From contig JAGXGB010000004.1 of NCBI GenBank assembly GCA_024636955.1, forward strand, positions 24,522 to 88,521: a stretch of DNA of 64,000 nt. The letters are read 5' to 3'. The stretch comes from Bacteroidales bacterium (GTDB lineage Bacteria; Bacteroidota; Bacteroidia; Bacteroidales; Lentimicrobiaceae). Positions 1 through 64,000 of this stretch are shown in pieces (the stretch's first letter is position 1; every line of letters starts with the position of its first letter). The translations under genes and the position numbers were made by a program. Below the pieces are notes generated by a model that searched no databases, was not told the DNA's origin, and saw nothing but the letters and a program-made list of their open reading frames with translations.

Positions 1-1098
1 TGCCATTTCTTCAGGCACACCGGGTGCCAGATGTTCATTGGGATAACCAATGCGCGTATCCATGCCGGTGATAAACTCAGTAAGTTGGGTCACATGCTTG
101 AGAAGTGCGCCGCCGCCAGTGAGTACAATGCCTGCTATGAGTTTCTTTTCGTATCCAGAGTTCTTGATCTCAAAATGAACATGTTCAATGATCTCTTCCA
201 TGCGTGCCTGTATGATACTGGCCAAGTTCTTCAAGGTAATTTCCTTTGGAGGCCGTCCTCTGAGACCAGGGATTGCAACAATTTCTTCATCCCTGTTTTC
301 GCTTGCAAGTGCTGAGCCGAATTTTACTTTAAGGTCTTCAGCATGTTTCTTAATAATGGTGCAGCCTTCTTTAATATCCTCGGTTATAATATCCCCGCCA
401 AAAGGAATAACTGCAGTGTGCCTGATAATTCCATCCTGGAAAATAGCTATATCAGTGGTGCCCCCACCTATATCGACTAACGCAACTCCGGCTTCCTTTT
501 CCTCATCGCTTAACACAGCCTCAGCCGATGCCAGAGGTTCCATAAGAAGGGAGTCGATGTTTAGGTTGGCTTTCTTCACACATTTGCAAATATTACGTGC
601 TGCTACAGTTTGCCCTGTAATGATATGGAAATTGGCTTCAAGGGAGTGACCCAGCATCCCTTTTGGTTGTTTTATCCCTGTTTCACCGTCAATTGTATAT
701 TCTTGGGGAATTGCTTCAATGATCTCTTCTCCGGGATTCATAGCAAGCTTATACATGCTTTCAGTAAGGCCGTCAATATCTTCCTGGCTTATTTCAATCT
801 CACTGTTAGGTCTGATAATGGACCCGCGATACTGAATGCTTTTAATGTGCTGGCCTGCAATACCCACGTTCACTGTTACAATGTTAGAGTCAGATCTGGC
901 TTCAGCTTCTTTAACTGCAGCTACTATGCTTTGCACAGTATCTTCAATGTTTGCTACTACACCACGCTTGACGCCTATTGATTCAGAACGTCCGAACCCA
1001 AGGATCTTAATTTTCCCATGTTCGTTTCTTTGCCCCACAATGGTAGCGATTTTGGTAGTTCCTATATCGAGGCCAACTATTATTTCAGAAGATTCCAT
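1..1098 (-). CDS. ftsA: Cell division protein FtsA (partial, C-terminus off the left edge)
   Basis: FtsA is an actin-like ATPase that tethers FtsZ to the membrane and recruits the late divisome. The frame is open to base 1, which is why the ORF track shows only antisense shadows here. My translation starts MESSEIIVGLDIGTTKIAT, the phosphate-1 motif of the actin/Hsp70 fold, and later has the phosphate-2 motif VALVDIGGGTTDIAIF and LTGGGALL. 366 codons are present; the missing C-terminus would carry the membrane-targeting helix. It is the last visible gene of the dcw cluster, 66 bp after ftsQ, and ftsZ is expected just outside the window. The ATG is at 1098-1096. Confidence 0.95.
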   Translation of the reverse strand, partial: MESSEIIVGLDIGTTKIATIVGQRNEHGKIKILGFGRSESIGVKRGVVANIEDTVQSIVAAVKEAEARSDSNIVTVNVGIAGQHIKSIQYRGSIIRPNSEIEISQEDIDGLTESMYKLAMNPGEEIIEAIPQEYTIDGETGIKQPKGMLGHSLEANFHIITGQTVAARNICKCVKKANLNIDSLLMEPLASAEAVLSDEEKEAGVALVDIGGGTTDIAIFQDGIIRHTAVIPFGGDIITEDIKEGCTIIKKHAEDLKVKFGSALASENRDEEIVAIPGLRGRPPKEITLKNLASIIQARMEEIIEHVHFEIKNSGYEKKLIAGIVLTGGGALLKHVTQLTEFITGMDTRIGYPNEHLAPGVPEEMA

Positions 1099-1164
1099 AT
1101 CTGTTTATTATTTAAAGCAAACAACTTAATATTTTATACAGCTTATTAGTTATGCTCTGCTATC

Positions 1165-1977
1165 TTATTTAGAGCAAACAACTTGATTTTTGTATTTAAG
1201 GTTTATGACCTTGTAATTATTCCATGCAAAATTTTTCATCCCATGATCATAGAAAACACGCAGGTTTCTGAGTTTATGGTCTATTAACACCGTATCGCCC
1301 ATAATTATCGACTGTTCACCAACTTTGGGTATCAATTCTATTTCCTTCATACTGTTGATGTATATCTGCTCAATAAGGGCTGAAGTAAGTGTATCAGTTT
1401 TCAATTTCAGCGCTACCTTATGAATATCACTCAGGTCTGACGGCAGGTTTGTAATCCTTGCCGGTTGGTATCTTACTCGTGAAGATGGAGTTTCAGAAGC
1501 ACCTGATTTGGCTGATGCTTTAATAACATTATTAATATTACCACTTGCAAGTACCAGCCTTACAGGGAACTCAATGTTGACAGGCATAATGTGACCTTCA
1601 TCATCCAGGATGCATTGATTATATTCACGGTCAACAACCCTTACCAGGGGGTTTCTTTGTAAAATATTGGCTTTAACAATACCATTGACCGATACTGAGA
1701 TGGTAGCTTTTTTGATGTAAGGATTGCTTTTTAGCAATTGTTGCAATTGCGGCGATTTGATAGATACCACAGGCTGGTTTTTAATCCTGATGCCCGAACG
1801 AGTGATCTCTTTCTTTATAGTTGAATTATCAATAAGGGGAGGGGCTCCATCGTAGTCAATGTCGATTATAAATTCACTGCATACCAGCTCTTTTTGCTTC
1901 AGATTGGCAAATACGAAAAGAAAGACCATTCCTGATGCGAGCGCTATGAAAACTATGATGTTTAATATTCTCTTCAT
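1165..1977 (-). CDS. ftsQ: Cell division protein FtsQ
   Basis: FtsQ is a bitopic inner-membrane protein that links early and late division proteins. The 270-aa product has a short cytoplasmic start, one membrane helix at about residues 4-24 (ILNIIVFIALASGMVFLFVF), then a periplasmic POTRA-like region beginning near residue 38 and a beta domain, as expected for Bacteroidota FtsQ. Sequence conservation in this family is low, so the call rests on topology plus position between murC and ftsA, which is diagnostic in dcw clusters. It lies 38 bp after murC and 66 bp before ftsA on the same strand, so it is co-transcribed. Confidence 0.88.
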   Translation of the reverse strand: MKRILNIIVFIALASGMVFLFVFANLKQKELVCSEFIIDIDYDGAPPLIDNSTIKKEITRSGIRIKNQPVVSIKSPQLQQLLKSNPYIKKATISVSVNGIVKANILQRNPLVRVVDREYNQCILDDEGHIMPVNIEFPVRLVLASGNINNVIKASAKSGASETPSSRVRYQPARITNLPSDLSDIHKVALKLKTDTLTSALIEQIYINSMKEIELIPKVGEQSIIMGDTVLIDHKLRNLRVFYDHGMKNFAWNNYKVINLKYKNQVVCSK

Positions 1978-2015
1978 TTATTGGCCTTTTTTAGTTTCGT
2001 TTTACTCTAATGTTA

Positions 2016-3506
2016 TTACGTAGTTCTTTTGTAAAAGATACTTTCAATCAAAGGAACCAATTGGTCAATGTCCCCGGCTCCGAGGGTTAACAATATGTCA
2101 GGCTTGTTTTCTCTCAAATGGTTTAAAACCTCTTCTTTTGATAATAATAATTTTACTTTTGCAGGGGTAATATCGAGCAACATGCGTGATGTAATTCCTT
2201 CAATTGGGTTTTCCCTTGCCGGATAAATATCGAGAAGTATGAGCTTGTCGAGCAATGCGAGGCTTTCAGAAAACCCTTGAGCAAAATCCCGTGTCCTGGT
2301 AAACAGATGCGGCTGGAAAATGCCTGTTATTTCACGCTCAGGATAGAGTTTCCGCACCGATGTTATGCACGCCTTCAACTCTTCAGGGTGGTGCGCGTAG
2401 TCATCAATATACACGAAATCTTCCTGCTCAACACGACGGTCAAAGCGGCGCTTTACTCCTTTAAAACTATTAATAGCTTTAACAATGTCAACAGGATCCA
2501 CACCTGCCAGGTAAGCAGCTGCCGATGCGGCAACACAATTCTCAACATTGAACAGGCCGGTAAGCGGGGGGTTGAAACCTTCAATAAGTATGCCGGGGGT
2601 TTGCAATGAGAATTGATACTTTCCATTTATAAGTTCAAGGTTCTTAGTGTAGAAGTCGGCATCTGCATCAATTGAGAAATCGTTATTCTTAACAGCGTCA
2701 GGGACAGAGGTGTGGGTTTCAGGATAGATTAAATTAGACGGACGGGGGAGTGGACTATTTATTTCCTGGTGATAAGCATGAGAGGTTAAAGAGTAAGAGT
2801 ATTGCCTTGTATTCTTACTTTTATGTGGATTTGATGGCAGCGCTACAGTCGATTTAACCAGCAATGTGCCATTCTCTATTATATTGGATGCAAACTCTCC
2901 AAACGACGATAATAGGCTATCATGATCGTGATAGATATCAAGATGGTCAGCGTCAGTGGAAGTTATCACTGCCAGTGATGGATAAAGCCTTAGGAAGGAA
3001 CGGTCGAATTCATCGGCTTCGGCTACCATGATTCGGCTGTTGTGATTGATCAGTAGATTGCTGTTATAGTTCTTTGCAATACCACCTAAGAAAGCAGTGC
3101 ACCCTATTGGTGAAGAGTATAGAATATGTGCTATCATGGTTGATACCGTAGTCTTTCCGTGTGTTCCGGCCACAGCAATGGTTTCATGTTCGGCTGTAAG
3201 TTGTTCAAGCAATTGAGAGCGCTTCATAAGGGGCAGGTTCATCTGCCTGATCTTTGTAAATTCCTCAAGTTCATCAGGAACAGCAGGCGTGTAAACTACC
3301 AGGTCTATATCTTCTGTAACATATTCAGGCTGATCATCATAATGCACATCTATGCCTTCATCCTGCAGCTCACCGGTTAATGAAGTAGGCGTTTTGTCAT
3401 AACCCATTACCTTGATACCGGCTGTATACAGATAGCGTGCCAATGCACTCATGCCAATGCCACCGATACCGAGGAAGTAGACTTTATTTAGCGCTCGTAT
3501 GTTCAT
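2016..3506 (-). CDS. murC: UDP-N-acetylmuramate--L-alanine ligase MurC
   Basis: MurC adds L-alanine to UDP-MurNAc, the first amino-acid step of the peptidoglycan stem, in the cytoplasm. The N-terminal Rossmann motif GIGGIGMSALARYL, the ATP-binding loop GTHGKTTVSTMIAHIL and the late motif IDDYAHHPEELKACI are all visible. The ORF track starts at 3536, but I prefer the ATG at 3506, which begins MNIRALNKVYF and overlaps the murG stop as ATGA, giving 496 aa. It is longer than many MurC proteins because of a low-complexity insertion (about residues 230-280, PLPRPSNLIYPETHTS). It is a complete enzyme and cannot replace the damaged MurD, which uses a different substrate. Confidence 0.96.
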   Translation of the reverse strand: MNIRALNKVYFLGIGGIGMSALARYLYTAGIKVMGYDKTPTSLTGELQDEGIDVHYDDQPEYVTEDIDLVVYTPAVPDELEEFTKIRQMNLPLMKRSQLLEQLTAEHETIAVAGTHGKTTVSTMIAHILYSSPIGCTAFLGGIAKNYNSNLLINHNSRIMVAEADEFDRSFLRLYPSLAVITSTDADHLDIYHDHDSLLSSFGEFASNIIENGTLLVKSTVALPSNPHKSKNTRQYSYSLTSHAYHQEINSPLPRPSNLIYPETHTSVPDAVKNNDFSIDADADFYTKNLELINGKYQFSLQTPGILIEGFNPPLTGLFNVENCVAASAAAYLAGVDPVDIVKAINSFKGVKRRFDRRVEQEDFVYIDDYAHHPEELKACITSVRKLYPEREITGIFQPHLFTRTRDFAQGFSESLALLDKLILLDIYPARENPIEGITSRMLLDITPAKVKLLLSKEEVLNHLRENKPDILLTLGAGDIDQLVPLIESIFYKRTT

Positions 3507-4615
3507 AGCCGGGTATTGATTGATGATTTGGCACAATTTGTCACTATGCGTGCAATGTCGATTGCAGCATTAGGAGATGCCAGTTTTTCAATGTTATCTG
3601 AAAGCTTCTTTTGCAGGGCTTCATCAGTTGCAAGGCGGATAACGGTAGCCACCAGGTTATCAACTGCCGAAGCGTCAGTAACCATTAAAGCAGCTTCCCT
3701 TGAAACCAGCGACATAGCATTGCGTGTTTGATGGTCCTCAGCAACATTGGGCGACGGCACCAGTATACATGGTTTTCCTCTTAAACATATCTCTGAAATT
3801 GCCAAAGCACCGGCACGTGAGATAACAACATCAGCAGCCGAGTAGGCAAGGTCCATACGGTCAATAAATTTAAATGCAAGAATGCCAGCTGCATCTTGAT
3901 CTTTTAATGTTTTTTCTGCTGTTTCAGCAAAATACTTCCCGGTTTGCCATATCACTTGAATGCCTTTATTCTCAAATTGGTTGATACCTGCAATAATGCT
4001 TTTGTTCAGTGTTTGAGCTCCAAGGCTTCCTCCAACGGAAAGTATAACCGGTTTATCAGGGTCAAGATTGAAGTAACGGAGTGCTCCTTCACGCGAGGTG
4101 ATATCATTTGCTATACCCTTACGCACAGGGTTGCCTGTGAGCACTATTTTTTCTTTTGGAAAATGTGCTTCCATACCGGGATATGCCACACATATGAAGT
4201 TGGCTTTCTTTGCGAGCAGTCTGTTGGTAATTCCGGGGTAGGAATTCTGTTCCTGAAGCACTGTAGGAATATTAAATGCAGTTGCAGCACGAAGGGCAGG
4301 ACCACTGGCATAACCACCAACACCTACTACAACGTTTGGCTTAAACTCTTTTATGATTTTTCGTGCAGTTAACGTGCTATGTACTAACTTAAAGGGAAAG
4401 GATAAATTCTTTAGGGTGATGCGGCGATGTATACCGCTTATCCATAAGCCCTTGATTGGGTATCCTGCATCAGGAACTTTTTCCATTTCCATTCTACCCT
4501 CTGCCCCTATAAAGAGTATATCAATGCCGGGGTTCATTTCCTTCAATGCATCAGCAATGGCAATAGCCGGGAACACATGCCCCCCGGTTCCACCACCACT
4601 AATGATCACTTTCAT
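3503..4615 (-). CDS. murG: MurG, UDP-GlcNAc:lipid I N-acetylglucosaminyltransferase
   Basis: MurG converts lipid I to lipid II at the cytoplasmic face of the membrane. The N-terminal glycine-rich loop is MKVIISGGGTGGHVFPAIA, and the donor-site region has SVGGSLGAQTLN and RAGALAISEI. The ORF track begins 13 codons upstream at 4654, inside ftsW. I chose the ATG at 4615, which lies 1 nt after the ftsW TGA (TGAGATG) and puts the GGGTGGH loop at the usual distance from the N-terminus, giving 370 aa. The stop overlaps the murC start by 4 nt, which points to translational coupling. Confidence 0.96.
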   Translation of the reverse strand: MKVIISGGGTGGHVFPAIAIADALKEMNPGIDILFIGAEGRMEMEKVPDAGYPIKGLWISGIHRRITLKNLSFPFKLVHSTLTARKIIKEFKPNVVVGVGGYASGPALRAATAFNIPTVLQEQNSYPGITNRLLAKKANFICVAYPGMEAHFPKEKIVLTGNPVRKGIANDITSREGALRYFNLDPDKPVILSVGGSLGAQTLNKSIIAGINQFENKGIQVIWQTGKYFAETAEKTLKDQDAAGILAFKFIDRMDLAYSAADVVISRAGALAISEICLRGKPCILVPSPNVAEDHQTRNAMSLVSREAALMVTDASAVDNLVATVIRLATDEALQKKLSDNIEKLASPNAAIDIARIVTNCAKSSINTRL

Positions 4616-4616
4616 C

Positions 4617-5792
4617 TCAGGCAACGACATTTTCAGGTGTATTAAAGTTATCACTCATTTCTTCTTTTGCGGCATCTATTTCTCTGCTTACACTCAGTAT
4701 GATGCCAATAGCAATACTGGTAAACCAAATGGATGTGCCACCCATACTGATAAGGGGTAAAGTTTGACCGGTAACAGGCAGCAAATTAACTGCCACCATC
4801 ATATTGACCATAGCCTGGAAAACCAGGCTGAATGCAACCCCAAAGGTTAGAAAGGCCGCAAAATTGCGGGGACTTTTAATCACGATCTTTACTGCCCTGA
4901 ACAGCAGAATCAGGTAGAGGAGTACAACCAGTGTACCTCCTGTTAAACCGAATTCTTCAATTATAATGGCAAATATAAAATCAGAGTAGGGGTGGGGAAG
5001 AAAGTTCTTTTGAACTGAATTACCGGGCATTTTTCCAAAGATACCACCTGTGGCAATGGCTATCTTAGCTTGCTCAACCTGGTAATTAGCTTCACTGTCG
5101 CCACTTCTGAAGCTTTCTATCCTCGTTTGCCATGTGCCAAATCTACCACTTAATTTAGGAGAGTTTACGGCAATAACTATTAGCAAACCGAAGCTTACTA
5201 TACCTAGCATCACCAGTAGCATTATATATTTAATTCGCACCCTGCCTACAAACATTAGTACCAGGCATGTGCTGAATATCATTGCTGCTGTTGAAAAGTT
5301 TGATGGTAATATCAGTAGGGTCACTATCAATATTGGTAACATTATGGCGACAAAACCCTTCTTGAAATCCTGTATATCGTTCTGCTTCTTCGACAGTAAT
5401 CGTGCAACATAAATGATCAATGCCAATTTGGCAAGATCTGAAGGCTGGAATGTGATGTTAATTAGCGGCAAAGTATACCACCGGCTGGCTTCATTGAGGT
5501 TTGTTCCGAACAGAAGAGTATATAGCAGCAGTGGAACGCTTATGTAAATGGCCAGTTGTGATATACGGGCATAGTATTGATAAGGTACCAGATGTGCAAG
5601 GAACATTAATCCCAGGCCTAATATCAAAATACCAAAGTGCTTAATCAGGTAATATTCAGTATTGCCCGACTGATACCTGTAAGCAAGTGTTCCAGTGGAG
5701 CTGTAAACTGCCAGGATTGAGAATATAGAAAGTAGTGCCACTACTACCCATATTACTTTATCACCTTTGATATTTTTCAGAATGGAACTCAT
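4617..5792 (-). CDS. ftsW: FtsW, SEDS-family peptidoglycan glycosyltransferase
   Basis: FtsW is the septal SEDS polymerase that works with the class B penicillin-binding protein. The 391-aa product is almost entirely hydrophobic with about ten membrane segments. It has the SEDS hallmarks YSSTGTLAYR in the first helix region, FQPSDLAKLALI and the C-terminal signature LPLISMGGTSIWFT (family LPFiSyGGSS). It follows murD after an unusually long 81-bp gap that contains a short direct repeat, and murG starts directly behind it. It could in principle be RodA, but its place between murD and murG argues for FtsW. Confidence 0.95.
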   Translation of the reverse strand: MSSILKNIKGDKVIWVVVALLSIFSILAVYSSTGTLAYRYQSGNTEYYLIKHFGILILGLGLMFLAHLVPYQYYARISQLAIYISVPLLLYTLLFGTNLNEASRWYTLPLINITFQPSDLAKLALIIYVARLLSKKQNDIQDFKKGFVAIMLPILIVTLLILPSNFSTAAMIFSTCLVLMFVGRVRIKYIMLLVMLGIVSFGLLIVIAVNSPKLSGRFGTWQTRIESFRSGDSEANYQVEQAKIAIATGGIFGKMPGNSVQKNFLPHPYSDFIFAIIIEEFGLTGGTLVVLLYLILLFRAVKIVIKSPRNFAAFLTFGVAFSLVFQAMVNMMVAVNLLPVTGQTLPLISMGGTSIWFTSIAIGIILSVSREIDAAKEEMSDNFNTPENVVA

Positions 5793-5873
5793 TTTTTACT
5801 TATTGTTAATAGGCATTGTTTATCATTAGATGTAACTCATTAATGTATATCATTATGTAACTCATCTACCTTA
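5793..5873. repeat. murD-ftsW spacer with a two-copy direct repeat
   Basis: This is the longest spacer between two consecutive genes inside the dcw cluster. It carries ATGTAACTCAT at 5830-5840 and again at 5855-5865, each preceded by TATCATTA, so it looks like a roughly 25-bp unit in two imperfect copies. I see no promoter or terminator in it. Its meaning is unknown. Confidence 0.5.
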
Positions 5874-6422
5874 TTAAAGATCTATTACTGCTTTTTTAAA
5901 CTGATTTCCCCTTTCTTCATAATTTTCAAATAAGTCAAAACTTGCACATGCAGGGGATAGCAATACCTGATCGCCTTTACGTGCAAGGGAATATGCCTTA
6001 CGAACAGCATCCTCAGCTGAAGTTGCTTCTTGCAATACTTTTACCTGACCGTAGAAGGCATCAAAGAGCTTAGTATTATCAAGACCAAGGCATACAATAG
6101 CCTTTACTTTTTCCCTAACAAGGTCAGCAATTTTAGAATAGTCATTGCCTTTGTCGATACCACCGGCAATCCATACCACCGGTTTGTTCGCGCTTTCAAG
6201 GGCGTACCATACGGAGTTTATGTTTGTAGCCTTTGAGTCATTTATAAACTCAATACCATGAATATTGGCAACGAATTCAAGCTTATGCTCTACATTTTGG
6301 AAGTCGGACAAGCACTCCCGAATAGATAACTTCCTCAGGCCGACTAATTTAGAGCCTATGCCTGCTGCCATAGAAGTATGGTTGTTTTTTATTCCCCTTT
6401 GAGCTAATTCTTCGAGTGTCAT
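5874..6422 (-). pseudogene. murD: MurD fragment: C-terminal domain only of UDP-MurNAc-Ala--D-Glu ligase
   Basis: Full MurD (about 440-450 aa) adds D-glutamate to UDP-MurNAc-L-Ala. Here only 182 aa remain. They match the end of the central domain (NNHTSMAAGIGSKL, EHKLEFV) and the complete C-terminal ligase domain (FINDSKATN, WIAGGIDKGND, LLSPACASFDLFENYEERG). The N-terminal substrate-binding domain and the central ATP-binding loop (family GTNGKT) are absent, so this product could not catalyse the reaction alone. Only 20 bp separate it from the intact mraY stop, leaving no room for the missing roughly 260 codons. The ATG looks like a former internal methionine. It may be a genuine deletion or an assembly error at this junction. 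Confidence 0.9.
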
Positions 6423-6442
6423 GAGTGTATTTTTAAGTCTTG

Positions 6443-7696
6443 TTATCTTATCTTCAATGTAATTATTGTTAGCACTGCCAGCATTATTCCAACAATGAAG
6501 AACCGTTGCACTATTTTTGGTTCTGAATATCCGAGCTTCTGGTAATGATGATGTAATGGCGACATGAGAAATATTCTTCTACCTTCACCGTATTTCCTCT
6601 TGGTATGTTTGAAATATGCTACCTGCATAACAACCGACAAGTTCTCAGCAAAAAATATCCCGCATAGAATAGGTAAAAGAAGTTCTTTGCGGATCATAAT
6701 TGCCAGTACAGCAATGATGCCTCCTATTGCAAGTGAGCCGGTATCACCCATAAAAACCTGGGCAGGATAGGTGTTGTACCACAGAAAGCCGGTACATGCA
6801 CCTACAAAAGCACTTACAAATATGGCGAGCTCACCTGTATTGGGTAGGTACATTATGTTGAGGTAATCAGCGAAAACTATATTTCCTGATATCCATGCTA
6901 ATATACCTAAAGTGGCACCTATAATGGCCGATGTGCCGGTAGCCAGTCCATCAATCCCATCAGTAAGGTTTGCGCCGTTTGAAACTGCTGTTATGATGAA
7001 TATTACGATGGGAATAAAGATCAGGAAAGCGTATTTTTTTGCTGCTTCACCAAAAGGCTTAAGGATAATGGCGTAATCAAACTCATTGTTCTTAACAAAT
7101 GGTATAGTGGTTTTTGTTGATTTGACTGCTACCCGTGAAAACTTAGTAGTATGATCGGGATTTCGTTCAAACTCACTCAATTGTGTTGTTGAATGGGTAT
7201 TGGTTTCATGAAGTTTTTCCCTGATAACCACTCCGTCATTAAAGTACAAAGTCAATGCAACCACCAGGCCAATGATTATTTGCCCGAAAACCTTGAAACT
7301 TGCAGCCAGACCTTTCTTGTCCTTGCGGAACACTTTGATATAATCATCAAGGAAGCCAATGAAGCCTAACCAAACGGTTGTAAAAAGAATAAGGATAATA
7401 TAAATATTGTTAAGCTTCGCGAATAGGAGGGTTGGAACAATAATTGCTGTTAAGATAATAAGTCCACCCATGGTTGGCGTACCTTGTTTTTCTTTTTGAC
7501 CTGTTAAGCCCAGATCCCTTACTGGTTCACCCACCTGCTTTCTTCGGAGCAGGTTTATAAGTGATTTTCCAAAAAGCAGGGAGATAGTCAATGAAGTGAT
7601 CACTGCTAGTGCTGCACGGAATGAGATGTACTGAAATACTCCTGAACCCGGAATATTGTACGCTTCATCTAGAAAATCAAAAAGATAGTACAGCAT
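6443..7696 (-). CDS. mraY: MraY, phospho-MurNAc-pentapeptide transferase
   Basis: MraY transfers phospho-MurNAc-pentapeptide to undecaprenyl phosphate, making lipid I in the inner membrane. The 417-aa polytopic protein carries [34 protein letters not shown] and the cytoplasmic loop [12 protein letters not shown], all family signatures. It is longer than the roughly 360-aa proteobacterial enzyme because of a hydrophilic insertion near residues 165-210, as in Bacteroidota homologues. The gene is full length to its TAA and is followed after 20 bp by the truncated murD. The gap to murE is 3 bp. Confidence 0.97.
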
Positions 7697-7699
7697 GTT

Positions 7700-9172
7700 C
7701 TATAATGTTTGCTCGTTATCGTTGTTAAAGAATTCCTTAATTAGTTCCCTGTCATCAAAATGGAAGCGTTCACCGTTGATTTCCTGATAGGTTTCATGAC
7801 CTTTTCCGGCTATCAGTATAACATCGCCCGGGTTAGCCATATTACAGGCGGTTTTAATAGCCTGCCTACGATCAGTAATAGTTAGTGATCTTTTTTTCTT
7901 GTCAATAGGAATTCCGGCGTTCATTTCACTGAGTATAACCTCAGGATCTTCAGTACGTGGATTATCGGATGTGAGTATGACCATATTACTGCCCTCTGCA
8001 GCTATTTTGGCCATTAGAGGTCGTTTGCCCTTATCGCGGTCGCCACCTGCTCCAACTACAGTTATTAATTTTCCAGAACCGCCTCTGATATCATTGATGG
8101 TTTCAATTACATTTTTTAGTGCATCAGGAGTGTGTGCATAATCTACTATTGCAATTATTTCCCCGGTTGATCTGAAGTACTCAAATCTCCCGTCAACAGG
8201 CATCAGTTTACTTAGTGCTACCAGCGCATCGTGTTCATCAAGTGACAACTGCCTTGTTACCGCATATATCGCTAATATATTGTAGGCATTAAATTCACCT
8301 ACCAGGTGAGTCCATACTTCTTTTCCATTGATGTTAAGGAGTAGGCCGTCGAATTGGTTTTCCAGAACTTTGCAGTGGTAGTCAGCGGCTTTTCTGATAG
8401 CCATTGAAACTACTTTTGCTTTGGTGTTCTGCACCATAAACCTGCCATTCTTATCATCTATGTTTATCAGTGCAAAAGCATCGGCAGGTAGTTTGTCGAA
8501 GAAACCTTTTTTTGCATCCCTGTATGCTTCAAATGTTTTATGGAAGTCAAGATGGTCATGAGTGAGGTTGCTGAATATGCCACCTCTGTAATTCAAACCT
8601 GTTATGCGATGTTGAACTATGGCATGTGAACTTACCTCCATGAAGCAATATTCACAACCGAAGTTTACCATTTCTGACAACAATGAATTCAATTGCAAAG
8701 GATCAGGAGTGGTGTGCTTTGTTGGGAAAACCTGATTGTGTATACAATTCTTAACTGTAGAAATAAGGCCTGTTTTATATCCTGCTGAAATGTACAGGTC
8801 ATATAACAATGTTGCTGTAGTTGTTTTACCGTTTGTGCCAGTTATGCCTATTAGGTTGATTTTCTCCGATGGATTATCATAAAAGTTGCAAGCCATATAT
8901 GCCAGCGTTTCAGCAGAGTCCTTGACAAGAATATAGCATACCTTATGGTCAATATCCTCAGGCAGGTTTTCACAAACAACAGCGGCGACACCTGCTTTTA
9001 TTACTTGTTCAATGTAATGGTGGCCATCCGTTATGGTTCCTTTGATAGCAACAAAAGCCGATTCCTTTGAAATATCACGTGAATCGAAACTAATCTTATC
9101 AATAGGTATATCGTTATTGCCGATTACCCGCACTATACTGCACTTGTATAATATGTCCTTTAACCTTTTCAT
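7700..9172 (-). CDS. murE: MurE, UDP-MurNAc-L-Ala-D-Glu--diaminopimelate ligase
   Basis: MurE adds the third stem-peptide residue in the cytoplasm. The 490-aa protein shows the ATP loop GITGTNGKTTTATLL (about residues 108-122), the catalytic stretch MEVSSHAIVQHRI, and the C-terminal motif TSDNPRTEDP. The DNPR tetrapeptide is the established marker of meso-diaminopimelate specificity, so the peptidoglycan should be the DAP type. The substrate of its pathway step comes from MurD, which is damaged two genes downstream. Gaps to ftsI and mraY are 3 bp each, so it sits in the middle of a tight operon. Confidence 0.97.
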   Translation of the reverse strand: MKRLKDILYKCSIVRVIGNNDIPIDKISFDSRDISKESAFVAIKGTITDGHHYIEQVIKAGVAAVVCENLPEDIDHKVCYILVKDSAETLAYMACNFYDNPSEKINLIGITGTNGKTTTATLLYDLYISAGYKTGLISTVKNCIHNQVFPTKHTTPDPLQLNSLLSEMVNFGCEYCFMEVSSHAIVQHRITGLNYRGGIFSNLTHDHLDFHKTFEAYRDAKKGFFDKLPADAFALINIDDKNGRFMVQNTKAKVVSMAIRKAADYHCKVLENQFDGLLLNINGKEVWTHLVGEFNAYNILAIYAVTRQLSLDEHDALVALSKLMPVDGRFEYFRSTGEIIAIVDYAHTPDALKNVIETINDIRGGSGKLITVVGAGGDRDKGKRPLMAKIAAEGSNMVILTSDNPRTEDPEVILSEMNAGIPIDKKKRSLTITDRRQAIKTACNMANPGDVILIAGKGHETYQEINGERFHFDDRELIKEFFNNDNEQTL

Positions 9173-9175
9173 TGA

Positions 9176-11269
9176 CTACCCAAGTTCAATTATACAATTA
9201 GAGCCTCTTTTATATACAGTGCCAGGTATAATAGACTGTTTCCTGACCTTACCTTTACCTAAAATCTTAACATTTAATCCTGCCGATTCAAGCACATAAA
9301 CTGCATCTCTTGCACCCATACCAATTACCTCAGGCATCTTATCATCTAAAAGCACCAATGACCTTACCATAGTAATGGTGTCATCGGTTTCAATCTTGAT
9401 GTAGTCAGAGTCATTCGGCAGATTAAGACTCGAATGTTTTAGCAGATATGCTATTTCACGGCTGCTGCCTGAAGCATTCTTAATAGTATTAACAGGCAAA
9501 TTTTCCTTCACAGTTTCATCAGGTGAAAGCCGGGTTGCATAAACTTTATCAGCTATTTCCTTAAATACCGGACCTGCAATTGAGCCTCCGTAATAAATAC
9601 CCTTTGTTGGATTATTGATGACTACAATGCATGAATACTTTGGATTATCAGCTGGAAAATAACCGGCAAATGAAGCTTTATAGTTTGACTTATTGTAGCC
9701 TTTATTGTTCTGGGCTATCTGGGCTGTACCAGTTTTACCGGCAATCTTGAAAATAGGATTCCTGAGATTTGTAGCTGTTCCACGCTCCACAACACCCTCT
9801 AATAATTTCCTCATTTGGTCAATGGCTCCCTGATTCTTTACAATCTTATCTTTTAACACCACAGTTTCAAACTTCCTGGTCAGTAATCCGGATGATCTTA
9901 TTTCTTTAATAAATTGAGGTTTAACCATCACACCATTGTTGGCAATGGCGTTGTAGAATGCTAATGTCTGCAATGGGGTAAGTGCAATTTCATAACCTAT
10001 TGACATCCATGGAAGTGATACTTTTGACCAGTGTTTATGGTCAGTGTTTTTAATATTAGGCTGTCCTTCACCTGGTATATCAAGTCCTAAGGTCTGATTC
10101 AAGCGCATGAAGTAGAATCTATCGATCAATCCCTGTGGTTGATCCTTATACACTGAGACGATTGCTTTTGAAATAGCGACATTAGATGACAATTCAAAAG
10201 CGCGACCAACAGATATTTTTCCATATCCACCTTTATGTGAATCACGCATTACCCTGTTAGCAAAGCGAGTGGTTCCATCTTCTGTATCAACAATCCTGCT
10301 GGTGTCAATTAATCCGTCGTCCAATGCGGCAAGCAGAGAGGCAGTTTTAAAAGTTGAACCAGGCTCTGAGCTTTCGCCAATTGCATAGTTAAACTTTTCT
10401 TCATAAAATCCTTTTTCATTCTTGCCCAGATTAGCAATGGCCACAATAAAGCCTGTGCTAACTTCCATTAGAATTGCACATCCATGATCGGCTTCATTCT
10501 TTATAAGTTGCCTCATTAAGGCATCCTCAGCAACATCCTGTATGTTGATATCTATTGAAGTGATTATATCATGGCCGTTTTGCGGATCTATCTCATTTTC
10601 CTCATTGGTTGGACGCCATGCGCCACTTCCAATACGTTGCATAAGCCTACTGCCGCTTTCACCTTTAAGTATATCACCATAAGCACCCTCAAGACCTACA
10701 TCATTCTCAGAACCGTCCTTATCCCATCCTATCGTGCGGAATGCCAACCACTGGTATGGAAGTACACGTTTACTTTTCGGCTCGGCAATAACTCCACCCT
10801 TATATTTCCCATCACGGAAGATTGGAAACTTACGAAGTTTTTTTAACTGGGTATAGGTTATATCTCTTTTAAGTAACAAATACCTGTTGTTGTTTTTCCT
10901 GCCTTTAACCAGAATCTGTTTATAGGCGGATTTCGACCTGTCATTAAACAAGTTGGACAGGCACAGGGCAAGAGAATCAACATTGTCATAAAAGTACTGA
11001 TCATTATAATGTGTGTTTCCGGCATCTATACGTAGGTTGAACAAAGGGACACTGGCAGCAAGCAGGTTGCCATCACTTGCCATTATGTTGCCACGGGTTG
11101 CCTCTATCTTTTCAACTTTGAGGTTCATCACCTTTCCCTTCTCACGCCATATTTCACCTTCCACTATCTGAATATAAGCAGCCTTCCCTATAATAGCGCA
11201 ACCAGCAAGCACCACTAAGAAATAAACTATGTATACATTCCTGAGTATGTCGTTTTTCTCGCTACTCAT
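9176..11269 (-). CDS. ftsI: FtsI/PBP3-type penicillin-binding protein with a C-terminal PASTA domain
   Basis: This is the class B PBP of the divisome, a transpeptidase acting in the periplasm. Of 697 aa, residues about 10-30 form a membrane anchor. A PBP dimerisation domain follows, then the transpeptidase motifs SxxK (GSTFK), SxN (SSNVAIS) and KTG (AGKTGTAQ). The last about 60 residues form one PASTA domain (MPEVIGMGARDAVYVLESAG). A terminal PASTA is usual for Bacteroidota FtsI. The start overlaps the ftsL stop by 4 nt (ATGA). Its partner is the SEDS protein FtsW further along the cluster. Confidence 0.95.
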   Translation of the reverse strand: MSSEKNDILRNVYIVYFLVVLAGCAIIGKAAYIQIVEGEIWREKGKVMNLKVEKIEATRGNIMASDGNLLAASVPLFNLRIDAGNTHYNDQYFYDNVDSLALCLSNLFNDRSKSAYKQILVKGRKNNNRYLLLKRDITYTQLKKLRKFPIFRDGKYKGGVIAEPKSKRVLPYQWLAFRTIGWDKDGSENDVGLEGAYGDILKGESGSRLMQRIGSGAWRPTNEENEIDPQNGHDIITSIDINIQDVAEDALMRQLIKNEADHGCAILMEVSTGFIVAIANLGKNEKGFYEEKFNYAIGESSEPGSTFKTASLLAALDDGLIDTSRIVDTEDGTTRFANRVMRDSHKGGYGKISVGRAFELSSNVAISKAIVSVYKDQPQGLIDRFYFMRLNQTLGLDIPGEGQPNIKNTDHKHWSKVSLPWMSIGYEIALTPLQTLAFYNAIANNGVMVKPQFIKEIRSSGLLTRKFETVVLKDKIVKNQGAIDQMRKLLEGVVERGTATNLRNPIFKIAGKTGTAQIAQNNKGYNKSNYKASFAGYFPADNPKYSCIVVINNPTKGIYYGGSIAGPVFKEIADKVYATRLSPDETVKENLPVNTIKNASGSSREIAYLLKHSSLNLPNDSDYIKIETDDTITMVRSLVLLDDKMPEVIGMGARDAVYVLESAGLNVKILGKGKVRKQSIIPGTVYKRGSNCIIELG

Positions 11270-11769
11270 TTCCTGCCTCCCGAATTTTTAAGTTTAATTG
11301 GTGGAACAGTTGATTCTTTAACCTGAGTGTTTGATAAACGGTATGCTACATTTGATTGCTTGCTTTGAAATACGAGATTAGATTTTACTGTGATGTATTC
11401 GTATCTCAGTTCCTCGAGTTGATTTTTAGTTCTGCCTATCTCAATGATTGTTTTCTCTGCATTGTATGAATTGGCTATATACATAATGCCCATAAAGGTT
11501 ATGAAGATTATAAAAGGTATTTGCCTCAGCAGGTTCTCACGGGTAAGAAAGCTACCATCAAGCACTGAGGCAGCCGACTTGCTGAATGAAATGTTTTTGT
11601 TTAGCATCTTCATTCTCCTGAAGCGCTTTTTGACAGCAACCTTAGGTTCAGGATCTTTTACAGGTTCAGCGGAGTCAGCTTTTTTGACGGTGTTTTTCTG
11701 AAGTGTAGGTTTTCTGTTTTTAACAACTTCAAATTCGGCTACCGCAGGTGTGTCATTGAATCTAGCCAT
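11266..11769 (-). CDS. ftsL: FtsL-like cell division protein
   Basis: A 167-aa bitopic protein with a long, basic, lysine/arginine-rich cytoplasmic N-terminus, one membrane helix (IPFIIFITFMGIMYIA, about residues 85-103) and a periplasmic coiled coil (TIIEIGRTKNQLEELRYEY). This is the FtsL topology, in which the coiled coil pairs with a DivIC/FtsB partner and activates FtsWI. Sequence similarity in this family is weak, so the name rests on topology and on its position between rsmH and ftsI. It overlaps rsmH by 8 nt and ftsI by 4 nt. Confidence 0.85.
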   Translation of the reverse strand: MARFNDTPAVAEFEVVKNRKPTLQKNTVKKADSAEPVKDPEPKVAVKKRFRRMKMLNKNISFSKSAASVLDGSFLTRENLLRQIPFIIFITFMGIMYIANSYNAEKTIIEIGRTKNQLEELRYEYITVKSNLVFQSKQSNVAYRLSNTQVKESTVPPIKLKNSGGRK

Positions 11770-12664
11770 GATTTGTCCTTTCTGCTGCCCTCAATTTGGC
11801 ACTTCTTGATCTGGGATTTCCTTCTAACTCTTCTTCACCGGATATAATTGGCTTTCTGGTCAGGGGTTTAAAGGGAGCTAAGATGTTACCATAAAAGTCC
11901 TTTTCAAGTTCACCTTCAAAGTTGCCACTTCGCATATGGTTCTTAACAAGCCGATCTTCAAGTGAATGATATGATATAACTACTAATCTACCACCTGGCT
12001 TAATTGCATTATTTGATTGAATAAGAAGCTCTTTCAATACCTCCAGCTCATTATTTACTTCAATTCTTAAAGCCTGAAATATACGCGCGAAGAATTTGTT
12101 TTCACGACCTTTTTCAGCAAAGGACTTCAGTATTTCCTTTAACTCTGATGTGGATGATATTTCACCTTCAACCCTTGCATTTACAAGCCGCTGGGCTATA
12201 TGATAGGCATTGTCAAATTCACCGAATAATTTGAAAATCCGCTTAAGATCGTCAACATTATAGCTATTGATAACGTGCCGTGCACTCACACCTGAGCTTT
12301 GGTCCATGCGCAGATCGAGATCACTCTCAAAGCGGGTAGAGAATCCTCGTGCTGGATTGTCAATCTGAAAGGATGAAATGCCAAGATCGGCAAGTATACC
12401 ATCAACCGGAAAAGCTCTGTAAAATTTAAGAAAGTTTGTAAGGAATTTGAAATTCTGATTTATAAGTTGGAATCGGGGATCATTTATGTTGTTATTCAGT
12501 GCATCCTTATCCTGATCAAATGCTAAAAGCCGGCCTGTTGTCAGTTTGTCGAGTATAGCCCTGGAATGACCTCCGCCACCGAAGGTCACATCAACGTATA
12601 TTCCCTCAGGCTTGATAGCCAAAAGGTCGATTGTTTCCTTTAGCAACACAGGATTATGATACAT
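11762..12664 (-). CDS. rsmH: RsmH (MraW), 16S rRNA m4C1402 methyltransferase
   Basis: RsmH methylates N4 of C1402 in 16S rRNA using SAM. The 300-aa protein begins MYHNPVLLKETIDLL and has the SAM site YVDVTFGGGGHSRAIL, then GILADLGISSFQID, FFARIFQALRIEVN and VVISYHSLEDRLVK near the C-terminus. These are textbook family motifs. It lies 3 bp after mraZ and overlaps ftsL by 8 nt, the standard opening of a dcw cluster. Length and start agree with the family. Confidence 0.97.
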   Translation of the reverse strand: MYHNPVLLKETIDLLAIKPEGIYVDVTFGGGGHSRAILDKLTTGRLLAFDQDKDALNNNINDPRFQLINQNFKFLTNFLKFYRAFPVDGILADLGISSFQIDNPARGFSTRFESDLDLRMDQSSGVSARHVINSYNVDDLKRIFKLFGEFDNAYHIAQRLVNARVEGEISSTSELKEILKSFAEKGRENKFFARIFQALRIEVNNELEVLKELLIQSNNAIKPGGRLVVISYHSLEDRLVKNHMRSGNFEGELEKDFYGNILAPFKPLTRKPIISGEEELEGNPRSRSAKLRAAERTNHG

Positions 12665-12667
12665 AGC

Positions 12668-13111
12668 TTAACTCATTTTACCCATTACTTCTTCTGCTAA
12701 CTCTGAGAAATTGATCTGATCTTCAGCAATTATAGCTTCATATTTATCTTTATCCCACACTTCAATGATATTGACGGCCGATGCTAATACCACATCTTTG
12801 GAGATGTTGGCAAAAACAGCCAAATCACGAGGTATTAACATTCTTCCGGAACTATCAAGTTCAACTTCTTTAACACCGGCCATAAATACCCTTATAAAGT
12901 CGGTATTCTTCTTTGTATACCTGCCTAATTTGTTGATCCCTTCTACCGCTTCATCCCATTCAACTCTTGGAAATATTTCAAGACATTGCTGGAAAATGCT
13001 GCGTTTTATAATGAAACCAGTAGAAATTATAGGTTCAAGCTGATTTTTAAGGGCAGTAGGTAGTAAAATCCTGCCTTTATTATCAACTTTGCACTCGTGA
13101 ACTCCTATCAT
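12668..13111 (-). CDS. mraZ: MraZ, dcw-cluster transcriptional regulator
   Basis: MraZ is a DNA-binding protein with two SpoVT/AbrB-like halves that forms rings and represses its own dcw promoter in E. coli. Both repeats are visible in the 147 aa: HECKVDNKGRILLPTALKN at the N-terminus and VELDSSGRMLIPRDLAVFA after about residue 80, each with the DxxGR core. It is the first gene of the cluster. A three-box operator-like array lies about 50-75 bp upstream of its start. Confidence 0.96.
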   Translation of the reverse strand: MIGVHECKVDNKGRILLPTALKNQLEPIISTGFIIKRSIFQQCLEIFPRVEWDEAVEGINKLGRYTKKNTDFIRVFMAGVKEVELDSSGRMLIPRDLAVFANISKDVVLASAVNIIEVWDKDKYEAIIAEDQINFSELAEEVMGKMS

Positions 13112-13143
13112 TTCCAGTATGTTATATATGTCGGTTTAAGAGT

Positions 13144-13187
13144 GTAAATATAGTGCATAAAACCACTTTTTCCCACTTTTTCCCACA
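13144..13187 (-). promoter_or_regulatory. mraZ/dcw promoter with a three-box MraZ operator
   Basis: Read on the minus strand, the sequence holds TGGGA, TGGGA and TGGTT with starts exactly 10 bp apart, each separated by AAAAG (plus-strand 13161-13185). Known MraZ sites are TGGG-type repeats with 5-nt spacers, so the match is close, with the promoter-proximal box degenerate. A -7-like box TATATTTA (13151 to 13144; consensus TAnnTTTG, one mismatch) lies just downstream, so bound MraZ would cover the upstream promoter region. The leader to the mraZ ATG would be about 25-30 nt. Autoregulation is inferred. Confidence 0.75.
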
Positions 13188-13342
13188 TTTGTTGATAACT
13201 TTTACCTTAAATTTTGACCTAAAAAGAAGATGATATCTGTAAATATTTGCTAATCAGTTAATTATACTATCATAACTGGTTATTAACATATATTATGGTG
13301 AAAGGATTTATGATGGAGTGTGTCATCAACAGGTGAATTCGC

Positions 13343-13350
13343 TATTTTTG
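13343..13350 (+). promoter_or_regulatory. Putative -7 box of the acyltransferase gene
   Basis: TATTTTTG is a full match to the Bacteroidota -7 consensus TAnnTTTG and lies 39 bp before the ATG at 13390. I see no clear -33 TTTG at 19-21 bp spacing. The 13112-13389 region is thus a divergent promoter region shared with mraZ. Confidence 0.5.
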
Positions 13351-13389
13351 TAGAATTAAAACACTCTGCTTTAAAAGCTTGCACAAACA

Positions 13390-14247
13390 ATGCGTCCGGA
13401 AAATACTGAGTTTAAATTTATTGATGTCGAGAAAGTGATTGAAGGGAAGAATCCCAGGTTATTAAAGATTCTTCCGAAGTTTATAATCAATTACTTAAAG
13501 AGAATCCTTCATCAAGAAAGGTTAAACGGCATCATTCACAGAAACAGGGAAAAGCATGGCATTGAATTCCTTGATGCTGTTCTTAAAGAGTTCAATGTAA
13601 ATATCAAAGTAAATGGTCAACACCATTTAAAGGACGATAAAAGTTTCGTAGCTGTTTCAAATCATCCACTTGGAGGATTGGATGGCATGGCGCTCATGTT
13701 GGCTATTGGGCGAATCAACCCTGCTATTTCAATGACAGCCAACGATTTCCTGATGCATATTGAAAATTTAAGATCATTATTTGTGCCAGTAAACAAACAT
13801 GGTTCAAATGCTGAAAATATTGAAGCCTTAAACAAAACATTTGAATCAGGCAAGCTTGTAATTTTCTTCCCAGCTGGACTATGCTCACGAAAAGTTGGAA
13901 ACCAGATCATTGATCTTGACTGGAAAAAGACTTTTTTATCACAGGCAAGGAAGTTTGGCAGGCATATTTTACCAGTTCATATCAGTGGTAAGAATTCCTC
14001 CCTTTTCTACAACCTGGCACGTTTAAGGACTAAGATTGGCTTGAAGGCTAACATTGAAATGCTATATCTGGTAGATGAAATGTTTAAACAGGATAACAAA
14101 GACATTGTTATTACCTTTGGGAAGCCAATATCGGTTGATTTCTTTGATAAGAGATTAAAAGATAAGGAATGGGCATCGAGGCTTCGCAGTTATGTTTATA
14201 CGCTCGAAAAAGATGCCAATGCAGAGTTTACACCAACCGTATACTAA
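13390..14247 (+). CDS. glsA: Lysophospholipid-type O-acyltransferase, GlsA-like (glycine lipid synthesis)
   Basis: A 285-aa PlsC-superfamily acyltransferase. The motif around the catalytic histidine is SNHPLGGLDG, with five residues between His and Asp instead of the usual four. The second acceptor-site motif reads FFPAGLCSRK. In Bacteroides thetaiotaomicron the pair GlsB/GlsA makes N-acyl and then O-acyl glycine (glycine lipids), and the adjacent GNAT gene here fits that pair. Such proteins are often annotated as hemolysin or 1-acyl-glycerol-3-phosphate acyltransferase; the true substrate is inferred from context. The next gene starts 1 nt after its stop. Confidence 0.75.
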   Translation: MRPENTEFKFIDVEKVIEGKNPRLLKILPKFIINYLKRILHQERLNGIIHRNREKHGIEFLDAVLKEFNVNIKVNGQHHLKDDKSFVAVSNHPLGGLDGMALMLAIGRINPAISMTANDFLMHIENLRSLFVPVNKHGSNAENIEALNKTFESGKLVIFFPAGLCSRKVGNQIIDLDWKKTFLSQARKFGRHILPVHISGKNSSLFYNLARLRTKIGLKANIEMLYLVDEMFKQDNKDIVITFGKPISVDFFDKRLKDKEWASRLRSYVYTLEKDANAEFTPTVY

Positions 14248-14248
14248 C

Positions 14249-15175
14249 ATGGAAAATATAATTCCCCCTGTTCCCAGGGAGATACTAGAAAAGGAATTAA
14301 CTCCTGATCGCCTGCTAAGAAAGACAAACGCAGGTAATAACCTTATTTATGTGGTTAATTATCATAACGCCCCCAACGTTACACTTGAAATTGGTCGCTT
14401 ACGTGAAGTTACCTTCAGAGATGCCGGTGGTGGAACAGGAATGAGTTATGATCTGGATGATTATGATACTGAGGAGAATCCATTTCAGCAACTTCTGGTG
14501 TGGAATCCATTAGATAAGGAAATTGTGGGCGGATACAGATATCTGCACTGCCGTGACCTTATGCCTGATATTAATAATCAGTATCATACACCAACCTTCA
14601 AGCTATTTAAGTATAGTGATGAATTCCTGAAGGAGTACCTGCCTTACACAATTGAACTGGGAAGGTCGTTTGTACAGCCTAATTACCAGCCAACTAATAA
14701 TATTAGAAAGGGAATGTATTCGCTTGATAATATATGGGACGGTTTAGGTGCAGTGATATTACAAAATCCTGATGCGAGGTATTACTTCGGAAAGATAACA
14801 ATGTACCCCGATTACAATGTTGAAGCAAGGGACCTTATATTGTATTTCATGCAGAAATATTTTGGTGATACTAAAAAACTGGTTTATCCAAACCTTCCCA
14901 TCAAGCTTAGCACTGATACTAAAATCCTGGAATCAACCTTTGAAAACAATGTTTATGAAAAGGATTACAAAGTGTTGATACAGAATGTGCGTGCTCTGGG
15001 TGAATCAATACCGCCTTTGGTGAATGCTTACATGAATCTTTCATCAACTATGAAGTTTTTTGGCACAGCAATAAACCCCGGTTTTGGGGAAGTTGAAGAA
15101 TCAGGTATACTCATCACCATTGCAGATATATATGGAATGAAGATTGAGCGTCATCTTTCCGTTCCTCAGGAATAG
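14249..15175 (+). CDS. glsB: GNAT-type N-acyltransferase, GlsB/OlsB-like
   Basis: The 308-aa protein has the OlsB-type GNAT fold: LREVTFRDAGGGTGMSYDLD, then VWNPLDKEIVGGYRYLHC and ELGRSFVQPNYQP. In Bacteroides the homologue GlsB N-acylates glycine as the first step of glycine lipid synthesis. The ORF track starts at 14192 inside the previous gene; I chose the ATG at 14249 (MENIIPPVPREIL), directly after the upstream TAA, since the extra 19 residues are out-of-frame glsA sequence. The two genes almost certainly form one operon. Substrate assignment is by family and neighbour. Confidence 0.78.
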   Translation: MENIIPPVPREILEKELTPDRLLRKTNAGNNLIYVVNYHNAPNVTLEIGRLREVTFRDAGGGTGMSYDLDDYDTEENPFQQLLVWNPLDKEIVGGYRYLHCRDLMPDINNQYHTPTFKLFKYSDEFLKEYLPYTIELGRSFVQPNYQPTNNIRKGMYSLDNIWDGLGAVILQNPDARYYFGKITMYPDYNVEARDLILYFMQKYFGDTKKLVYPNLPIKLSTDTKILESTFENNVYEKDYKVLIQNVRALGESIPPLVNAYMNLSSTMKFFGTAINPGFGEVEESGILITIADIYGMKIERHLSVPQE

Positions 15176-15200
15176 GACTACATATTACTAATCAAAAAGC

Positions 15201-15809
15201 ATGATCATCCATAAGGCAGAATTCCTGGCAAGTAATACTGACTATCGGAAATGTCCGAAACTCGATAAGCCTGAATATGCTTTCATCGGAAGGTCTAATG
15301 TTGGAAAGTCTTCACTTATAAATTACCTGCTTAATCGTAAAAATCTTGCACGTGTATCTTCAACACCCGGTAAGACAAGACTGATAAACCATTTCCTAGT
15401 CAATGATGCTTGGGTGTTGGTTGATCTTCCCGGTTATGGATATGCAAGGATATCAAAGACTGAACGTGAGAAGTGGGAGATTATGATCCATAATTATATT
15501 ACAAAAAGGGAAGATCTGCTTTTAACTTTCATTCTCATTGACAGCCGAATAGAATTCAAAGAGTCGGACAAGAACATGATCAACTGGTTTGGCGAAAAGC
15601 AATTACCTTTTGCTATCGTATTTACAAAGAGCGATAAATTATCACCTAATCAGCTTGCCAGCAACATTGCTGCCGTAAAGAAAAATCTTCTTCAATTCTG
15701 GGAAGAGTTGCCACCGATGTACATTACCTCAACCGTAACAGGAAAAGGATGTGATGACATCCTTAGTTTCATTGCAGAAAATAATAAAATCTGGGAAGCC
15801 AGTAACTAA
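15201..15809 (+). CDS. engB: EngB/YsxC ribosome-biogenesis GTPase
   Basis: A 202-aa TRAFAC GTPase that helps assemble the large ribosomal subunit. G1 is GRSNVGKSSLINYLL, G3 is VDLPGYGYARIS, and G4 is FTKSDKLS. The opening (MIIHKAEFLASNTDYRKCP) and length are typical of the family. It lies 25 bp after glsB on the same strand and converges with the biotin carrier gene after only 12 bp, with no visible terminator between them. Confidence 0.96.
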   Translation: MIIHKAEFLASNTDYRKCPKLDKPEYAFIGRSNVGKSSLINYLLNRKNLARVSSTPGKTRLINHFLVNDAWVLVDLPGYGYARISKTEREKWEIMIHNYITKREDLLLTFILIDSRIEFKESDKNMINWFGEKQLPFAIVFTKSDKLSPNQLASNIAAVKKNLLQFWEELPPMYITSTVTGKGCDDILSFIAENNKIWEASN

Positions 15810-15821
15810 AAAATCCTTTAC

Positions 15822-16148
15822 TTATACTACTTCTACAAGTAAGAAGTTTTTGGGTACAAGGTCACCCTGTTTCACATGTATTTTCTTTACGATGCCGTCA
15901 ATCGGTGATATCAGGTTATTGGCCATTTTCATCGCTTCAAGCTCAAGCAGGTGAGTACCTTTTTTCACTTTATCACCTTCCTTAACAGAAATCTTTAGAA
16001 TAGTACCAGGTATAAAGGCACATACATGCCCTAAATTAGCAGGTGCATAGGCTTTACGTGCCAGGTACTTTTTAGTTAACCTTGTTTTGTATTTGACGTT
16101 ATCAATTATGATAGTCTTTATTTCCTGTGGTTCGTTACTTTCTGCCAT
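15822..16148 (-). CDS. Biotin carboxyl carrier protein (acyl-CoA carboxylase/decarboxylase)
   Basis: A 108-aa biotinyl-lipoyl domain protein with the biotin attachment motif LEAMKMANNLI (Lys of MKM). The fold runs from about residue 40 (CAFIPGTILKISVKEGDKV) to the end (GDLVPKNFLLVEV). It shuttles carboxybiotin to the carboxyltransferase encoded 11 bp upstream in the same operon. Its N-terminal about 35 residues are a short linker. No biotin carboxylase gene is next to it, so that partner must be encoded elsewhere, or the complex acts as a decarboxylase. Confidence 0.92.
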   Translation of the reverse strand: MAESNEPQEIKTIIIDNVKYKTRLTKKYLARKAYAPANLGHVCAFIPGTILKISVKEGDKVKKGTHLLELEAMKMANNLISPIDGIVKKIHVKQGDLVPKNFLLVEVV

Positions 16149-16159
16149 TAGAGCTAATT

Positions 16160-17707
16160 TTAGAATGGAGGTATTCCGTGTTTCTTCTTAGGTGTTTCCT
16201 GAACCTTTTCAGTAGATATTAACAGGGCATGTATAAGCATATTCCTGGTTTCTGAAGGTTCAATAACAGCATCTACATAGCCATATGCAGCGGCAACGTA
16301 AGGATTGGCAAACTTCTCTTTATACTCCTTGATTTTAAGTTTGCGCATTTCATCAGGATTTTCGGCATTCTTTATTTCATTCCTGAAAATAATATTGGCA
16401 GCTCCTTCAGGACCCATTACAGCAATTTCAGCAGTAGGCCATGCAAACACAAAATCAGCTCTCAGATGGCTTGAGCACATAGCAATATAGCCTCCTCCGT
16501 ATGCTTTTCTTAAAATCACGGTCATTTTTGGCACTGTAGCTTCTGAATAAGCATAAAGTACCTTGGCACCGTGCCTGATTACGCCTGCATGTTCCTGGTC
16601 AACCCCTGGCAGATAACCCGGAAGGTCAACCAATGTTACTAATGGAATATTGAATGCATCGCAGTACCTAATAAAGCGGGCAGCCTTATCAGATGAATCA
16701 ACATCAAGTACACCTGCAAGGACCAAAGGCTGATTGGCAACAAAGCCTACAGTATGTCCGTTCAGGCGGGCAAAGCCAATAACCATGTTTGCGGCAAACA
16801 TACTCTGCACTTCAAAGAATTCCGAATCGTCAACAATAGCCCTTATGATATCTTTAACATCATAAGGCTGGCGGGGATTAGTCGGGAATATATTGTCAAT
16901 ATTGTAGCTTCTTGTTCTGGGTGGTTTCTTTGGGAAAGGTTCGGCTTTCTTAATATTATTCCAGGGAATAAAGCTGCATAAGGTCTTAATCTGTTCAAAA
17001 CACTCATTCTCACTTTCAGCAAAAAAATGGGCATTACCGGTAATCTCACTCTGTACCCGTGCACCACCAAGTTCTTCCATAGAGATCTCCTCACCAAGAA
17101 CCGTCTTTATGACTTCAGGCCCTGTGATGAACATCTTTGAGATTTTATCCACAACAAATACAAAATCAGTAAGTGCAGGTGAATAAACAGCACCACCGGC
17201 ACATGGACCAAGTATAACGCTGATTTGTGGTATAACTCCTGAAGCTTGTGTATTGCGGTAGAATATCTCACCATAACCAGCCAGTGAATTAACACCTTCC
17301 TGTATACGAGCTCCACCAGAATCATTTATTCCTATAATTGGCACCTTTAGTTTCATGGCATGATCCATGATCTTAGTAATCTTCTTGGCATGCATCCAAC
17401 CCAATGAGCCACCGGCAACTGTAAAGTCTTGTGCATATATACATACAGGATAACCGTTCAATGTCCCGGTACCAGTAATTACTCCGTCGCCCGGTAAGTA
17501 TTTATCACCCATGTTAAAGTCCTTACCTGCATGTTCTACAAATAAGTCATACTCATGAAATGATTTAGGATCAAGTAATGCTATGATTCTTTCACGGGCA
17601 GTCATCTTACCCGTTGCCTTCTGCTTCTCAATAGCTACTTGTCCGCCTCCCATCAATGCGTCACGCATCCTCTTTTTGAGGTCAGATGTTTTTTTTGTTA
17701 ATGACAT
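16160..17707 (-). CDS. Acyl-CoA carboxyltransferase (propionyl-CoA carboxylase beta / MmdA family)
   Basis: A 515-aa two-domain crotonase-fold carboxyltransferase. The N-terminal half has GVITGTGTLNGYPVCIYAQD and INDSGGARIQEGVNSL. The C-terminal half has VDLPGYLPGVDQEHAGVIRH and KAYGGGYIAMCSSHL. These are propionyl-/methylmalonyl-CoA carboxyltransferase signatures. It may belong to propionyl-CoA carboxylase or to a methylmalonyl-CoA decarboxylase of the succinate-propionate pathway; the sequence alone does not decide. It is followed 11 bp later by the biotin carrier gene. A TACCTTTG -7 box lies about 60 bp upstream of the ATG. Confidence 0.93.
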   Translation of the reverse strand: MSLTKKTSDLKKRMRDALMGGGQVAIEKQKATGKMTARERIIALLDPKSFHEYDLFVEHAGKDFNMGDKYLPGDGVITGTGTLNGYPVCIYAQDFTVAGGSLGWMHAKKITKIMDHAMKLKVPIIGINDSGGARIQEGVNSLAGYGEIFYRNTQASGVIPQISVILGPCAGGAVYSPALTDFVFVVDKISKMFITGPEVIKTVLGEEISMEELGGARVQSEITGNAHFFAESENECFEQIKTLCSFIPWNNIKKAEPFPKKPPRTRSYNIDNIFPTNPRQPYDVKDIIRAIVDDSEFFEVQSMFAANMVIGFARLNGHTVGFVANQPLVLAGVLDVDSSDKAARFIRYCDAFNIPLVTLVDLPGYLPGVDQEHAGVIRHGAKVLYAYSEATVPKMTVILRKAYGGGYIAMCSSHLRADFVFAWPTAEIAVMGPEGAANIIFRNEIKNAENPDEMRKLKIKEYKEKFANPYVAAAYGYVDAVIEPSETRNMLIHALLISTEKVQETPKKKHGIPPF

Positions 17708-17766
17708 TTGTGAAGTTTTAGATTATTCTCTCTTTTCCCTTTACTCAGCGTTTTTGCAAAAGCACA

Positions 17767-17774
17767 CAAAGGTA
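17767..17774 (-). promoter_or_regulatory. -7 box of the carboxyltransferase operon
   Basis: On the minus strand TACCTTTG matches TAnnTTTG exactly, 60 bp before the ATG at 17707. A TTTG lies upstream at 17794-17791 but with a 16-bp spacer, shorter than the usual 19-21. Confidence 0.5.
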
Positions 17775-18090
17775 CTACTAAAATTAAAAGCAAAGAGAGG
17801 TGCAATATCAATTGTTGGTAAAATTGTAACTTAATTTAAACACAACTGCCTGATTAGATAACAAGTATCCTATATTTGGATTGTTCATCTATACCTTAAT
17901 TTTAAGGTAATCTTAAGTTTAGATTCTTCTAACTTAAAAGTCTATATATTTAGGGCATTATCTTAATGTTCTTAAAACCTAAGTGCAGAAATCTCAATAA
18001 ACTAGCACCGACGCTCATTACAGAAGGTTCCTGTTCTCCATAATTATTTTTAGTGCCGTTTCTACTTACTTTTGTAATAAAATAAATGAA
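17775..18090. other. Intergenic region with two AT-rich hairpins and a MmcQ promoter box
   Basis: No gene is seen here. ACCTTAATTTTAAGGT (17893-17908) is a near-perfect palindrome, and TTAAGTTTAGA/TCTAACTTAA (about 17912-17936) forms a second imperfect stem. TATATTTG at 17871-17878 and TACTTTTG at 18067-18074 both match the plus-strand -7 consensus; the latter lies 17 bp before the MmcQ gene and is the more likely promoter. Whether the hairpins are transcribed is unknown. Confidence 0.4.
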
Positions 18091-18417
18091 ATGGATATTG
18101 AGCAACTACGCGAATATTGTTTGAGTCTTCCTGAAGTAACTGAAAGTTTCCCTTTTGATGAAACTACATTGGTATTTAAAGCCAGAGGAAAAATGTTCCT
18201 CTTAACTGATCTTGAAGGACAGTTTAGTATGAACGTAAAGTGTGATCCTGAAAAGGCAGTTGAATTAAGAGAACATTATCCATGTGTGAAACCAGGATAC
18301 CATATGAACAAAAAATACTGGAACACAATAGATATTGATGGCTCAATAAATGATCGTACACTGATAGAATGGATCAATGATTCCTACTCATTGGTTTTAA
18401 AGCCAAAAAAGAAATAA
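18091..18417 (+). CDS. MmcQ/YjbR family DNA-binding-fold protein
   Basis: A 108-aa protein starting MDIEQLREYCLSLPEVTESF, with the family pattern DETTLVFKARGKMFLL and the closing CVKPGYHMNKKYWNTIDIDG region. MmcQ/YjbR proteins have a CyaY-like fold and no firmly established function; many are annotated as predicted DNA-binding proteins. It stands alone between divergent and convergent neighbours. An in-frame alternative ATG does not exist close upstream (the ATG at 18086 is out of frame). Confidence 0.9.
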   Translation: MDIEQLREYCLSLPEVTESFPFDETTLVFKARGKMFLLTDLEGQFSMNVKCDPEKAVELREHYPCVKPGYHMNKKYWNTIDIDGSINDRTLIEWINDSYSLVLKPKKK

Positions 18418-18559
18418 TAATTCAGCATCAATCACTCCTTTCAATTTATGGATCATCAAGCAACCCAAGCTTATGGTTCCATTTTCATTAAAAGATTCAG
18501 TGCACCGAATAAATAAACAGGAAATGCTTACGCAGGCTGGTAGCATTCATTGATGTTCT

Positions 18560-18796
18560 TTAGGTAGTTTGGTCGCTTTCTTTGGTTTTGTCCTTTATTT
18601 TGTACATATCAAATAACAAATAACCAAGTACAGCACCCCACAGTATGCTCATGTAAGGGTTTGATGTTATAGCACAACCACCGCTGGTGCAACCAATAAA
18701 ATGATAGTAAAGGTATCCGGCCAAGGCACCAATGACCAAGCCTATTATATTTTTTATAGAATTCTTTGACTGAATCTTTTCGATCAGGTTATTCAT
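18560..18796 (-). CDS. Small two-helix membrane protein (DUF6132-like)
   Basis: A 78-aa protein with two predicted membrane helices (NIIGLVIGALAGYLYYHFIG and SILWGAVLGYLLFDMY) joined by a short loop with paired cysteines, GCTSGGCAITSNPYMS. That loop is characteristic of a small Bacteroidota family (I recall it as DUF6132). Function is unknown; the cysteines suggest a metal- or thiol-related role, but this is speculation. It lies 46 bp upstream of mutS2's end on the far side of an apparent break, so it is probably a separate transcript. Confidence 0.75.
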   Translation of the reverse strand: MNNLIEKIQSKNSIKNIIGLVIGALAGYLYYHFIGCTSGGCAITSNPYMSILWGAVLGYLLFDMYKIKDKTKESDQTT

Positions 18797-18842
18797 TATT
18801 CTAAATTTTTAGTTGAGTTAACAAAAGGCAGTAATATAAAGT

Positions 18843-21275
18843 TTAATGAAGGAATACAATAGTTATGCCGGTTCCACCCCTGTCGGGTTTCTCATCTTCT
18901 AGTCTTAGCACTTCAGGGTTATCATTCAGGTATTCATGAACCATGTTTCTAAGAACCCCGTTCCCCTTTCCATGTAGTATCTTAACTTCTTTCACCCTCA
19001 ATAGTATTGCCTGGTCAATGTATTTTGCAAGGTCTTCTTTTGCCTCTTCAGGGCGTTTCCCCCTTAGGTCAATTGACATCCTGAAATCTGCCATTTTGGC
19101 ACTCAAGTCATTAATGATAGAACTGCTTTTTATCTGGAACAGTTTGCTTCCTTCATAAACTTTTATCTCAGCAGGAGTTGCAATGATCAACTTATCAACC
19201 GTGGTTTTTATTTTGAAGGAGCCAAACCACACCAGGGCCTTGCTTCCCCTAAGGTCGTCAATAATGCCTACAGCGTCCTGGCCTTCCATTTTAACGTAGG
19301 ACCCTTTTCTGAGTGGAAGTGGTTCGCGATTTTTCCTTACAGGTCCAAGTTCTTCGATAACAACAGGCTGTTCCACATCCATGCTGTCTTTTTTAAGCAA
19401 GTCTATTGCTGCCTTCTGGAAATCATCACGAAGTTGTTTGGTTGCATCTTTCTTAGCCTGGTTTTCTTTTATATCCCTAATGGTTTTCTCTATTAGTTTA
19501 TTCGAGTCAGCCACTATTTGCTGAGCCCTTGATTTTGCATCTTTAATAACAGTGCTTTTCCTTGATTCGAGGTCATTTAGCAGTTTGTTATATTTATTGA
19601 CCAATTCTGCAAGTGTTTCATCTGCAACTTTCAGTTCATCTATTTTCCTGGCCACTTGTTTTTTGTCTACATCCAATTGAGCAAGCTGTTTTTCAAAATC
19701 CAATTGACTGCTTCCAATCTTACTGGCAGCGTTTGCAACCACTTCTTCCGGGAACCCTATTTTATTGGCTATTTCAAAAGCAAATGAACTTCCCGGTTTA
19801 CCGATGTTGAGCTTGAATAATGGCATCATAGCCCTGGTGTCGTATAGCATGGCTGCATTAAACAGTCCCTCATTGTCACCTGCCAATAACTTTAAATTTG
19901 TATAATGGGTTGTAATTACCCCAAAGCTGCCTATTGAGTTTAGTTTCTGAAGACTAGCCTCAGCCATTGCACCACCAAGTTGAGGTTCAGTGCCTGCACC
20001 AAACTCATCAATCAAAAAGAGTGTCCTGTTGTCAGCATTTTCAAGGAAGTACTTAATATGAATCAAATGTGAACTATATGTACTGAGGTCATTTTCCAAT
20101 GATTGTTCATCGCCTATTTCAAGGAATATTTTCGAATAAATGCCTGCTTTTGAATCTTCACTTACCGGAATAAGCAAACCACACTGCAGCATATACTGAA
20201 GTAATGCCACTGTTTTAAGGCAAACTGATTTACCACCGGCATTGGGGCCACTAATCACCATTATCCGCTTATCACTATCAAGTTTGATATCCTGGGCAAC
20301 TATTGATTTACCTTGCTTCAATAAACTTTTATGCAGCAGAGGGTGAACTGCATTGCGCCATTCAGTTAGTGTATCCTTATGTAGTTCAGGCTTGGTGGCT
20401 TGCAGATCGACAGCCAACAGTGCCTTTGCCCTTATGAAATCAATTTCACCAAGGAAACTATAAAAGCTTAGCAGCTCCTCAATATATGACCTTACAAAGT
20501 CAGTAAACGAAGTAAGAATATTGATGATCTCCTGCTTTTCCTCCACCTTGAAATTCTGGATTTCATTGTTCATTTCAAAAACTTCAGCGGGCTCAAGAAA
20601 AACTGTTTGCCCGGTAGCTGAAGTGTCATGCACGTATCCTTTTAGTTTTCTTTTATTACCAGCGGGAATGGGCAGAACCAGGCGTCCATTCCTTATAGTT
20701 AGTTCGGCATCATCGTTAACAATATTATCCTTGCGTGCCTGTCCCAAAATCTGGTTGATACGCCTGTCAATAGTTGAAATCCTACTCTTTATCTCTTTGC
20801 GAATAGAGGATAGTCTTTCACTGGCATTGTCTCTAATCTCTCCTTTCTCATCTATTATTGAGCTTACCCTTTTTATGATCTCTCTATCAGGCATACCAGG
20901 AGGCAGCAATTTCCTTAACTCGCCATATTTCTCAGTATCCAGGTATAGGATAAAGCCAATAATGGCTGTGATCGCTTCAAGCGAAAGCTTAAGCGCTCCC
21001 AGTGTATCAGCTTCCATGTATGTGCCTTTCACTCTTATCCGAATGAGTTCCTCACTGAGGTCATAATAATCCTGTTGTGGGAAACCAGGGACAAACTGGA
21101 GCACATACTTCATTTCGGCCGTCTGGCCTAGTTGTCGGTTTAGCGTTATAAAATCAGTGTTAAAGGAAATTGCATCAACAAGGTCATGTGAGTAATTGAC
21201 CAAACACCTTTGATGAAGAAAGTTGCGGATTACAGCAAAACCTGATTTGATTTCAAAGTTTGCAGGATATATCAT
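18843..21275 (-). CDS. mutS2: MutS2, Smr-domain ATPase/endonuclease
   Basis: MutS2 is a MutS-like ATPase with a nuclease domain, implicated in suppressing recombination and in rescuing collided ribosomes. The 810 aa contain the core clamp region, a Walker A loop (ISGPNAGGKSVCLKT), Walker B (LFLIDEFGAGTEP), and a long coiled coil (about residues 520-640). The C-terminal Smr domain carries SIDLRGKRPEEA and the HGKGNGVLR motif. It lacks the mismatch-recognition domain, as expected for MutS2. Domain order and length are complete. Confidence 0.96.
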   Translation of the reverse strand: MIYPANFEIKSGFAVIRNFLHQRCLVNYSHDLVDAISFNTDFITLNRQLGQTAEMKYVLQFVPGFPQQDYYDLSEELIRIRVKGTYMEADTLGALKLSLEAITAIIGFILYLDTEKYGELRKLLPPGMPDREIIKRVSSIIDEKGEIRDNASERLSSIRKEIKSRISTIDRRINQILGQARKDNIVNDDAELTIRNGRLVLPIPAGNKRKLKGYVHDTSATGQTVFLEPAEVFEMNNEIQNFKVEEKQEIINILTSFTDFVRSYIEELLSFYSFLGEIDFIRAKALLAVDLQATKPELHKDTLTEWRNAVHPLLHKSLLKQGKSIVAQDIKLDSDKRIMVISGPNAGGKSVCLKTVALLQYMLQCGLLIPVSEDSKAGIYSKIFLEIGDEQSLENDLSTYSSHLIHIKYFLENADNRTLFLIDEFGAGTEPQLGGAMAEASLQKLNSIGSFGVITTHYTNLKLLAGDNEGLFNAAMLYDTRAMMPLFKLNIGKPGSSFAFEIANKIGFPEEVVANAASKIGSSQLDFEKQLAQLDVDKKQVARKIDELKVADETLAELVNKYNKLLNDLESRKSTVIKDAKSRAQQIVADSNKLIEKTIRDIKENQAKKDATKQLRDDFQKAAIDLLKKDSMDVEQPVVIEELGPVRKNREPLPLRKGSYVKMEGQDAVGIIDDLRGSKALVWFGSFKIKTTVDKLIIATPAEIKVYEGSKLFQIKSSSIINDLSAKMADFRMSIDLRGKRPEEAKEDLAKYIDQAILLRVKEVKILHGKGNGVLRNMVHEYLNDNPEVLRLEDEKPDRGGTGITIVFLH

Positions 21276-21335
21276 CTATAACGCCTTCTTTAAAAATTAG
21301 TTAAAGTTTATGAGAATGGATATGAGTATCAAAAA

Positions 21336-24300
21336 TTAAGCCAACTGCCTGATTATCACTTGATTCTTTGTCTTCTTCCTCTTGTAGATGAACACAGCAG
21401 TTCCCAGTATTAGTATAGAGATAAGGGAATAAAAGCCATAGGTTAAGATGGCACTACGAAACTTCATCGGACTATTATCACCAATATTCACATAAGCAGC
21501 CCAGTAAAATGGATGTGACCTTAAAGGATCACCTTCATCAAGCAAGTCAAGCTTCGCTTGTCGCAATGCTTCATCCTTAGGCATTCCGTCTTCAAGGTAC
21601 TCATAGAATTTACTTACTATCTCTGCACTTGATTCATCATCTACTGACCACATGGTCATTACAATACCCGGCACTCCGGCAAATATAAAACCTCTCGCGA
21701 GATTCATGATGCCTTCACCCTTAAGCAGTTTACCTGATCCTGTATTACAAGCACTCAACACTGCCAACCCTGCATTGAGATCCATACTGAATAATTCATA
21801 AGTATTTAGCATGCCATCTTCAACACTATCGTTATTCTGGTAGAAAACAAGTTTTGATAACATTGGCTGACTATTGTTTATAAGGGTATGCATGGCCAGG
21901 TGCAGTACATTGTATTCACCCACTTCTTCCTTAAACTTAGCCTCAGTAGCTGATTTACCTTGGATTTTTTTTGCAAACATACTGTTTTTTATACCTTTCA
22001 TTTCCTTTTCGACTCCCGGAATGGGAAGCAGATATACCTGATTGCCATTTTCATCTGTAAAGGTTGTTCTGTCTGTAGCAGTTAGGTTGTCATAGGATGG
22101 AGCCATAGCAAGGAAGTTTTTTGAAGCCTTGCGTTCTCTCTTCTGGAAACCTGAGAACTGAAGTATTGCTGAGGTGCTGTAACTGATTATTTTGTCTTTA
22201 ATAAGATAAGAGAGCCTCCTGTAATCCATTATATTAGTATCGGGCATTCTAGTTAGTAACATATCGAATGATACATAGCCAATTTCACCGTCTGGTATAA
22301 TGATCAATTTCTTTTCATTAAATGATTCAGTTACCGGGCTAACCAGGTTTTTGTATAGATCGTATGCTGAAAGTGAATAATTAACATAATCCCTATCAGT
22401 TGTACTGAACATCGAATTATTGTTAGTGGCCGATACTATAGTTTGAATATTCTTGAAAAAGGACGAATCAATTGGCTGAGTATACACTTTAAACAACTTA
22501 TTACTAATGGCAAATGTATATAGGACTGTATCGTTCAGCATGTACTCAATAAGCACATTATCATCTCCCAAAGCTGTTTGAATATCGCTAATACTAACTG
22601 TAGGTTCTGTGTACTTCAACTTATAATATTCAGGATAATTGGATTCAAGGAAATCAGTTAAACTGTCATATCGTACAGTGAATTCAAACACCCGTGATTT
22701 CCAATTACTGATCATGCCTTCATCAGGAGCAGCCTTTTGTTGTTCCTCGTAAATAAACCTTCTAAAGGACGAGATATTCAATTTAAGCTGTTTTTCAAGA
22801 GTTAGGATGTTATTTGGTATTTTCCCGAAATGCTGAGCCTCAATATCATGCATTGAATTTATAAGTACAGCTGATTTGCTCTTATCTGAATATTGAAATG
22901 CTTCAGCCAGATAAAGTTGGTCATTTGTAATTTCAAACAGCTTTATTGCAACTGAAACTGTTTTCTGAAACGTTGATTTAGCCTCGCCAGAGATCAATAA
23001 TTTACTTTCTTCATCCTGATAAGTTGATCTAAGTTTATCAAGCACCTTGACAGCAAGCTTATAGGTTTCAAGGCTCTGTACCAGGTTGTTCCTTTCGCCG
23101 GTAATTGCCAGTGCCTGCGCTTTCCCGCTCAACGCATTAACCAGGTATCTGTCAGCCTCAGTATTTTCAATTACTGGATTTACTGCAATGTTTAGATTAT
23201 TAAAATCTTCAGTAATTGCAATTATAGCTTTCTGATAGTAGGCAAGTGCCCTGTCAATTTCACTCTGCATGTAGTAATAGTTTCCTATATGCGTATAGTT
23301 GTTCGAAACCTCCCGGCTCTTCTCGCCATAATGTTTTTTACTGATTGCCAGTGCTTTGTTAAAATAATCTATCTCATTATTCCTGAGAGGATCATAAAGC
23401 AGAAAGTACCCATACCTGGTGTACAGCAGCCCTTTTTCCGGGTGATCAGGAGGAAGGAATTTTTCAGCAAGGTTAAGTGCTTTTAAAAAATATTCATCTG
23501 CTTTGGTTTTATCGTTCAATGAATTGTACAAACTTGCCAGGTTACTATAAGTCTTTATGAGTGAAGGATTATCAGTATCCTCCGGTATGCTGGATAAATA
23601 AGATGTCAATGCATTATTATAATCTCTTTTTTTCTCATAAACATAACCTATATTCATGTTGAGTGAAAGAATCTGGGGATGTTTTTTATCAAATGACTCC
23701 TCAGCAAGTGCCAGCGCCCTATTGAAATATATAAGGGCTTTTTCGTAATCTGCCACATGCACATAAGTTTGACCTTTATTTGAATAGATATAAATAAAGT
23801 AAGGGTGACCCGGCTCTGCCTTTCTTACCAGGATCTCTTCAGCCTTATTGTAATACTCAAGTGCTTCAGAATCTTTATTCAGCAATGCTTTTAACCTTCC
23901 AACATTTAAATTTATCATTGAAAGTTCTGGGTCATTTGGTTTTAGGACCTTTTCATGAATACGCAGGGAAGTGGTAAAGGCCTCTTCGGCCTTTTCATAT
24001 TCACCTTTCTGGGCATTGATTATACCAATATTCTGAAGTATCATTGCCATATCGGCATCTTCAGGGTTATTCCGTCTGAGAGCAAGGTTCCTGGCAAGGG
24101 TATAGTTCTTTAAAGCATTTTCGTAATCGCCTTTATAAAAGAATGCTATACCGAGCAGGTTATAAGTATTTGACATGGAGGTGTCATTTGCTCCGTATAG
24201 CTTAGTTTTATATCTGATACTCAGATTTAAAACTGATACAGCACTGTCGAAATAACCTTTATTATTCAGCAGCAATCCTTTCTTATGAAGTACATCTGCC

Positions 24301-24683
24301 AGGAATTTATGCTCGTCAGTATTTTTAGGGTCAATAATTGTGATAGCTTTTTCTACTATCAGCATCGCTTCATCTATATCACCCTGTATCCTTTTAAGGT
24401 CAGTAATCTTTAAGAGGGCAGATATAAGTTCCTCCTTATTTCCTTGTTTCTCAAAATCATCAGCCGCCTTCTTATAATAGGTATATGCACTGTCATAATT
24501 CTCTTTCTGAACCAATGTATCACCTTTAACAAGGTCACTTAAGTTTGATTGAGCTGCGGCATTATTCTCCTTAACTGTTTCTTTTGGTGATTGAGGCTTA
24601 CAACCAAAAGTCAGTAGCACTGAAACTGTTAAAATCTGCACCCAAAGTGCCGCTGATGATGTACGGCTATTGAGGTAAATCAT
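21336..24683 (-). CDS. TPR-CHAT protein: lipobox N-terminus, TPR array, caspase-like CHAT domain, C-terminal TM helix
   Basis: A 1115-aa protein. Residues 1-28 look like a lipoprotein signal (SVLLTFGC, Cys28). A long run of TPR/Kinesin-light-chain-like repeats fills about residues 50-510 (e.g. YNLLGIAFFYKGDYENALKN). The C-terminal CHAT domain has the predicted dyad His932 (LHLAMHT) and Cys979 (LSACNTGSG). A TM helix (ISILILGTAVFIY) precedes a basic tail. CHAT domains are separase/caspase-like proteases, known from bacterial TPR-CHAT systems. The signal peptide would place the protease in the periplasm or at the envelope, which is unusual. Its target is unknown; the nearby ECF sigma/TPR pair is a candidate partner. 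Confidence 0.88.
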   Translation of the reverse strand: MIYLNSRTSSAALWVQILTVSVLLTFGCKPQSPKETVKENNAAAQSNLSDLVKGDTLVQKENYDSAYTYYKKAADDFEKQGNKEELISALLKITDLKRIQGDIDEAMLIVEKAITIIDPKNTDEHKFLADVLHKKGLLLNNKGYFDSAVSVLNLSIRYKTKLYGANDTSMSNTYNLLGIAFFYKGDYENALKNYTLARNLALRRNNPEDADMAMILQNIGIINAQKGEYEKAEEAFTTSLRIHEKVLKPNDPELSMINLNVGRLKALLNKDSEALEYYNKAEEILVRKAEPGHPYFIYIYSNKGQTYVHVADYEKALIYFNRALALAEESFDKKHPQILSLNMNIGYVYEKKRDYNNALTSYLSSIPEDTDNPSLIKTYSNLASLYNSLNDKTKADEYFLKALNLAEKFLPPDHPEKGLLYTRYGYFLLYDPLRNNEIDYFNKALAISKKHYGEKSREVSNNYTHIGNYYYMQSEIDRALAYYQKAIIAITEDFNNLNIAVNPVIENTEADRYLVNALSGKAQALAITGERNNLVQSLETYKLAVKVLDKLRSTYQDEESKLLISGEAKSTFQKTVSVAIKLFEITNDQLYLAEAFQYSDKSKSAVLINSMHDIEAQHFGKIPNNILTLEKQLKLNISSFRRFIYEEQQKAAPDEGMISNWKSRVFEFTVRYDSLTDFLESNYPEYYKLKYTEPTVSISDIQTALGDDNVLIEYMLNDTVLYTFAISNKLFKVYTQPIDSSFFKNIQTIVSATNNNSMFSTTDRDYVNYSLSAYDLYKNLVSPVTESFNEKKLIIIPDGEIGYVSFDMLLTRMPDTNIMDYRRLSYLIKDKIISYSTSAILQFSGFQKRERKASKNFLAMAPSYDNLTATDRTTFTDENGNQVYLLPIPGVEKEMKGIKNSMFAKKIQGKSATEAKFKEEVGEYNVLHLAMHTLINNSQPMLSKLVFYQNNDSVEDGMLNTYELFSMDLNAGLAVLSACNTGSGKLLKGEGIMNLARGFIFAGVPGIVMTMWSVDDESSAEIVSKFYEYLEDGMPKDEALRQAKLDLLDEGDPLRSHPFYWAAYVNIGDNSPMKFRSAILTYGFYSLISILILGTAVFIYKRKKTKNQVIIRQLA

Positions 24684-24708
24684 TGAATGTTTATCTTAGA
24701 ATCTGATA

Positions 24709-24716
24709 CAAAATTA
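24709..24716 (-). promoter_or_regulatory. -7 box of the TPR-CHAT gene
   Basis: TAATTTTG on the minus strand matches TAnnTTTG and lies 26 bp before the ATG at 24683. With a terminator just upstream (24749-24774), the CHAT gene is probably transcribed on its own, not from the T9SS gene. Confidence 0.45.
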
Positions 24717-24748
24717 AATTATTAATTTTACAAAAGGATAAACAATCA

Positions 24749-24780
24749 AAAAAGGGGCTAAAATAGCCCCTTTTCTTAAA
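24749..24780 (-). terminator. Intrinsic terminator of the T9SS cargo gene
   Basis: An 11-bp perfect stem AAAAGGGGCTA/TAGCCCCTTTT with a 3-nt loop lies 15-46 bp after the minus-strand stop at 24795. On the minus strand it runs into TTTTTT. Confidence 0.85.
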
Positions 24781-24794
24781 AGTGTGTCAACTGT

Positions 24795-25997
24795 TTAGTG
24801 AACCACTATGAGGCGTTTTGCTTCGTTAATATTCACATTTCCATTAGTTGTAAGGCTGTAAAAATATACACCTTCGCGTAGGTCATTAACAGGAATAACA
24901 ATTGAATGCTGACCTGCAGTCATTTCTTCGTTAAGTATAGTCTTGACCAGTTTTCCGTTTAAGCTAAATACATTAAGCATTGCTTTAGTATCAGCCGGAA
25001 GGTTAAAATAAACGGTTGTTTGATTGTTTGCAGGATTTGGATAGCAATGACTAAGGTTATCACTACCGGTTATTGACAAGTAAGGAACCTTGAATTCAGG
25101 TCTGAACACCTCACCGTTTGATACAAAATGGCTCTTACTGTTAACCTTAAACCTAATATCGCCACCATTATAATTCTTATCTGTGCTACCATTGATAGTA
25201 ACAACTGGTTTTGACGGGTCAAATAAAACCGTTTCATTTGCCCAGGTTATAACAATCTGGTTATTCTCAATTCGCAGGTTATTGAAATTACCTACCTGTG
25301 ATGTAATGTCTTTAACATTAACTGTTGTAGGATAGTCAATAACCAATCCCATAGCACTTGCACTTATTAAGTCATTGGCAAATATTTCAATGCTGAAATT
25401 GCTTGAGAAAGTTTTTGCGAAATAATTAACCTGGGCAACAATCTCATTTCTTCCGGTTGGAACGAATGTACCGTTAACGTCACCTGAGCTTGAACCGCCC
25501 ATTGTAGGTACTTCAGTTTTGGTACCAGTGTGTATAACTTGCTGAAGTGCTCCAAAAACCCATTCAGGGTTAAAACCGAACGCCCATCTCTGATCAAAAA
25601 CAACAAGATCATTAGTATCAATTGTATTGTCAGAATAGAGGTCAGCAGCAAGTTTCTCAATAGGAGTGTAATCAGACCCAGCAATAATCTGTTCTATCCT
25701 TGCACGATCAGTTAACTCAACACCACCGGCTTCAATGGGAGTTGTCTGAGCTTGTACATAATAAGTACCGTAAGGTACATTAGGGAATATGTACTTTCCA
25801 TTAAAATTGGTAGTAGTCTGAGCCCTAATAGTGCTCATATCCTCATTCAGCAATAATACTGTAACTGACGGGATTGGATTTAATAGATCTCCATGATAAG
25901 TTACAGTGCCTTTGATAGGCTGATCTGCAAACAATTGGCTACTTAGCAAAAGTAAGGCTAGAGTAGCGATGATCAAATGAGTAGTTCTTTTTTTCAT
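24795..25997 (-). CDS. Secreted T9SS cargo protein with carboxypeptidase-regulatory-like, dockerin-like and cohesin-like regions
   Basis: The 400-aa product has a signal peptide (IIATLALLLLSSQLFA) and a carboxypeptidase-regulatory-like domain (GTVTYHGDLLNPIPSVTV). A dockerin-like calcium loop follows (AADLYSDNTIDTNDLVVFD). Residues about 190-310 read like a cohesin-type beta sandwich (AMGLVIDYPTTVNVKDI). The tail is a type A T9SS sorting domain (CYPNPANNQTTVYFN ... EAKRLIVVH). It should be exported across the outer membrane and attached or released. The gene has its own consensus promoter and terminator. Its substrate or partner is unknown. Confidence 0.87.
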   Translation of the reverse strand: MKKRTTHLIIATLALLLLSSQLFADQPIKGTVTYHGDLLNPIPSVTVLLLNEDMSTIRAQTTTNFNGKYIFPNVPYGTYYVQAQTTPIEAGGVELTDRARIEQIIAGSDYTPIEKLAADLYSDNTIDTNDLVVFDQRWAFGFNPEWVFGALQQVIHTGTKTEVPTMGGSSSGDVNGTFVPTGRNEIVAQVNYFAKTFSSNFSIEIFANDLISASAMGLVIDYPTTVNVKDITSQVGNFNNLRIENNQIVITWANETVLFDPSKPVVTINGSTDKNYNGGDIRFKVNSKSHFVSNGEVFRPEFKVPYLSITGSDNLSHCYPNPANNQTTVYFNLPADTKAMLNVFSLNGKLVKTILNEEMTAGQHSIVIPVNDLREGVYFYSLTTNGNVNINEAKRLIVVH

Positions 25998-26122
25998 TGG
26001 TTAAGGGGTTTGGGATTAAGTATTTTCTTTTATTTTGTTAAATATAAGAAGTTAGTTACTTTTGTCATGTTGAGATTGAGGACCAATTATGCTTACAACT
26101 CTATGTGTTATTATTTTCGTCT

Positions 26123-26153
26123 CAAATATACTGATTAATTTTGATCCTGCAAA
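26123..26153 (-). promoter_or_regulatory. Consensus Bacteroidota promoter of the T9SS cargo gene
   Basis: On the minus strand TTTG (26153-26150), a 19-bp spacer, then TATATTTG (26130-26123) match the -33/-7 consensus exactly. The start site would be near 26117, giving a leader of about 120 nt. This is the best full promoter match I found in the window. Confidence 0.7.
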
Positions 26154-26395
26154 TGATGCCTCTGGTTGAACAGAGAGAGACACCTTTACGTCAATTAATC
26201 GTTTTAGCGGGTAAAGGTAATACCAAATTTGACATATTTGATGCATTTATTTGAAAAAAAAATATAATCGGCTGATAAACACCATATTACATAATTGAAT
26301 AATTTATTAAATACTGAAGCAGAGTGATTTAGGGAAATTGTTTTTTTTGAACTGCTGTATTACCTTTTGATAAAAAACGGATAAAGTAACGAACT
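26154..26395. other. Divergent intergenic region upstream of the ECF sigma gene
   Basis: No gene seen. Just before the ECF gene, TTACCTTTTGAT (26360-26371) followed by CGGAT about 17 bp later could be an ECF-type autoregulatory promoter; the second ECF gene in this window has a similar ACCTTTTT at a similar distance. Confidence 0.35.
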
Positions 26396-26977
26396 ATGAT
26401 TCATTATTCTGATGAGGCGATCATTGAAGGGCTTAGACTCAGAAGTGATTATATCATCAAATACATCTATCAGGAATTGTTCCCCATGATATTGTTTTTG
26501 GTAACCAAAAACACTGGAAGTGAGGAAGATGCTGAAGATATTTTTCAAGACAGTCTTATAATTGTCTTTAAAAAGATCAAGGCAAATGATTTTGAATTGA
26601 GTTGTTCTTTCCGTACGTATATTTATTCAGTCAGCAGGAACCTCTGGTTACAAAAACTTAGCAAACGCAAGCAATTTTCCAGGGAATTCAGTGATGTTGA
26701 AACATATATTTCTATGACTGACTATGCATTAACGGAGAAGAATCAGGATGATGTTGAAAAGTTCAGACTATACCAGCAGCATTTTTTAACGCTGGGCGAA
26801 GATTGCCAGAAAGTGCTTATGCTCTTCATGAAGAAAGTATCATTGAGAGAAATTGCTACTGAAATGGGATTTAAGACTGAAAAATACGCGAAAACAAGAA
26901 AATACCTATGTAAGGAAGAATTAAAAAAGAGAATTATCAATGATCCGAAGTGCCAAAAATTCCTGTCCGATGACTAG
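26396..26977 (+). CDS. ECF-type RNA polymerase sigma factor (CHAT/TPR-linked)
   Basis: A 193-aa sigma-70 family protein. Region 2 is visible as GSEEDAEDIFQDSLIIVFKK with SFRTYIYSVSRNLWLQKLSK, and region 4 as EDCQKVLMLFMKKVSLREIATEMGF. Region 4 is divergent but keeps the helix-turn-helix pattern. It overlaps the next gene by 8 nt (ATGACTAG), so the two are coupled. The downstream membrane protein is a plausible anti-sigma. A divergent TPR-CHAT gene and a T9SS gene lie behind it; I recall this type of sigma/TPR/CHAT association from other Bacteroidota. Confidence 0.88.
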   Translation: MIHYSDEAIIEGLRLRSDYIIKYIYQELFPMILFLVTKNTGSEEDAEDIFQDSLIIVFKKIKANDFELSCSFRTYIYSVSRNLWLQKLSKRKQFSREFSDVETYISMTDYALTEKNQDDVEKFRLYQQHFLTLGEDCQKVLMLFMKKVSLREIATEMGFKTEKYAKTRKYLCKEELKKRIINDPKCQKFLSDD

Positions 26978-27725
26978 AAAACTCAAGTATTCCCAGCTTA
27001 TCGAAAGATTTATTGCAGGGGAAATGAATGAGGATGAACTCCGATGGTTTAGTAATGAGCTTCAGCTTAATACTGAACTGTCGATTGAGCTTAAGCTGGA
27101 CAAGGACCTCGACAAAGTCTTATTAAACGAAGATGTAATTGAGTTCCGACGAAAGCTTTTAAGTATTTACGATGAGAAGAAACAATCAGCTCCAAAGGTT
27201 GTAAGATTGCAAGCACGCAAGTGGCAGTTAGCTGCCGCAGCCGCAATTGCTGTTCTTATGATTACCGGTGGCGCTCTTTTGTTTACTCAGCAACGCTCCT
27301 ACACGCCTGAAAAACTATTCAGTATGTACTATGATTCAGACAGATCCATTGAACTTACACGTTCTGGAAACGCTAATATCGTAGAGGCTGTTTTGAAATT
27401 TCAACAGAAAGATTTTCAGGGTGCTTCCCTGCTATTTGCTGAAATACTTGACAGGGACAGCTCTAATATGGCAGTCTGGTTTTATAACGGAATTTCTTAT
27501 ATCGAAACTGATAGAATTGATGATGCTTCCAAAGCATTTAAATTTATCATTGACGATAAGAAAAACCTTTATGGAGAACATGCAGAATGGTACTTGGGAT
27601 TGTGTTATCTTAAAAACGAGCAAATTGATTTTGCCGTAAACCAATTCAGAAAAATAGCAGTCGACCCGAATAATTACCATAAAGAAGAAGCTGAAAGGGT
27701 TCTGGATAAACTGGGCCGACAGTAA
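26970..27725 (+). CDS. Membrane protein with TPR-like C-terminus, putative anti-sigma factor
   Basis: 251 aa from the ATG at 26970 (MTRKLKYSQLIERFIAGEMN). The ORF track's 26940 start lies deeper in the sigma gene and is less likely. The N-terminal about 85 residues are cytoplasmic and helical, like the sigma-binding part of anti-sigma factors. One TM helix follows (LAAAAAIAVLMITGGALLF), then a periplasmic TPR-like region (GASLLFAEILDRDSSNMAVW, HAEWYLGLCYLKNEQIDFA). Role as anti-sigma is inferred from coupling and topology. A hairpin terminator follows the stop. Confidence 0.78.
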   Translation: MTRKLKYSQLIERFIAGEMNEDELRWFSNELQLNTELSIELKLDKDLDKVLLNEDVIEFRRKLLSIYDEKKQSAPKVVRLQARKWQLAAAAAIAVLMITGGALLFTQQRSYTPEKLFSMYYDSDRSIELTRSGNANIVEAVLKFQQKDFQGASLLFAEILDRDSSNMAVWFYNGISYIETDRIDDASKAFKFIIDDKKNLYGEHAEWYLGLCYLKNEQIDFAVNQFRKIAVDPNNYHKEEAERVLDKLGRQ

Positions 27726-27760
27726 CAACCCCCACTACTGGATCATTGATATCATAAAAG

Positions 27761-27784
27761 AAACCGGATTTTCCGGTTTTTTTT
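27761..27784 (+). terminator. Intrinsic terminator of the ECF/anti-sigma operon
   Basis: AAACCGGA, a 3-nt TTT loop, TCCGGTTT and a run of T residues lie about 35 bp after the stop at 27725. Confidence 0.85.
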
Positions 27785-27866
27785 ATGTCTTCGCTGCTCC
27801 ATTTATTCTTATTTTGCATCCCGGTAACCTTATTCATCCATATTCTGTTTAATCTCATAAAACCGC

Positions 27867-28562
27867 ATGTCAAAAAATATCGCTTATATTCTTCTCTTTT
27901 TACTAGTGCCTATAGTGGGATTTGCACAGGACGATTCCTTCCGCACCTGGACAAGTGTTGGTGTTAAAAAGAGCCTTAATAATTGGGAGCTCAGCACTGA
28001 AGCTGAGATCAGAAAAGCAGGATTCTATGAAAAAACATTGCGTTCAAGTATTGGATTTGCTGCCTATTACGATGTATCAAAAGTAATTGAAGTCGGTCCG
28101 GCATATACGCTGATCCAGTTTTATGATAGCAAGTACGATGATTACCAAATGCGTCACAGATTTGATTTCACTGTTACCGGTAAACATGAGATCAAACGAT
28201 TCACTATAAGACTACGTGAACAAATAGAATATACAAATAAAGATGAGAGTGATAGAATTAGAGACAATGGAACAATTGATACATATAGGATTAATCCTGA
28301 GCTACTCTGGCGTAACCGACTCAAGATAAGTTACAACGTAAAGGGTATACCGCTCACGCCTTCTTTAGCAGCCGAATCATTCTATCAACTCAATAATCCT
28401 GACGGAAATATTTTTGAAAAGTTCCGTTATACTATGTCATTATCTTATAAAGTTGCTAAACAACATGAGTTTCAGTTGTTTAGTATTATAAACCAGGACC
28501 GTGCCGACCCTAATTCACAAACTGAATATGTGCTCGGACTGGGTTATACATTCGACTTTTAA
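27867..28562 (+). CDS. DUF2490 outer-membrane beta-barrel protein
   Basis: 231 aa with a signal peptide (ILLFLLVPIVGFAQ) followed by alternating amphipathic strands (FRTWTSVGVKKSLNNWELS, RHRFDFTVTGKHEIKRFTI) and a C-terminal aromatic residue (YVLGLGYTFDF), typical of an outer-membrane barrel. It matches the DUF2490 pattern, a Bacteroidota family of unknown function. It leads a run of four plus-strand genes with 17-22 bp gaps or overlap, so it may supply the outer-membrane part of the VTC/DUF4956 system. Confidence 0.85.
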   Translation: MSKNIAYILLFLLVPIVGFAQDDSFRTWTSVGVKKSLNNWELSTEAEIRKAGFYEKTLRSSIGFAAYYDVSKVIEVGPAYTLIQFYDSKYDDYQMRHRFDFTVTGKHEIKRFTIRLREQIEYTNKDESDRIRDNGTIDTYRINPELLWRNRLKISYNVKGIPLTPSLAAESFYQLNNPDGNIFEKFRYTMSLSYKVAKQHEFQLFSIINQDRADPNSQTEYVLGLGYTFDF

Positions 28563-28579
28563 AGACTCCCATAGCTAAA

Positions 28580-30295
28580 ATGAAGAAATTACAGGTAACA
28601 ATTAGTGCACTATTAATACTAACATTTATAATATCGTGTGAAAAGGATCCCGGGAAAGATGGCCCTGATGCACCAGCTGATACTACAGGGCAAGGTATTT
28701 TAACCGGAAATTATCACGAACGTTCTAATGATTATATTTGGGACAAGGCCTCTGAATCATTAATAACACTTAATGGAAATTCAATAACGAGCCAATCGCC
28801 AAATGTATACATTAGCGGGAACACCGCAATTATTAATGCTGCTGGAAATTACACAATTAGAGGCCCGCTTGATAATGGACAGATCAAAATAGATGCTGAT
28901 AACAACGCCCTTGTAAGAATTATCCTGAATAATGCACACATCCATAATAATTCTGGACCTGCACTACATATTGAAAAATCATCAAGAACACTTATTAATT
29001 TGGCTAATGGAACTGATAACTCACTGAGTGATGGTACCCAATACGCAAACCCTGAAGAAGAGCCAAATGCAGCTATTTTCTGCAGGTCTGATCTTACAAT
29101 ATTCGGGGAAGGCTCACTTACTATCCAGGGAAATTATCGCGATGCATTAAATGCCAGAGATGGACTCATCATTAAAAGTGGCAATTATAATATTAGTGCA
29201 ATTGACGATGGTATCCGAGGGAAGGATTACCTGGTAATAATGGGAGGCAAATATTTAGTATCCTCTGGTGATGATGGATTTAAGTCTGACAATGACCTTG
29301 ATGACAAGGTTGGCATTATTGAAGTAGAAGATGGCACTTTCGGTGTAGTATCAGGTGGTGATGCTTTTGATGCAATCAATACTATTGAAATAAAAGCAGG
29401 TTCATTTGACATTATAAGTGGAGGTGGTTATGAATTCATTGCTGTTGAAGAGTCTTCTAAGGGAATTAAAGGTCGTAAGAAAGTAATTCTAAACTTGCAG
29501 AATTGTACTATTAATGCAGCCGATCATGCTATAGATTCTGACAACACCATAATAATCAATACGGGCACCTATAACCTTACCACTTCAAAAGCAGGTGTCC
29601 ATTCTGACTCTGTCGTAACAATCAACAATGGTGATTTAACCATTTCAAGGGCAGTGGAAGGAATGGAAAGTCATAAGATAACTATCAACAATGGAAACCT
29701 GAATATACATTCGATTGATGATAGTTTTAGTGCCACTGCTGGTTTTGATGTGGATGTTGATGATCACAGCCTTATTTCAATTAATGGAGGATACCTTGTA
29801 CTTAAAACTATTCTCGGAGATGTTATCGATAGCAATGGCAGCATTATAATGAATGATGGTACAGTAATAATTCATGGTCCACCCGTACAACCTGAGGTAG
29901 CCATAGATTACAATGGTTCATTTAATATAACAGGTGGATTTCTTGTTGCTTCAGGCACTAATTCAGGAATGAATGAAGCACCTAATGAGTCTTCTTCTCA
30001 AAATTCAATATTTATCTTTTTTAATGATAACTTTGCTGAGTCAACCATTTTCCACATAGATGATGGCAATGGTAATAATATAGTGACTTTCAGTCCTGAA
30101 GGAGTTTATCAGTCAATACTTTTTTCATCTTCAGAGCTTGTGCTTGGGAATACTTATTATATTTACACATCAGGAAGTTCAACCGGCGACCTAAATCACG
30201 GCTTATATGAAGGAGGTGAATACACTCCCGGTACACTTTATTCCGAAATAACAATTTCAAATACGGTAACCACAATCAGGAATACAGAACCATAA
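28580..30295 (+). CDS. Lipoprotein with a Cthe_2159-type carbohydrate-binding beta-helix domain
   Basis: 571 aa. The signal ends in a lipobox (LTFIISC, Cys20). The body is a repetitive right-handed beta-helix-like region with many short strands and turns: IDADNNALVRIILNNAHIHN, LINLANGTDNSLSDG, NARDGLIIKSGNYNISAIDD, GIRGKDYLVIMGGKY. This pattern fits the Cthe_2159 family (PF14262), a calcium- and polysaccharide-binding fold. In other genomes this family sits beside VTC, DUF4956 and CotH genes; here VTC and DUF4956 follow directly, while CotH is missing. The protein is likely surface or periplasmic; its ligand is unknown. Confidence 0.82.
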   Translation: MKKLQVTISALLILTFIISCEKDPGKDGPDAPADTTGQGILTGNYHERSNDYIWDKASESLITLNGNSITSQSPNVYISGNTAIINAAGNYTIRGPLDNGQIKIDADNNALVRIILNNAHIHNNSGPALHIEKSSRTLINLANGTDNSLSDGTQYANPEEEPNAAIFCRSDLTIFGEGSLTIQGNYRDALNARDGLIIKSGNYNISAIDDGIRGKDYLVIMGGKYLVSSGDDGFKSDNDLDDKVGIIEVEDGTFGVVSGGDAFDAINTIEIKAGSFDIISGGGYEFIAVEESSKGIKGRKKVILNLQNCTINAADHAIDSDNTIIINTGTYNLTTSKAGVHSDSVVTINNGDLTISRAVEGMESHKITINNGNLNIHSIDDSFSATAGFDVDVDDHSLISINGGYLVLKTILGDVIDSNGSIIMNDGTVIIHGPPVQPEVAIDYNGSFNITGGFLVASGTNSGMNEAPNESSSQNSIFIFFNDNFAESTIFHIDDGNGNNIVTFSPEGVYQSILFSSSELVLGNTYYIYTSGSSTGDLNHGLYEGGEYTPGTLYSEITISNTVTTIRNTEP

Positions 30296-30317
30296 AACCT
30301 AAAGTATTAGCAATCTA

Positions 30318-31070
30318 ATGAACCACCTTATAACCACACTTGATAAGTTCGAGTCTATAAGTCTTGAAGGTATGGATAAAGTTAAATTAATGAACCGTGT
30401 TGACACTAAGTACATCTTTAATGTTAGTCGGCTTCCTGAATTGTTATCACAGTTATCCATCGACTATTATCTGCTAATCATAGGCAATAGCGGGTTCGGC
30501 AAGTATGAAAATCAATACCTTGATACTGCCCGGTATGATATGTATTTGCAGCATCACAACGGTAAGCTGAACAGGCACAAAATACGTTTCCGTACCTACA
30601 GAAACACGGGTCACACTTTCTTTGAAACTAAATTTAAAACTAATAAACGACGTACCATTAAATCAAGGGTTGAAGTTACTGATCCCGACTATTCAATTAG
30701 TCATGCAGCAAGCAAACTCTTAGTGCCTACCGGATATACAGCCGACATGTTGCACGAATCACTCATGGTAAACTTTACACGTATTACACTCGTCAGCAAA
30801 ACAGTTCCCGAGAGGCTAACAATTGATATCAACCTTAACTATTCGTCTAAGGGTAATACATGTGATTATCCTGAACTAACCATAGCGGAAGTTAAACAGT
30901 CACGGGCATCAGGTTCTGTGTTTGCAAAACTGATGTGTGAGTTTCATATTCAGCCGTTTGCATTCAGCAAATATTGCCTGGGAATTGCATCCCTAAATCC
31001 TTCAATAAAAAACAACAACTTCAAATACAAGATCCACCATGTTAATAAACTTTGCCGGGAGCATTCATAA
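30318..31070 (+). CDS. VTC-domain, polyphosphate polymerase-like protein
   Basis: 250 aa with the triphosphate-tunnel fold of the yeast VTC4 catalytic domain, which makes polyphosphate from ATP. Tunnel residues are visible in order: MNRVDTKYIF, HKIRFRTYRN, FFETKFKTNKRRTIKSR, LTIDINLNY and the closing TIAEVKQSR. The protein lacks the SPX and membrane domains of eukaryotic VTC; the next gene, a DUF4956 membrane protein, overlaps it by 32 nt and may provide the membrane part. Activity and product are inferred from the family only. Confidence 0.88.
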   Translation: MNHLITTLDKFESISLEGMDKVKLMNRVDTKYIFNVSRLPELLSQLSIDYYLLIIGNSGFGKYENQYLDTARYDMYLQHHNGKLNRHKIRFRTYRNTGHTFFETKFKTNKRRTIKSRVEVTDPDYSISHAASKLLVPTGYTADMLHESLMVNFTRITLVSKTVPERLTIDINLNYSSKGNTCDYPELTIAEVKQSRASGSVFAKLMCEFHIQPFAFSKYCLGIASLNPSIKNNNFKYKIHHVNKLCREHS

Positions 31071-31818
31071 GAAGCTATTTTCCTTAGTGCTGATCATGAT
31101 GTTCATAATGCCGTGTGAAACCATTTACGCTCAATCAGAACTTGAATTGTTGAATGGAACTGAAACAGAAGAGGTTGATGCTACAGATGCTGAAAACACT
31201 GAAGTTGAAGTTAAGGCTGAAAAGAAGAAAGGCCCTGACCTTGTAACCATCAATAATCGTTTTCTCTATAGTGTGGTAATAGATATTACTATGGTGTTGC
31301 TGATACTGATCTTTGTATACTACCCTAACTACAAAAAGCTCGATACTGTATTTACCTTCATTGTTTTCAATATTGTGATTCTGTTGTTGACTTTCGTCCT
31401 TAATAAGGTAAAGATATCAATGGGGGCAGCATTTGGTCTTTTTGCTGTGTTTTCAATGTTAAGGTACCGTACTGAAGGCATTGACATGAAGGATATGACT
31501 TACCTGTTTGTGTTCATTGCCGTTGGGCTTATAAGTGGAATCCAGCTTGAAACAACTGTTCTATTGGTCATATGCGGCATAATTTTCCTTTTCCTTTTTG
31601 TTCTCGACTCAAACATATTCCTCCGAAGGGAATTCTACCAGATAGTTGACTTTGAGAAGATTGAAATGGTAAAACCTGAATTGCGTGACGATCTTATCAA
31701 TGAACTTAAAAACAGAACCGGACTCAACATACACCGAATATCAATATACAGGCTCGACTACCTTAGGGATGTTGCCCGAATAAAGGTATATTATTACGTC
31801 GACAAAAAAGACCGGTAA
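31039..31818 (+). CDS. DUF4956 membrane protein
   Basis: 259 aa: a signal-like N-terminus (LVLIMMFIMPCETIYAQ), an acidic linker (TEEVDATDAENTEVEVK), then four membrane helices (IDITMVLLILIFVYY, VFTFIVFNIVILLLTFVLN, a helix around MTYLFVFIAVGLISGIQ, and TTVLLVICGIIFLFLFVL) and a cytoplasmic alpha/beta tail (DDLINELKNRTGLNIHRISI). The motif GAAFGLFAVFSMLRYRTEGI is the DUF4956 core. Function is unknown, but DUF4956 and VTC genes are frequent neighbours. The long overlap with the VTC gene supports translational coupling. Many family members begin at the TM block; the signal-like extension here is notable. Confidence 0.87.
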   Translation: MLINFAGSIHKKLFSLVLIMMFIMPCETIYAQSELELLNGTETEEVDATDAENTEVEVKAEKKKGPDLVTINNRFLYSVVIDITMVLLILIFVYYPNYKKLDTVFTFIVFNIVILLLTFVLNKVKISMGAAFGLFAVFSMLRYRTEGIDMKDMTYLFVFIAVGLISGIQLETTVLLVICGIIFLFLFVLDSNIFLRREFYQIVDFEKIEMVKPELRDDLINELKNRTGLNIHRISIYRLDYLRDVARIKVYYYVDKKDR

Positions 31819-31862
31819 GTGCTCAGCTATTAAAAACTTTTGTAAATTTGCACCTGCTTAAT

Positions 31863-31936
31863 CGGGGTGTGGCGCAGTTGGCTAGCGTACTTGCATGGGG
31901 TGCAAGTGGTCGCCCGTTCGAGTCGGGCCACTCCGA
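31863..31936 (+). tRNA. tRNA-Pro (anticodon GGG)
   Basis: A full cloverleaf folds: acceptor CGGGGTG/CACTCCG with discriminator A73, D-stem GCGC/GCGT, anticodon stem CTTGC/GCAAG with loop ATGGGGT (anticodon GGG), and T-arm GCCCG TTCGAGT CGGGC. The C1-G72 pair with A73 is typical of bacterial tRNA-Pro. CCA is not encoded. A strong hairpin terminator follows 12 bp later. Confidence 0.95.
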
Positions 31937-31948
31937 CTAAATTATTAG

Positions 31949-31983
31949 AAAGCACTTACAAGATTTCTTGTAAGTGCTTTTTA
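31949..31983 (+). terminator. Intrinsic terminator after tRNA-Pro
   Basis: A 15-bp perfect stem, AAAGCACTTACAAGA paired with TCTTGTAAGTGCTTT, with a 2-nt apical loop, runs into TTTTTT. It may also stop minus-strand transcription coming from the M16 gene. Confidence 0.9.
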
Positions 31984-32046
31984 AGTTTATGCATCTAAAA
32001 AGTTAATATACCAGTTTTACCTTCTCACCCTTAAAGTATTTATGAC

Positions 32047-34875
32047 TCAATTCACCACTTCCGGTAACCATTGAGCTTTAAATAGATTAGGGCCTGAATA
32101 GTACTTCCTGGCTGTTTCAGTCATATCATTTATTTTAATCGCTTTAATCCGCTGCTCTTGTTCCAGTATTCTTTCAGCATCATTTCCATTTAGATAAGAG
32201 CTGATGATGTAATTCAGCCAATAGCGGTTATCTTTTAAGTTTACCTTATTATGCTCCAGAGCAGGCTCAGTTACTTTCTTAAGGTCAGCTTCGGTTATTT
32301 CGCCATCTTCCTGAACCTTCTTAAGGATTTCCATGAATGCAGCATCTATTGCACTAATGTTTTCCGGACCACATGGGAATGATCCCCGCAGCAGAAAATC
32401 TTCATCAGGGTATTTTCTTTGTGAACCCGATATTCCGCCGCCATATATAGCGCCCATTTTTTCCCTGATACCGTCGGTTACTTTATTATTTATGATTTCA
32501 TTTAACTGGGACAACAGGAAATTGTTGTGTTCATCATAAGGCATATCACCTGTAATATAGTACATAAGCATGCCTTGTGGTTCACTGCCTTTTAGCAGTG
32601 TGAATTCATTCCTGCCTTTCAGTGGTTCAAGTCCCATATCTCCATGAGCAAGGGTAATTTCTTTTGATGGTAGCCCACCAATGTACTTTTCAATCAGAGG
32701 CTTTATCTGTTCTTCAGTGAAACTGCCGGTAAACATATAATACATGCCATATGCGTTTCCAATTCTTTCCATATAAATATCATGGGCAGTATTGATATCC
32801 ATCTTGTCATAGTCAGAAGGACTGAAAATCAGATGGGCTTGTGGATTACCTCCATAAAAAGTGTTGTAAGTCGTGTCCATAAACAGCATACGTGGATTTT
32901 GTTTCCTCGACTCAAGTGCTTGCTTGGTCCGTGAAATGTATGATATGAATGCAGCTTCGTCTTTTTTTGGCTCAGTACACTTGAGGTAAACCAATTGAAA
33001 CATAGTTTCCAGATCTTTGATATTACTGCTGGCGTCTATGTTATCAGTATAAGGTGATATTGAAGGATAAACACTTACTTGTTTTCCAGAAAGAAATTTC
33101 CTCAAGTCGGGACTTGAGAAATTGCCATACCCCATTTCCTCAACAGCACTACTGCACCATTGTGCGCTTTCATATTGTTTAGGATATAGGCTATAGCCGC
33201 CAAATCTTACACCACGCATAAGCACTTCATCATTCTTAAAGTCAGTTGACTTAATGCATACTTTTGTATTATTGCTAAGAGTGTAGGTTATTATACCCAG
33301 TTTCTCGTTTACTACAGTATTTATGATACTCCCTCCTGATGGCGCTTTATCAAGGAGTGAAGCTGCAAGCGCTTTCTCCGTATAAGGCTCAACCGGCATC
33401 ATAAGAGCTGAATCAATCCAGGCTTTAAATATATCATCAGTTGGCAGCCGCTCGTCTGATTTAGAAGTAATATAGGCAAAATAATTCTGGTCAATGTTCA
33501 TTTTATCAGTTGCGAACTTCAGGTTGTCAAGGGTGATTTTTTCAAGGTTTTCTTTCGCGAAATTATATTCCCACTCAATACCCGGTATTGCATTACCGTT
33601 AAGATAGTAATCTATCAATTCCCATGTTAGCGACTGTGACTCCATCTTATCACGTTCATTATACTGTCGTTCGTAATTTGAAAGCATTGACGCTTTGGCG
33701 CGTTGTAGCTCAGCATCGGTAAATCCATACTTTTTAGCACGATTCATCTCTGTAATCAGCGCGTAAGTAGCTTTTCTTATATCTTCGATTCCACAAACAG
33801 CAGTTGTTGCGTACCCTTCATAACCCTTTACAAATCCGCGATTATAACCATAGGCGTATATAAAGGGAGGATTGGCCGATGATCTCAGCTCATTGAAGCG
33901 AGCATTTAGCATTATTGATGTGAGACCCTCAACAATATCATTATAAAAATCCTCCTCTGTAATTGATGGATTACTGATTTTTGGGCTTCCATTTATACTT
34001 ATCATTGTTCGGGATGCCTCAGGATCACTTACAACCATTGCATCGCTTTTTGCATAAGGCTTTACTTCAATCCGTTCAGGTCTTTCACGCAAATCCATAG
34101 GGTCAGTATAATCGCTGAATCTTTTAATTATTTGCTGCTCTGCTTCATCAACCGGCATATCACCCACTACGATAACAGCCTGTAAACCTGGGCGGTACCA
34201 GTCTTTGTAAAATCTCCTCAGTACTTCATGGTCGAAGCCGGAAATAATTGAATCAAGCCCTATTGGCAAACGGTTGCTATACTTTGAACCGCTTAGCATT
34301 GAAGGAAAGTATTTTTTCATCATCCTGTCGTCAGCACCTTTACCAATCTTACTTTCTGCCAGGATTACCCCACGCTCCTTGTCAATTTCCTCCGATGTGA
34401 GCAGTGCACCGTTACTCCAGTCGGCCAGTATCATAAAGGCACTGTCAAGCTTGCCTGGTTGATCAGATGGAACCGGCAAAATGTAAACTGTTTGGTCGAA
34501 ACTGGTATATGCATTTAGGTCATTTCCAAACGCAACCCCAATGCTTTGCAGGTAATGAACTATTTCATTCCCCGGAAAATTCTTCAGCCCATTGAAATTC
34601 ATGTGTTCCATGAAGTGCGCCAAACCCTGCTGATCATCATCTTCTAGCACTGAGCCTGTATTAACTACGAGCCTCAACTCCACTTTGTTTTCAGGCTTTT
34701 CATTATGTCTGATGAAGTATGTGAGTCCGTTTGGCAATTTCCCAACTCTGACTTCAGGATTAAGAGGAACTTCTTTGAGGCCGTCTTTTGTCTGACTATT
34801 TTGACTTTTAACTGTAAGTCCGGTAACCCCCAACATTAATGTGAGAATCACTAAATGTAGAATGTTTTTTTGCAT
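32047..34875 (-). CDS. M16 family zinc peptidase (two-domain, periplasmic)
   Basis: 942 aa with a signal peptide (LVILTLMLGVTGLTVKSQ). The inverted zinc motif HxxEH is visible at His87, Glu90 and His91 (GLAHFMEHMNF), with a downstream acidic ligand region around VILAESKIGKG. The second half is a catalytically dead-looking M16 repeat (YNTFYGGNPQAHLIFSPSDY). This is the PqqL/pitrilysin-like layout of Bacteroidota peptidases. It likely degrades peptides in the periplasm. The gene is monocistronic, with a TATATTTG -7 box about 95 bp upstream. Confidence 0.94.
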   Translation of the reverse strand: MQKNILHLVILTLMLGVTGLTVKSQNSQTKDGLKEVPLNPEVRVGKLPNGLTYFIRHNEKPENKVELRLVVNTGSVLEDDDQQGLAHFMEHMNFNGLKNFPGNEIVHYLQSIGVAFGNDLNAYTSFDQTVYILPVPSDQPGKLDSAFMILADWSNGALLTSEEIDKERGVILAESKIGKGADDRMMKKYFPSMLSGSKYSNRLPIGLDSIISGFDHEVLRRFYKDWYRPGLQAVIVVGDMPVDEAEQQIIKRFSDYTDPMDLRERPERIEVKPYAKSDAMVVSDPEASRTMISINGSPKISNPSITEEDFYNDIVEGLTSIMLNARFNELRSSANPPFIYAYGYNRGFVKGYEGYATTAVCGIEDIRKATYALITEMNRAKKYGFTDAELQRAKASMLSNYERQYNERDKMESQSLTWELIDYYLNGNAIPGIEWEYNFAKENLEKITLDNLKFATDKMNIDQNYFAYITSKSDERLPTDDIFKAWIDSALMMPVEPYTEKALAASLLDKAPSGGSIINTVVNEKLGIITYTLSNNTKVCIKSTDFKNDEVLMRGVRFGGYSLYPKQYESAQWCSSAVEEMGYGNFSSPDLRKFLSGKQVSVYPSISPYTDNIDASSNIKDLETMFQLVYLKCTEPKKDEAAFISYISRTKQALESRKQNPRMLFMDTTYNTFYGGNPQAHLIFSPSDYDKMDINTAHDIYMERIGNAYGMYYMFTGSFTEEQIKPLIEKYIGGLPSKEITLAHGDMGLEPLKGRNEFTLLKGSEPQGMLMYYITGDMPYDEHNNFLLSQLNEIINNKVTDGIREKMGAIYGGGISGSQRKYPDEDFLLRGSFPCGPENISAIDAAFMEILKKVQEDGEITEADLKKVTEPALEHNKVNLKDNRYWLNYIISSYLNGNDAERILEQEQRIKAIKINDMTETARKYYSGPNLFKAQWLPEVVN

Positions 34876-34970
34876 GTTGAAACCTTATTTTCAAGTTTGT
34901 AGATAAAAGAATCGCAGCTATAGTATGCTTAATATGACTCAGAGTTTGGGTAACATATCTCTTGGCAATT

Positions 34971-34978
34971 CAAATATA
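34971..34978 (-). promoter_or_regulatory. -7 box of the M16 peptidase gene
   Basis: TATATTTG on the minus strand, an exact TAnnTTTG match, lies 96 bp before the ATG at 34875. Confidence 0.45.
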
Positions 34979-35160
34979 CAACAAACTCATTTCATTTTGT
35001 GGTGAAATAACAAAAAAGACATTTTATTTAGTGCCTCAAAAGTAAAAGATTGCCTTCAGGCCTCATTTCCTATGCATGGTTGAACTCTTTATGTTATTTT
35101 TTTCTAATTTTATGTGAAATCACTGGGCAACCTTTTTCAAAAGAGGAGTTATAACCATAT

Positions 35161-35733
35161 ATGCAAAAGCAGGAAGACGCATTACTTAATAGAATACGTA
35201 AAGGCGAGAGGAAAGCAATGGAGGAACTCTATGACAACTATGCCCCTGTATTACTAGGTATTGCCAGAAGATACTGCAGCCGCATGGATGAAGCTGAAGA
35301 TATGCTGCAGGAGTCAATGCTTAAGATATTGAAAGGAATAAATGATTTCAAACCTGCATTTGAAGGTGCTTTTGAAGCATGGATGCGTCGGATTACAGTT
35401 AATCAGTGCTTATCATCCATACGAAAGAATTTGGATTACAGCAAACTTGAAATGCCCCTGCAACAAGAACCGATTGAGATAAAGGATGAAATTAATGAAA
35501 GCACCCGGATGTATGAACTTACTCATGAAGAGATTATTGAGATGGTACAATCACTACCAGCAGGATATCGCACAGTGCTTAACTTGTATGTTTTTGAAAG
35601 AATGTCGCATAAAGAAATTGCAGGCGAATTGAATATAACTGAGAGCACATCAAAATCACAACTCTCAAAAGCAAGGAGTATTATGAGAAGGAAACTTGAG
35701 TTGATGAACAACACAACGGAGGCTACAGGATGA
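35161..35733 (+). CDS. ECF-type RNA polymerase sigma factor
   Basis: 190 aa. Region 2 is CSRMDEAEDMLQESMLKILKG with AFEAWMRRITVNQCLSSIRK; region 4 is LPAGYRTVLNLYVFERMSHKEIAGELNITESTSKSQLSKAR, a canonical helix-turn-helix (only part quoted as the motif HKEIAGELNITEST matters). It has GCAACCTTTTT about 25-35 bp before the ATG, similar to the other ECF gene, which may be an autoregulatory -35. It overlaps the next gene by 4 nt (ATGA), making a sigma/anti-sigma-like operon. Confidence 0.93.
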   Translation: MQKQEDALLNRIRKGERKAMEELYDNYAPVLLGIARRYCSRMDEAEDMLQESMLKILKGINDFKPAFEGAFEAWMRRITVNQCLSSIRKNLDYSKLEMPLQQEPIEIKDEINESTRMYELTHEEIIEMVQSLPAGYRTVLNLYVFERMSHKEIAGELNITESTSKSQLSKARSIMRRKLELMNNTTEATG

Positions 35734-37010
35734 AAGAAGATGATAGAATAGACCAGTGGCTGCGTGAGCGCATGGATGATTATAGGCCAGCAACATCTGA
35801 TTCATCAAGGCACCGCTTTTTAGCTTCTTTACCTGCTGATAAATCAAGTGGAATACATAAGGGGTGGATATATAGGCTTAGTGCACTTCTGGTTTTGTTA
35901 ATACTGATGTTTTTCACAGTTTTAAGAAACGACAGCTTAATTGAAACACCCATTCAACCTGAAAGCAACATTGTTTCAAACTCAAAAAACAAAGCAGCAA
36001 ATCCAGTAGAACCAATAAAAAGAAATTCAAAGAAAATTTACGAAGTCATAACAATAACTGCTGAAACCAGTAAAGATTTACCTCCATACCATAGGCTTGG
36101 TAGCATTGATGAACCTGATTTTAATAACGGTACAGAAACTAAGGTATCAGACACTATAATTCAAAATGGACCCGCTGATGCATCTACAATCACTGATTAT
36201 GAAGAATCCGAAATGGAAGATTCTTTATCTGATACCTTAGTTTCTTTAATCATCGACGTAACCGGAAATGATAGTGTGGAAGAAGATGATGAAGTTAAAA
36301 CCCCAGACCATGGCTCACAAAATAGATACATTGGATTATATTATAAGCCGGGGCTTATGTGGAATATTATTGAAAATGAAAAGTTAACCCACAGCTTTGG
36401 ACTTGAGTGGCAGTCGCGCTTCTTTAACGGTAATTACATCCTTGGAACCGGAATTGGTTTACTGCGTACCACAGGTTACTACGAATATGCAGTTGATTAC
36501 AATGAATTCCTTGGCAATTACCAACGGCTTGATTCAATAAGTTTCCTTTGGAATTCGAGAGAATTCAGCATGCAGCAAACCTACTATACTACTGAACAGT
36601 CGGTGCATGACACTGCAGTAAAAACAGGCTACCACAAACTCAACAGGGATTTTGTTTATCTGCAGGTTCCAATAGTCATGGGGTACGATGTAGTAAAGAA
36701 TGAGAAGTATTCAATAGGTATAAGATTTTCTCCTATCTTGTCTATTTTAATGTCAAAGAAACCGATTGATTTTCAATATGAGGCTGGTTTGGACAAGGTT
36801 ATCCAGATTAATCGTATTACTCCTGATAGGGTACGAACCAACTGGCAACTTAACACAGGTTTAAACTTCAGCCGACGCATTTCAGAAAACCTACAAATTG
36901 AAATTGAGCCTGGGTTCACCTATTATTTCAATTCTGTATATGAAAAACCAAAAGTGTCTTCACGTCCCTATGGCGCCTTCGTTAGAATAGCCATTGGAAT
37001 TGTATATTAA
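35730..37010 (+). CDS. Bitopic protein with anti-sigma-like N-terminus and outer-membrane-barrel-like C-terminus
   Basis: 426 aa. Residues 1-45 (MKEDDRIDQWLRERMDDYRP) resemble the short cytoplasmic arm that follows ECF genes in Bacteroidota. One TM helix follows (LSALLVLLILMFFTVL, about residues 48-65). Then comes a long acidic, disordered linker (about 66-200) and a C-terminal block of beta strands like an outer-membrane barrel (RYIGLYYKPGLMWNII, YSIGIRFSPILSIL, ending GAFVRIAIGIVY). Combining an inner-membrane helix with a barrel-like domain is odd; it could span the envelope or the barrel could be periplasmic. The role in sigma control is inferred. Confidence 0.75.
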   Translation: MKEDDRIDQWLRERMDDYRPATSDSSRHRFLASLPADKSSGIHKGWIYRLSALLVLLILMFFTVLRNDSLIETPIQPESNIVSNSKNKAANPVEPIKRNSKKIYEVITITAETSKDLPPYHRLGSIDEPDFNNGTETKVSDTIIQNGPADASTITDYEESEMEDSLSDTLVSLIIDVTGNDSVEEDDEVKTPDHGSQNRYIGLYYKPGLMWNIIENEKLTHSFGLEWQSRFFNGNYILGTGIGLLRTTGYYEYAVDYNEFLGNYQRLDSISFLWNSREFSMQQTYYTTEQSVHDTAVKTGYHKLNRDFVYLQVPIVMGYDVVKNEKYSIGIRFSPILSILMSKKPIDFQYEAGLDKVIQINRITPDRVRTNWQLNTGLNFSRRISENLQIEIEPGFTYYFNSVYEKPKVSSRPYGAFVRIAIGIVY

Positions 37011-37042
37011 CAAACTACACTCACCTTTTAATTTAACAAACT

Positions 37043-39262
37043 ATGAAACGATTGCTTACTACCTTATTCAGCCTACTGGCGATTGTCGCAGTAGCGCAAT
37101 TCCCTTCCACTACAGCCACCGTGAGTGGATATGTAACTCAAGCAGGAACCAACTTGGCCGTATCAGGTCACGAAATCCAGGTGGCAATATATTCTTCTGA
37201 TAGTACCGGAATTCCTGTTGTTACTGAAGTTTATACTAATGATAACGGATATTATCATTACACGGGCACTATTGAGAGCTTGCATGGTATGCTTACAGTA
37301 ACAACAGTAACCTGTAATGGCGAGATGCAATCACAGACATTTGAAATAAGCGCTAATGCCCCAAATGTTTTTGTTGCCGATTTCTATATTTGTGAAATGT
37401 CAAACTGCATGGCAGATTTTACATTCTATGATATCGACGAGCTAACTTATCAGTTCATTAATCAGTCAATTGCTGGAGAGGGAATTAGCTATTTCTGGTC
37501 ATTTGGCGATGGTACTTTCTCTAATGAAGCGAACCCTGTAAAAACGTATGCTTCCCATGGCCTTTATGAGGTTATATTAACAATCAGCAATGTTGATTCA
37601 ACCTGTTACAGTAATGCGTTACAGTACCTGAATACAGGTGCTGATATGTGTACAGCTTATTTCTCATGGTATTCTGATCCTGCAGCAGGTTTAACAGTTA
37701 ACTTTCAGGATCAGTCAGTAGGCAATGCAACTGAATGGCATTGGGATTTTGGTGATGGGCATTACTCTGTTGAGCAGAATCCTGTACATACTTATGCTGA
37801 AGCAGGTTTTTATAATGTTTGTTTTACAATTTCAAGTGCTGATAGCTCCTGTTACTCATACAATTGCGAGTTGGTAACTGTGGGCAACAACACCAGTTGC
37901 ATAGCACAATTCGCCTATCATCCTTCATCCCCTGAAGACCCAAATGCAGTGCAGTTTGTTGATCTGTCCTATGGTAATCTGACAAGTTGGAATTGGAGTT
38001 TTGGCGATGGAACCGGAAGTAACGAACAAAATCCGGTACATTATTATCCAACACCCGGTGTTTATAATGCTTGCTTAACAATAGGTGGGCCTGATTGCCA
38101 AAGTACATGGTGTGAGCAGGTGATTGTACATGATTCAATACCTGAGTGTGCAAATTATTTTACATACGTTACCAGCGGAACTACTGTCCAATTCACAGGG
38201 GTTCAACTCAATAACATCCCGACAGAGTTCATGTGGGAATTTGGTGATGGTATAACTGCCACTGGAAATCCGGTGATCTATAACTATCAGGTGCCTGGTA
38301 TTTACTACGTAACCCTTATGACAATTGACCAGTCGGGATGCATTGCATACTCTGCACAGGAAGTAGTAGTAGGTGATACTATGACATTCAACCAGGTATA
38401 TGGTCAGGTATTTGAAGATAATTTCCCTCTTACCAACGGTTTTGTTATGATTTTTTCAGTTGAATCTAATTCAAGCTATTATCCATATTTCGATATGGCC
38501 TTAGTTGACTCATTGGGTGTTTATGTATTCCCTACTGTTCCTAACGGTATTTATAACATTCTTGCTGTTCCTGCAGATGGAAGCACTTATTTACCCACTT
38601 ATTATGAAAGCACTCTCTTTTGGCAAGAAGCTACAACCGTTAACGCAGCACAAAACATAAATCCACTAAACATTCTGCTGCAGAATTCACAAGGAAATAC
38701 TACTGCAGGACCGGGGAATATTACTGGACAAATTAACCAGAATACATTGCGCAGCGGATTTATCAGTCAAATAATCGTTTACCTGACTGATAGTGATCAC
38801 AATATTCTTGAATTTACCCAAGTGAGCAGTAACGGTGAATTTAGCTTTAGCAACCTTGCCTATGGTACTTATTATATTAAGCCAGAACTCGCAGGTGTTT
38901 ATAGCGAATATCAGCAGGTTATCCTCACCGCAGAAACTAATCAGGTTGATATAACACTAACCTTTACAGGCAACAGTATTCTTGGAGACCCTGAAAAAAC
39001 TTCAGCCACAACAGAGGTTATTATTTATCCGAATCCAGCTTCTGAAACTACCCGTGTTACATGGACCTTAGTGAAAGGGAAGTCAGTCAGCATTTCTGTA
39101 TATGACCTTTCCGGTAGACATCTTACAAATCAGACCCATTCACTTAAGTCAGGTCAATCAAGTGTTGATGTCCCTGTGGGAGAACTGCAGCCGGGTATCT
39201 ATCTTATGCGGATTAGGTTTGAGGACGGGTTTGAGGTTGCCAAAAAGATTATAAAGAATTAA
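37043..39262 (+). CDS. Secreted multi-PKD-domain T9SS protein
   Basis: 739 aa with a signal peptide (LFSLLAIVAVAQ). A first beta domain (TATVSGYVTQAGTNLAV) is followed by four PKD domains, each with a W/FGDG core: YFWSFGDGTFSN, WHWDFGDGHYSV, WNWSFGDGTGSN and FMWEFGDGITAT. Two carboxypeptidase-regulatory-like domains follow, and a type A T9SS tail ends the protein (IYPNPASETTRVTW ... FEVAKKIIKN). It is a surface or secreted protein, perhaps adhesive; no catalytic domain is seen. It lies 32 bp after the ECF operon and is probably its target or member. Confidence 0.9.
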   Translation: MKRLLTTLFSLLAIVAVAQFPSTTATVSGYVTQAGTNLAVSGHEIQVAIYSSDSTGIPVVTEVYTNDNGYYHYTGTIESLHGMLTVTTVTCNGEMQSQTFEISANAPNVFVADFYICEMSNCMADFTFYDIDELTYQFINQSIAGEGISYFWSFGDGTFSNEANPVKTYASHGLYEVILTISNVDSTCYSNALQYLNTGADMCTAYFSWYSDPAAGLTVNFQDQSVGNATEWHWDFGDGHYSVEQNPVHTYAEAGFYNVCFTISSADSSCYSYNCELVTVGNNTSCIAQFAYHPSSPEDPNAVQFVDLSYGNLTSWNWSFGDGTGSNEQNPVHYYPTPGVYNACLTIGGPDCQSTWCEQVIVHDSIPECANYFTYVTSGTTVQFTGVQLNNIPTEFMWEFGDGITATGNPVIYNYQVPGIYYVTLMTIDQSGCIAYSAQEVVVGDTMTFNQVYGQVFEDNFPLTNGFVMIFSVESNSSYYPYFDMALVDSLGVYVFPTVPNGIYNILAVPADGSTYLPTYYESTLFWQEATTVNAAQNINPLNILLQNSQGNTTAGPGNITGQINQNTLRSGFISQIIVYLTDSDHNILEFTQVSSNGEFSFSNLAYGTYYIKPELAGVYSEYQQVILTAETNQVDITLTFTGNSILGDPEKTSATTEVIIYPNPASETTRVTWTLVKGKSVSISVYDLSGRHLTNQTHSLKSGQSSVDVPVGELQPGIYLMRIRFEDGFEVAKKIIKN

Positions 39263-39306
39263 GCCTCTGTTAGTGATAGTCCCAAACAATCTGGCTTATA
39301 CATGAT

Positions 39307-39345
39307 AATGGCGCTGCATTGGAGAAATCCTGCAGCGTCATTTTT
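39307..39345 (+). terminator. Intrinsic terminator of the PKD protein gene
   Basis: ATGGCGCTGCA pairs with TGCAGCGTCAT (one G-U). Inside is a GGA GAAA TCC mini-stem with a GNRA loop, and TTTTT follows. It lies 45 bp after the stop. Confidence 0.8.
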
Positions 39346-39515
39346 AACCACCTTCTCTGACATAATGTCATTAAATACTTAAGGGCACAAGGTTTGATAT
39401 AAAACAAACCAAACCCCCGCCGGTTGGTTTCACTATTATAAAGCATTGCTTTCCGGCTACCCATAAAAATATTAACTTTGTATTTTCATCAACGTAATCA
39501 ATAAAACTACAATAA
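39346..39515. promoter_or_regulatory. trxB upstream region with a -7 box
   Basis: TAACTTTG (39473-39480) matches TAnnTTTG and lies 36 bp before the trxB ATG. A GC-rich hairpin, AACCAA...TTGGTT around CCCCCGCCGG (39407-39431), sits upstream; it could be a second terminator or a regulatory stem. Confidence 0.5.
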
Positions 39516-40499
39516 ATGAAACCAGAATCCGATTTAGAAAGAATTGAATGCCTGATTATTGGATCGGGGCCTGCAGGTTACACTGCCGCTATATATGCTG
39601 CCAGGGCTGACCTTAAGCCGGTAGTATATCAGGGCATGCAGCCGGGTGGGCAGCTAACCTCAACCACTGAAGTTGATAACTTCCCCGGCTACCCCAATGG
39701 TGTTCAGGGCCCGGATATGATGCTCGACTTGCAGCACCAGGCTGAACGTTTTGGCACTGATCTGCGCTGGGGGTTAGTTACAGAGGTTGATTTTTCACAG
39801 CGCCCTTTTACTGTTACTAATGATGATGGTACAAAAGTGCTTGCCGATACAGTTATTATCGCAACCGGCGCAACTGCAAAGTATTTAGGACTTGAGTCGG
39901 AAGTTAGATACAATGGTCATGGTGTTTCAGCATGTGCTACCTGCGATGGATTCTTCTACCGCGGTCAGGATGTTGCAGTTGTGGGTGGTGGCGATACAGC
40001 AGCCGAAGAAGCAACATACCTTGCAAAGATGACCCGTAAAGTTTACCTTATTGTTCGCCGTGATGAACTTAGGGCTAGTAAAGCAATGCAGCACAGGATA
40101 ATGAATACTCCTAATATCGAGATATTCTGGAACCACGTAACCCGTGAAATACTGGGCGATGGAAAAGTTGTAACAGGCGCATTACTTGAAGATGTTAAAA
40201 CCGGTGAAGCTAAGCAGATTGACATACAAGGTTTCTTTGTTGCTATCGGGCACACACCAAATACACAGCTATTTAATGGCCAGATTGACCTAAATGAAAA
40301 CGGTTACATTAAAACCATTCCCGGAACCACTCAAACAAACATTCCCGGCGTGTTTGCAGCAGGTGATGTACAAGATCATGTTTACCGTCAGGCTGTAACA
40401 GCCGCGGGTACCGGTTGTATGGCAGCTATTGAGGCTGAGCGTTTCCTTTCAAGCGTTGAATCATCAAGTGAAACGCAGGTTTTGAACATGGCTAAATAA
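39516..40499 (+). CDS. trxB: Thioredoxin-disulfide reductase TrxB
   Basis: 327-aa flavoprotein that reduces thioredoxin with NADPH in the cytoplasm. The FAD-binding loop is LIIGSGPAGYTAAIYAARAD. The redox pair is Cys140-x-x-Cys143 in SACATCDGFFYRG, and the NADPH loop is VVGGGDTAAEEATYLA. The FAD end motif is PGVFAAGDVQDHVYRQAV. Length and motif order are standard for low-molecular-weight TrxB. It is monocistronic between a T9SS gene and a convergent helicase gene, separated from the helicase by a 22-bp hairpin. Confidence 0.97.
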   Translation: MKPESDLERIECLIIGSGPAGYTAAIYAARADLKPVVYQGMQPGGQLTSTTEVDNFPGYPNGVQGPDMMLDLQHQAERFGTDLRWGLVTEVDFSQRPFTVTNDDGTKVLADTVIIATGATAKYLGLESEVRYNGHGVSACATCDGFFYRGQDVAVVGGGDTAAEEATYLAKMTRKVYLIVRRDELRASKAMQHRIMNTPNIEIFWNHVTREILGDGKVVTGALLEDVKTGEAKQIDIQGFFVAIGHTPNTQLFNGQIDLNENGYIKTIPGTTQTNIPGVFAAGDVQDHVYRQAVTAAGTGCMAAIEAERFLSSVESSSETQVLNMAK

Positions 40500-40512
40500 A
40501 GCCAAAAAAGCT

Positions 40513-40562
40513 TACTTAAAAGAAGAGGCTCACCGGTACTGGTGAGCCTCTTCTTTTAAGTA
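40513..40562. terminator. Bidirectional terminator between trxB and the DEAD-box gene
   Basis: A 22-bp perfect stem (left arm starts TACTTAAAAGAAGAGGCTCA) with a 6-nt loop GGTACT. The AT-rich stem base gives A/T runs on both sides (AAAAAAG upstream, TTCTTTT in the right arm), so it may work for both converging genes. Confidence 0.8.
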
Positions 40563-40622
40563 GTAATGTATTACTTACCCATGTATAAGCGGAGCTTTCT
40601 CAAACTCCTGTTTGCTTTAAAA

Positions 40623-42752
40623 TTATTTGCGCTTTCCTCTGCGTGAATCTCCACTTCGGGAGTCAGAACGACGAGAGTCGCTTTTGCCTGAATCGCTCCT
40701 CTTAGGAGCCCTGTTCCAGGGTGAATCGAATGAAGACTCGTCTCTCTGAATCTTCTTCTTCCTGTCTGGTCTGTCGGAAGAAGATTTTTCTGACCTGTCT
40801 GGTCTGTCGGAAGAAGACTTTGCTGACCTGTCTGGTCTGTCGAATGAACTCCTTTCTGACCTGTCTGACGATCTGTCTGATCTGTCAAAAGAGCGCTCAG
40901 TGCGTTCAGGTTTCTCTGAACCCTTAAAAGGCCAGGCTGGTTTATCTTTACCTGTTCTTTCAGATGGTTCCGATCTGTCAGATCTTGGAGCTCTTTCAGG
41001 TTTATCAAACCTGTCGTTCCTGCTTGTTCTTTCACCACGGGCAGGTGATCTTTTCTTGAATGAGGAACCACCTCCATCTCTTTCAGAAGCTACTTCAATT
41101 CTAACACCATCAGGATTACTGCTGGAATCATTGAATGCCTTAATTACTTTAGCTACTGCTTTTGAATCTATATCAACAAAAGAGTATGAATCCATAATGT
41201 CAATACGGCCAACCTTTATTTCCCTTGAGCGGGTAACCTCATTTATGAGGCCTATAATCTGCTGTGGTAATATCCTGTCCTTCCGGCCAACGCTAACAAA
41301 CAAGCGGGTAAGGTCGCGATCATCACCTGATCTTTCACCTCTGCTGCCTCTTGTTTCACGTCCACCTTCTCGTTTTGAATCACGTCCTCTATCTCGACTT
41401 TCAGAATCCCTCGACCTTCTTTCTTCCTCTATAACATTGAGGTCTTTTGCATCACGGTAATACTCCAGGAAGCGATTAAACTCAAGTGAAACGAACCGTT
41501 TGATCAAATCCTCTTTTGTCATCCAGTCTAGTTTACGATTAATAACAGGCAGGAATGATTCAATCTCTTCATCGAGTACAACATTCTCCATCCTGTCAGT
41601 GTAATGAAACAACTGTTTTTCGCAAACCTGCACACCGGTAGGCACCTTAGCCTGAGCGAACTCTCGTGCAATCATCTTTTCTATCTGCCTGATCTTGAAT
41701 TTCTCTTTCAGGTTGATAATTGAAATACAGATACCAAGTTTATCAGCACGCCCGGTACGTCCGCTACGGTGAATATAAACTTCTGAATCGTCAGGTAAAT
41801 TATAGTTGATAACATGTGTCAAATCATTCACATCAAGACCCCGTGCTGCCACGTCAGTAGCAACCAGCATTTGAAGTGATCTTTTGCGGAATCTACCCAT
41901 CACATAATCGCGTTGTGCCTGCGAAAGATCACCATGCAGTGAATCGGCACTATATCCATCACGAATTAGTGAATCAGCAATTTCTTGTGTTTCAATACGC
42001 GTACGGCAAAAAATGATAGCATAAATACTCGGGTTGAAGTCAGCTATTCTCTTGAGCGCCTGGTAACGGTCGCGTGCATGTACAAGGTAGTACATATGCT
42101 TAACGTTAGCAGTGCCGGTATTTTTTTTGCCAATAGACTTCACCACAGGTTTAGTCATGTATTTGGCCAGAATTCGCTCCACCTGTGCAGGCATTGTTGC
42201 CGAGAACAGGAGCGTATATTTATCTTTGGGAGTAGTTTCAAGAATAGTATCAACTTCTTCCTGAAATCCCATATCAAGCATTTCGTCAGCTTCATCAAGA
42301 ACCACCCACTTTACCATGCTGAAGTCAACACGTTTGCGGCGGATCATATCATTCAATCTACCGGGAGTGGCTACAATAACCTGAGGTCCTTCATTAAGTT
42401 GCCTGATCTGTGTTTCAATACTGGCACCACCATAAACGGCTGTAATTCTAATACCGGGGATGAAAGCAGCGAAGCTCTCAAGGTCTCTGGCTATCTGCAG
42501 ACAGAGTTCCCTTGTGGGACAAAGGATTAGTGCCTGAGTCTTGCGAAGTTCAGGATTGATATGATGTAAAACCGGAAGGCCAAAAGCTGCTGTTTTTCCG
42601 GTACCTGTCTGAGCCAGTCCAACTAAATCTACGGGATCAGAGATCAGGGTAGGAATTACTTCTGCCTGTACCGGCATCGGCTCCCTGAAGCCGAGTGCTT
42701 CAACACCTTGCAATAGCAAGTGGTTCAAGCCTAATTCATTAAATGAGGGCAT
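40623..42752 (-). CDS. DEAD-box RNA helicase with DbpA-like RNA-binding domain and repetitive Ser/Arg/Asp tail
   Basis: 709 aa. The helicase core shows AQTGTGKTAAFGLPVL, VLDEADEMLDMGF, SATMP and HRSGRTGRADKLG. A DbpA/CsdA-type RNA-binding domain follows at about residues 475-555 (LTRLFVSVGRKDRILPQQI). The last about 130 residues are a low-complexity tail with 11-residue repeats (DRPDRSAKSSS, DRPDRSEKSSS). It resembles DeaD/CsdA cold-shock helicases that remodel rRNA. The tail is likely disordered and RNA-binding. The ORF at 40571-41077 is a frame shadow of the tail. Leader length from the TACCTTTG box is about 14 nt. Confidence 0.94.
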   Translation of the reverse strand: MPSFNELGLNHLLLQGVEALGFREPMPVQAEVIPTLISDPVDLVGLAQTGTGKTAAFGLPVLHHINPELRKTQALILCPTRELCLQIARDLESFAAFIPGIRITAVYGGASIETQIRQLNEGPQVIVATPGRLNDMIRRKRVDFSMVKWVVLDEADEMLDMGFQEEVDTILETTPKDKYTLLFSATMPAQVERILAKYMTKPVVKSIGKKNTGTANVKHMYYLVHARDRYQALKRIADFNPSIYAIIFCRTRIETQEIADSLIRDGYSADSLHGDLSQAQRDYVMGRFRKRSLQMLVATDVAARGLDVNDLTHVINYNLPDDSEVYIHRSGRTGRADKLGICISIINLKEKFKIRQIEKMIAREFAQAKVPTGVQVCEKQLFHYTDRMENVVLDEEIESFLPVINRKLDWMTKEDLIKRFVSLEFNRFLEYYRDAKDLNVIEEERRSRDSESRDRGRDSKREGGRETRGSRGERSGDDRDLTRLFVSVGRKDRILPQQIIGLINEVTRSREIKVGRIDIMDSYSFVDIDSKAVAKVIKAFNDSSSNPDGVRIEVASERDGGGSSFKKRSPARGERTSRNDRFDKPERAPRSDRSEPSERTGKDKPAWPFKGSEKPERTERSFDRSDRSSDRSERSSFDRPDRSAKSSSDRPDRSEKSSSDRPDRKKKIQRDESSFDSPWNRAPKRSDSGKSDSRRSDSRSGDSRRGKRK

Positions 42753-42772
42753 ATGTTCTTTTAAATCGGGTG

Positions 42773-42780
42773 CAAAGGTA
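42773..42780 (-). promoter_or_regulatory. -7 box of the DEAD-box helicase gene
   Basis: TACCTTTG on the minus strand, an exact TAnnTTTG match 21 bp before the ATG at 42752. Confidence 0.5.
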
Positions 42781-42826
42781 CAACTAATATTAGCACCTTT
42801 TATAGATTACTGAAAATTTGATATTG

Positions 42827-42858
42827 TTGCCGGATATGACTTGCTTTTGTTATATTTG
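42827..42858 (+). promoter_or_regulatory. Plus-strand promoter facing into the repeat region
   Basis: TTG (42827-42829), a 21-bp spacer, then TATATTTG (42851-42858) fit the Bacteroidota promoter pattern. Transcription would begin near 42865, exactly where the 11-bp repeats start, and no protein gene on that strand follows for 1.8 kb. It may drive a small RNA. Confidence 0.45.
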
Positions 42859-42864
42859 CATCAA

Positions 42865-42963
42865 AACTATGTCACAACTATGACATAACTACGTCATCTT
42901 TATTAAAAACATAGAGATGACATAGAGATGAGGTAGAGAAAAGGTAGAGATGACATAGAGATG
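42865..42963. repeat. Phased 11-bp tandem repeats
   Basis: Nine consecutive 11-bp windows: AACTATGTCAC, AACTATGACAT, AACTACGTCAT, one unrelated window (CTTTATTAAAA), then ACATAGAGATG twice, AGGTAGAGAAA, AGGTAGAGATG and ACATAGAGATG. Both families keep the same 11-bp register across the array. The period is about one helical turn, so a bound protein would contact one DNA face. Not a CRISPR array: the units are contiguous and have no spacers. Confidence 0.85.
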
Positions 42964-43000
42964 ATAACACTTACGGCCCAATATGGGTTAAGGCAAAAAT

Positions 43001-43097
43001 GTAAAGTCTATTTTACAAAATGCATGCATTTTTGTAAAATAGACTTTACACAATAAGAAGAAAATTGTAAAATAGGCTTTACACCAAATATAGAAGA
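43001..43097. repeat. Three 16-bp dyads spaced exactly 33 bp; first two form a long inverted repeat
   Basis: GTAAAGTCTATTTTAC (43001-43016), GTAAAATAGACTTTAC (43034-43049) and GTAAAATAGGCTTTAC (43067-43082) start 33 bp apart. The first is the exact reverse complement of the second, so together with flanking bases they make a 21-bp-arm inverted repeat around TGCATGCAT. The second and third are direct copies with partly conserved flanks, like a 33-bp tandem repeat. Each unit is itself a GTAAA-N6-TTTAC dyad, like a dimer-binding operator. The region lies between the 3' end of the permease gene and the helicase promoter. Confidence 0.85.
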
Positions 43098-43153
43098 GTT
43101 GTATTATTCACCTTTTAAGGAATGAATAGAAACTTTTCAATAGAGCAAGTTAT

Positions 43154-44428
43154 CTAACCCTGCCAAAGTATACCAAACAATACATATGCTACTATAAGGG
43201 TTAGCACAATATTAAATGCCTGGGCAATTAGGAATGCATATGCCGGCCGACCATGGTCCATAGTAATCAGATCCTTGAACCTTGTTTCCAGACCTATACA
43301 TACAAATGCCAGGTTGAACCATAGCGACTGGTAGCTCTTTATTGTTTTCCCTGCTGCAACGGCTGTTTCCCCATCAATTATGAAAGAGAATATCAGTGAA
43401 GTAACAATAAAACCAAGTACAAATTTAGGGAAGCGATCCCAGATCATTTTAAGTGATGGCTTTTCAGCAACTTCACTACCTGTATTCCGGTACGACCAAT
43501 AGATGGAAATCAGAAACGCAGCAACCCCCAAAAGCACGTTTTGTGAGAATTTGATAATTGTACTGAATTTTAGAGCGATGTCACCTGCTATAGTACCTCC
43601 GGCAACAACAGCTCCGGTAGTGTCAATAGTTCCACCAAGCCATGCACCGGTTACCTCATCGGGCAAACCCATCCATTTAGCTAAAAGAGGCATAAATATC
43701 ATCATAGGGATCGCCACAATCAACACTAGTGAAATAACATAGCTTAGTTTCTTTGAATCTCCTTTAATAGCACCGGCTGTTGCAATGGCTGCTGATACAC
43801 CACAAATACTTACTGCACTAGCAAGCATCATGCTGAGTTCAGCATCTATCTTCATTTTCTTTGCTACCCAGAAGGCAAAGTACCATACAGCAACTACTAC
43901 TACAACAGCCTGGATAACACCATAGAAACCTGCTCTCATGATTTCGCTGAAGAGTATAGTTGCACCAAGCATCACGAGACCTATCTTAATATAGAATTCG
44001 CTCTGAATACCTTCTTTCAGCCATTTAGGGGTGCCAATAACGTTGCTAACGAAAAGGCCGATGAGTAATGAAAAGATTACAGTTTCAAGTCCCAGGTTTT
44101 TCATTGAACCACTGGTAGCAATGAACTGGGCTACCATCGACATAGCAAAAATTACCGGGAACGCTGGAAGAAGCTCTTTACCACGGCGTCCCATAAGCCA
44201 GGAACCTACTATGGCAAAAAAGAAAAAATACAGGAATGTCATCAATACTCTGAGTGAATTACCTGTGGTAAAGATTTCTGTACTGAGAACTGTCCAACCT
44301 GTCCAGCCTGCTTTTGGTCCGAATTTTGGCAACTCTGGAAAAAAAGAAGTAGCAACAATAGCCAGAATAAGGATAAGGCCAACTATTACTGATGCCCAGT
44401 CTTCATTGAATCTGTACTTTTTTATCAT
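43154..44428 (-). CDS. YeiH/UPF0324 family putative sulfate exporter-type permease
   Basis: 424 aa with about ten membrane helices. Family features include SNVIGTPKWLKEGIQSEFYIKIGLVMLGATILFSE (only the core IGLVMLGATILF is needed), the conserved loop SAVSICGVSAAIATAGAIKG, and GAWLGGTIDTTGAVVAGG. This is the Cons_hypoth698 (PF03601) family, often called putative sulfate exporter; transport substrate is not proven. It is a single gene, transcribed toward the repeat region, with a near-consensus GATATTTG box 20-30 bp upstream. Confidence 0.9.
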   Translation of the reverse strand: MIKKYRFNEDWASVIVGLILILAIVATSFFPELPKFGPKAGWTGWTVLSTEIFTTGNSLRVLMTFLYFFFFAIVGSWLMGRRGKELLPAFPVIFAMSMVAQFIATSGSMKNLGLETVIFSLLIGLFVSNVIGTPKWLKEGIQSEFYIKIGLVMLGATILFSEIMRAGFYGVIQAVVVVVAVWYFAFWVAKKMKIDAELSMMLASAVSICGVSAAIATAGAIKGDSKKLSYVISLVLIVAIPMMIFMPLLAKWMGLPDEVTGAWLGGTIDTTGAVVAGGTIAGDIALKFSTIIKFSQNVLLGVAAFLISIYWSYRNTGSEVAEKPSLKMIWDRFPKFVLGFIVTSLIFSFIIDGETAVAAGKTIKSYQSLWFNLAFVCIGLETRFKDLITMDHGRPAYAFLIAQAFNIVLTLIVAYVLFGILWQG

Positions 44429-44648
44429 AAGGTGTCTGGTTTAAATTTCCTTTCACAAATATCGAAAAAACTATCTCAACTATCTCAATAAAAAATAATT
44501 TGCTGCACATTAACTTGAATTATTTCATGGTGAATTGAATGTAACCACATGGTAAACTGTTATTGTTAATTGATTATCAGATTATTGGCGCGACTATACT
44601 TGATCAATTAAAAGAGGAACGTGTTGAAGATTATTATAGTGGAATTCG

Positions 44649-44656
44649 TAAATTTG
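44649..44656 (+). promoter_or_regulatory. -7 box of purL
   Basis: TAAATTTG matches TAnnTTTG, 29 bp before the purL ATG, with TTG 22 bp upstream (44624-44626). I looked for a purine riboswitch in 44429-44684 and saw none. Confidence 0.55.
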
Positions 44657-44684
44657 CAGTCTGAAACAGAAAAAGGTAGACCTC

Positions 44685-47600
44685 ATGATCCAATTTTTCA
44701 AGGGAACGTGCTTGTATGCAGTTGAGAGCACAAACAATCTCCATATAACTGATATAAAGAAACTTGAGTGGCTTCTGGGTGGAGCACAACACATAGAAGC
44801 CCGGTTATTATCGGGCTTTTTTGTTGGTCCGCGAAGGGAAATGATAACGCCGTGGAGTACTAATGCTGTTGAGATGACCCAGAATATGGGCATTGCTGGT
44901 ATTATCAGGATGGAGGAGTTTTGTGAAGCTGACAATGAAAATTCGCATCATGACCCAATGCTGCAAGCAGTTTATAAAACACTCGATCAGGAGCTCTTTA
45001 CAATCCACAAATTGCCTGAAGCACTGCAATATATTAAAGATATACCTGCATATAATAAGCAGGAGGGACTGGCACTCTCTGATGATGAAATCGAGTATCT
45101 TGATCAGCTTAGCGCCAAGCTCGGAAGATTGCTTACAGATAGTGAAGTCTTTGGATTTTCTCAGGTTAATTCAGAACATTGCAGGCATAAAATATTTAAC
45201 GGCACTTTTGTAATTGATGGAGAAGAGAAGCCTCACACGCTTTTCTCCATGATACGTCAAACATCAAAAGAAAATCCAAACCAGATCGTATCAGCGTACA
45301 AGGATAATGTAGCTTTTATAAATGGTCCGGCTATTGAACAGTTCGCCCCTGAAACACAGGATAAAGCTGATTTTTTTAAGATAAAAGAAATTGACTCTGT
45401 AATTTCATTAAAAGCTGAAACACACAATTTCCCTACCACTGTTGAGCCTTTTAATGGCGCTGCTACCGGAAGTGGTGGTGAGATTCGTGACAGGATGGCA
45501 GGTGGTAAAGGATCAATGCCTATTGCAGGTACTGCTGTTTACATGACTTCATATCCTCGTATGGATTCAAATCACCAGTGGGTAAAGAATGTTAAACCAC
45601 GTAAGTGGTTGTATCAAACACCTGAAGAGATCTTAATCAAGGCATCAAACGGTGCCAGTGACTTTGGAAATAAATTCGGACAGCCTCTTATTTGCGGAAG
45701 TCTATTGACTTTTGAGCATTCTGAGAATAAGCATACTTATGGCTACGACAAGGTAATTATGCTTGCAGGTGGCGTGGGATATGGTCGCAAGAGCGACAGT
45801 CTAAAAGAGGAACCAAAAGCCGGTGATAAAGTAGTGGTGATGGGCGGTGATAACTACCGTATTGGAATGGGCGGTGGTGCTGTTTCTTCAGTTGCAACAG
45901 GTCAGTTCAGTAATGCCCTTGAACTTAATGCTGTTCAACGCTCAAATCCGGAAATGCAAAAAAGGGTTTATAATGTGGTTCGTGCTATGGCTGAGTCAGA
46001 TGAAAACCCGGTAGTGTCAATACATGACCATGGCGCAGGCGGACATTTAAATTGCCTCTCAGAACTTGTTGAAGCTACAGGTGGCCGCATTGATATTGAC
46101 CAGTTGCCGGTTGGTGACCCAACACTCTCTGACAGGGAGATCATCGGTAACGAGTCGCAGGAAAGAATGGGTCTGGTAGTTGATACTAACAACCTTGAGC
46201 TCATAAGGCGTGTTGCTGAACGTGAACGTGCTCCTTTCTTTGTAGTTGGTGAAACAACAGGCGACCACAACCTTACCTTCATAAATAACAAAAATGGCTT
46301 CAGGCCTATTGATCTGGGACTTCATGATATGTTTGGCAAACCGCCACGCACCGTAATGACTGATAAGCATGTGAAGCAGAATTTCAAGAAGTTTAATTAC
46401 AATGCTTCCAAACTGCGGTCATATATTGAGCAAGTGCTGCAGCTTGAAGCAGTTGCTTGTAAGGACTGGTTAACAAATAAAGTTGACAGGTCAGTTACAG
46501 GTAGAGTTGCAGTGCAGCAAACTGCCGGACCTGTTCAGTTGCCATTAAACAATATGGGCGTAGTTGCCCTGGATTACAGGGGCCAAAAAGGCATAGCAAC
46601 TTCAATAGGTCATGCACCAGCGGCGGGACTAATAGACCCGGCTGCAGGATCAGTGTTATCCATTGCCGAAGCTCTTACAAATATTGTGTTTGCACCATTA
46701 GAATACGGCTTAAAGGGTGTTTCATTAAGTGCCAACTGGATGTGGCCTTGCCGTAATGAAGGAGAAGATGCACGATTGTACGATGCTGTTGAAGCAGCTG
46801 GTAACTTTGCAACAGCCCTTGGAATCAATATTCCAACCGGAAAAGATTCGTTATCAATGACCCAAAAGTATCCGGATGGTAACAAGGTTATGTCGCCGGG
46901 TACCGTTATTATAAGTGCGGTTGGTGAAGTGAGTGATATAACGAAGGTTGTGCATCCTGTGATACAGCCTGAGTTCACAGCAAGTATAATATACATTGAT
47001 TTCAGCAATGATGATTTCAAATTGGGTGGTAGTGCTTTTGCCCAGTCGATCTCGGCTGTAGGTGAAGAAGCCCCATCTGTAACTGATGCAGCATATTTTG
47101 CAATTGCCTTTGAAGCAGTGCAGACCATGATCAACAAAGGTGTTATAATTGCCGGGCACGATATATCGGCAGGCGGCATGGTTACTACATTGTTGGAGAT
47201 GCTATTTGCTCAGCCGGGTATAGGACTTGATGCTGATCTTTCAGTTTTTGAAGACAGTGATATAGTAAAACTGCTTTTGAGTGAAAACCCAGGCGTTATA
47301 GTTCAGGTGAATGACCTTGATTATACATCTGTATTATTGCATGAGGCAGGTGTTAAATACCATGTAATAGGTAAGCCTTCTTTCAGAAGACTCCTCACCT
47401 TACGTTATCACAATGGATGCATTGACCTTGATGTAGACCAGTTGCGTGATATGTGGTATCATCCATCATATCTTCTCGACCAGAAACAAAGTGGCGAGGA
47501 CCTGGCGCGTGAGCGTTATAGCAACTATGCAAAACAGCCTCTATCTTTTGATTTTGGTGATGATTTTACTGGTAAATTTGAGCAGTTTGGTATTGATAAA

Positions 47601-48374
47601 AACCGGCGAAACCCATCAGGGCTAAAAGCTGCTATCATACGTGAAAAGGGAGTGAATGGCGATCGTGAGATGGCCTGGTCACTTTATTTAGCTGGCTTTG
47701 ATGTGAAAGATGTACACATGACTGACTTGATTTCAGGGCGCGAAACATTGAGCGACATCAGCATGATTGTTTTTGTTGGAGGGTTCTCTAATTCTGATGT
47801 ACTCGGATCAGCTAAAGGATGGGCAGGTGCTTTCCTGTTCAATCCAACAGCCAAGGCTGCACTTGATGCTTTCTACGCACGCGAAGACACATTAAGTCTC
47901 GGAGTATGTAATGGATGTCAGTTAATGATAGAATTGGGCCTTATAAACCCTGACCATGAGAAGAAACCTAAGATGCTGCACAATGCATCAGGTAAGTTCG
48001 AGTCGATATTCCTAAATATAGATATCAGTGAAAACCATACAGTGATGCTTGGAAGTATGTCGGGTAAACGCATGGGTATTTGGGTAGCACATGGAGAAGG
48101 GCGCTTTAGTCTTCCGCTTGCTGAGAACCAGTATCACATTCCTGCAAAATACAGTTATGAGGCATATCCCGGAACACCAAACGGTTCAGATTTTAGTACT
48201 GCAGCCATAGCTTCCAATGATGGCCGACACCTTGCTATAATGCCTCACCTTGAGCGTTCATTATACCCCTGGAACTGGGCGTATTACCCCGCGAGCCGTA
48301 AAAATGATGAGATAAGTCCATGGATTGAAGCATTTGTTAATGCGAGAAAATGGATTTCAGAGAAAAAAGGATAG
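44685..48374 (+). CDS. purL: PurL, phosphoribosylformylglycinamidine synthase (large single-chain form)
   Basis: PurL makes FGAM from FGAR, glutamine and ATP in step 4 of purine synthesis. The 1229-aa chain contains the N-terminal PurS-like segment, the linker, two AIRS-type halves (FSQVNSEHCRHKIF, LKAETHNFPTTVEPFNGAATG, HDHGAGGHLNCLSELVEATG) and a C-terminal glutaminase with the nucleophile Cys in GVCNGCQLMIELG and the later AHGEGRFSLP and PHLERSLYPW. It is complete. The size matches the single-chain enzyme, so no separate purQ or purS is needed. Confidence 0.97.
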   Translation: MIQFFKGTCLYAVESTNNLHITDIKKLEWLLGGAQHIEARLLSGFFVGPRREMITPWSTNAVEMTQNMGIAGIIRMEEFCEADNENSHHDPMLQAVYKTLDQELFTIHKLPEALQYIKDIPAYNKQEGLALSDDEIEYLDQLSAKLGRLLTDSEVFGFSQVNSEHCRHKIFNGTFVIDGEEKPHTLFSMIRQTSKENPNQIVSAYKDNVAFINGPAIEQFAPETQDKADFFKIKEIDSVISLKAETHNFPTTVEPFNGAATGSGGEIRDRMAGGKGSMPIAGTAVYMTSYPRMDSNHQWVKNVKPRKWLYQTPEEILIKASNGASDFGNKFGQPLICGSLLTFEHSENKHTYGYDKVIMLAGGVGYGRKSDSLKEEPKAGDKVVVMGGDNYRIGMGGGAVSSVATGQFSNALELNAVQRSNPEMQKRVYNVVRAMAESDENPVVSIHDHGAGGHLNCLSELVEATGGRIDIDQLPVGDPTLSDREIIGNESQERMGLVVDTNNLELIRRVAERERAPFFVVGETTGDHNLTFINNKNGFRPIDLGLHDMFGKPPRTVMTDKHVKQNFKKFNYNASKLRSYIEQVLQLEAVACKDWLTNKVDRSVTGRVAVQQTAGPVQLPLNNMGVVALDYRGQKGIATSIGHAPAAGLIDPAAGSVLSIAEALTNIVFAPLEYGLKGVSLSANWMWPCRNEGEDARLYDAVEAAGNFATALGINIPTGKDSLSMTQKYPDGNKVMSPGTVIISAVGEVSDITKVVHPVIQPEFTASIIYIDFSNDDFKLGGSAFAQSISAVGEEAPSVTDAAYFAIAFEAVQTMINKGVIIAGHDISAGGMVTTLLEMLFAQPGIGLDADLSVFEDSDIVKLLLSENPGVIVQVNDLDYTSVLLHEAGVKYHVIGKPSFRRLLTLRYHNGCIDLDVDQLRDMWYHPSYLLDQKQSGEDLARERYSNYAKQPLSFDFGDDFTGKFEQFGIDKNRRNPSGLKAAIIREKGVNGDREMAWSLYLAGFDVKDVHMTDLISGRETLSDISMIVFVGGFSNSDVLGSAKGWAGAFLFNPTAKAALDAFYAREDTLSLGVCNGCQLMIELGLINPDHEKKPKMLHNASGKFESIFLNIDISENHTVMLGSMSGKRMGIWVAHGEGRFSLPLAENQYHIPAKYSYEAYPGTPNGSDFSTAAIASNDGRHLAIMPHLERSLYPWNWAYYPASRKNDEISPWIEAFVNARKWISEKKG

Positions 48375-48405
48375 AATTCTTTTTTTCATTCTGAATAAAT
48401 TCCAA

Positions 48406-48413
48406 TACCTTTG
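48406..48413 (+). promoter_or_regulatory. -7 box before the SDR/acyl-CoA ligase genes
   Basis: TACCTTTG matches TAnnTTTG and lies 44 bp before the SDR ATG, separating this transcript from purL. Confidence 0.45.
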
Positions 48414-48456
48414 GTGTTAAGAAGAAACGAGTTTTTATAAAATACCTGAGGTTATT

Positions 48457-49227
48457 ATGAATAAAACCGTTTTAATTACCGGCGCTACAAGCGGTATTGG
48501 TCGTTCATGTGCACTCCGTTTCGCCAGAGATGGGCATAGGATCATTATTACGGGCAGAAGAAAAGACCGTCTGGAATCAATAGCTTCAAACATAATTCAA
48601 AAATTCAATTCAAAAGTATACACACTTGCATTTGATGTTACTATACTTAGCGAGGTAGTGAACGCCATTCAAACGTTGCCTGAGGAATTCAGGAAAATTG
48701 ATATACTTGTTAATAATGCAGGGCTGGCATTAGGTCTGAATGCTATACATGAAGGCGAACCTGAGCAGTGGGAAACAATGATTGACACCAATATCAAAGG
48801 ACTGTTGTTTGTTACTCACGCTGTTGTGCCGTTCATGATTGAAAATGGGCATGGCCATATCATCAACATAGGCTCTATTGCAGGTAGGGAAGCATACTCA
48901 AGTGGTAATGTTTACTGCGCAACAAAAGCCGCAGTTGATTCTCTCACTAAGGCAATGCGCATTGACTTGGTAACTAAGAACATTAAAGTATCGCAGGTTG
49001 CTCCAGGAGCGGTTGAAACAGAGTTCTCAAAAGTAAGGTTTGCAGGTGATGAAACTGCTGCCAGTGCAGTGTATCAGGGCTTTGATCCACTTACACCTGA
49101 TGATGTAGCTGAAGTAGTACATTACGTTACAACGCTGCCTCCCCATGTTAACATTAATGATTTGCTGATAATGCCAATGGCGCAGGCATCGGCAGCTATA
49201 ATTAACAGAAAGCCAAAAAGTACCTAA
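48457..49227 (+). CDS. Short-chain dehydrogenase/reductase (YdfG-like)
   Basis: 256-aa SDR. The NAD(P) loop is TGATSGIGRSCALRFA, followed by ITGRRKDRL (arginines that suggest NADP) and NNAGLALGLN. The catalytic set is Ser in INIGSIAGREAY and Tyr-x3-Lys in VYCATKAAVD. It most resembles YdfG-type 3-hydroxy acid/serine dehydrogenases. The exact substrate is not visible. It lies 10 bp upstream of the first acyl-CoA ligase, so it could be co-transcribed with lipid genes. Confidence 0.92.
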   Translation: MNKTVLITGATSGIGRSCALRFARDGHRIIITGRRKDRLESIASNIIQKFNSKVYTLAFDVTILSEVVNAIQTLPEEFRKIDILVNNAGLALGLNAIHEGEPEQWETMIDTNIKGLLFVTHAVVPFMIENGHGHIINIGSIAGREAYSSGNVYCATKAAVDSLTKAMRIDLVTKNIKVSQVAPGAVETEFSKVRFAGDETAASAVYQGFDPLTPDDVAEVVHYVTTLPPHVNINDLLIMPMAQASAAIINRKPKST

Positions 49228-49237
49228 ATCAAGAGAT

Positions 49238-51046
49238 ATGGCTATAGAAAGGTTATTTGATCTGTTACCACATTACGCCAGGTCGTTTGACCCCAAGGAT
49301 GATGTGCTGGCTTATAAAGAAGAAGGTGTATGGAAAAAGATCAACCTTGAAAAATACCGGCGCACGGTTGATTCTTTAAGTTACGGACTGGTAGCCTTAG
49401 GCGTGAAGAAGGGTGATACTATCGCTACAATTATGAATAACCGGCCCGAATGGAATTACCTTGATTTTGCTATAATGCAGGCAGGCGCAATCCATGTCCC
49501 TATATATCCCACCATCAGTAAAGCCGATTATAAATATATATTCAATCATGCATCTGTTCGGTTCATTTTTGTGACAGGTGATGACATGGTAAAAAAGATA
49601 AAAGAGGTAATTGTTGATTGTCCTACCGTTGAGGAAATATTCACTATTAAAGGACAAAACGGTGAAAGGAACCTGGTTGAATTAATTGAACTTGGTGAAC
49701 AGAAGCCAGCCCCCGAAATAGTTGAACGAATTAAGGATGACATCAAAACAGAAGATCTTGTTACAATAATATATACGTCAGGTACAACAGGCAATCCAAA
49801 AGGAGTGATGCTTTCTCATTCAAACCTGATTTCTAATTTTACCCTCGTATCATATATTCCTACATTCGGGCAGGAGGGAAAGGCGTTGAGTTTCCTGCCT
49901 TTATGTCATGTGTATGAACGAATGCTCAATTACATGTACCACTACCTGGGCATTTCCATTTATTATGCTGAAAGCCTGGCAACCATTGCTGAGAATGCTA
50001 AGGAAATAAAGCCTGATATAATGTGTTGTGTACCAAGGCTCCTGGAAAAAATATATGACAAAATAATTGCCAGCGGACGTAAGCTTACCGGCATTAAACG
50101 AGGGTTATTTTTCATGGCAGTTACCCTGGCTGACAAGTATGATGTGAATGGCAGAAACAGCAAGTGGTATAAAATTCAACACAGTATTTTAGATAAGTTG
50201 ATCTTCAGCAAGTGGCGTGATGCATTAGGCGGTAATTTCAAGATCATTGTTTCAGGAGGTGCCGCAATACAACCCAGGTTGGTGAGAACATTCCGTGCTG
50301 CAGGTTTACCTATTTATGAAGGATACGGTTTGACTGAAACATCACCGGTTGTGGCAGTTACAAGTACTGACCATAATGGAATAAAGATAGGTACCGTTGG
50401 CCCACCAATGAGGGGGGTAGGAGTAAAGCTTGCCGCAGATGGCGAGATCCTTGCAAGCGGGCCCGGCATAATGATGGGTTACTACAAAGATCCGGAGCTT
50501 ACGGCTCAGGTGATTGATAAAGATGGCTGGTTTCACACCGGTGACGTTGGCGTTTTTGAGCCGGAGGGTCAGTTGAGGATAACAGGCAGGAAAAAAGAAA
50601 TATTCAAAACATCACTTGGCAAGTATATTGCACCTGAGTTGATTGAAAATAAGATTAAAGAGTCGCCATTAGTTGATAATGTGATAGTTGTTGGTGAAAA
50701 TGAGAAATTTGCAGCAGCACTTATTGTACCTGACTTTGCATACTTAAGGGCCTGGTGCGACATTAAAGGCCATGAATGTGGCACGGAAGCAGAAATGGTT
50801 AATATGCCGGTGATACGACAGCGTTATGCACGGGTAGTTGATGAAAGTAATGTACATTTTGGCAATGCAGAACAAGTTAAGAAGTTTGACCTGGTGCCGA
50901 ATGAGTGGAATGTAACAACTGGAGAGCTGACGCCAACACTTAAATTGAAACGTAATTTCATCTCTGAGAAGTACAAAACAAGTATTGAGAAACTATTTCA
51001 ATCAAATGGTAATAGTAACGGAATAAACTCTAAATTTAAACCATAG
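49238..51046 (+). CDS. Long-chain fatty acid--CoA ligase (FadD15-like), copy 1
   Basis: 602-aa adenylate-forming enzyme that activates fatty acids to acyl-CoA through acyl-AMP. Motifs: TIIYTSGTTGNPKGVMLSH (P-loop), YEGYGLTETSPVVAV, and GWFHTGDVGVFEPEG with the hinge ITGRKKEIFKTSLGKYIAPE. The opening MAIERLFDLLPHYARSF is shared with the next gene. It may recycle membrane-derived acyl chains. The two genes are separated by 50 bp. Confidence 0.94.
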   Translation: MAIERLFDLLPHYARSFDPKDDVLAYKEEGVWKKINLEKYRRTVDSLSYGLVALGVKKGDTIATIMNNRPEWNYLDFAIMQAGAIHVPIYPTISKADYKYIFNHASVRFIFVTGDDMVKKIKEVIVDCPTVEEIFTIKGQNGERNLVELIELGEQKPAPEIVERIKDDIKTEDLVTIIYTSGTTGNPKGVMLSHSNLISNFTLVSYIPTFGQEGKALSFLPLCHVYERMLNYMYHYLGISIYYAESLATIAENAKEIKPDIMCCVPRLLEKIYDKIIASGRKLTGIKRGLFFMAVTLADKYDVNGRNSKWYKIQHSILDKLIFSKWRDALGGNFKIIVSGGAAIQPRLVRTFRAAGLPIYEGYGLTETSPVVAVTSTDHNGIKIGTVGPPMRGVGVKLAADGEILASGPGIMMGYYKDPELTAQVIDKDGWFHTGDVGVFEPEGQLRITGRKKEIFKTSLGKYIAPELIENKIKESPLVDNVIVVGENEKFAAALIVPDFAYLRAWCDIKGHECGTEAEMVNMPVIRQRYARVVDESNVHFGNAEQVKKFDLVPNEWNVTTGELTPTLKLKRNFISEKYKTSIEKLFQSNGNSNGINSKFKP

Positions 51047-51096
51047 TAAACCAGCACAATATTATTGCAACCTCCAAACCGATCCACCAAAATAAA

Positions 51097-52929
51097 ATGA
51101 AAGTTATAGAGAGACTATTTGATATCCTTCCATACCATGCCAGCCATTACAACCCTAAACCGGATGTACTGGCATCAAAGGAGTCAGGTAAATGGATTAC
51201 TTATTCTATTATTGAATACAGGCAAATGGCAGATGCTGTTAGTTATGCATTGCTTGAAACAGGTATTAAAAAAGGTGATAAGGTGGGCACTATTATGCCG
51301 GGTCGCCCTGAATGGAATATTATTGACATGGCAATACTGCAAATTGGCGCTATCCATGTTCCCATTTATCCTACTATCAAGGAATCTGATTATCGTTACA
51401 TTCTTCATCACGGTGAAGTAAAGTTCCTGTTTATTTCGGGGAGTGATATTTACAAGAAGATTGAACACATCATCCCTGAATTGTCAAGCATTACCGGTAT
51501 TTGTGCATTAAAGGAAATTGAAGGACTGGTTCCATTTGCCGGGTTTGTAGCAAAGGGAAAAGCTGTAATGGCAAATGAAAAGGTAATGGCATTAGGTGAT
51601 AAACCTAAAAAAGCCGATCCTCTGAATGACCTTTACAAGAGCAAACTTGATGTTATTAAAAAGACCGTCAGGACTCATGACATGGCAACAATTATTTATA
51701 CCTCAGGTACTACAGGCAATCCTAAGGGTGTGATGCTTACCCACAATAATATTATCAGCAATCTGAATGCAGTTAGGCATATACCGCCCGTAGGTGAAGA
51801 AGGCAAAGCATTAAGCTACCTCCCGTTGTGTCATATATATGAGCGGATGCTTAATTACCTTTTTCAGTACACCGGAATTTCAGTTTACTATGCTGAGAAC
51901 ATTGCAATGATTGGAGAAAACATTCGTGAAGTTAAACCTGACATTGTTACTACTGTTCCAAGGTTACTTGAGAAAATTTACGATAAGATAATCCAGAATG
52001 GCAGAAAACTGACTGGTGTTAAGAAAACTATCTTTTTCAGAGCAGTAGCATTAGGTAACCATTTTAAGGAGGATGGGAAAAATAGTTGGCTCTATAAACT
52101 GGAATTAAAAGTTCTTGATAAGCTGGTATTTAGCAAGTGGCGTCAAGCATTGGGAAGCAATCTTAAAGTAGTAGTATCAGGGGGTGCAGCACTACAGCCA
52201 AGGTTATCACGTATATTCTGGGCTGCCGGCGTTCCGGTACTTGAAGGTTATGGACTAACTGAAACCTCACCGGTAGTTTCAGTAAATGATTTTGCTGAAG
52301 GGGGTGTTAGGTTTGGCACAGTTGGCAAACCAATACAACACACCAGGGTTATGATTGCCGATGATGGCGAAATACTGGTTAAAGGTCCCGGCTTAATGCT
52401 TGGTTACTACAAAGAGCCCGACCTTACTAAGGAAGTTATAGATGGTGATGGCTGGTTCCATACAGGAGATATCGGTTTATTAGAGGATGCCGGACATTTA
52501 AGGATCACCGGCAGAAAGAAGGAGATATTCAAGACTTCGCTGGGTAGATATATAAGCCCGGAGCTTTTGGAAAACAAATTCAAAGAGTCACCCTTTATTG
52601 ACACACTGATAGTTTTAGGTGAAAACCAGAAGTTTGCTGCTGCACTCATTGTTCCTGACTTTGTGTTCTTATCAAGTTGGTGTAAGATTAAAGATATTCC
52701 ATACACTACAAATGTTGAGATGGTTAACCATCCACAGATTAAGAAACGATTTGAAACTGAGATAAAGCGTCATAACCATCATTTTGGTGCTACCGAGCAG
52801 ATAAAGCGCTTTCAGTTGCTGGCTGAGGAGTTCACTATTGAGAATGGTGAATTAACACCATCACTTAAACTTCGGCGTGATTTCATTGGTAAGAAATACG
52901 CAGCAATTATAGAAAAGCTTTTTGTTTAG
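51097..52929 (+). CDS. Long-chain fatty acid--CoA ligase (FadD15-like), copy 2
   Basis: 610-aa paralogue of the preceding gene, evidently a tandem duplication: TIIYTSGTTGNPKGVMLTH, LEGYGLTETSPVVSV and GWFHTGDIGLLEDAG line up with the first copy. The copies differ throughout, and this one has an insertion near residues 145-185 (GFVAKGKAVMANEKVMALGD), so the duplication is old. It may have a different chain-length preference. Its stop overlaps the convergent holA stop by 4 nt. Confidence 0.94.
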   Translation: MKVIERLFDILPYHASHYNPKPDVLASKESGKWITYSIIEYRQMADAVSYALLETGIKKGDKVGTIMPGRPEWNIIDMAILQIGAIHVPIYPTIKESDYRYILHHGEVKFLFISGSDIYKKIEHIIPELSSITGICALKEIEGLVPFAGFVAKGKAVMANEKVMALGDKPKKADPLNDLYKSKLDVIKKTVRTHDMATIIYTSGTTGNPKGVMLTHNNIISNLNAVRHIPPVGEEGKALSYLPLCHIYERMLNYLFQYTGISVYYAENIAMIGENIREVKPDIVTTVPRLLEKIYDKIIQNGRKLTGVKKTIFFRAVALGNHFKEDGKNSWLYKLELKVLDKLVFSKWRQALGSNLKVVVSGGAALQPRLSRIFWAAGVPVLEGYGLTETSPVVSVNDFAEGGVRFGTVGKPIQHTRVMIADDGEILVKGPGLMLGYYKEPDLTKEVIDGDGWFHTGDIGLLEDAGHLRITGRKKEIFKTSLGRYISPELLENKFKESPFIDTLIVLGENQKFAAALIVPDFVFLSSWCKIKDIPYTTNVEMVNHPQIKKRFETEIKRHNHHFGATEQIKRFQLLAEEFTIENGELTPSLKLRRDFIGKKYAAIIEKLFV

Positions 52930-53930
52930 TGTAATATCCTGAATACCATTTCCTTCATAAGGTCAGGCCCTGACGTTGAGCCTATGTTGACACCCTTGCT
53001 TTTAAGGTCAAACTCCCGAAGGATAGAAATTATGCCTACAAGCTTTTCAACGGAATAATTGCCTGTTGCCTTAACGTAATCTCTGGTCATAAAGGGGGCC
53101 ACCCCGAGTGCGGATGCAATTGATGATTGTGATTTATCGGGCAACAGGGCACATATCAGCACCTTTGAAAAGAAACTAAACGTCATTGGTACAATTTTGA
53201 CCAATGGGTTTTCTTTGGGATTTGAGTTGAAAAAGTTAACGATCCTATTGGCCTTTTCTATATTTTTTGAAGCAAGTGCCTCCTGGAATTCAAAGAAGTT
53301 GTAATCCTTACTGATTCCAATGTTCTGCTCAATAATATCTTCAGTTACTGTGCTTCCCTTAGGTAGTGAAATAAACAATTTGCCAATTTCATTAGCCACT
53401 TTTGAAAGGTCAGTACCCAAAAAATCGCCGAGCAAAAGAGCTGCCTTTGGTGTTACTTTGTACCCTTTGTTGGAGATATACTCAGTAATCCAGGCAGGTA
53501 CTTTCTCAGGGTATATGCGTGAAGATTCAAAGTATATTCCTTTTTTGTCGGCAACCTTAGATAGGGATTTGCGCTTATCGTACTTCTTATACTTGTAACA
53601 GAGTACTAAGATGGTTGATGAAAGAGCCTTTTCAACATAAGTTGAGAGGTCATCAATTGATTTCATATCCTGCGCTTCCTTAACTATCAGTACCTGATAG
53701 TTTGACATCATCGGGTAACGCTTAGCGTATTCAATTACTTTTCCAGCATCTACATCCCTTCCATACAGTACATTTTGATTAAATTCCCGCTCACTCTCAG
53801 TAAGCACGTTATCTTCTATATAATCAGATATCAGGTCAATGTAATAAGGTTCCTCACCACAAAGCAGGTAAACAGGAGCGAATACCTTCTTCTGAATGTC
53901 GGAAAGGATTTTTTGGTAATCAGCGGCCAT
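52926..53930 (-). CDS. holA: HolA, DNA polymerase III delta subunit
   Basis: 334-aa clamp-loader subunit that opens the beta clamp. The start MAADYQKILSDIQKKVFAPVYLLCGEEPYYID and the C-terminal helical collar region match the family (quoted core FAPVYLLCGEEPYYID). Domain III shows MTRDYVKATGNYSVEKL. The gene converges on the acyl-CoA ligase and lies 7 bp after amn, so it is probably co-transcribed with it. Confidence 0.92.
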   Translation of the reverse strand: MAADYQKILSDIQKKVFAPVYLLCGEEPYYIDLISDYIEDNVLTESEREFNQNVLYGRDVDAGKVIEYAKRYPMMSNYQVLIVKEAQDMKSIDDLSTYVEKALSSTILVLCYKYKKYDKRKSLSKVADKKGIYFESSRIYPEKVPAWITEYISNKGYKVTPKAALLLGDFLGTDLSKVANEIGKLFISLPKGSTVTEDIIEQNIGISKDYNFFEFQEALASKNIEKANRIVNFFNSNPKENPLVKIVPMTFSFFSKVLICALLPDKSQSSIASALGVAPFMTRDYVKATGNYSVEKLVGIISILREFDLKSKGVNIGSTSGPDLMKEMVFRILH

Positions 53931-53937
53931 AGTTAGA

Positions 53938-54708
53938 TCAGAAACGTAGGTGTTTAACGGTAAGTCCGTTGTTAATTAGTTGTTTAAGTGACTGGATACC
54001 AATATGCAAGTGTGTTTCAACAAACTGTTCAGTAACCAGTGTATCGCTGATATCTGTCTTAACCCCGCTTGATATCATTGGCTGGTCAGATATTAAAAGA
54101 ATAGCACCGGTAGGGATCTCATTATGAAAGCCAACACTGAAAATAGTGGCTGTTTCCATGTCAATTGCCATTGCCCTGATTGTACGCAGGTATTCTTTAA
54201 AAATATCATCGTGCTCCCATACCCGTCGGTTTGTAGTATATACTGTTCCGGTCCAGTAGTCCCTACCATAGTCGCGAATGGCGGTAGAAGTTGCTTTCTG
54301 CAGACTGAATGCCGGTAATGCGGGAACTTCAGGGGGGAAGTAATCGTTTGAAGTACCATCGCCTCGTATTGCTGCAATTGGAAGTATGAGGTCGCCCAGT
54401 TGAGCCTTGCGTTTCAATCCGCCGCATTTGCCTAAAAATAATATTGCCTTTGGCTTGATACTGCTCAGTAAGTCCATGATGGTTGCTGCATTTGCACTAC
54501 CCATCCCAAAGTTAATAATGGTTATATCATCTGAGGTAGCACTGGGCATAGATCTTGTAAGGCCTTTTATTTCTACATTGTTCCACTTGGCGAACAGGTC
54601 AACATAATGCATAAAATTAGTGAGAAGAATGTATTCACCAAATTCTTCAATAGCCGTGCCTGTATATCGTGGCAGCCAATTCTCAGTAATCTCTTGTTTT
54701 GTCCTCAT
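53938..54708 (-). CDS. amn: AMP nucleosidase
   Basis: 256-aa member of the nucleoside phosphorylase superfamily. AMP nucleosidase splits AMP to adenine and ribose 5-phosphate. INFGMGSANAATIMDLL and AILFLGKCGGLKRKAQLGDL form the core, and MAIDMETATIFSVGF holds the base-binding Met/Glu region. It is about half the length of E. coli Amn, which has an extra N-terminal domain; the short form is the usual Bacteroidota version. Operon with holA. Confidence 0.9.
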   Translation of the reverse strand: MRTKQEITENWLPRYTGTAIEEFGEYILLTNFMHYVDLFAKWNNVEIKGLTRSMPSATSDDITIINFGMGSANAATIMDLLSSIKPKAILFLGKCGGLKRKAQLGDLILPIAAIRGDGTSNDYFPPEVPALPAFSLQKATSTAIRDYGRDYWTGTVYTTNRRVWEHDDIFKEYLRTIRAMAIDMETATIFSVGFHNEIPTGAILLISDQPMISSGVKTDISDTLVTEQFVETHLHIGIQSLKQLINNGLTVKHLRF

Positions 54709-54785
54709 AAAATAAATTAAGAAGCCCCGGTTGATATAGCCGGCAATTGCAAGCTGTTTATTTTTAACTCTCAGCTAATTTAAGG

Positions 54786-54793
54786 CAAATGTA
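54786..54793 (-). promoter_or_regulatory. -7 box of the amn-holA operon
   Basis: TACATTTG on the minus strand, an exact TAnnTTTG match 78 bp before the amn ATG. Confidence 0.45.
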
Positions 54794-54926
54794 GTCAATT
54801 TGCTAAAAAATTGTAGCTTTACTTCCGTTAGTATACTACACTGCAATCTTTTTTGATTGAGTTATACGCCCTGAACCATCAGTGCAGAACATTAAGGTTA
54901 GTGAAGATCAGTGTTTGTTGTTTAGT

Positions 54927-55391
54927 ATGCCGGTTTATACAATGATAAAGCTAAATCTCCCCAATATTGAATTACGAACACGTGTGCAGGGAACACACAC
55001 TGAAGCTTTTGACCCTTTGCGGCGGAAGTTCGTTATCCTTACTGAGGAGGAGTGGGTGAGGCAACACCTTATTCAATACCTGGCGATTCAAAAGCTGGTG
55101 CCTGTAACAATGATGGCATCTGAAAGGGGGTTAATGGTTAATAAGCTACCAAAGAGATTCGACCTGCTAATATTTGGTACCGACGGTAAACCTATAATGA
55201 TAGTTGAATGCAAGGCGCCGCATATTCCTTTGAATGAAGAAGTTTTTTATCAGGCAGCAAGGTACAATCTCACGCTGCAGGTTAATTACCTGCTAATAAG
55301 CAACGGACTGGAGCATCACTGTCTGCATGTTGATTATAATACAGGTGAAACCAAATTTCTTGAAGATATTCCTATCTATAACAACCTTTAA
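54927..55391 (+). CDS. Solitary HsdR N-terminal-type PD-(D/E)xK nuclease domain protein
   Basis: 154 aa from the ATG at 54927 (MPVYTMIKLNLPNIEL); the ORF track's 54882 start is a GTG and looks less likely, and an ATG at 54942 is also possible. The core keeps the nuclease pattern FDLLIFGTDGKPIMIVECKAP (Asp, then ExK). It resembles the HSDR_N_2 family, but no HsdM, HsdS or helicase gene is near, so this is not a restriction system. Similar stand-alone proteins are often found near holA in Bacteroidota. Function unknown. Confidence 0.82.
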   Translation: MPVYTMIKLNLPNIELRTRVQGTHTEAFDPLRRKFVILTEEEWVRQHLIQYLAIQKLVPVTMMASERGLMVNKLPKRFDLLIFGTDGKPIMIVECKAPHIPLNEEVFYQAARYNLTLQVNYLLISNGLEHHCLHVDYNTGETKFLEDIPIYNNL

Positions 55392-55450
55392 TTATTCATT
55401 TATCCATCTATAATAACCCACAATCATTCATTCAATAAATTGTATCGATT

Positions 55451-55873
55451 ATGAAAACAAGCAAAACCCTAAATCGTATTGGCGTTATTGTGTTGATAAT
55501 CACAGGCATAAACGCTTTAGCTGCAGGCTTTTCAATGATTGTTAATCCTACCGGTAATGACCTGGGCATGTCAGTTGAAACTGTTCTTCAACACTCACCA
55601 TTCAACAGCTTCCTGATACCAGGATTAACATTATTTACTACCATCGGAGTGATGAGCATTGTAACTGCACTATTTTTCTTTAAGAAATGGAAGAACCATG
55701 ATCTCCTTATCATCATACAGGGAGTAATTCTTTTTGGGTGGATATTCTTCCAGGTTATATTCCTTCAGCAGTTTAACTGGATGCATGCTACTTTTGGAAT
55801 TGTAGGTATCTTCTTGATCTGGTGGGGCTATTCATTGTTAAGGACATACCGCAAAGCCCCTGCTGCTTCATAG
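55451..55873 (+). CDS. Four-helix membrane protein of unknown function
   Basis: 140 aa with four predicted membrane helices: IGVIVLIITGINALAAGFSM, FLIPGLTLFTTIGVMSIVTA, LLIIIQGVILFGWIFFQVIF and ATFGIVGIFLIWWGYSLL. No family motif is recognised. It lies between a nuclease-like protein and an AsmA-like protein on the same strand, with gaps of 59 and 99 bp, so operon membership is uncertain. Confidence 0.78.
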   Translation: MKTSKTLNRIGVIVLIITGINALAAGFSMIVNPTGNDLGMSVETVLQHSPFNSFLIPGLTLFTTIGVMSIVTALFFFKKWKNHDLLIIIQGVILFGWIFFQVIFLQQFNWMHATFGIVGIFLIWWGYSLLRTYRKAPAAS

Positions 55874-55972
55874 TAAGTATAAGGATTTGGTGTTTAGAAA
55901 TCAAAGCAATAATTCATAAGCATACTATAAACATTAAATTAATGACACTGTTTAATTTTAGCAAAGATAGCT

Positions 55973-57598
55973 ATGAAAAAAAAGAGTGCTTTCCGTATTC
56001 TTATTCCCGTTATTCTGATCACAATAATTGCTATAATAGCTTTCTTCTCATCTTCCTGGTATTTAAACAGGTATGTGAAGACTCGCTTACAGGATCAATT
56101 TAGTGAACAGACCAACGGGCAATACTCCCTTTCTATTAATTCCCTTCGAATGAATTTGCTGACTAAGTCAGTCACATTCAGTGATGTACAAATAAAACCT
56201 GATAAGCCCACCCCCGGAACTGCTACATATAAGGTTTTCACTTCACACCTCAATCTGCTCGGAATTAATGTTATCGGAATAATAAGGGGCAAAGAAATTA
56301 GCGTGGATGTAATTGAACTTGAGAAACCGTCAGTTACTATAGTTCAGGGAATACCACTAAAAAATGAGATAAAAGATACCACCGATTTTTCGATCTACAA
56401 AATAATCAAGTCTTTTGCTGAATCAGTATCAGTGAATCGGCTCGAAATATCAAACTTTGACTTTAAGCTATACAGCGGTCCTGATGAGCCAAGTCCTTCA
56501 CTTCATTCGGATAACAATCATTTTAAGCTCAAAAATCTATACATTGGCAAGTCAACTGAAAAATTACCCGGTTTATTTGAGGCTGATTCTATTTCACTAA
56601 CAATGAACAGGTTCTCCTATACTACTTCCGACAGTCTATATACATTTGATGTGGGGAGAATGGAGATCTCATACATAGATTCACTTCTATGGATAGATTC
56701 AGTGAAAGTGCTACCTAACTACAACAAGCGACGCTTTGCAGAGATAGCAGGAAAACAGACCGACAGATTTAACGTTTTTGCCGGTAACCTGATTTTCAGG
56801 AAAATAGATTTGCGAAAATTGTTTGAACACCATAGTCTAATTTCCTCAACATTTGATATTTCAGATCTTTCACTCACTGCTTTTCGCGATAAAAATGATG
56901 AGAGGATGTTTGCAACTCCCAAATCATTGCAGCACCTAATTCTTAATGCAAAAGTTTACCTGAAAATTGACACTATAAAGCTTGACCGCTCATTTATTGC
57001 ATACGAAGAAGTTGCTCCCGGAAAAATAAAACCCGGAAGGATAACACTTAACGATATAAACGCTATATCTACTGGAATCACAAATGATTCTTCATTGATA
57101 GCAAAAGGTAGAGATTTAGTATTGAAAGCAAGCTGTAATTTGATGGATGAAGGTAAATTATATGCAACATACGTTTTCCCCATGAACACTGATCAAATGG
57201 TGTTCAAATGTGATGGTTTCCTTACAAACATGTCATTAACCGCCCTAAATAAAATGATCGAGCCAACAGTGGGGGTATCTGTAAAGAAGGGGCACATCGA
57301 CACCCTTTCTTTTAGTTTTAATGCCGGGGAAACATCATCAAAAGGAACAATGAAATTCCTATACCACGACCTTAGTCTGGAATTACCTGAAGTAAAAAAT
57401 GAAAAGAAGAAGCTAAAAGACCAATTAATGATATTTGCAGCCAACACATTTGTTATTAAGGATAGCAATCCCCGAGGCAACACTGAGCCCAGGGAGGCAA
57501 ACATGCACTTTGTCAGGAACAAACAGCGGTTTATGTTTCATTACACATGGAAAACAATCTTGAGCGGAATCAAGGAAACAATAGGTATGCCTGAATAA
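55973..57598 (+). CDS. AsmA-like single-anchor envelope protein
   Basis: 541 aa. One N-terminal TM helix (ILIPVILITIIAIIAFFSS) is followed by a periplasmic region of repeating short beta strands. It opens with the AsmA/TamB-type phrase LNRYVKTRLQDQFSEQ and LTKSVTFSDVQIKPDK. Bridge-like AsmA-family proteins are thought to carry lipids between membranes. The rest lacks recognisable enzymatic motifs. The family call is by general appearance, so it is moderate. The AI-2E permease gene follows after 17 bp. Confidence 0.65.
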   Translation: MKKKSAFRILIPVILITIIAIIAFFSSSWYLNRYVKTRLQDQFSEQTNGQYSLSINSLRMNLLTKSVTFSDVQIKPDKPTPGTATYKVFTSHLNLLGINVIGIIRGKEISVDVIELEKPSVTIVQGIPLKNEIKDTTDFSIYKIIKSFAESVSVNRLEISNFDFKLYSGPDEPSPSLHSDNNHFKLKNLYIGKSTEKLPGLFEADSISLTMNRFSYTTSDSLYTFDVGRMEISYIDSLLWIDSVKVLPNYNKRRFAEIAGKQTDRFNVFAGNLIFRKIDLRKLFEHHSLISSTFDISDLSLTAFRDKNDERMFATPKSLQHLILNAKVYLKIDTIKLDRSFIAYEEVAPGKIKPGRITLNDINAISTGITNDSSLIAKGRDLVLKASCNLMDEGKLYATYVFPMNTDQMVFKCDGFLTNMSLTALNKMIEPTVGVSVKKGHIDTLSFSFNAGETSSKGTMKFLYHDLSLELPEVKNEKKKLKDQLMIFAANTFVIKDSNPRGNTEPREANMHFVRNKQRFMFHYTWKTILSGIKETIGMPE

Positions 57599-57615
57599 AA
57601 GACTAATTAATTATT

Positions 57616-58743
57616 ATGGAAAAGCCTAATACAGTAATTTACAATATAACCCTGCGACTTGCCCTGGTTGCACTTATAATTGCATTCCTAATAGCAGGAA
57701 GACCTGTTCTTTTGCCTCTTGCCGTTTCCATTCTTCTCACGTTCCTCCTTTTGCCTATTTCTCAAAAATTGGAGAATTGGAAGGTGCCAAGGGGGCTCGC
57801 TATAGTTATCAGCATGATAGTTGCCGCTGCATTCTTTGCCGGTATTATTTATTTCTTGTATAGTCAGGTGCAGATGTTTGTTGACGATTGGCCTCAATTG
57901 AGCAAACAGTTGTCGGCAAAGATTGATTCACTATATAACTTCATAGATCTAAAGTTTGGCTACTCAGAGTATAAGCAGAAAAACTGGATTAATGAACGTG
58001 TAACTTCGGCAGGACAATCAGCAGGACAAATAGCGTTAGGATTATTTAATGCTACAGGATCTTTTATTGCCACAGTGGCATTGCTGCCAATATTTATATT
58101 TTTTCTAACCTACTACAGGGAGAAATACAAGCATTTCATACACTTGGTTTTCAAAGACAAAAGGGCTGACCATTCATTGGCTATACTAAAAAAAATTACT
58201 ACTGTATCACAGAGTTATCTGAAGGGACTATTTCTGGTTGTAATTATATTATCAGTGCTTAATTCGGCTGGCTTCCTGATACTTGGACTACGGCACGCTA
58301 TACTGTTTGGCGTATTACTGGCACTCTTGAATATAATTCCTTACATTGGAGTTTTAATAGGCAGCATTCTGCCTATTATGATGGCACTAATAACTGAAGA
58401 CTCATTCACCATTGCCGTGGGTGTGGCAGGTGTTGCTATATTTGTGCAGTTCCTCGAAAATAACTTTATAACACCCAATGTAGTTGGAGGTAGTGTAAGT
58501 ATTAACCCTTTTACTGCCATTCTTGCACTTGTAACCAGTGCTATGATATGGGGAGTTGTGGGCATGATCATTGCCTTGCCTTTTGTTGGTATGATGAAGG
58601 TTGTTTTTGATAATATCGAGCAATTAAAACCTTTGGGATATCTCATTGGTGAAGAAACGAGTTTTTCATCCAATACAAAATTTGCCCGACGTATATTTAG
58701 TTTGCGCACAAAAGTGAAGAGGCCTCAAAACGAGAAGAAGTGA
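57616..58743 (+). CDS. AI-2E family transporter (PerM/YdiK-like)
   Basis: 375-aa membrane protein with the family pattern: two helices at the start (LALVALIIAFLIAGRPVLLPLAVSILLTF, core RPVLLPLAVSILLTF), a periplasmic helical domain, and the conserved C-terminal half with LLALLNIIPYIGVLIGSILPI and FLENNFITPNVVGGSVSINPF. The family includes Na+/H+ antiporters and a peptide exporter, so the name AI-2E is a label, not evidence of substrate. It follows the AsmA-like gene by 17 bp. Confidence 0.92.
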   Translation: MEKPNTVIYNITLRLALVALIIAFLIAGRPVLLPLAVSILLTFLLLPISQKLENWKVPRGLAIVISMIVAAAFFAGIIYFLYSQVQMFVDDWPQLSKQLSAKIDSLYNFIDLKFGYSEYKQKNWINERVTSAGQSAGQIALGLFNATGSFIATVALLPIFIFFLTYYREKYKHFIHLVFKDKRADHSLAILKKITTVSQSYLKGLFLVVIILSVLNSAGFLILGLRHAILFGVLLALLNIIPYIGVLIGSILPIMMALITEDSFTIAVGVAGVAIFVQFLENNFITPNVVGGSVSINPFTAILALVTSAMIWGVVGMIIALPFVGMMKVVFDNIEQLKPLGYLIGEETSFSSNTKFARRIFSLRTKVKRPQNEKK

Positions 58744-58895
58744 TGTAAAGCTTTATGAATCATTTAACGTTTATAAAAACACCTGCACTATTTCCATTGT
58801 TGTAAATAAAGGACAGAATGAGTAATTCACAGGCATTTTATGCTATGTTTAATGAATTGCATACTGTAACCACTTAAAAATTTAAATTACCTCAC

Positions 58896-60482
58896 ATGGA
58901 AAGTGATAGTAATCCATTAGAAGTTGGACGTAATACATCAGGCGAACATATATCATGTTGGCTGGATAATACTGCTGAGCGCCAGTATTCCCCACTTATA
59001 ACCAATAATCATGCAGATGTTGTGGTAGTAGGAGGAGGCTTAGCAGGTTTATCAGTTGCATATAACCTCGTCAATCGTGGCTATTCAGTTGTTGTACTTG
59101 AAGATGGCCTATTAGCAAGTGGTGAATCAGGCCGAACAACTGCTCATCTGGCCAGTGCACTTGATGATCGTTTTTATAGCCTGGAAAAGCTTTTTGGTCA
59201 GGAAAAAACCAGGCTTATTTTTCAAAGTCACCATGAGGCTATTAACTTTATTGAAAAAACAGTGAAGCTTGAGAATATCGATTGTGATTTCAAGCGTGTT
59301 AACGGGTATCTATTCCCACATCCTTCTGATTCATTAGAATCACTAGAAAAAGAGTATAAAGCTGCTCAAAATGCTGGTGTCCCGGTTGAATGGGTTGATG
59401 CAGTGCCGGCAATGAAAATGCAACCTCTTAAAGCCCTTAAGTTTGCTGAGCAAGGCCAGTTTCATCCGGTAAGGTACATTCTTGGTCTGGCTGATGCTAT
59501 TACGGTAAAGGGTGGTGTGATATATACAGGTACTCATGTTACCGAAATTGAAGCAAGTGGTGTTACCACATCTGATGGTTTTCGGGTGAATGCAAAGCAC
59601 ATTGTAGTTGCAACTAACAGTCCGATAAACAGCAAGTTCATACTACCAATGATTCAGTATGCTTATCGCACATATGCTATTGCTGCACTTGTCAGAAAAA
59701 ACTCACTTCCGTTAGCTTTATGGTGGGATACCGGTGACATGAACATTGATAAGGACACCCCACCGTATCATTATGTAAGAACCCAGAATTATAATGCTGA
59801 ATTTGACTTGCTTATTGCAGGAGGTGAAGACCATAAAACCGGGGTGATGACAGGAGAATCAGAAATGGAACCCCATGGCAAACTTGAAGCATGGACACGC
59901 GATAGGTTTGATATAGGAGAAGTTGTCTTCAAGTGGTCAGGCCAGGTGCTTGAACCATACGATGGAATGGCTTTTATTGGAAGAAACGTCAGCGATAGTG
60001 ATAATATTTATGTAATTACCGGTGATTCAGGGCATGGTATGACACATGCTACGATTGCAGGAATGCTTATTGCTGATTTAATTGATGGGAAAGAAAACCC
60101 TTATGAAGGCATATACAAACCCGGCAGGGTTAACCTTAAAGCGTCCAGGGTATTTTTCAAGGAAACAATTGGCACACTTTTGGATTACTATAAAACACGA
60201 CCTGATCATCCGGGTTCTGTAACGCTTGCTTCTATTCCGTTAAATGATGCCGCAATAGTGGAATTCGATGGACAGAAAGCAGGGGCATACAGGGATGAGC
60301 GCGGCTTATTGCACATGGTCTCTGCAGCTTGTACACACATGGGGTGCAATGTGAGATGGAATAATATTGAAAAAACCTGGGACTGCCCATGCCATGGAAG
60401 TCGTTTCAGTGTTACAGGTGCTGTGCTAAATGGTCCAGCAAATTTCCCACTGGAAATAATTGATGAAGAATCTGAAAATTAG
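58896..60482 (+). CDS. FAD-dependent amine oxidase-type protein fused to a C-terminal Rieske [2Fe-2S] domain
   Basis: 528 aa. The N-terminal dinucleotide loop is VVVGGGLAGLSVAYNLVNRG, followed by DAO-type features (SGESGRTTAHLASALDDR, ITGDSGHGMTHATIAG). The C-terminal about 100 residues form a Rieske cluster domain with ligands in CTHMGCNVRW and CPCHGSRFS. This FAD-plus-Rieske layout is known for YurR/OrdL-like proteins and some glycine oxidases; substrate unknown. The gene's last 20 bp overlap the start of the TamB-like gene, so the two are translationally coupled, which is unexpected for these families. Confidence 0.92.
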   Translation: MESDSNPLEVGRNTSGEHISCWLDNTAERQYSPLITNNHADVVVVGGGLAGLSVAYNLVNRGYSVVVLEDGLLASGESGRTTAHLASALDDRFYSLEKLFGQEKTRLIFQSHHEAINFIEKTVKLENIDCDFKRVNGYLFPHPSDSLESLEKEYKAAQNAGVPVEWVDAVPAMKMQPLKALKFAEQGQFHPVRYILGLADAITVKGGVIYTGTHVTEIEASGVTTSDGFRVNAKHIVVATNSPINSKFILPMIQYAYRTYAIAALVRKNSLPLALWWDTGDMNIDKDTPPYHYVRTQNYNAEFDLLIAGGEDHKTGVMTGESEMEPHGKLEAWTRDRFDIGEVVFKWSGQVLEPYDGMAFIGRNVSDSDNIYVITGDSGHGMTHATIAGMLIADLIDGKENPYEGIYKPGRVNLKASRVFFKETIGTLLDYYKTRPDHPGSVTLASIPLNDAAIVEFDGQKAGAYRDERGLLHMVSAACTHMGCNVRWNNIEKTWDCPCHGSRFSVTGAVLNGPANFPLEIIDEESEN

Positions 60483-63400
60483 CAATAAGTGGATAAGAAT
60501 TCCCCTTAAAATCTTACTTTGGTTAATTGTAGGGATTTTAGGCTTGGTGATTCTGGTGGTGATTGCCCTGCAATTGCCTCCTGTGCAGAACTATGCCGCA
60601 CAAAAAGCTGTTAATTTTCTTCAGAAAAAGATAAAAACTGAGGTTACCCTCGAATCAATAAGTATTGGCTTCCCCAAAACCATCAACATAAAAGGTCTGT
60701 ACGTAGAGGACCAGCAAGCTGATACATTACTGTACGCACGAGATCTTTATGCGGGGGTCAACATGTTTGGCCTGCTGAAAAATAAACTTGATGTAAGGTC
60801 GGTGCGTCTTGAAGGTGTTACCGGACGGGTGTATAGACAATATCCTGACACTACCTTTAATTACAGCTTCATTATTGATGCATTTGCTTCAGAAGAACAA
60901 AAACCACAAACTACCGATTCAAGTGCTGCTTTCATTATCAGATTTGATAAAATTGATTTCGAAGATTTGAGGCTTCAATACAAAGATACCCTTGCCGGAG
61001 TAAATGCAAAACTGTACGTTGGAAAGCTGGAGACTTCCTTCAAAGAGTTTGACATTGAAACTATGTCATATAAGCTGAAAGACCTCTTACTTGAAAACTC
61101 AGCCGTGAGTTATCTTCAAACTCCACCATTGGTGAAATCAGCCGACACGTCAACTTCGGTAATGCCCGATCTGGATTTCAATAAGATAGCACTGGTAAAC
61201 TTAAACGTGAACTACCGCGGGCCTGTTGCCGGGAACGCATTAGATGCCAAAATTGGAAACCTTGAAGTGGTTTCTGATACTATTGATATGGCTATGATGA
61301 AGTTTGCAATTAACAGCTTTGAGTTAAGTGAGTCGGACATCAAATTCTTCCAAACCAAACCTCAGCAATTTGATACAATCATAGCGAAGGTAATCCAGGA
61401 GCAGGGCATCGAGAAGGAGATTGTAACGCCCGAATGGGAGTTTACTTTAAAAAACCTCAATCTGAATAATAACTCCCTTGCATACAGAGACCATGATTCA
61501 GTGGCTAAGGCACAAGGAATAGATTTCGATAATATAGTGGTTACTGAATTCAATTTTGAATCATCTGATATGTATGTAACTCCCGGAAAGATAAACCTGA
61601 GTCTTGATCATTTCAGTTTTGCTGAAAAAAGCGGTTTTATTCTCAATGAGTTTGCCTCTAAAATATCGTATGATACCACTAACATTGAGCTGGCCGATCT
61701 GGTGATAGAAACTCCCAATTCGAGTATCGGCGATCACCTTGAAGTAAGTTTCACTTCTATTGCATCCATTGCTGATTCAATAGAAAAGCTGCAGATGAAC
61801 ATTAACCTTCAGGATACAAGGATATCATTTTCTGATGTCTTGTACTTTATGCCTGATTTGGCGAATAATCCGCAACTTAAGATCAATGGCAATGAGGTTA
61901 TAGATATCAGTGGAGGCATAAGGGGCTCACTTGAAAATCTCACAATCAGTAGTTTTGTTCTTGATAATAATAAGTCGACTAACCTGGCATTATCAGGATC
62001 AGTAAGAGATGCAATGCACCCTGATCGCATGTACGCATCCTTAAACAGTTTTGCAGTTAGATCAACCAGAAATGATATATTCTCCTATATAAACCGCAGC
62101 TTAGTTCCTGAAACGGTTTCAATACCTGACTATATAAACCTCACAGGTAATTTCACTGGCTATATCAAAAACTTTAACGCAGCTATTGACCTTAAATCAG
62201 CATACGGTAATATGGTGGCTGATGTAAAGATGGACCCATCACAAGGAAACCGTGAAACATCTTATCTGGCATCACTTGATGTTGACCGCATTGATTTGGG
62301 CAAATTGTTGATGCAGCCCGATACACTTGGGCCGGTGAGCTTAAGTGTTGATATAAAAGGTACAGGCACGGTACCCGATCGCATGAATGCGGAAATAAAG
62401 GCTATAGTGCACGAAGCATTCTATAATAAATACATCTATAAAGATCTCAATCTGGAAGGATTTCTCGTAAACAGGTCATTCCATGGCGAAGTATGGATGA
62501 AAGATGATAACCTTGATTTCAACTATACCGGATATGTTAATGCGCATCCTGATAGTCTTGCTTTCATCTTTGATTTGGTTCTAAACGGGGCTGACTTGAT
62601 GGCACTGAATCTGTCCCCAAATGTTTTCAAGGCAAGGGGATCTATCAGAGCCGACCTCGCCAAGAGATATGGTCCTAATCCATTGGGGACACTTAAATTG
62701 TATGATTTACAGTTGATCACAGAATCTCTTGATTGCCCATTAGATTCATTGGTTGTTGAATCAACCTACGATTTTGACTCTTCATATATTGAGATAAGGT
62801 CAAAAATACTGAATGCATCTTTTAAAGGTGACATAGTATTGCAACACTTGCCTGCAACGCTCAACAGGCATTTAAATCAGTATTTTGCATTCTCTGATAC
62901 TGATACAACCAAGAATGCTAAATCCGGAGCATCAAAAGGTGGTGTAGTCACATTAGTGGATAATCCCGGCCAGGATTCAACTCTTACTATGGAGAAAACA
63001 AGTCAGGATTCAACTCTTGCTATGGAGAACACAAGTCAGGATAACGTATCCGGAAATTCAGCAACCCTACAGGATACTGTTTCCGCAAGAACAGAAACAT
63101 GGCAGAAAAGGATTCTTGAAGTGGATGGAAGCGTTGTACCACAAAACTTTGGATACAGCATTACGGTTGAAGACCCTAACTTATTTTGTGAGAACTTGCT
63201 ACCGGGTTTGAAAAGTTTCACACCTTTAGCTATTACCGGTAATTACAATAGCAATGAAATGGTGCTTGACCTCAGGGCTGACATTCCTATGATAGATTAC
63301 AATGGCATTGTTATCGACAGCCTTTACATTACTCTTAATTCAAACCGCCAGGAGTTGGCATACGACTTTATTGTAGCTGAAATTTCCAGTCCCACGCTGG

Positions 63401-64000
63401 CAATTGAGCAATTTGATCTTAAGGGTAGCATTGCCGACAATGAGATCATTTACAATATTAATGCTCAGAAAGCTGATACTTTCAATGTTTTAAAAACCAG
63501 TGGATCATACGCAAAGAGAGGCAACGATTACCTGCTTATACTTGATGAGCCATTAGTTCTAAATAATACAGCCTGGAATATAGATCCGGATAACGTAATC
63601 ACCTTCTCCGATAAAGGACTTGACGCACAGCGGGTTATTCTTACGGGTGGCGACCAATTGATTTCAATTATCACCCAACCCGGTGATGACGTACCTTTAA
63701 AAGTCTCTTTTGAGAATTTCAGGTTAGCTAATCTCTCTTTGATAGTTGAAAAAGAAGGTGAACTTGTAAGAGGTGAACTTAACGGTCATTTTATTCTATT
63801 CAATGTAAACGGTGTTTCAGCCTTTACTTCCGATCTGGTAATTGACAGCTTGCGGTTTATGGCTATTCCCATTGGTAATATAACGCTGCTGGCTGATAAT
63901 AGTCAAAACCCCGATCAATTTGATGTTGATATGAAGTTAGTAGGCTTCGACAATGACCTAAGCGTTCAGGGATATTATCTTGCTCAGGATAGTGTTGGCA
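60463..64000 (+). CDS. TamB/AsmA-like envelope protein (partial, C-terminus off the right edge)
   Basis: The frame from the ATG at 60463 stays open to base 64000 (over 1179 codons), and the ORF track lists only shadows. It begins MKNLKISNKWIRIPLKILLW with a TM helix (LIVGILGLVILVVIALQL), then a TamB-type beginning (FLQKKIKTEVTLESISIGFP, IKGLYVEDQQADTLLYARDL). Long periplasmic beta-strand repeats follow. This fits the TamB/YtfN bridge-like lipid transport family of Bacteroidota. An 11-residue tandem repeat (QDSTLTMEKTS and three variants, 62971-63102) interrupts it. The expected C-terminal TamB domain lies outside. Confidence 0.88.
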   Translation, partial: MKNLKISNKWIRIPLKILLWLIVGILGLVILVVIALQLPPVQNYAAQKAVNFLQKKIKTEVTLESISIGFPKTINIKGLYVEDQQADTLLYARDLYAGVNMFGLLKNKLDVRSVRLEGVTGRVYRQYPDTTFNYSFIIDAFASEEQKPQTTDSSAAFIIRFDKIDFEDLRLQYKDTLAGVNAKLYVGKLETSFKEFDIETMSYKLKDLLLENSAVSYLQTPPLVKSADTSTSVMPDLDFNKIALVNLNVNYRGPVAGNALDAKIGNLEVVSDTIDMAMMKFAINSFELSESDIKFFQTKPQQFDTIIAKVIQEQGIEKEIVTPEWEFTLKNLNLNNNSLAYRDHDSVAKAQGIDFDNIVVTEFNFESSDMYVTPGKINLSLDHFSFAEKSGFILNEFASKISYDTTNIELADLVIETPNSSIGDHLEVSFTSIASIADSIEKLQMNINLQDTRISFSDVLYFMPDLANNPQLKINGNEVIDISGGIRGSLENLTISSFVLDNNKSTNLALSGSVRDAMHPDRMYASLNSFAVRSTRNDIFSYINRSLVPETVSIPDYINLTGNFTGYIKNFNAAIDLKSAYGNMVADVKMDPSQGNRETSYLASLDVDRIDLGKLLMQPDTLGPVSLSVDIKGTGTVPDRMNAEIKAIVHEAFYNKYIYKDLNLEGFLVNRSFHGEVWMKDDNLDFNYTGYVNAHPDSLAFIFDLVLNGADLMALNLSPNVFKARGSIRADLAKRYGPNPLGTLKLYDLQLITESLDCPLDSLVVESTYDFDSSYIEIRSKILNASFKGDIVLQHLPATLNRHLNQYFAFSDTDTTKNAKSGASKGGVVTLVDNPGQDSTLTMEKTSQDSTLAMENTSQDNVSGNSATLQDTVSARTETWQKRILEVDGSVVPQNFGYSITVEDPNLFCENLLPGLKSFTPLAITGNYNSNEMVLDLRADIPMIDYNGIVIDSLYITLNSNRQELAYDFIVAEISSPTLAIEQFDLKGSIADNEIIYNINAQKADTFNVLKTSGSYAKRGNDYLLILDEPLVLNNTAWNIDPDNVITFSDKGLDAQRVILTGGDQLISIITQPGDDVPLKVSFENFRLANLSLIVEKEGELVRGELNGHFILFNVNGVSAFTSDLVIDSLRFMAIPIGNITLLADNSQNPDQFDVDMKLVGFDNDLSVQGYYLAQDSVG
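62971..63102 (+). repeat. 33-bp tandem repeat inside the TamB-like gene
   Basis: Four 33-bp units encode QDSTLTMEKTS, QDSTLAMENTS, QDNVSGNSATL and QDTVSARTETW. The first two are nearly identical; the last two have diverged. All stay in frame, so copy number could vary without breaking the gene. It is probably a flexible linker. Confidence 0.75.

Follow-up and report, generated by a model that had tools for sequence, protein, structure and literature searches.

The window, by which we mean the whole 64,000-nucleotide stretch that was analysed, comes from a Bacteroidales bacterium (Lentimicrobiaceae) whose draft genome (G000) comprises 3.22 Mb in 83 contigs and is about 93% complete. Its 11-bp repeat array lies between genes for a DEAD-box RNA helicase and a YeiH-type membrane protein, in the following setting:

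40623-42752, minus strand: DEAD-box RNA helicase with DbpA RNA-binding domain, a neighbour outside the element (Pfam)
42773-42780, minus strand: conserved promoter box of the DEAD-box gene, TACCTTTG, between array and start codon (congener comparison)
42851-42858, plus strand: TATATTTG, a Bacteroidota -7-like box (TAnnTTTG) directly before the array and pointing through it (sequence)
42868-42973, plus strand: whole element, a subfamily A copy of 106 model positions (gapless alignment with five other copies)
42868-42904, minus strand: 5' arm with four inverted units, CTATGTCACAA CTATGACATAA CTACGTCATCT TTAT (sequence, alignment and pairing offsets)
42905-42908, no strand: A-rich loop, alignment consensus CTATCTAAAACATAG (alignment)
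42909-42963, plus strand: 3' arm with five direct units, ACATAGAGATG ACATAGAGATG AGGTAGAGAAA AGGTAGAGATG ACATAGAGATG (sequence)
43154-44428, minus strand: YeiH-type membrane protein (PF03601), a neighbour outside the element (Pfam)

We confirmed the array at 42865-42963, where lag-11 identity reaches 0.68 over 99 bp, against a mean of 0.25 and a next best 99-bp stretch of 0.47 elsewhere in the 64 kb window; the exact 11-bp register of the original prediction holds. Its non-coding status was borne out as well, since the unit contains TAG and TGA and leaves no frame open through the array, and the sequence is, as had been claimed, no microsatellite. The two families said to share one register, however, are a single unit in opposite orientations: the left unit AACTATGTCAC reads GTGACATAGTT on the opposite strand, its right-hand counterpart is ATGACATAGAG, and no clean unit fills the fourth 11-bp segment, CTTTATTAAAA, which consists of a degenerate CTAT-type unit plus the loop. 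Because the left units are the reverse complement of the right unit, 42868-42973 forms one inverted repeat, or hairpin, with RNA fold z-scores of -5.7 (plus strand) and -6.5 (minus strand) that 0 of 200 shuffles equalled. The placing of every unit on the same helix face is true only loosely, as 11-bp units drift by 17 degrees each at 10.5 bp per turn, or by about 150 degrees over nine.

A covariation test in the innermost pairing register gave no excess over shuffles, and pair counts hardly favoured one fixed register, because the units are almost identical and pairing is about equally good in several registers. An Rfam scan of the region returned only sub-threshold chance matches, mostly to miRNA hairpins, caused by neighbouring palindromes. 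Shortly past the array, an 18-bp operator-like palindrome (TGTAAARTCTATTTTACA) occurs three times at exact 33-bp spacing, at 43000, 43033 and 43066 (43000-43083), and has no match with fewer than four mismatches elsewhere in the roughly 650 kb of the genome scanned. The window also holds a 33-bp repeat at 62971-63042 (2.2 copies, 94% identity, non-coding by long-ORF masking) and, at 40761-40867 in the C-terminal tail of the DEAD-box helicase, a 33-bp coding repeat (RSDRPDRSEKSS-like).

The array had been tied to the DEAD-box gene, and its position 113-211 bp upstream of the helicase start codon would suit a cis-regulator of that gene, a reading to which the comparison with congeners leaves hardly any credence. 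The helicase promoter stands nearer the start codon: a box reading CAAAGGTA on the plus strand and TACCTTTG on the minus strand lies about 20-30 bp before the helicase start in congeners, occurs in almost all of their orthologous upstream regions, and does so without the window's array in all congeners examined. The array itself is confined to this lineage, falls outside the core promoter, recurs at unrelated genes and is absent in five congeners (G001, G005, G013, G014 and G016) despite their kept DEAD-YeiH gene order. The closest congener, G003 (82% DNA identity at the helicase gene start), carries in the corresponding intergenic region a different 11-bp array, with a unit of approximately ACCGTAAGTTA, and the same unit stands upstream of that congener's own DUF6266 gene. 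The empty sites in congeners are too diverged for defining the ends of the element.

Searching the window's own genome by pattern located the unit pair six times, at separate loci that include the window's. These six copies align gaplessly over 106 columns, with equal unit number and loop position and a similar 3' end, and in each close copy the 5' arm shows more degeneration than the 3' arm; model R1 matches the window copy at G000:C45:67389-67494 (E 7e-22). A covariance model built from the six copies recovered one intermediate copy and a subfamily B (unit GGTAGAGAAAA) of identical layout, and pattern search with a follow-up scan yielded a subfamily C (unit CCGTAGAGTAA), copy numbers being low at about 5-8 per subfamily. 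Exact or near matches to the TATATTTG-type box stand at the equivalent place in only some copies. Units 3 and 4 of the window's 3' arm (AGGTAGAGAAA and AGGTAGAGATG) resemble the subfamily B unit, which makes the window copy an A/B mosaic. Such mixing of A-type and B-type units inside single arrays was seen in the window at 42909-42963 and at G000:C58:4469-4523, and suggests unit exchange between subfamilies. Related arrays with other units occur in the congeners G003 and G014, and no exact 22-mer or 23-mer match was found in viral or GTDB r220 contigs.

When the neighbours of every copy were listed, subfamilies A, B and C each proved to have one copy 61-69 bp upstream of a DUF6266 gene and on the same strand, the partner of subfamily A being G000:C11:6014-6655, which encodes 213 aa. 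The partner protein has about 212 residues, the A protein shares 50% identity with the B protein and 48% with the C protein, and all match DUF6266 (PF19781) at 69.6, 82.4 and 72.7 bits against a curated cut-off of 23.4 (E 4e-23 to 4e-19), which is their sole significant Pfam match. Scatter of the units without a conserved locus had been named as an outcome that would speak against the original prediction; this outcome is seen in part, but the scatter is that of an organised element with a partner gene. DUF6266 genes number ten in the window's genome and are patchy in the genus (9 of 19 genomes). With some confidence, solo arrays could be assigned to the genome's own DUF6266 genes for A, B and C only; across the 669 kb scanned, the units of four further own DUF6266 genes gave no clear solo copy. 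Among 14 solo copies, nine lie between tandem, four between convergent and one between divergent genes (baseline 61/16/24), with no enrichment at gene starts, and these sites argue against a classical regulon and are compatible with a selfish origin like that of REPINs.

REPINs are presumed to be moved by RAYT transposases; as mobiliser of the present element a transposase of this type was rejected, PF01797 having 0 matches in the genome and 5 of 14 control genomes being positive. A selfish miniature element would here be a non-autonomous mobile hairpin repeat with DUF6266 as its mobiliser or maintenance factor, and the window copy an insertion without local function. The copies are multiple, gene-less, lineage-specific, constant in length and conserved at the 3' end, they ignore gene orientation and also sit between convergent genes, each subfamily retains one copy at its own gene, and the arms are inverted as in REPINs (PMC3116915). 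We nevertheless place this origin on the unlikely side, since no nuclease or transposase domain was detected in DUF6266, the genome has no RAYT-type Y1 transposase, and copy numbers are low; as to MITE criteria, the inverted arms are present and the flanks, read by eye, show no consistent target-site duplication. If the solo copies are mobile, they would belong to a repeat-protein system unrelated to REP/RAYT.

The pairing of array and gene extends well beyond the window's genome. For each of 65 DUF6266 genes drawn from genus and order, the 260 bp preceding the start codon were scored for the strongest period between 5 and 39 bp. Lag 11 was the top period in 38 of the 65 regions against 13 of 429 other genes of the sampled genomes (Fisher 3e-28, although related genes are not independent trials and p-values therefore overstate certainty), and lag-11 identity was at least 0.8 in 11 of the 65 and in none of the 429 controls. 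In downstream flanks, lag 11 came top in 7 of 64, none with an identity of at least 0.7. An out-of-sample test across the phylum, with the prediction fixed beforehand, gave 9 of 19 newly sampled DUF6266 genes against 1 of 30 genes in their neighbourhood. Many DUF6266 genes carry upstream a tandem, often hairpin-forming array whose period is one helical turn and whose units are clade-specific; as clades differ in their units, inheritance of one ancestral sequence fails to explain the common period. About a quarter of DUF6266 genes have no clear array at the thresholds used, and some of these calls may reflect short arrays or wrong start codons. Canonical DUF6266 genes mostly fail the array test, and in many cases they have a short version of about three units (e.g., AAAGCCGTATT AAGTCCGTGTC AAGTCCAAGCG) 30-60 bp ahead of the start. 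Two-unit matches with no more than four mismatches were present in 18 of 65 DUF6266 regions, whereas 651 controls and 81 neighbours had none.

Unit and protein vary together. Similarity of units tracks identity of proteins (Mantel r 0.47, 0 of 2000 permutations; 0.42 between different genomes), and the period label is clustered on the protein tree, with 16 changes against 31 when shuffled. The unit ACTTGATACGG belongs to one DUF6266 clade in four congeners and recurs in opposite orientation in another clade, from three other families; in the four congeners that have it at their DUF6266 genes it sits at several loci, and it is missing from five DUF6266-free congeners and from four genomes whose DUF6266 genes are all canonical, the reversed control giving zero. 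A five-member clade from four other families (L306, L307, L309, L312 and L315) shows an upstream period of 10 bp, with clear 10-bp arrays including GTCAAAACCx and AAACTGACGx, the other members labelled 10 being weak. Protein binding at about one unit per helical turn, as originally proposed, looks in retrospect like a good guess: the related arrays have 11-bp units in most clades and apparently 10-bp units in one, as would be expected if the constraint is one turn of the duplex.

Such repeats could in principle be passive, slippage yielding multiples of roughly a helical turn in the intergenic DNA of this lineage and the DUF6266 link being a hitch-hiking accident. Period counts rest on sampled genome stretches, and in a 400 kb sample of the window's genome (L151-L170) periods of 11, 22, 33, 44 and 66 bp account for 21 of 49 non-coding arrays, with many unrelated units; a few 11-bp arrays are also present in the DUF6266-free congeners G009 and G011. 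A passive origin would accommodate these counts, but it leaves unexplained the constant length, hairpin layout and near-identical units at six loci, the excess upstream yet not downstream of DUF6266, the repetition of the result in other classes and the unit-protein co-variation, and we judge it very improbable. Periods of 22, 33, 44 and 66 bp are together commoner in this sample than 11-bp non-coding repeats. A genome-wide link between the number of DUF6266 genes and that of 11-bp arrays is suggestive only, owing to small samples and to the 11-bp arrays in the two DUF6266-free congeners.

In the DUF6266 protein itself, residues 1-70 carry a net charge of +5 to +14 in 65 of 65 proteins. Structure models, made from one sequence and from four, were poor (pLDDT 39 and 45), and fold matches from these low-confidence models were excluded as evidence; the C-terminal half is perhaps FnIII-like, a weakly predicted resemblance. 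DUF6266 was found neither in phages nor in plasmids, with one query protein each, and a literature search returned no mention of it. IMG/VR holds only two canonical-type DUF6266 loci, which are probably not viral, because one adjoins a cas2-like ORF. By identities read from the sequence, the IMG/VR contigs L269 and L270 have canonical DUF6266 beside a small cassette of holin-like, lysozyme-like and lipoprotein-like genes, L269 with the additional cas2-like ORF. Elsewhere, operon-like clusters at L230:2076-5319 (G107) and L241:1330-4307 (G044) are led by an array-bearing DUF6266 gene, followed by a protein of 491-578 aa with a DUF6266-like N-terminus and one or two proteins of about 150 aa, and in L235/L236 (G098) canonical DUF6266 genes stand, again by reading of the sequence, in a row of three DUF6266-like genes.

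The ligand of such a protein might also be RNA, the array being transcribed as an 11-nt-periodic hairpin RNA that DUF6266 binds, either in the manner of a type III toxin-antitoxin system or as an RNA-binding regulator. Eleven base pairs make one turn of A-form RNA, many arrays fold as strong hairpins, promoter-like boxes stand directly before some arrays, the window's included, and tandem repeats lie directly upstream of a gene for about 210 aa, as in toxIN. This reading strikes us as improbable. Many other arrays fold less strongly, and where the likely promoter lies past the array, as in several DUF6266 genes, the array falls outside that transcript. The apparent 10-bp units of one clade fit B-DNA as well as A-RNA, and the solo copies have no gene.

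Alongside the arrays, their dispersal, their pairing with DUF6266 genes and the co-variation of unit and protein that we observed, we consider it probable that the window's feature is a solo, gene-less subfamily A copy of a dispersed hairpin of about nine units, and that DUF6266 proteins bind their own helically phased arrays. Cooperative binding of a DUF6266 protein to several turns of its cognate array would probably involve the very basic first 70 residues, with DNA rather than RNA as the presumed target. Bound to the array, it may control its own gene by autoregulation, and the solo copies, the window's included, would serve as extra cognate sites. A period of 11 bp in most clades and of 10 in one is what would be expected of sites stacked one per turn on duplex DNA. 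Points against this reading are the promoter-like box, which precedes the array in some DUF6266 genes and follows it in others, without a uniform operator position, the solo copies' lack of enrichment at gene starts, and the DUF6266 genes that have no clear array. Extending this proposal across the Bacteroidota, we suggest tentatively, and with slightly less than even confidence, that DUF6266 may be a phylum-wide family of sequence-specific nucleic-acid-binding proteins, each co-evolving with its own array of one unit per turn, that solo arrays may form genome-wide sets of cognate sites, and that together they could constitute an undescribed protein-repeat system that spreads, or organises the chromosome, in a way of its own. 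The upstream array provides a testable partner and a first functional handle on DUF6266, and the link accounts for a group of intergenic tandem repeats in these genomes that had lacked an explanation. As unit and protein co-vary, natural cognate and non-cognate pairs are ready for reading the recognition code.

Several known systems combine some of these features. The BrickBuilt MITE of Porphyromonas gingivalis, of the same order, is a dispersed intergenic element with reported promoter activity, made mostly of a short 23-nt tandem repeat without spacer, with short terminal inverted repeats, a leader and a tail (PMC4596501). Both are dispersed intergenic elements of Bacteroidales built of a short tandem repeat, whereas the present one has 11-nt units in two opposed arms instead of a 23-nt unit, and a DUF6266 partner where the BrickBuilt abstract names no partner protein (PMC4596501). 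In REPIN/RAYT systems, inverted repeats are dispersed through intergenic DNA, and each class goes with a single cognate protein gene that has a copy at its flank (PMC3116915). Here too, inverted-pair intergenic repeats are dispersed and one copy stands beside a partner gene, but the partner is DUF6266 in a genome without a Y1 (HUH) tyrosine transposase, and an 11-bp tandem array takes the place of the 20-40 bp palindrome of REPINs. The repeats of ToxI are about 36 nt long and fold as pseudoknots. ToxIN pairs a tandem repeat array specifically with the small protein gene directly downstream (PMC8860590). The present units differ in being 10-11 nt long and in occurring also as dispersed solo copies, and for the partner DUF6266 is the only Pfam match, with no match to a ToxN-family endoribonuclease.

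ParR binds direct repeats in front of its own operon, 11 bp long in R1 and 10 bp long in pB171, and the units differ between systems, with no cross-binding between families (PMC9426499). DUF6266 departs from this scheme in having no ribbon-helix-helix match in Pfam and no ParM or actin-like partner recognisable in the listed ORFs around the DUF6266 genes inspected, and its arrays are chromosomal, multi-copy and often inverted into a hairpin. It shares with ParR/parC the tandem 10-11 bp repeats upstream of the gene for the putative binding protein, periods of both 10 and 11 bp occurring among DUF6266 arrays as well. This parallel, together with the basic first third of DUF6266, favours cooperative binding with autoregulation.
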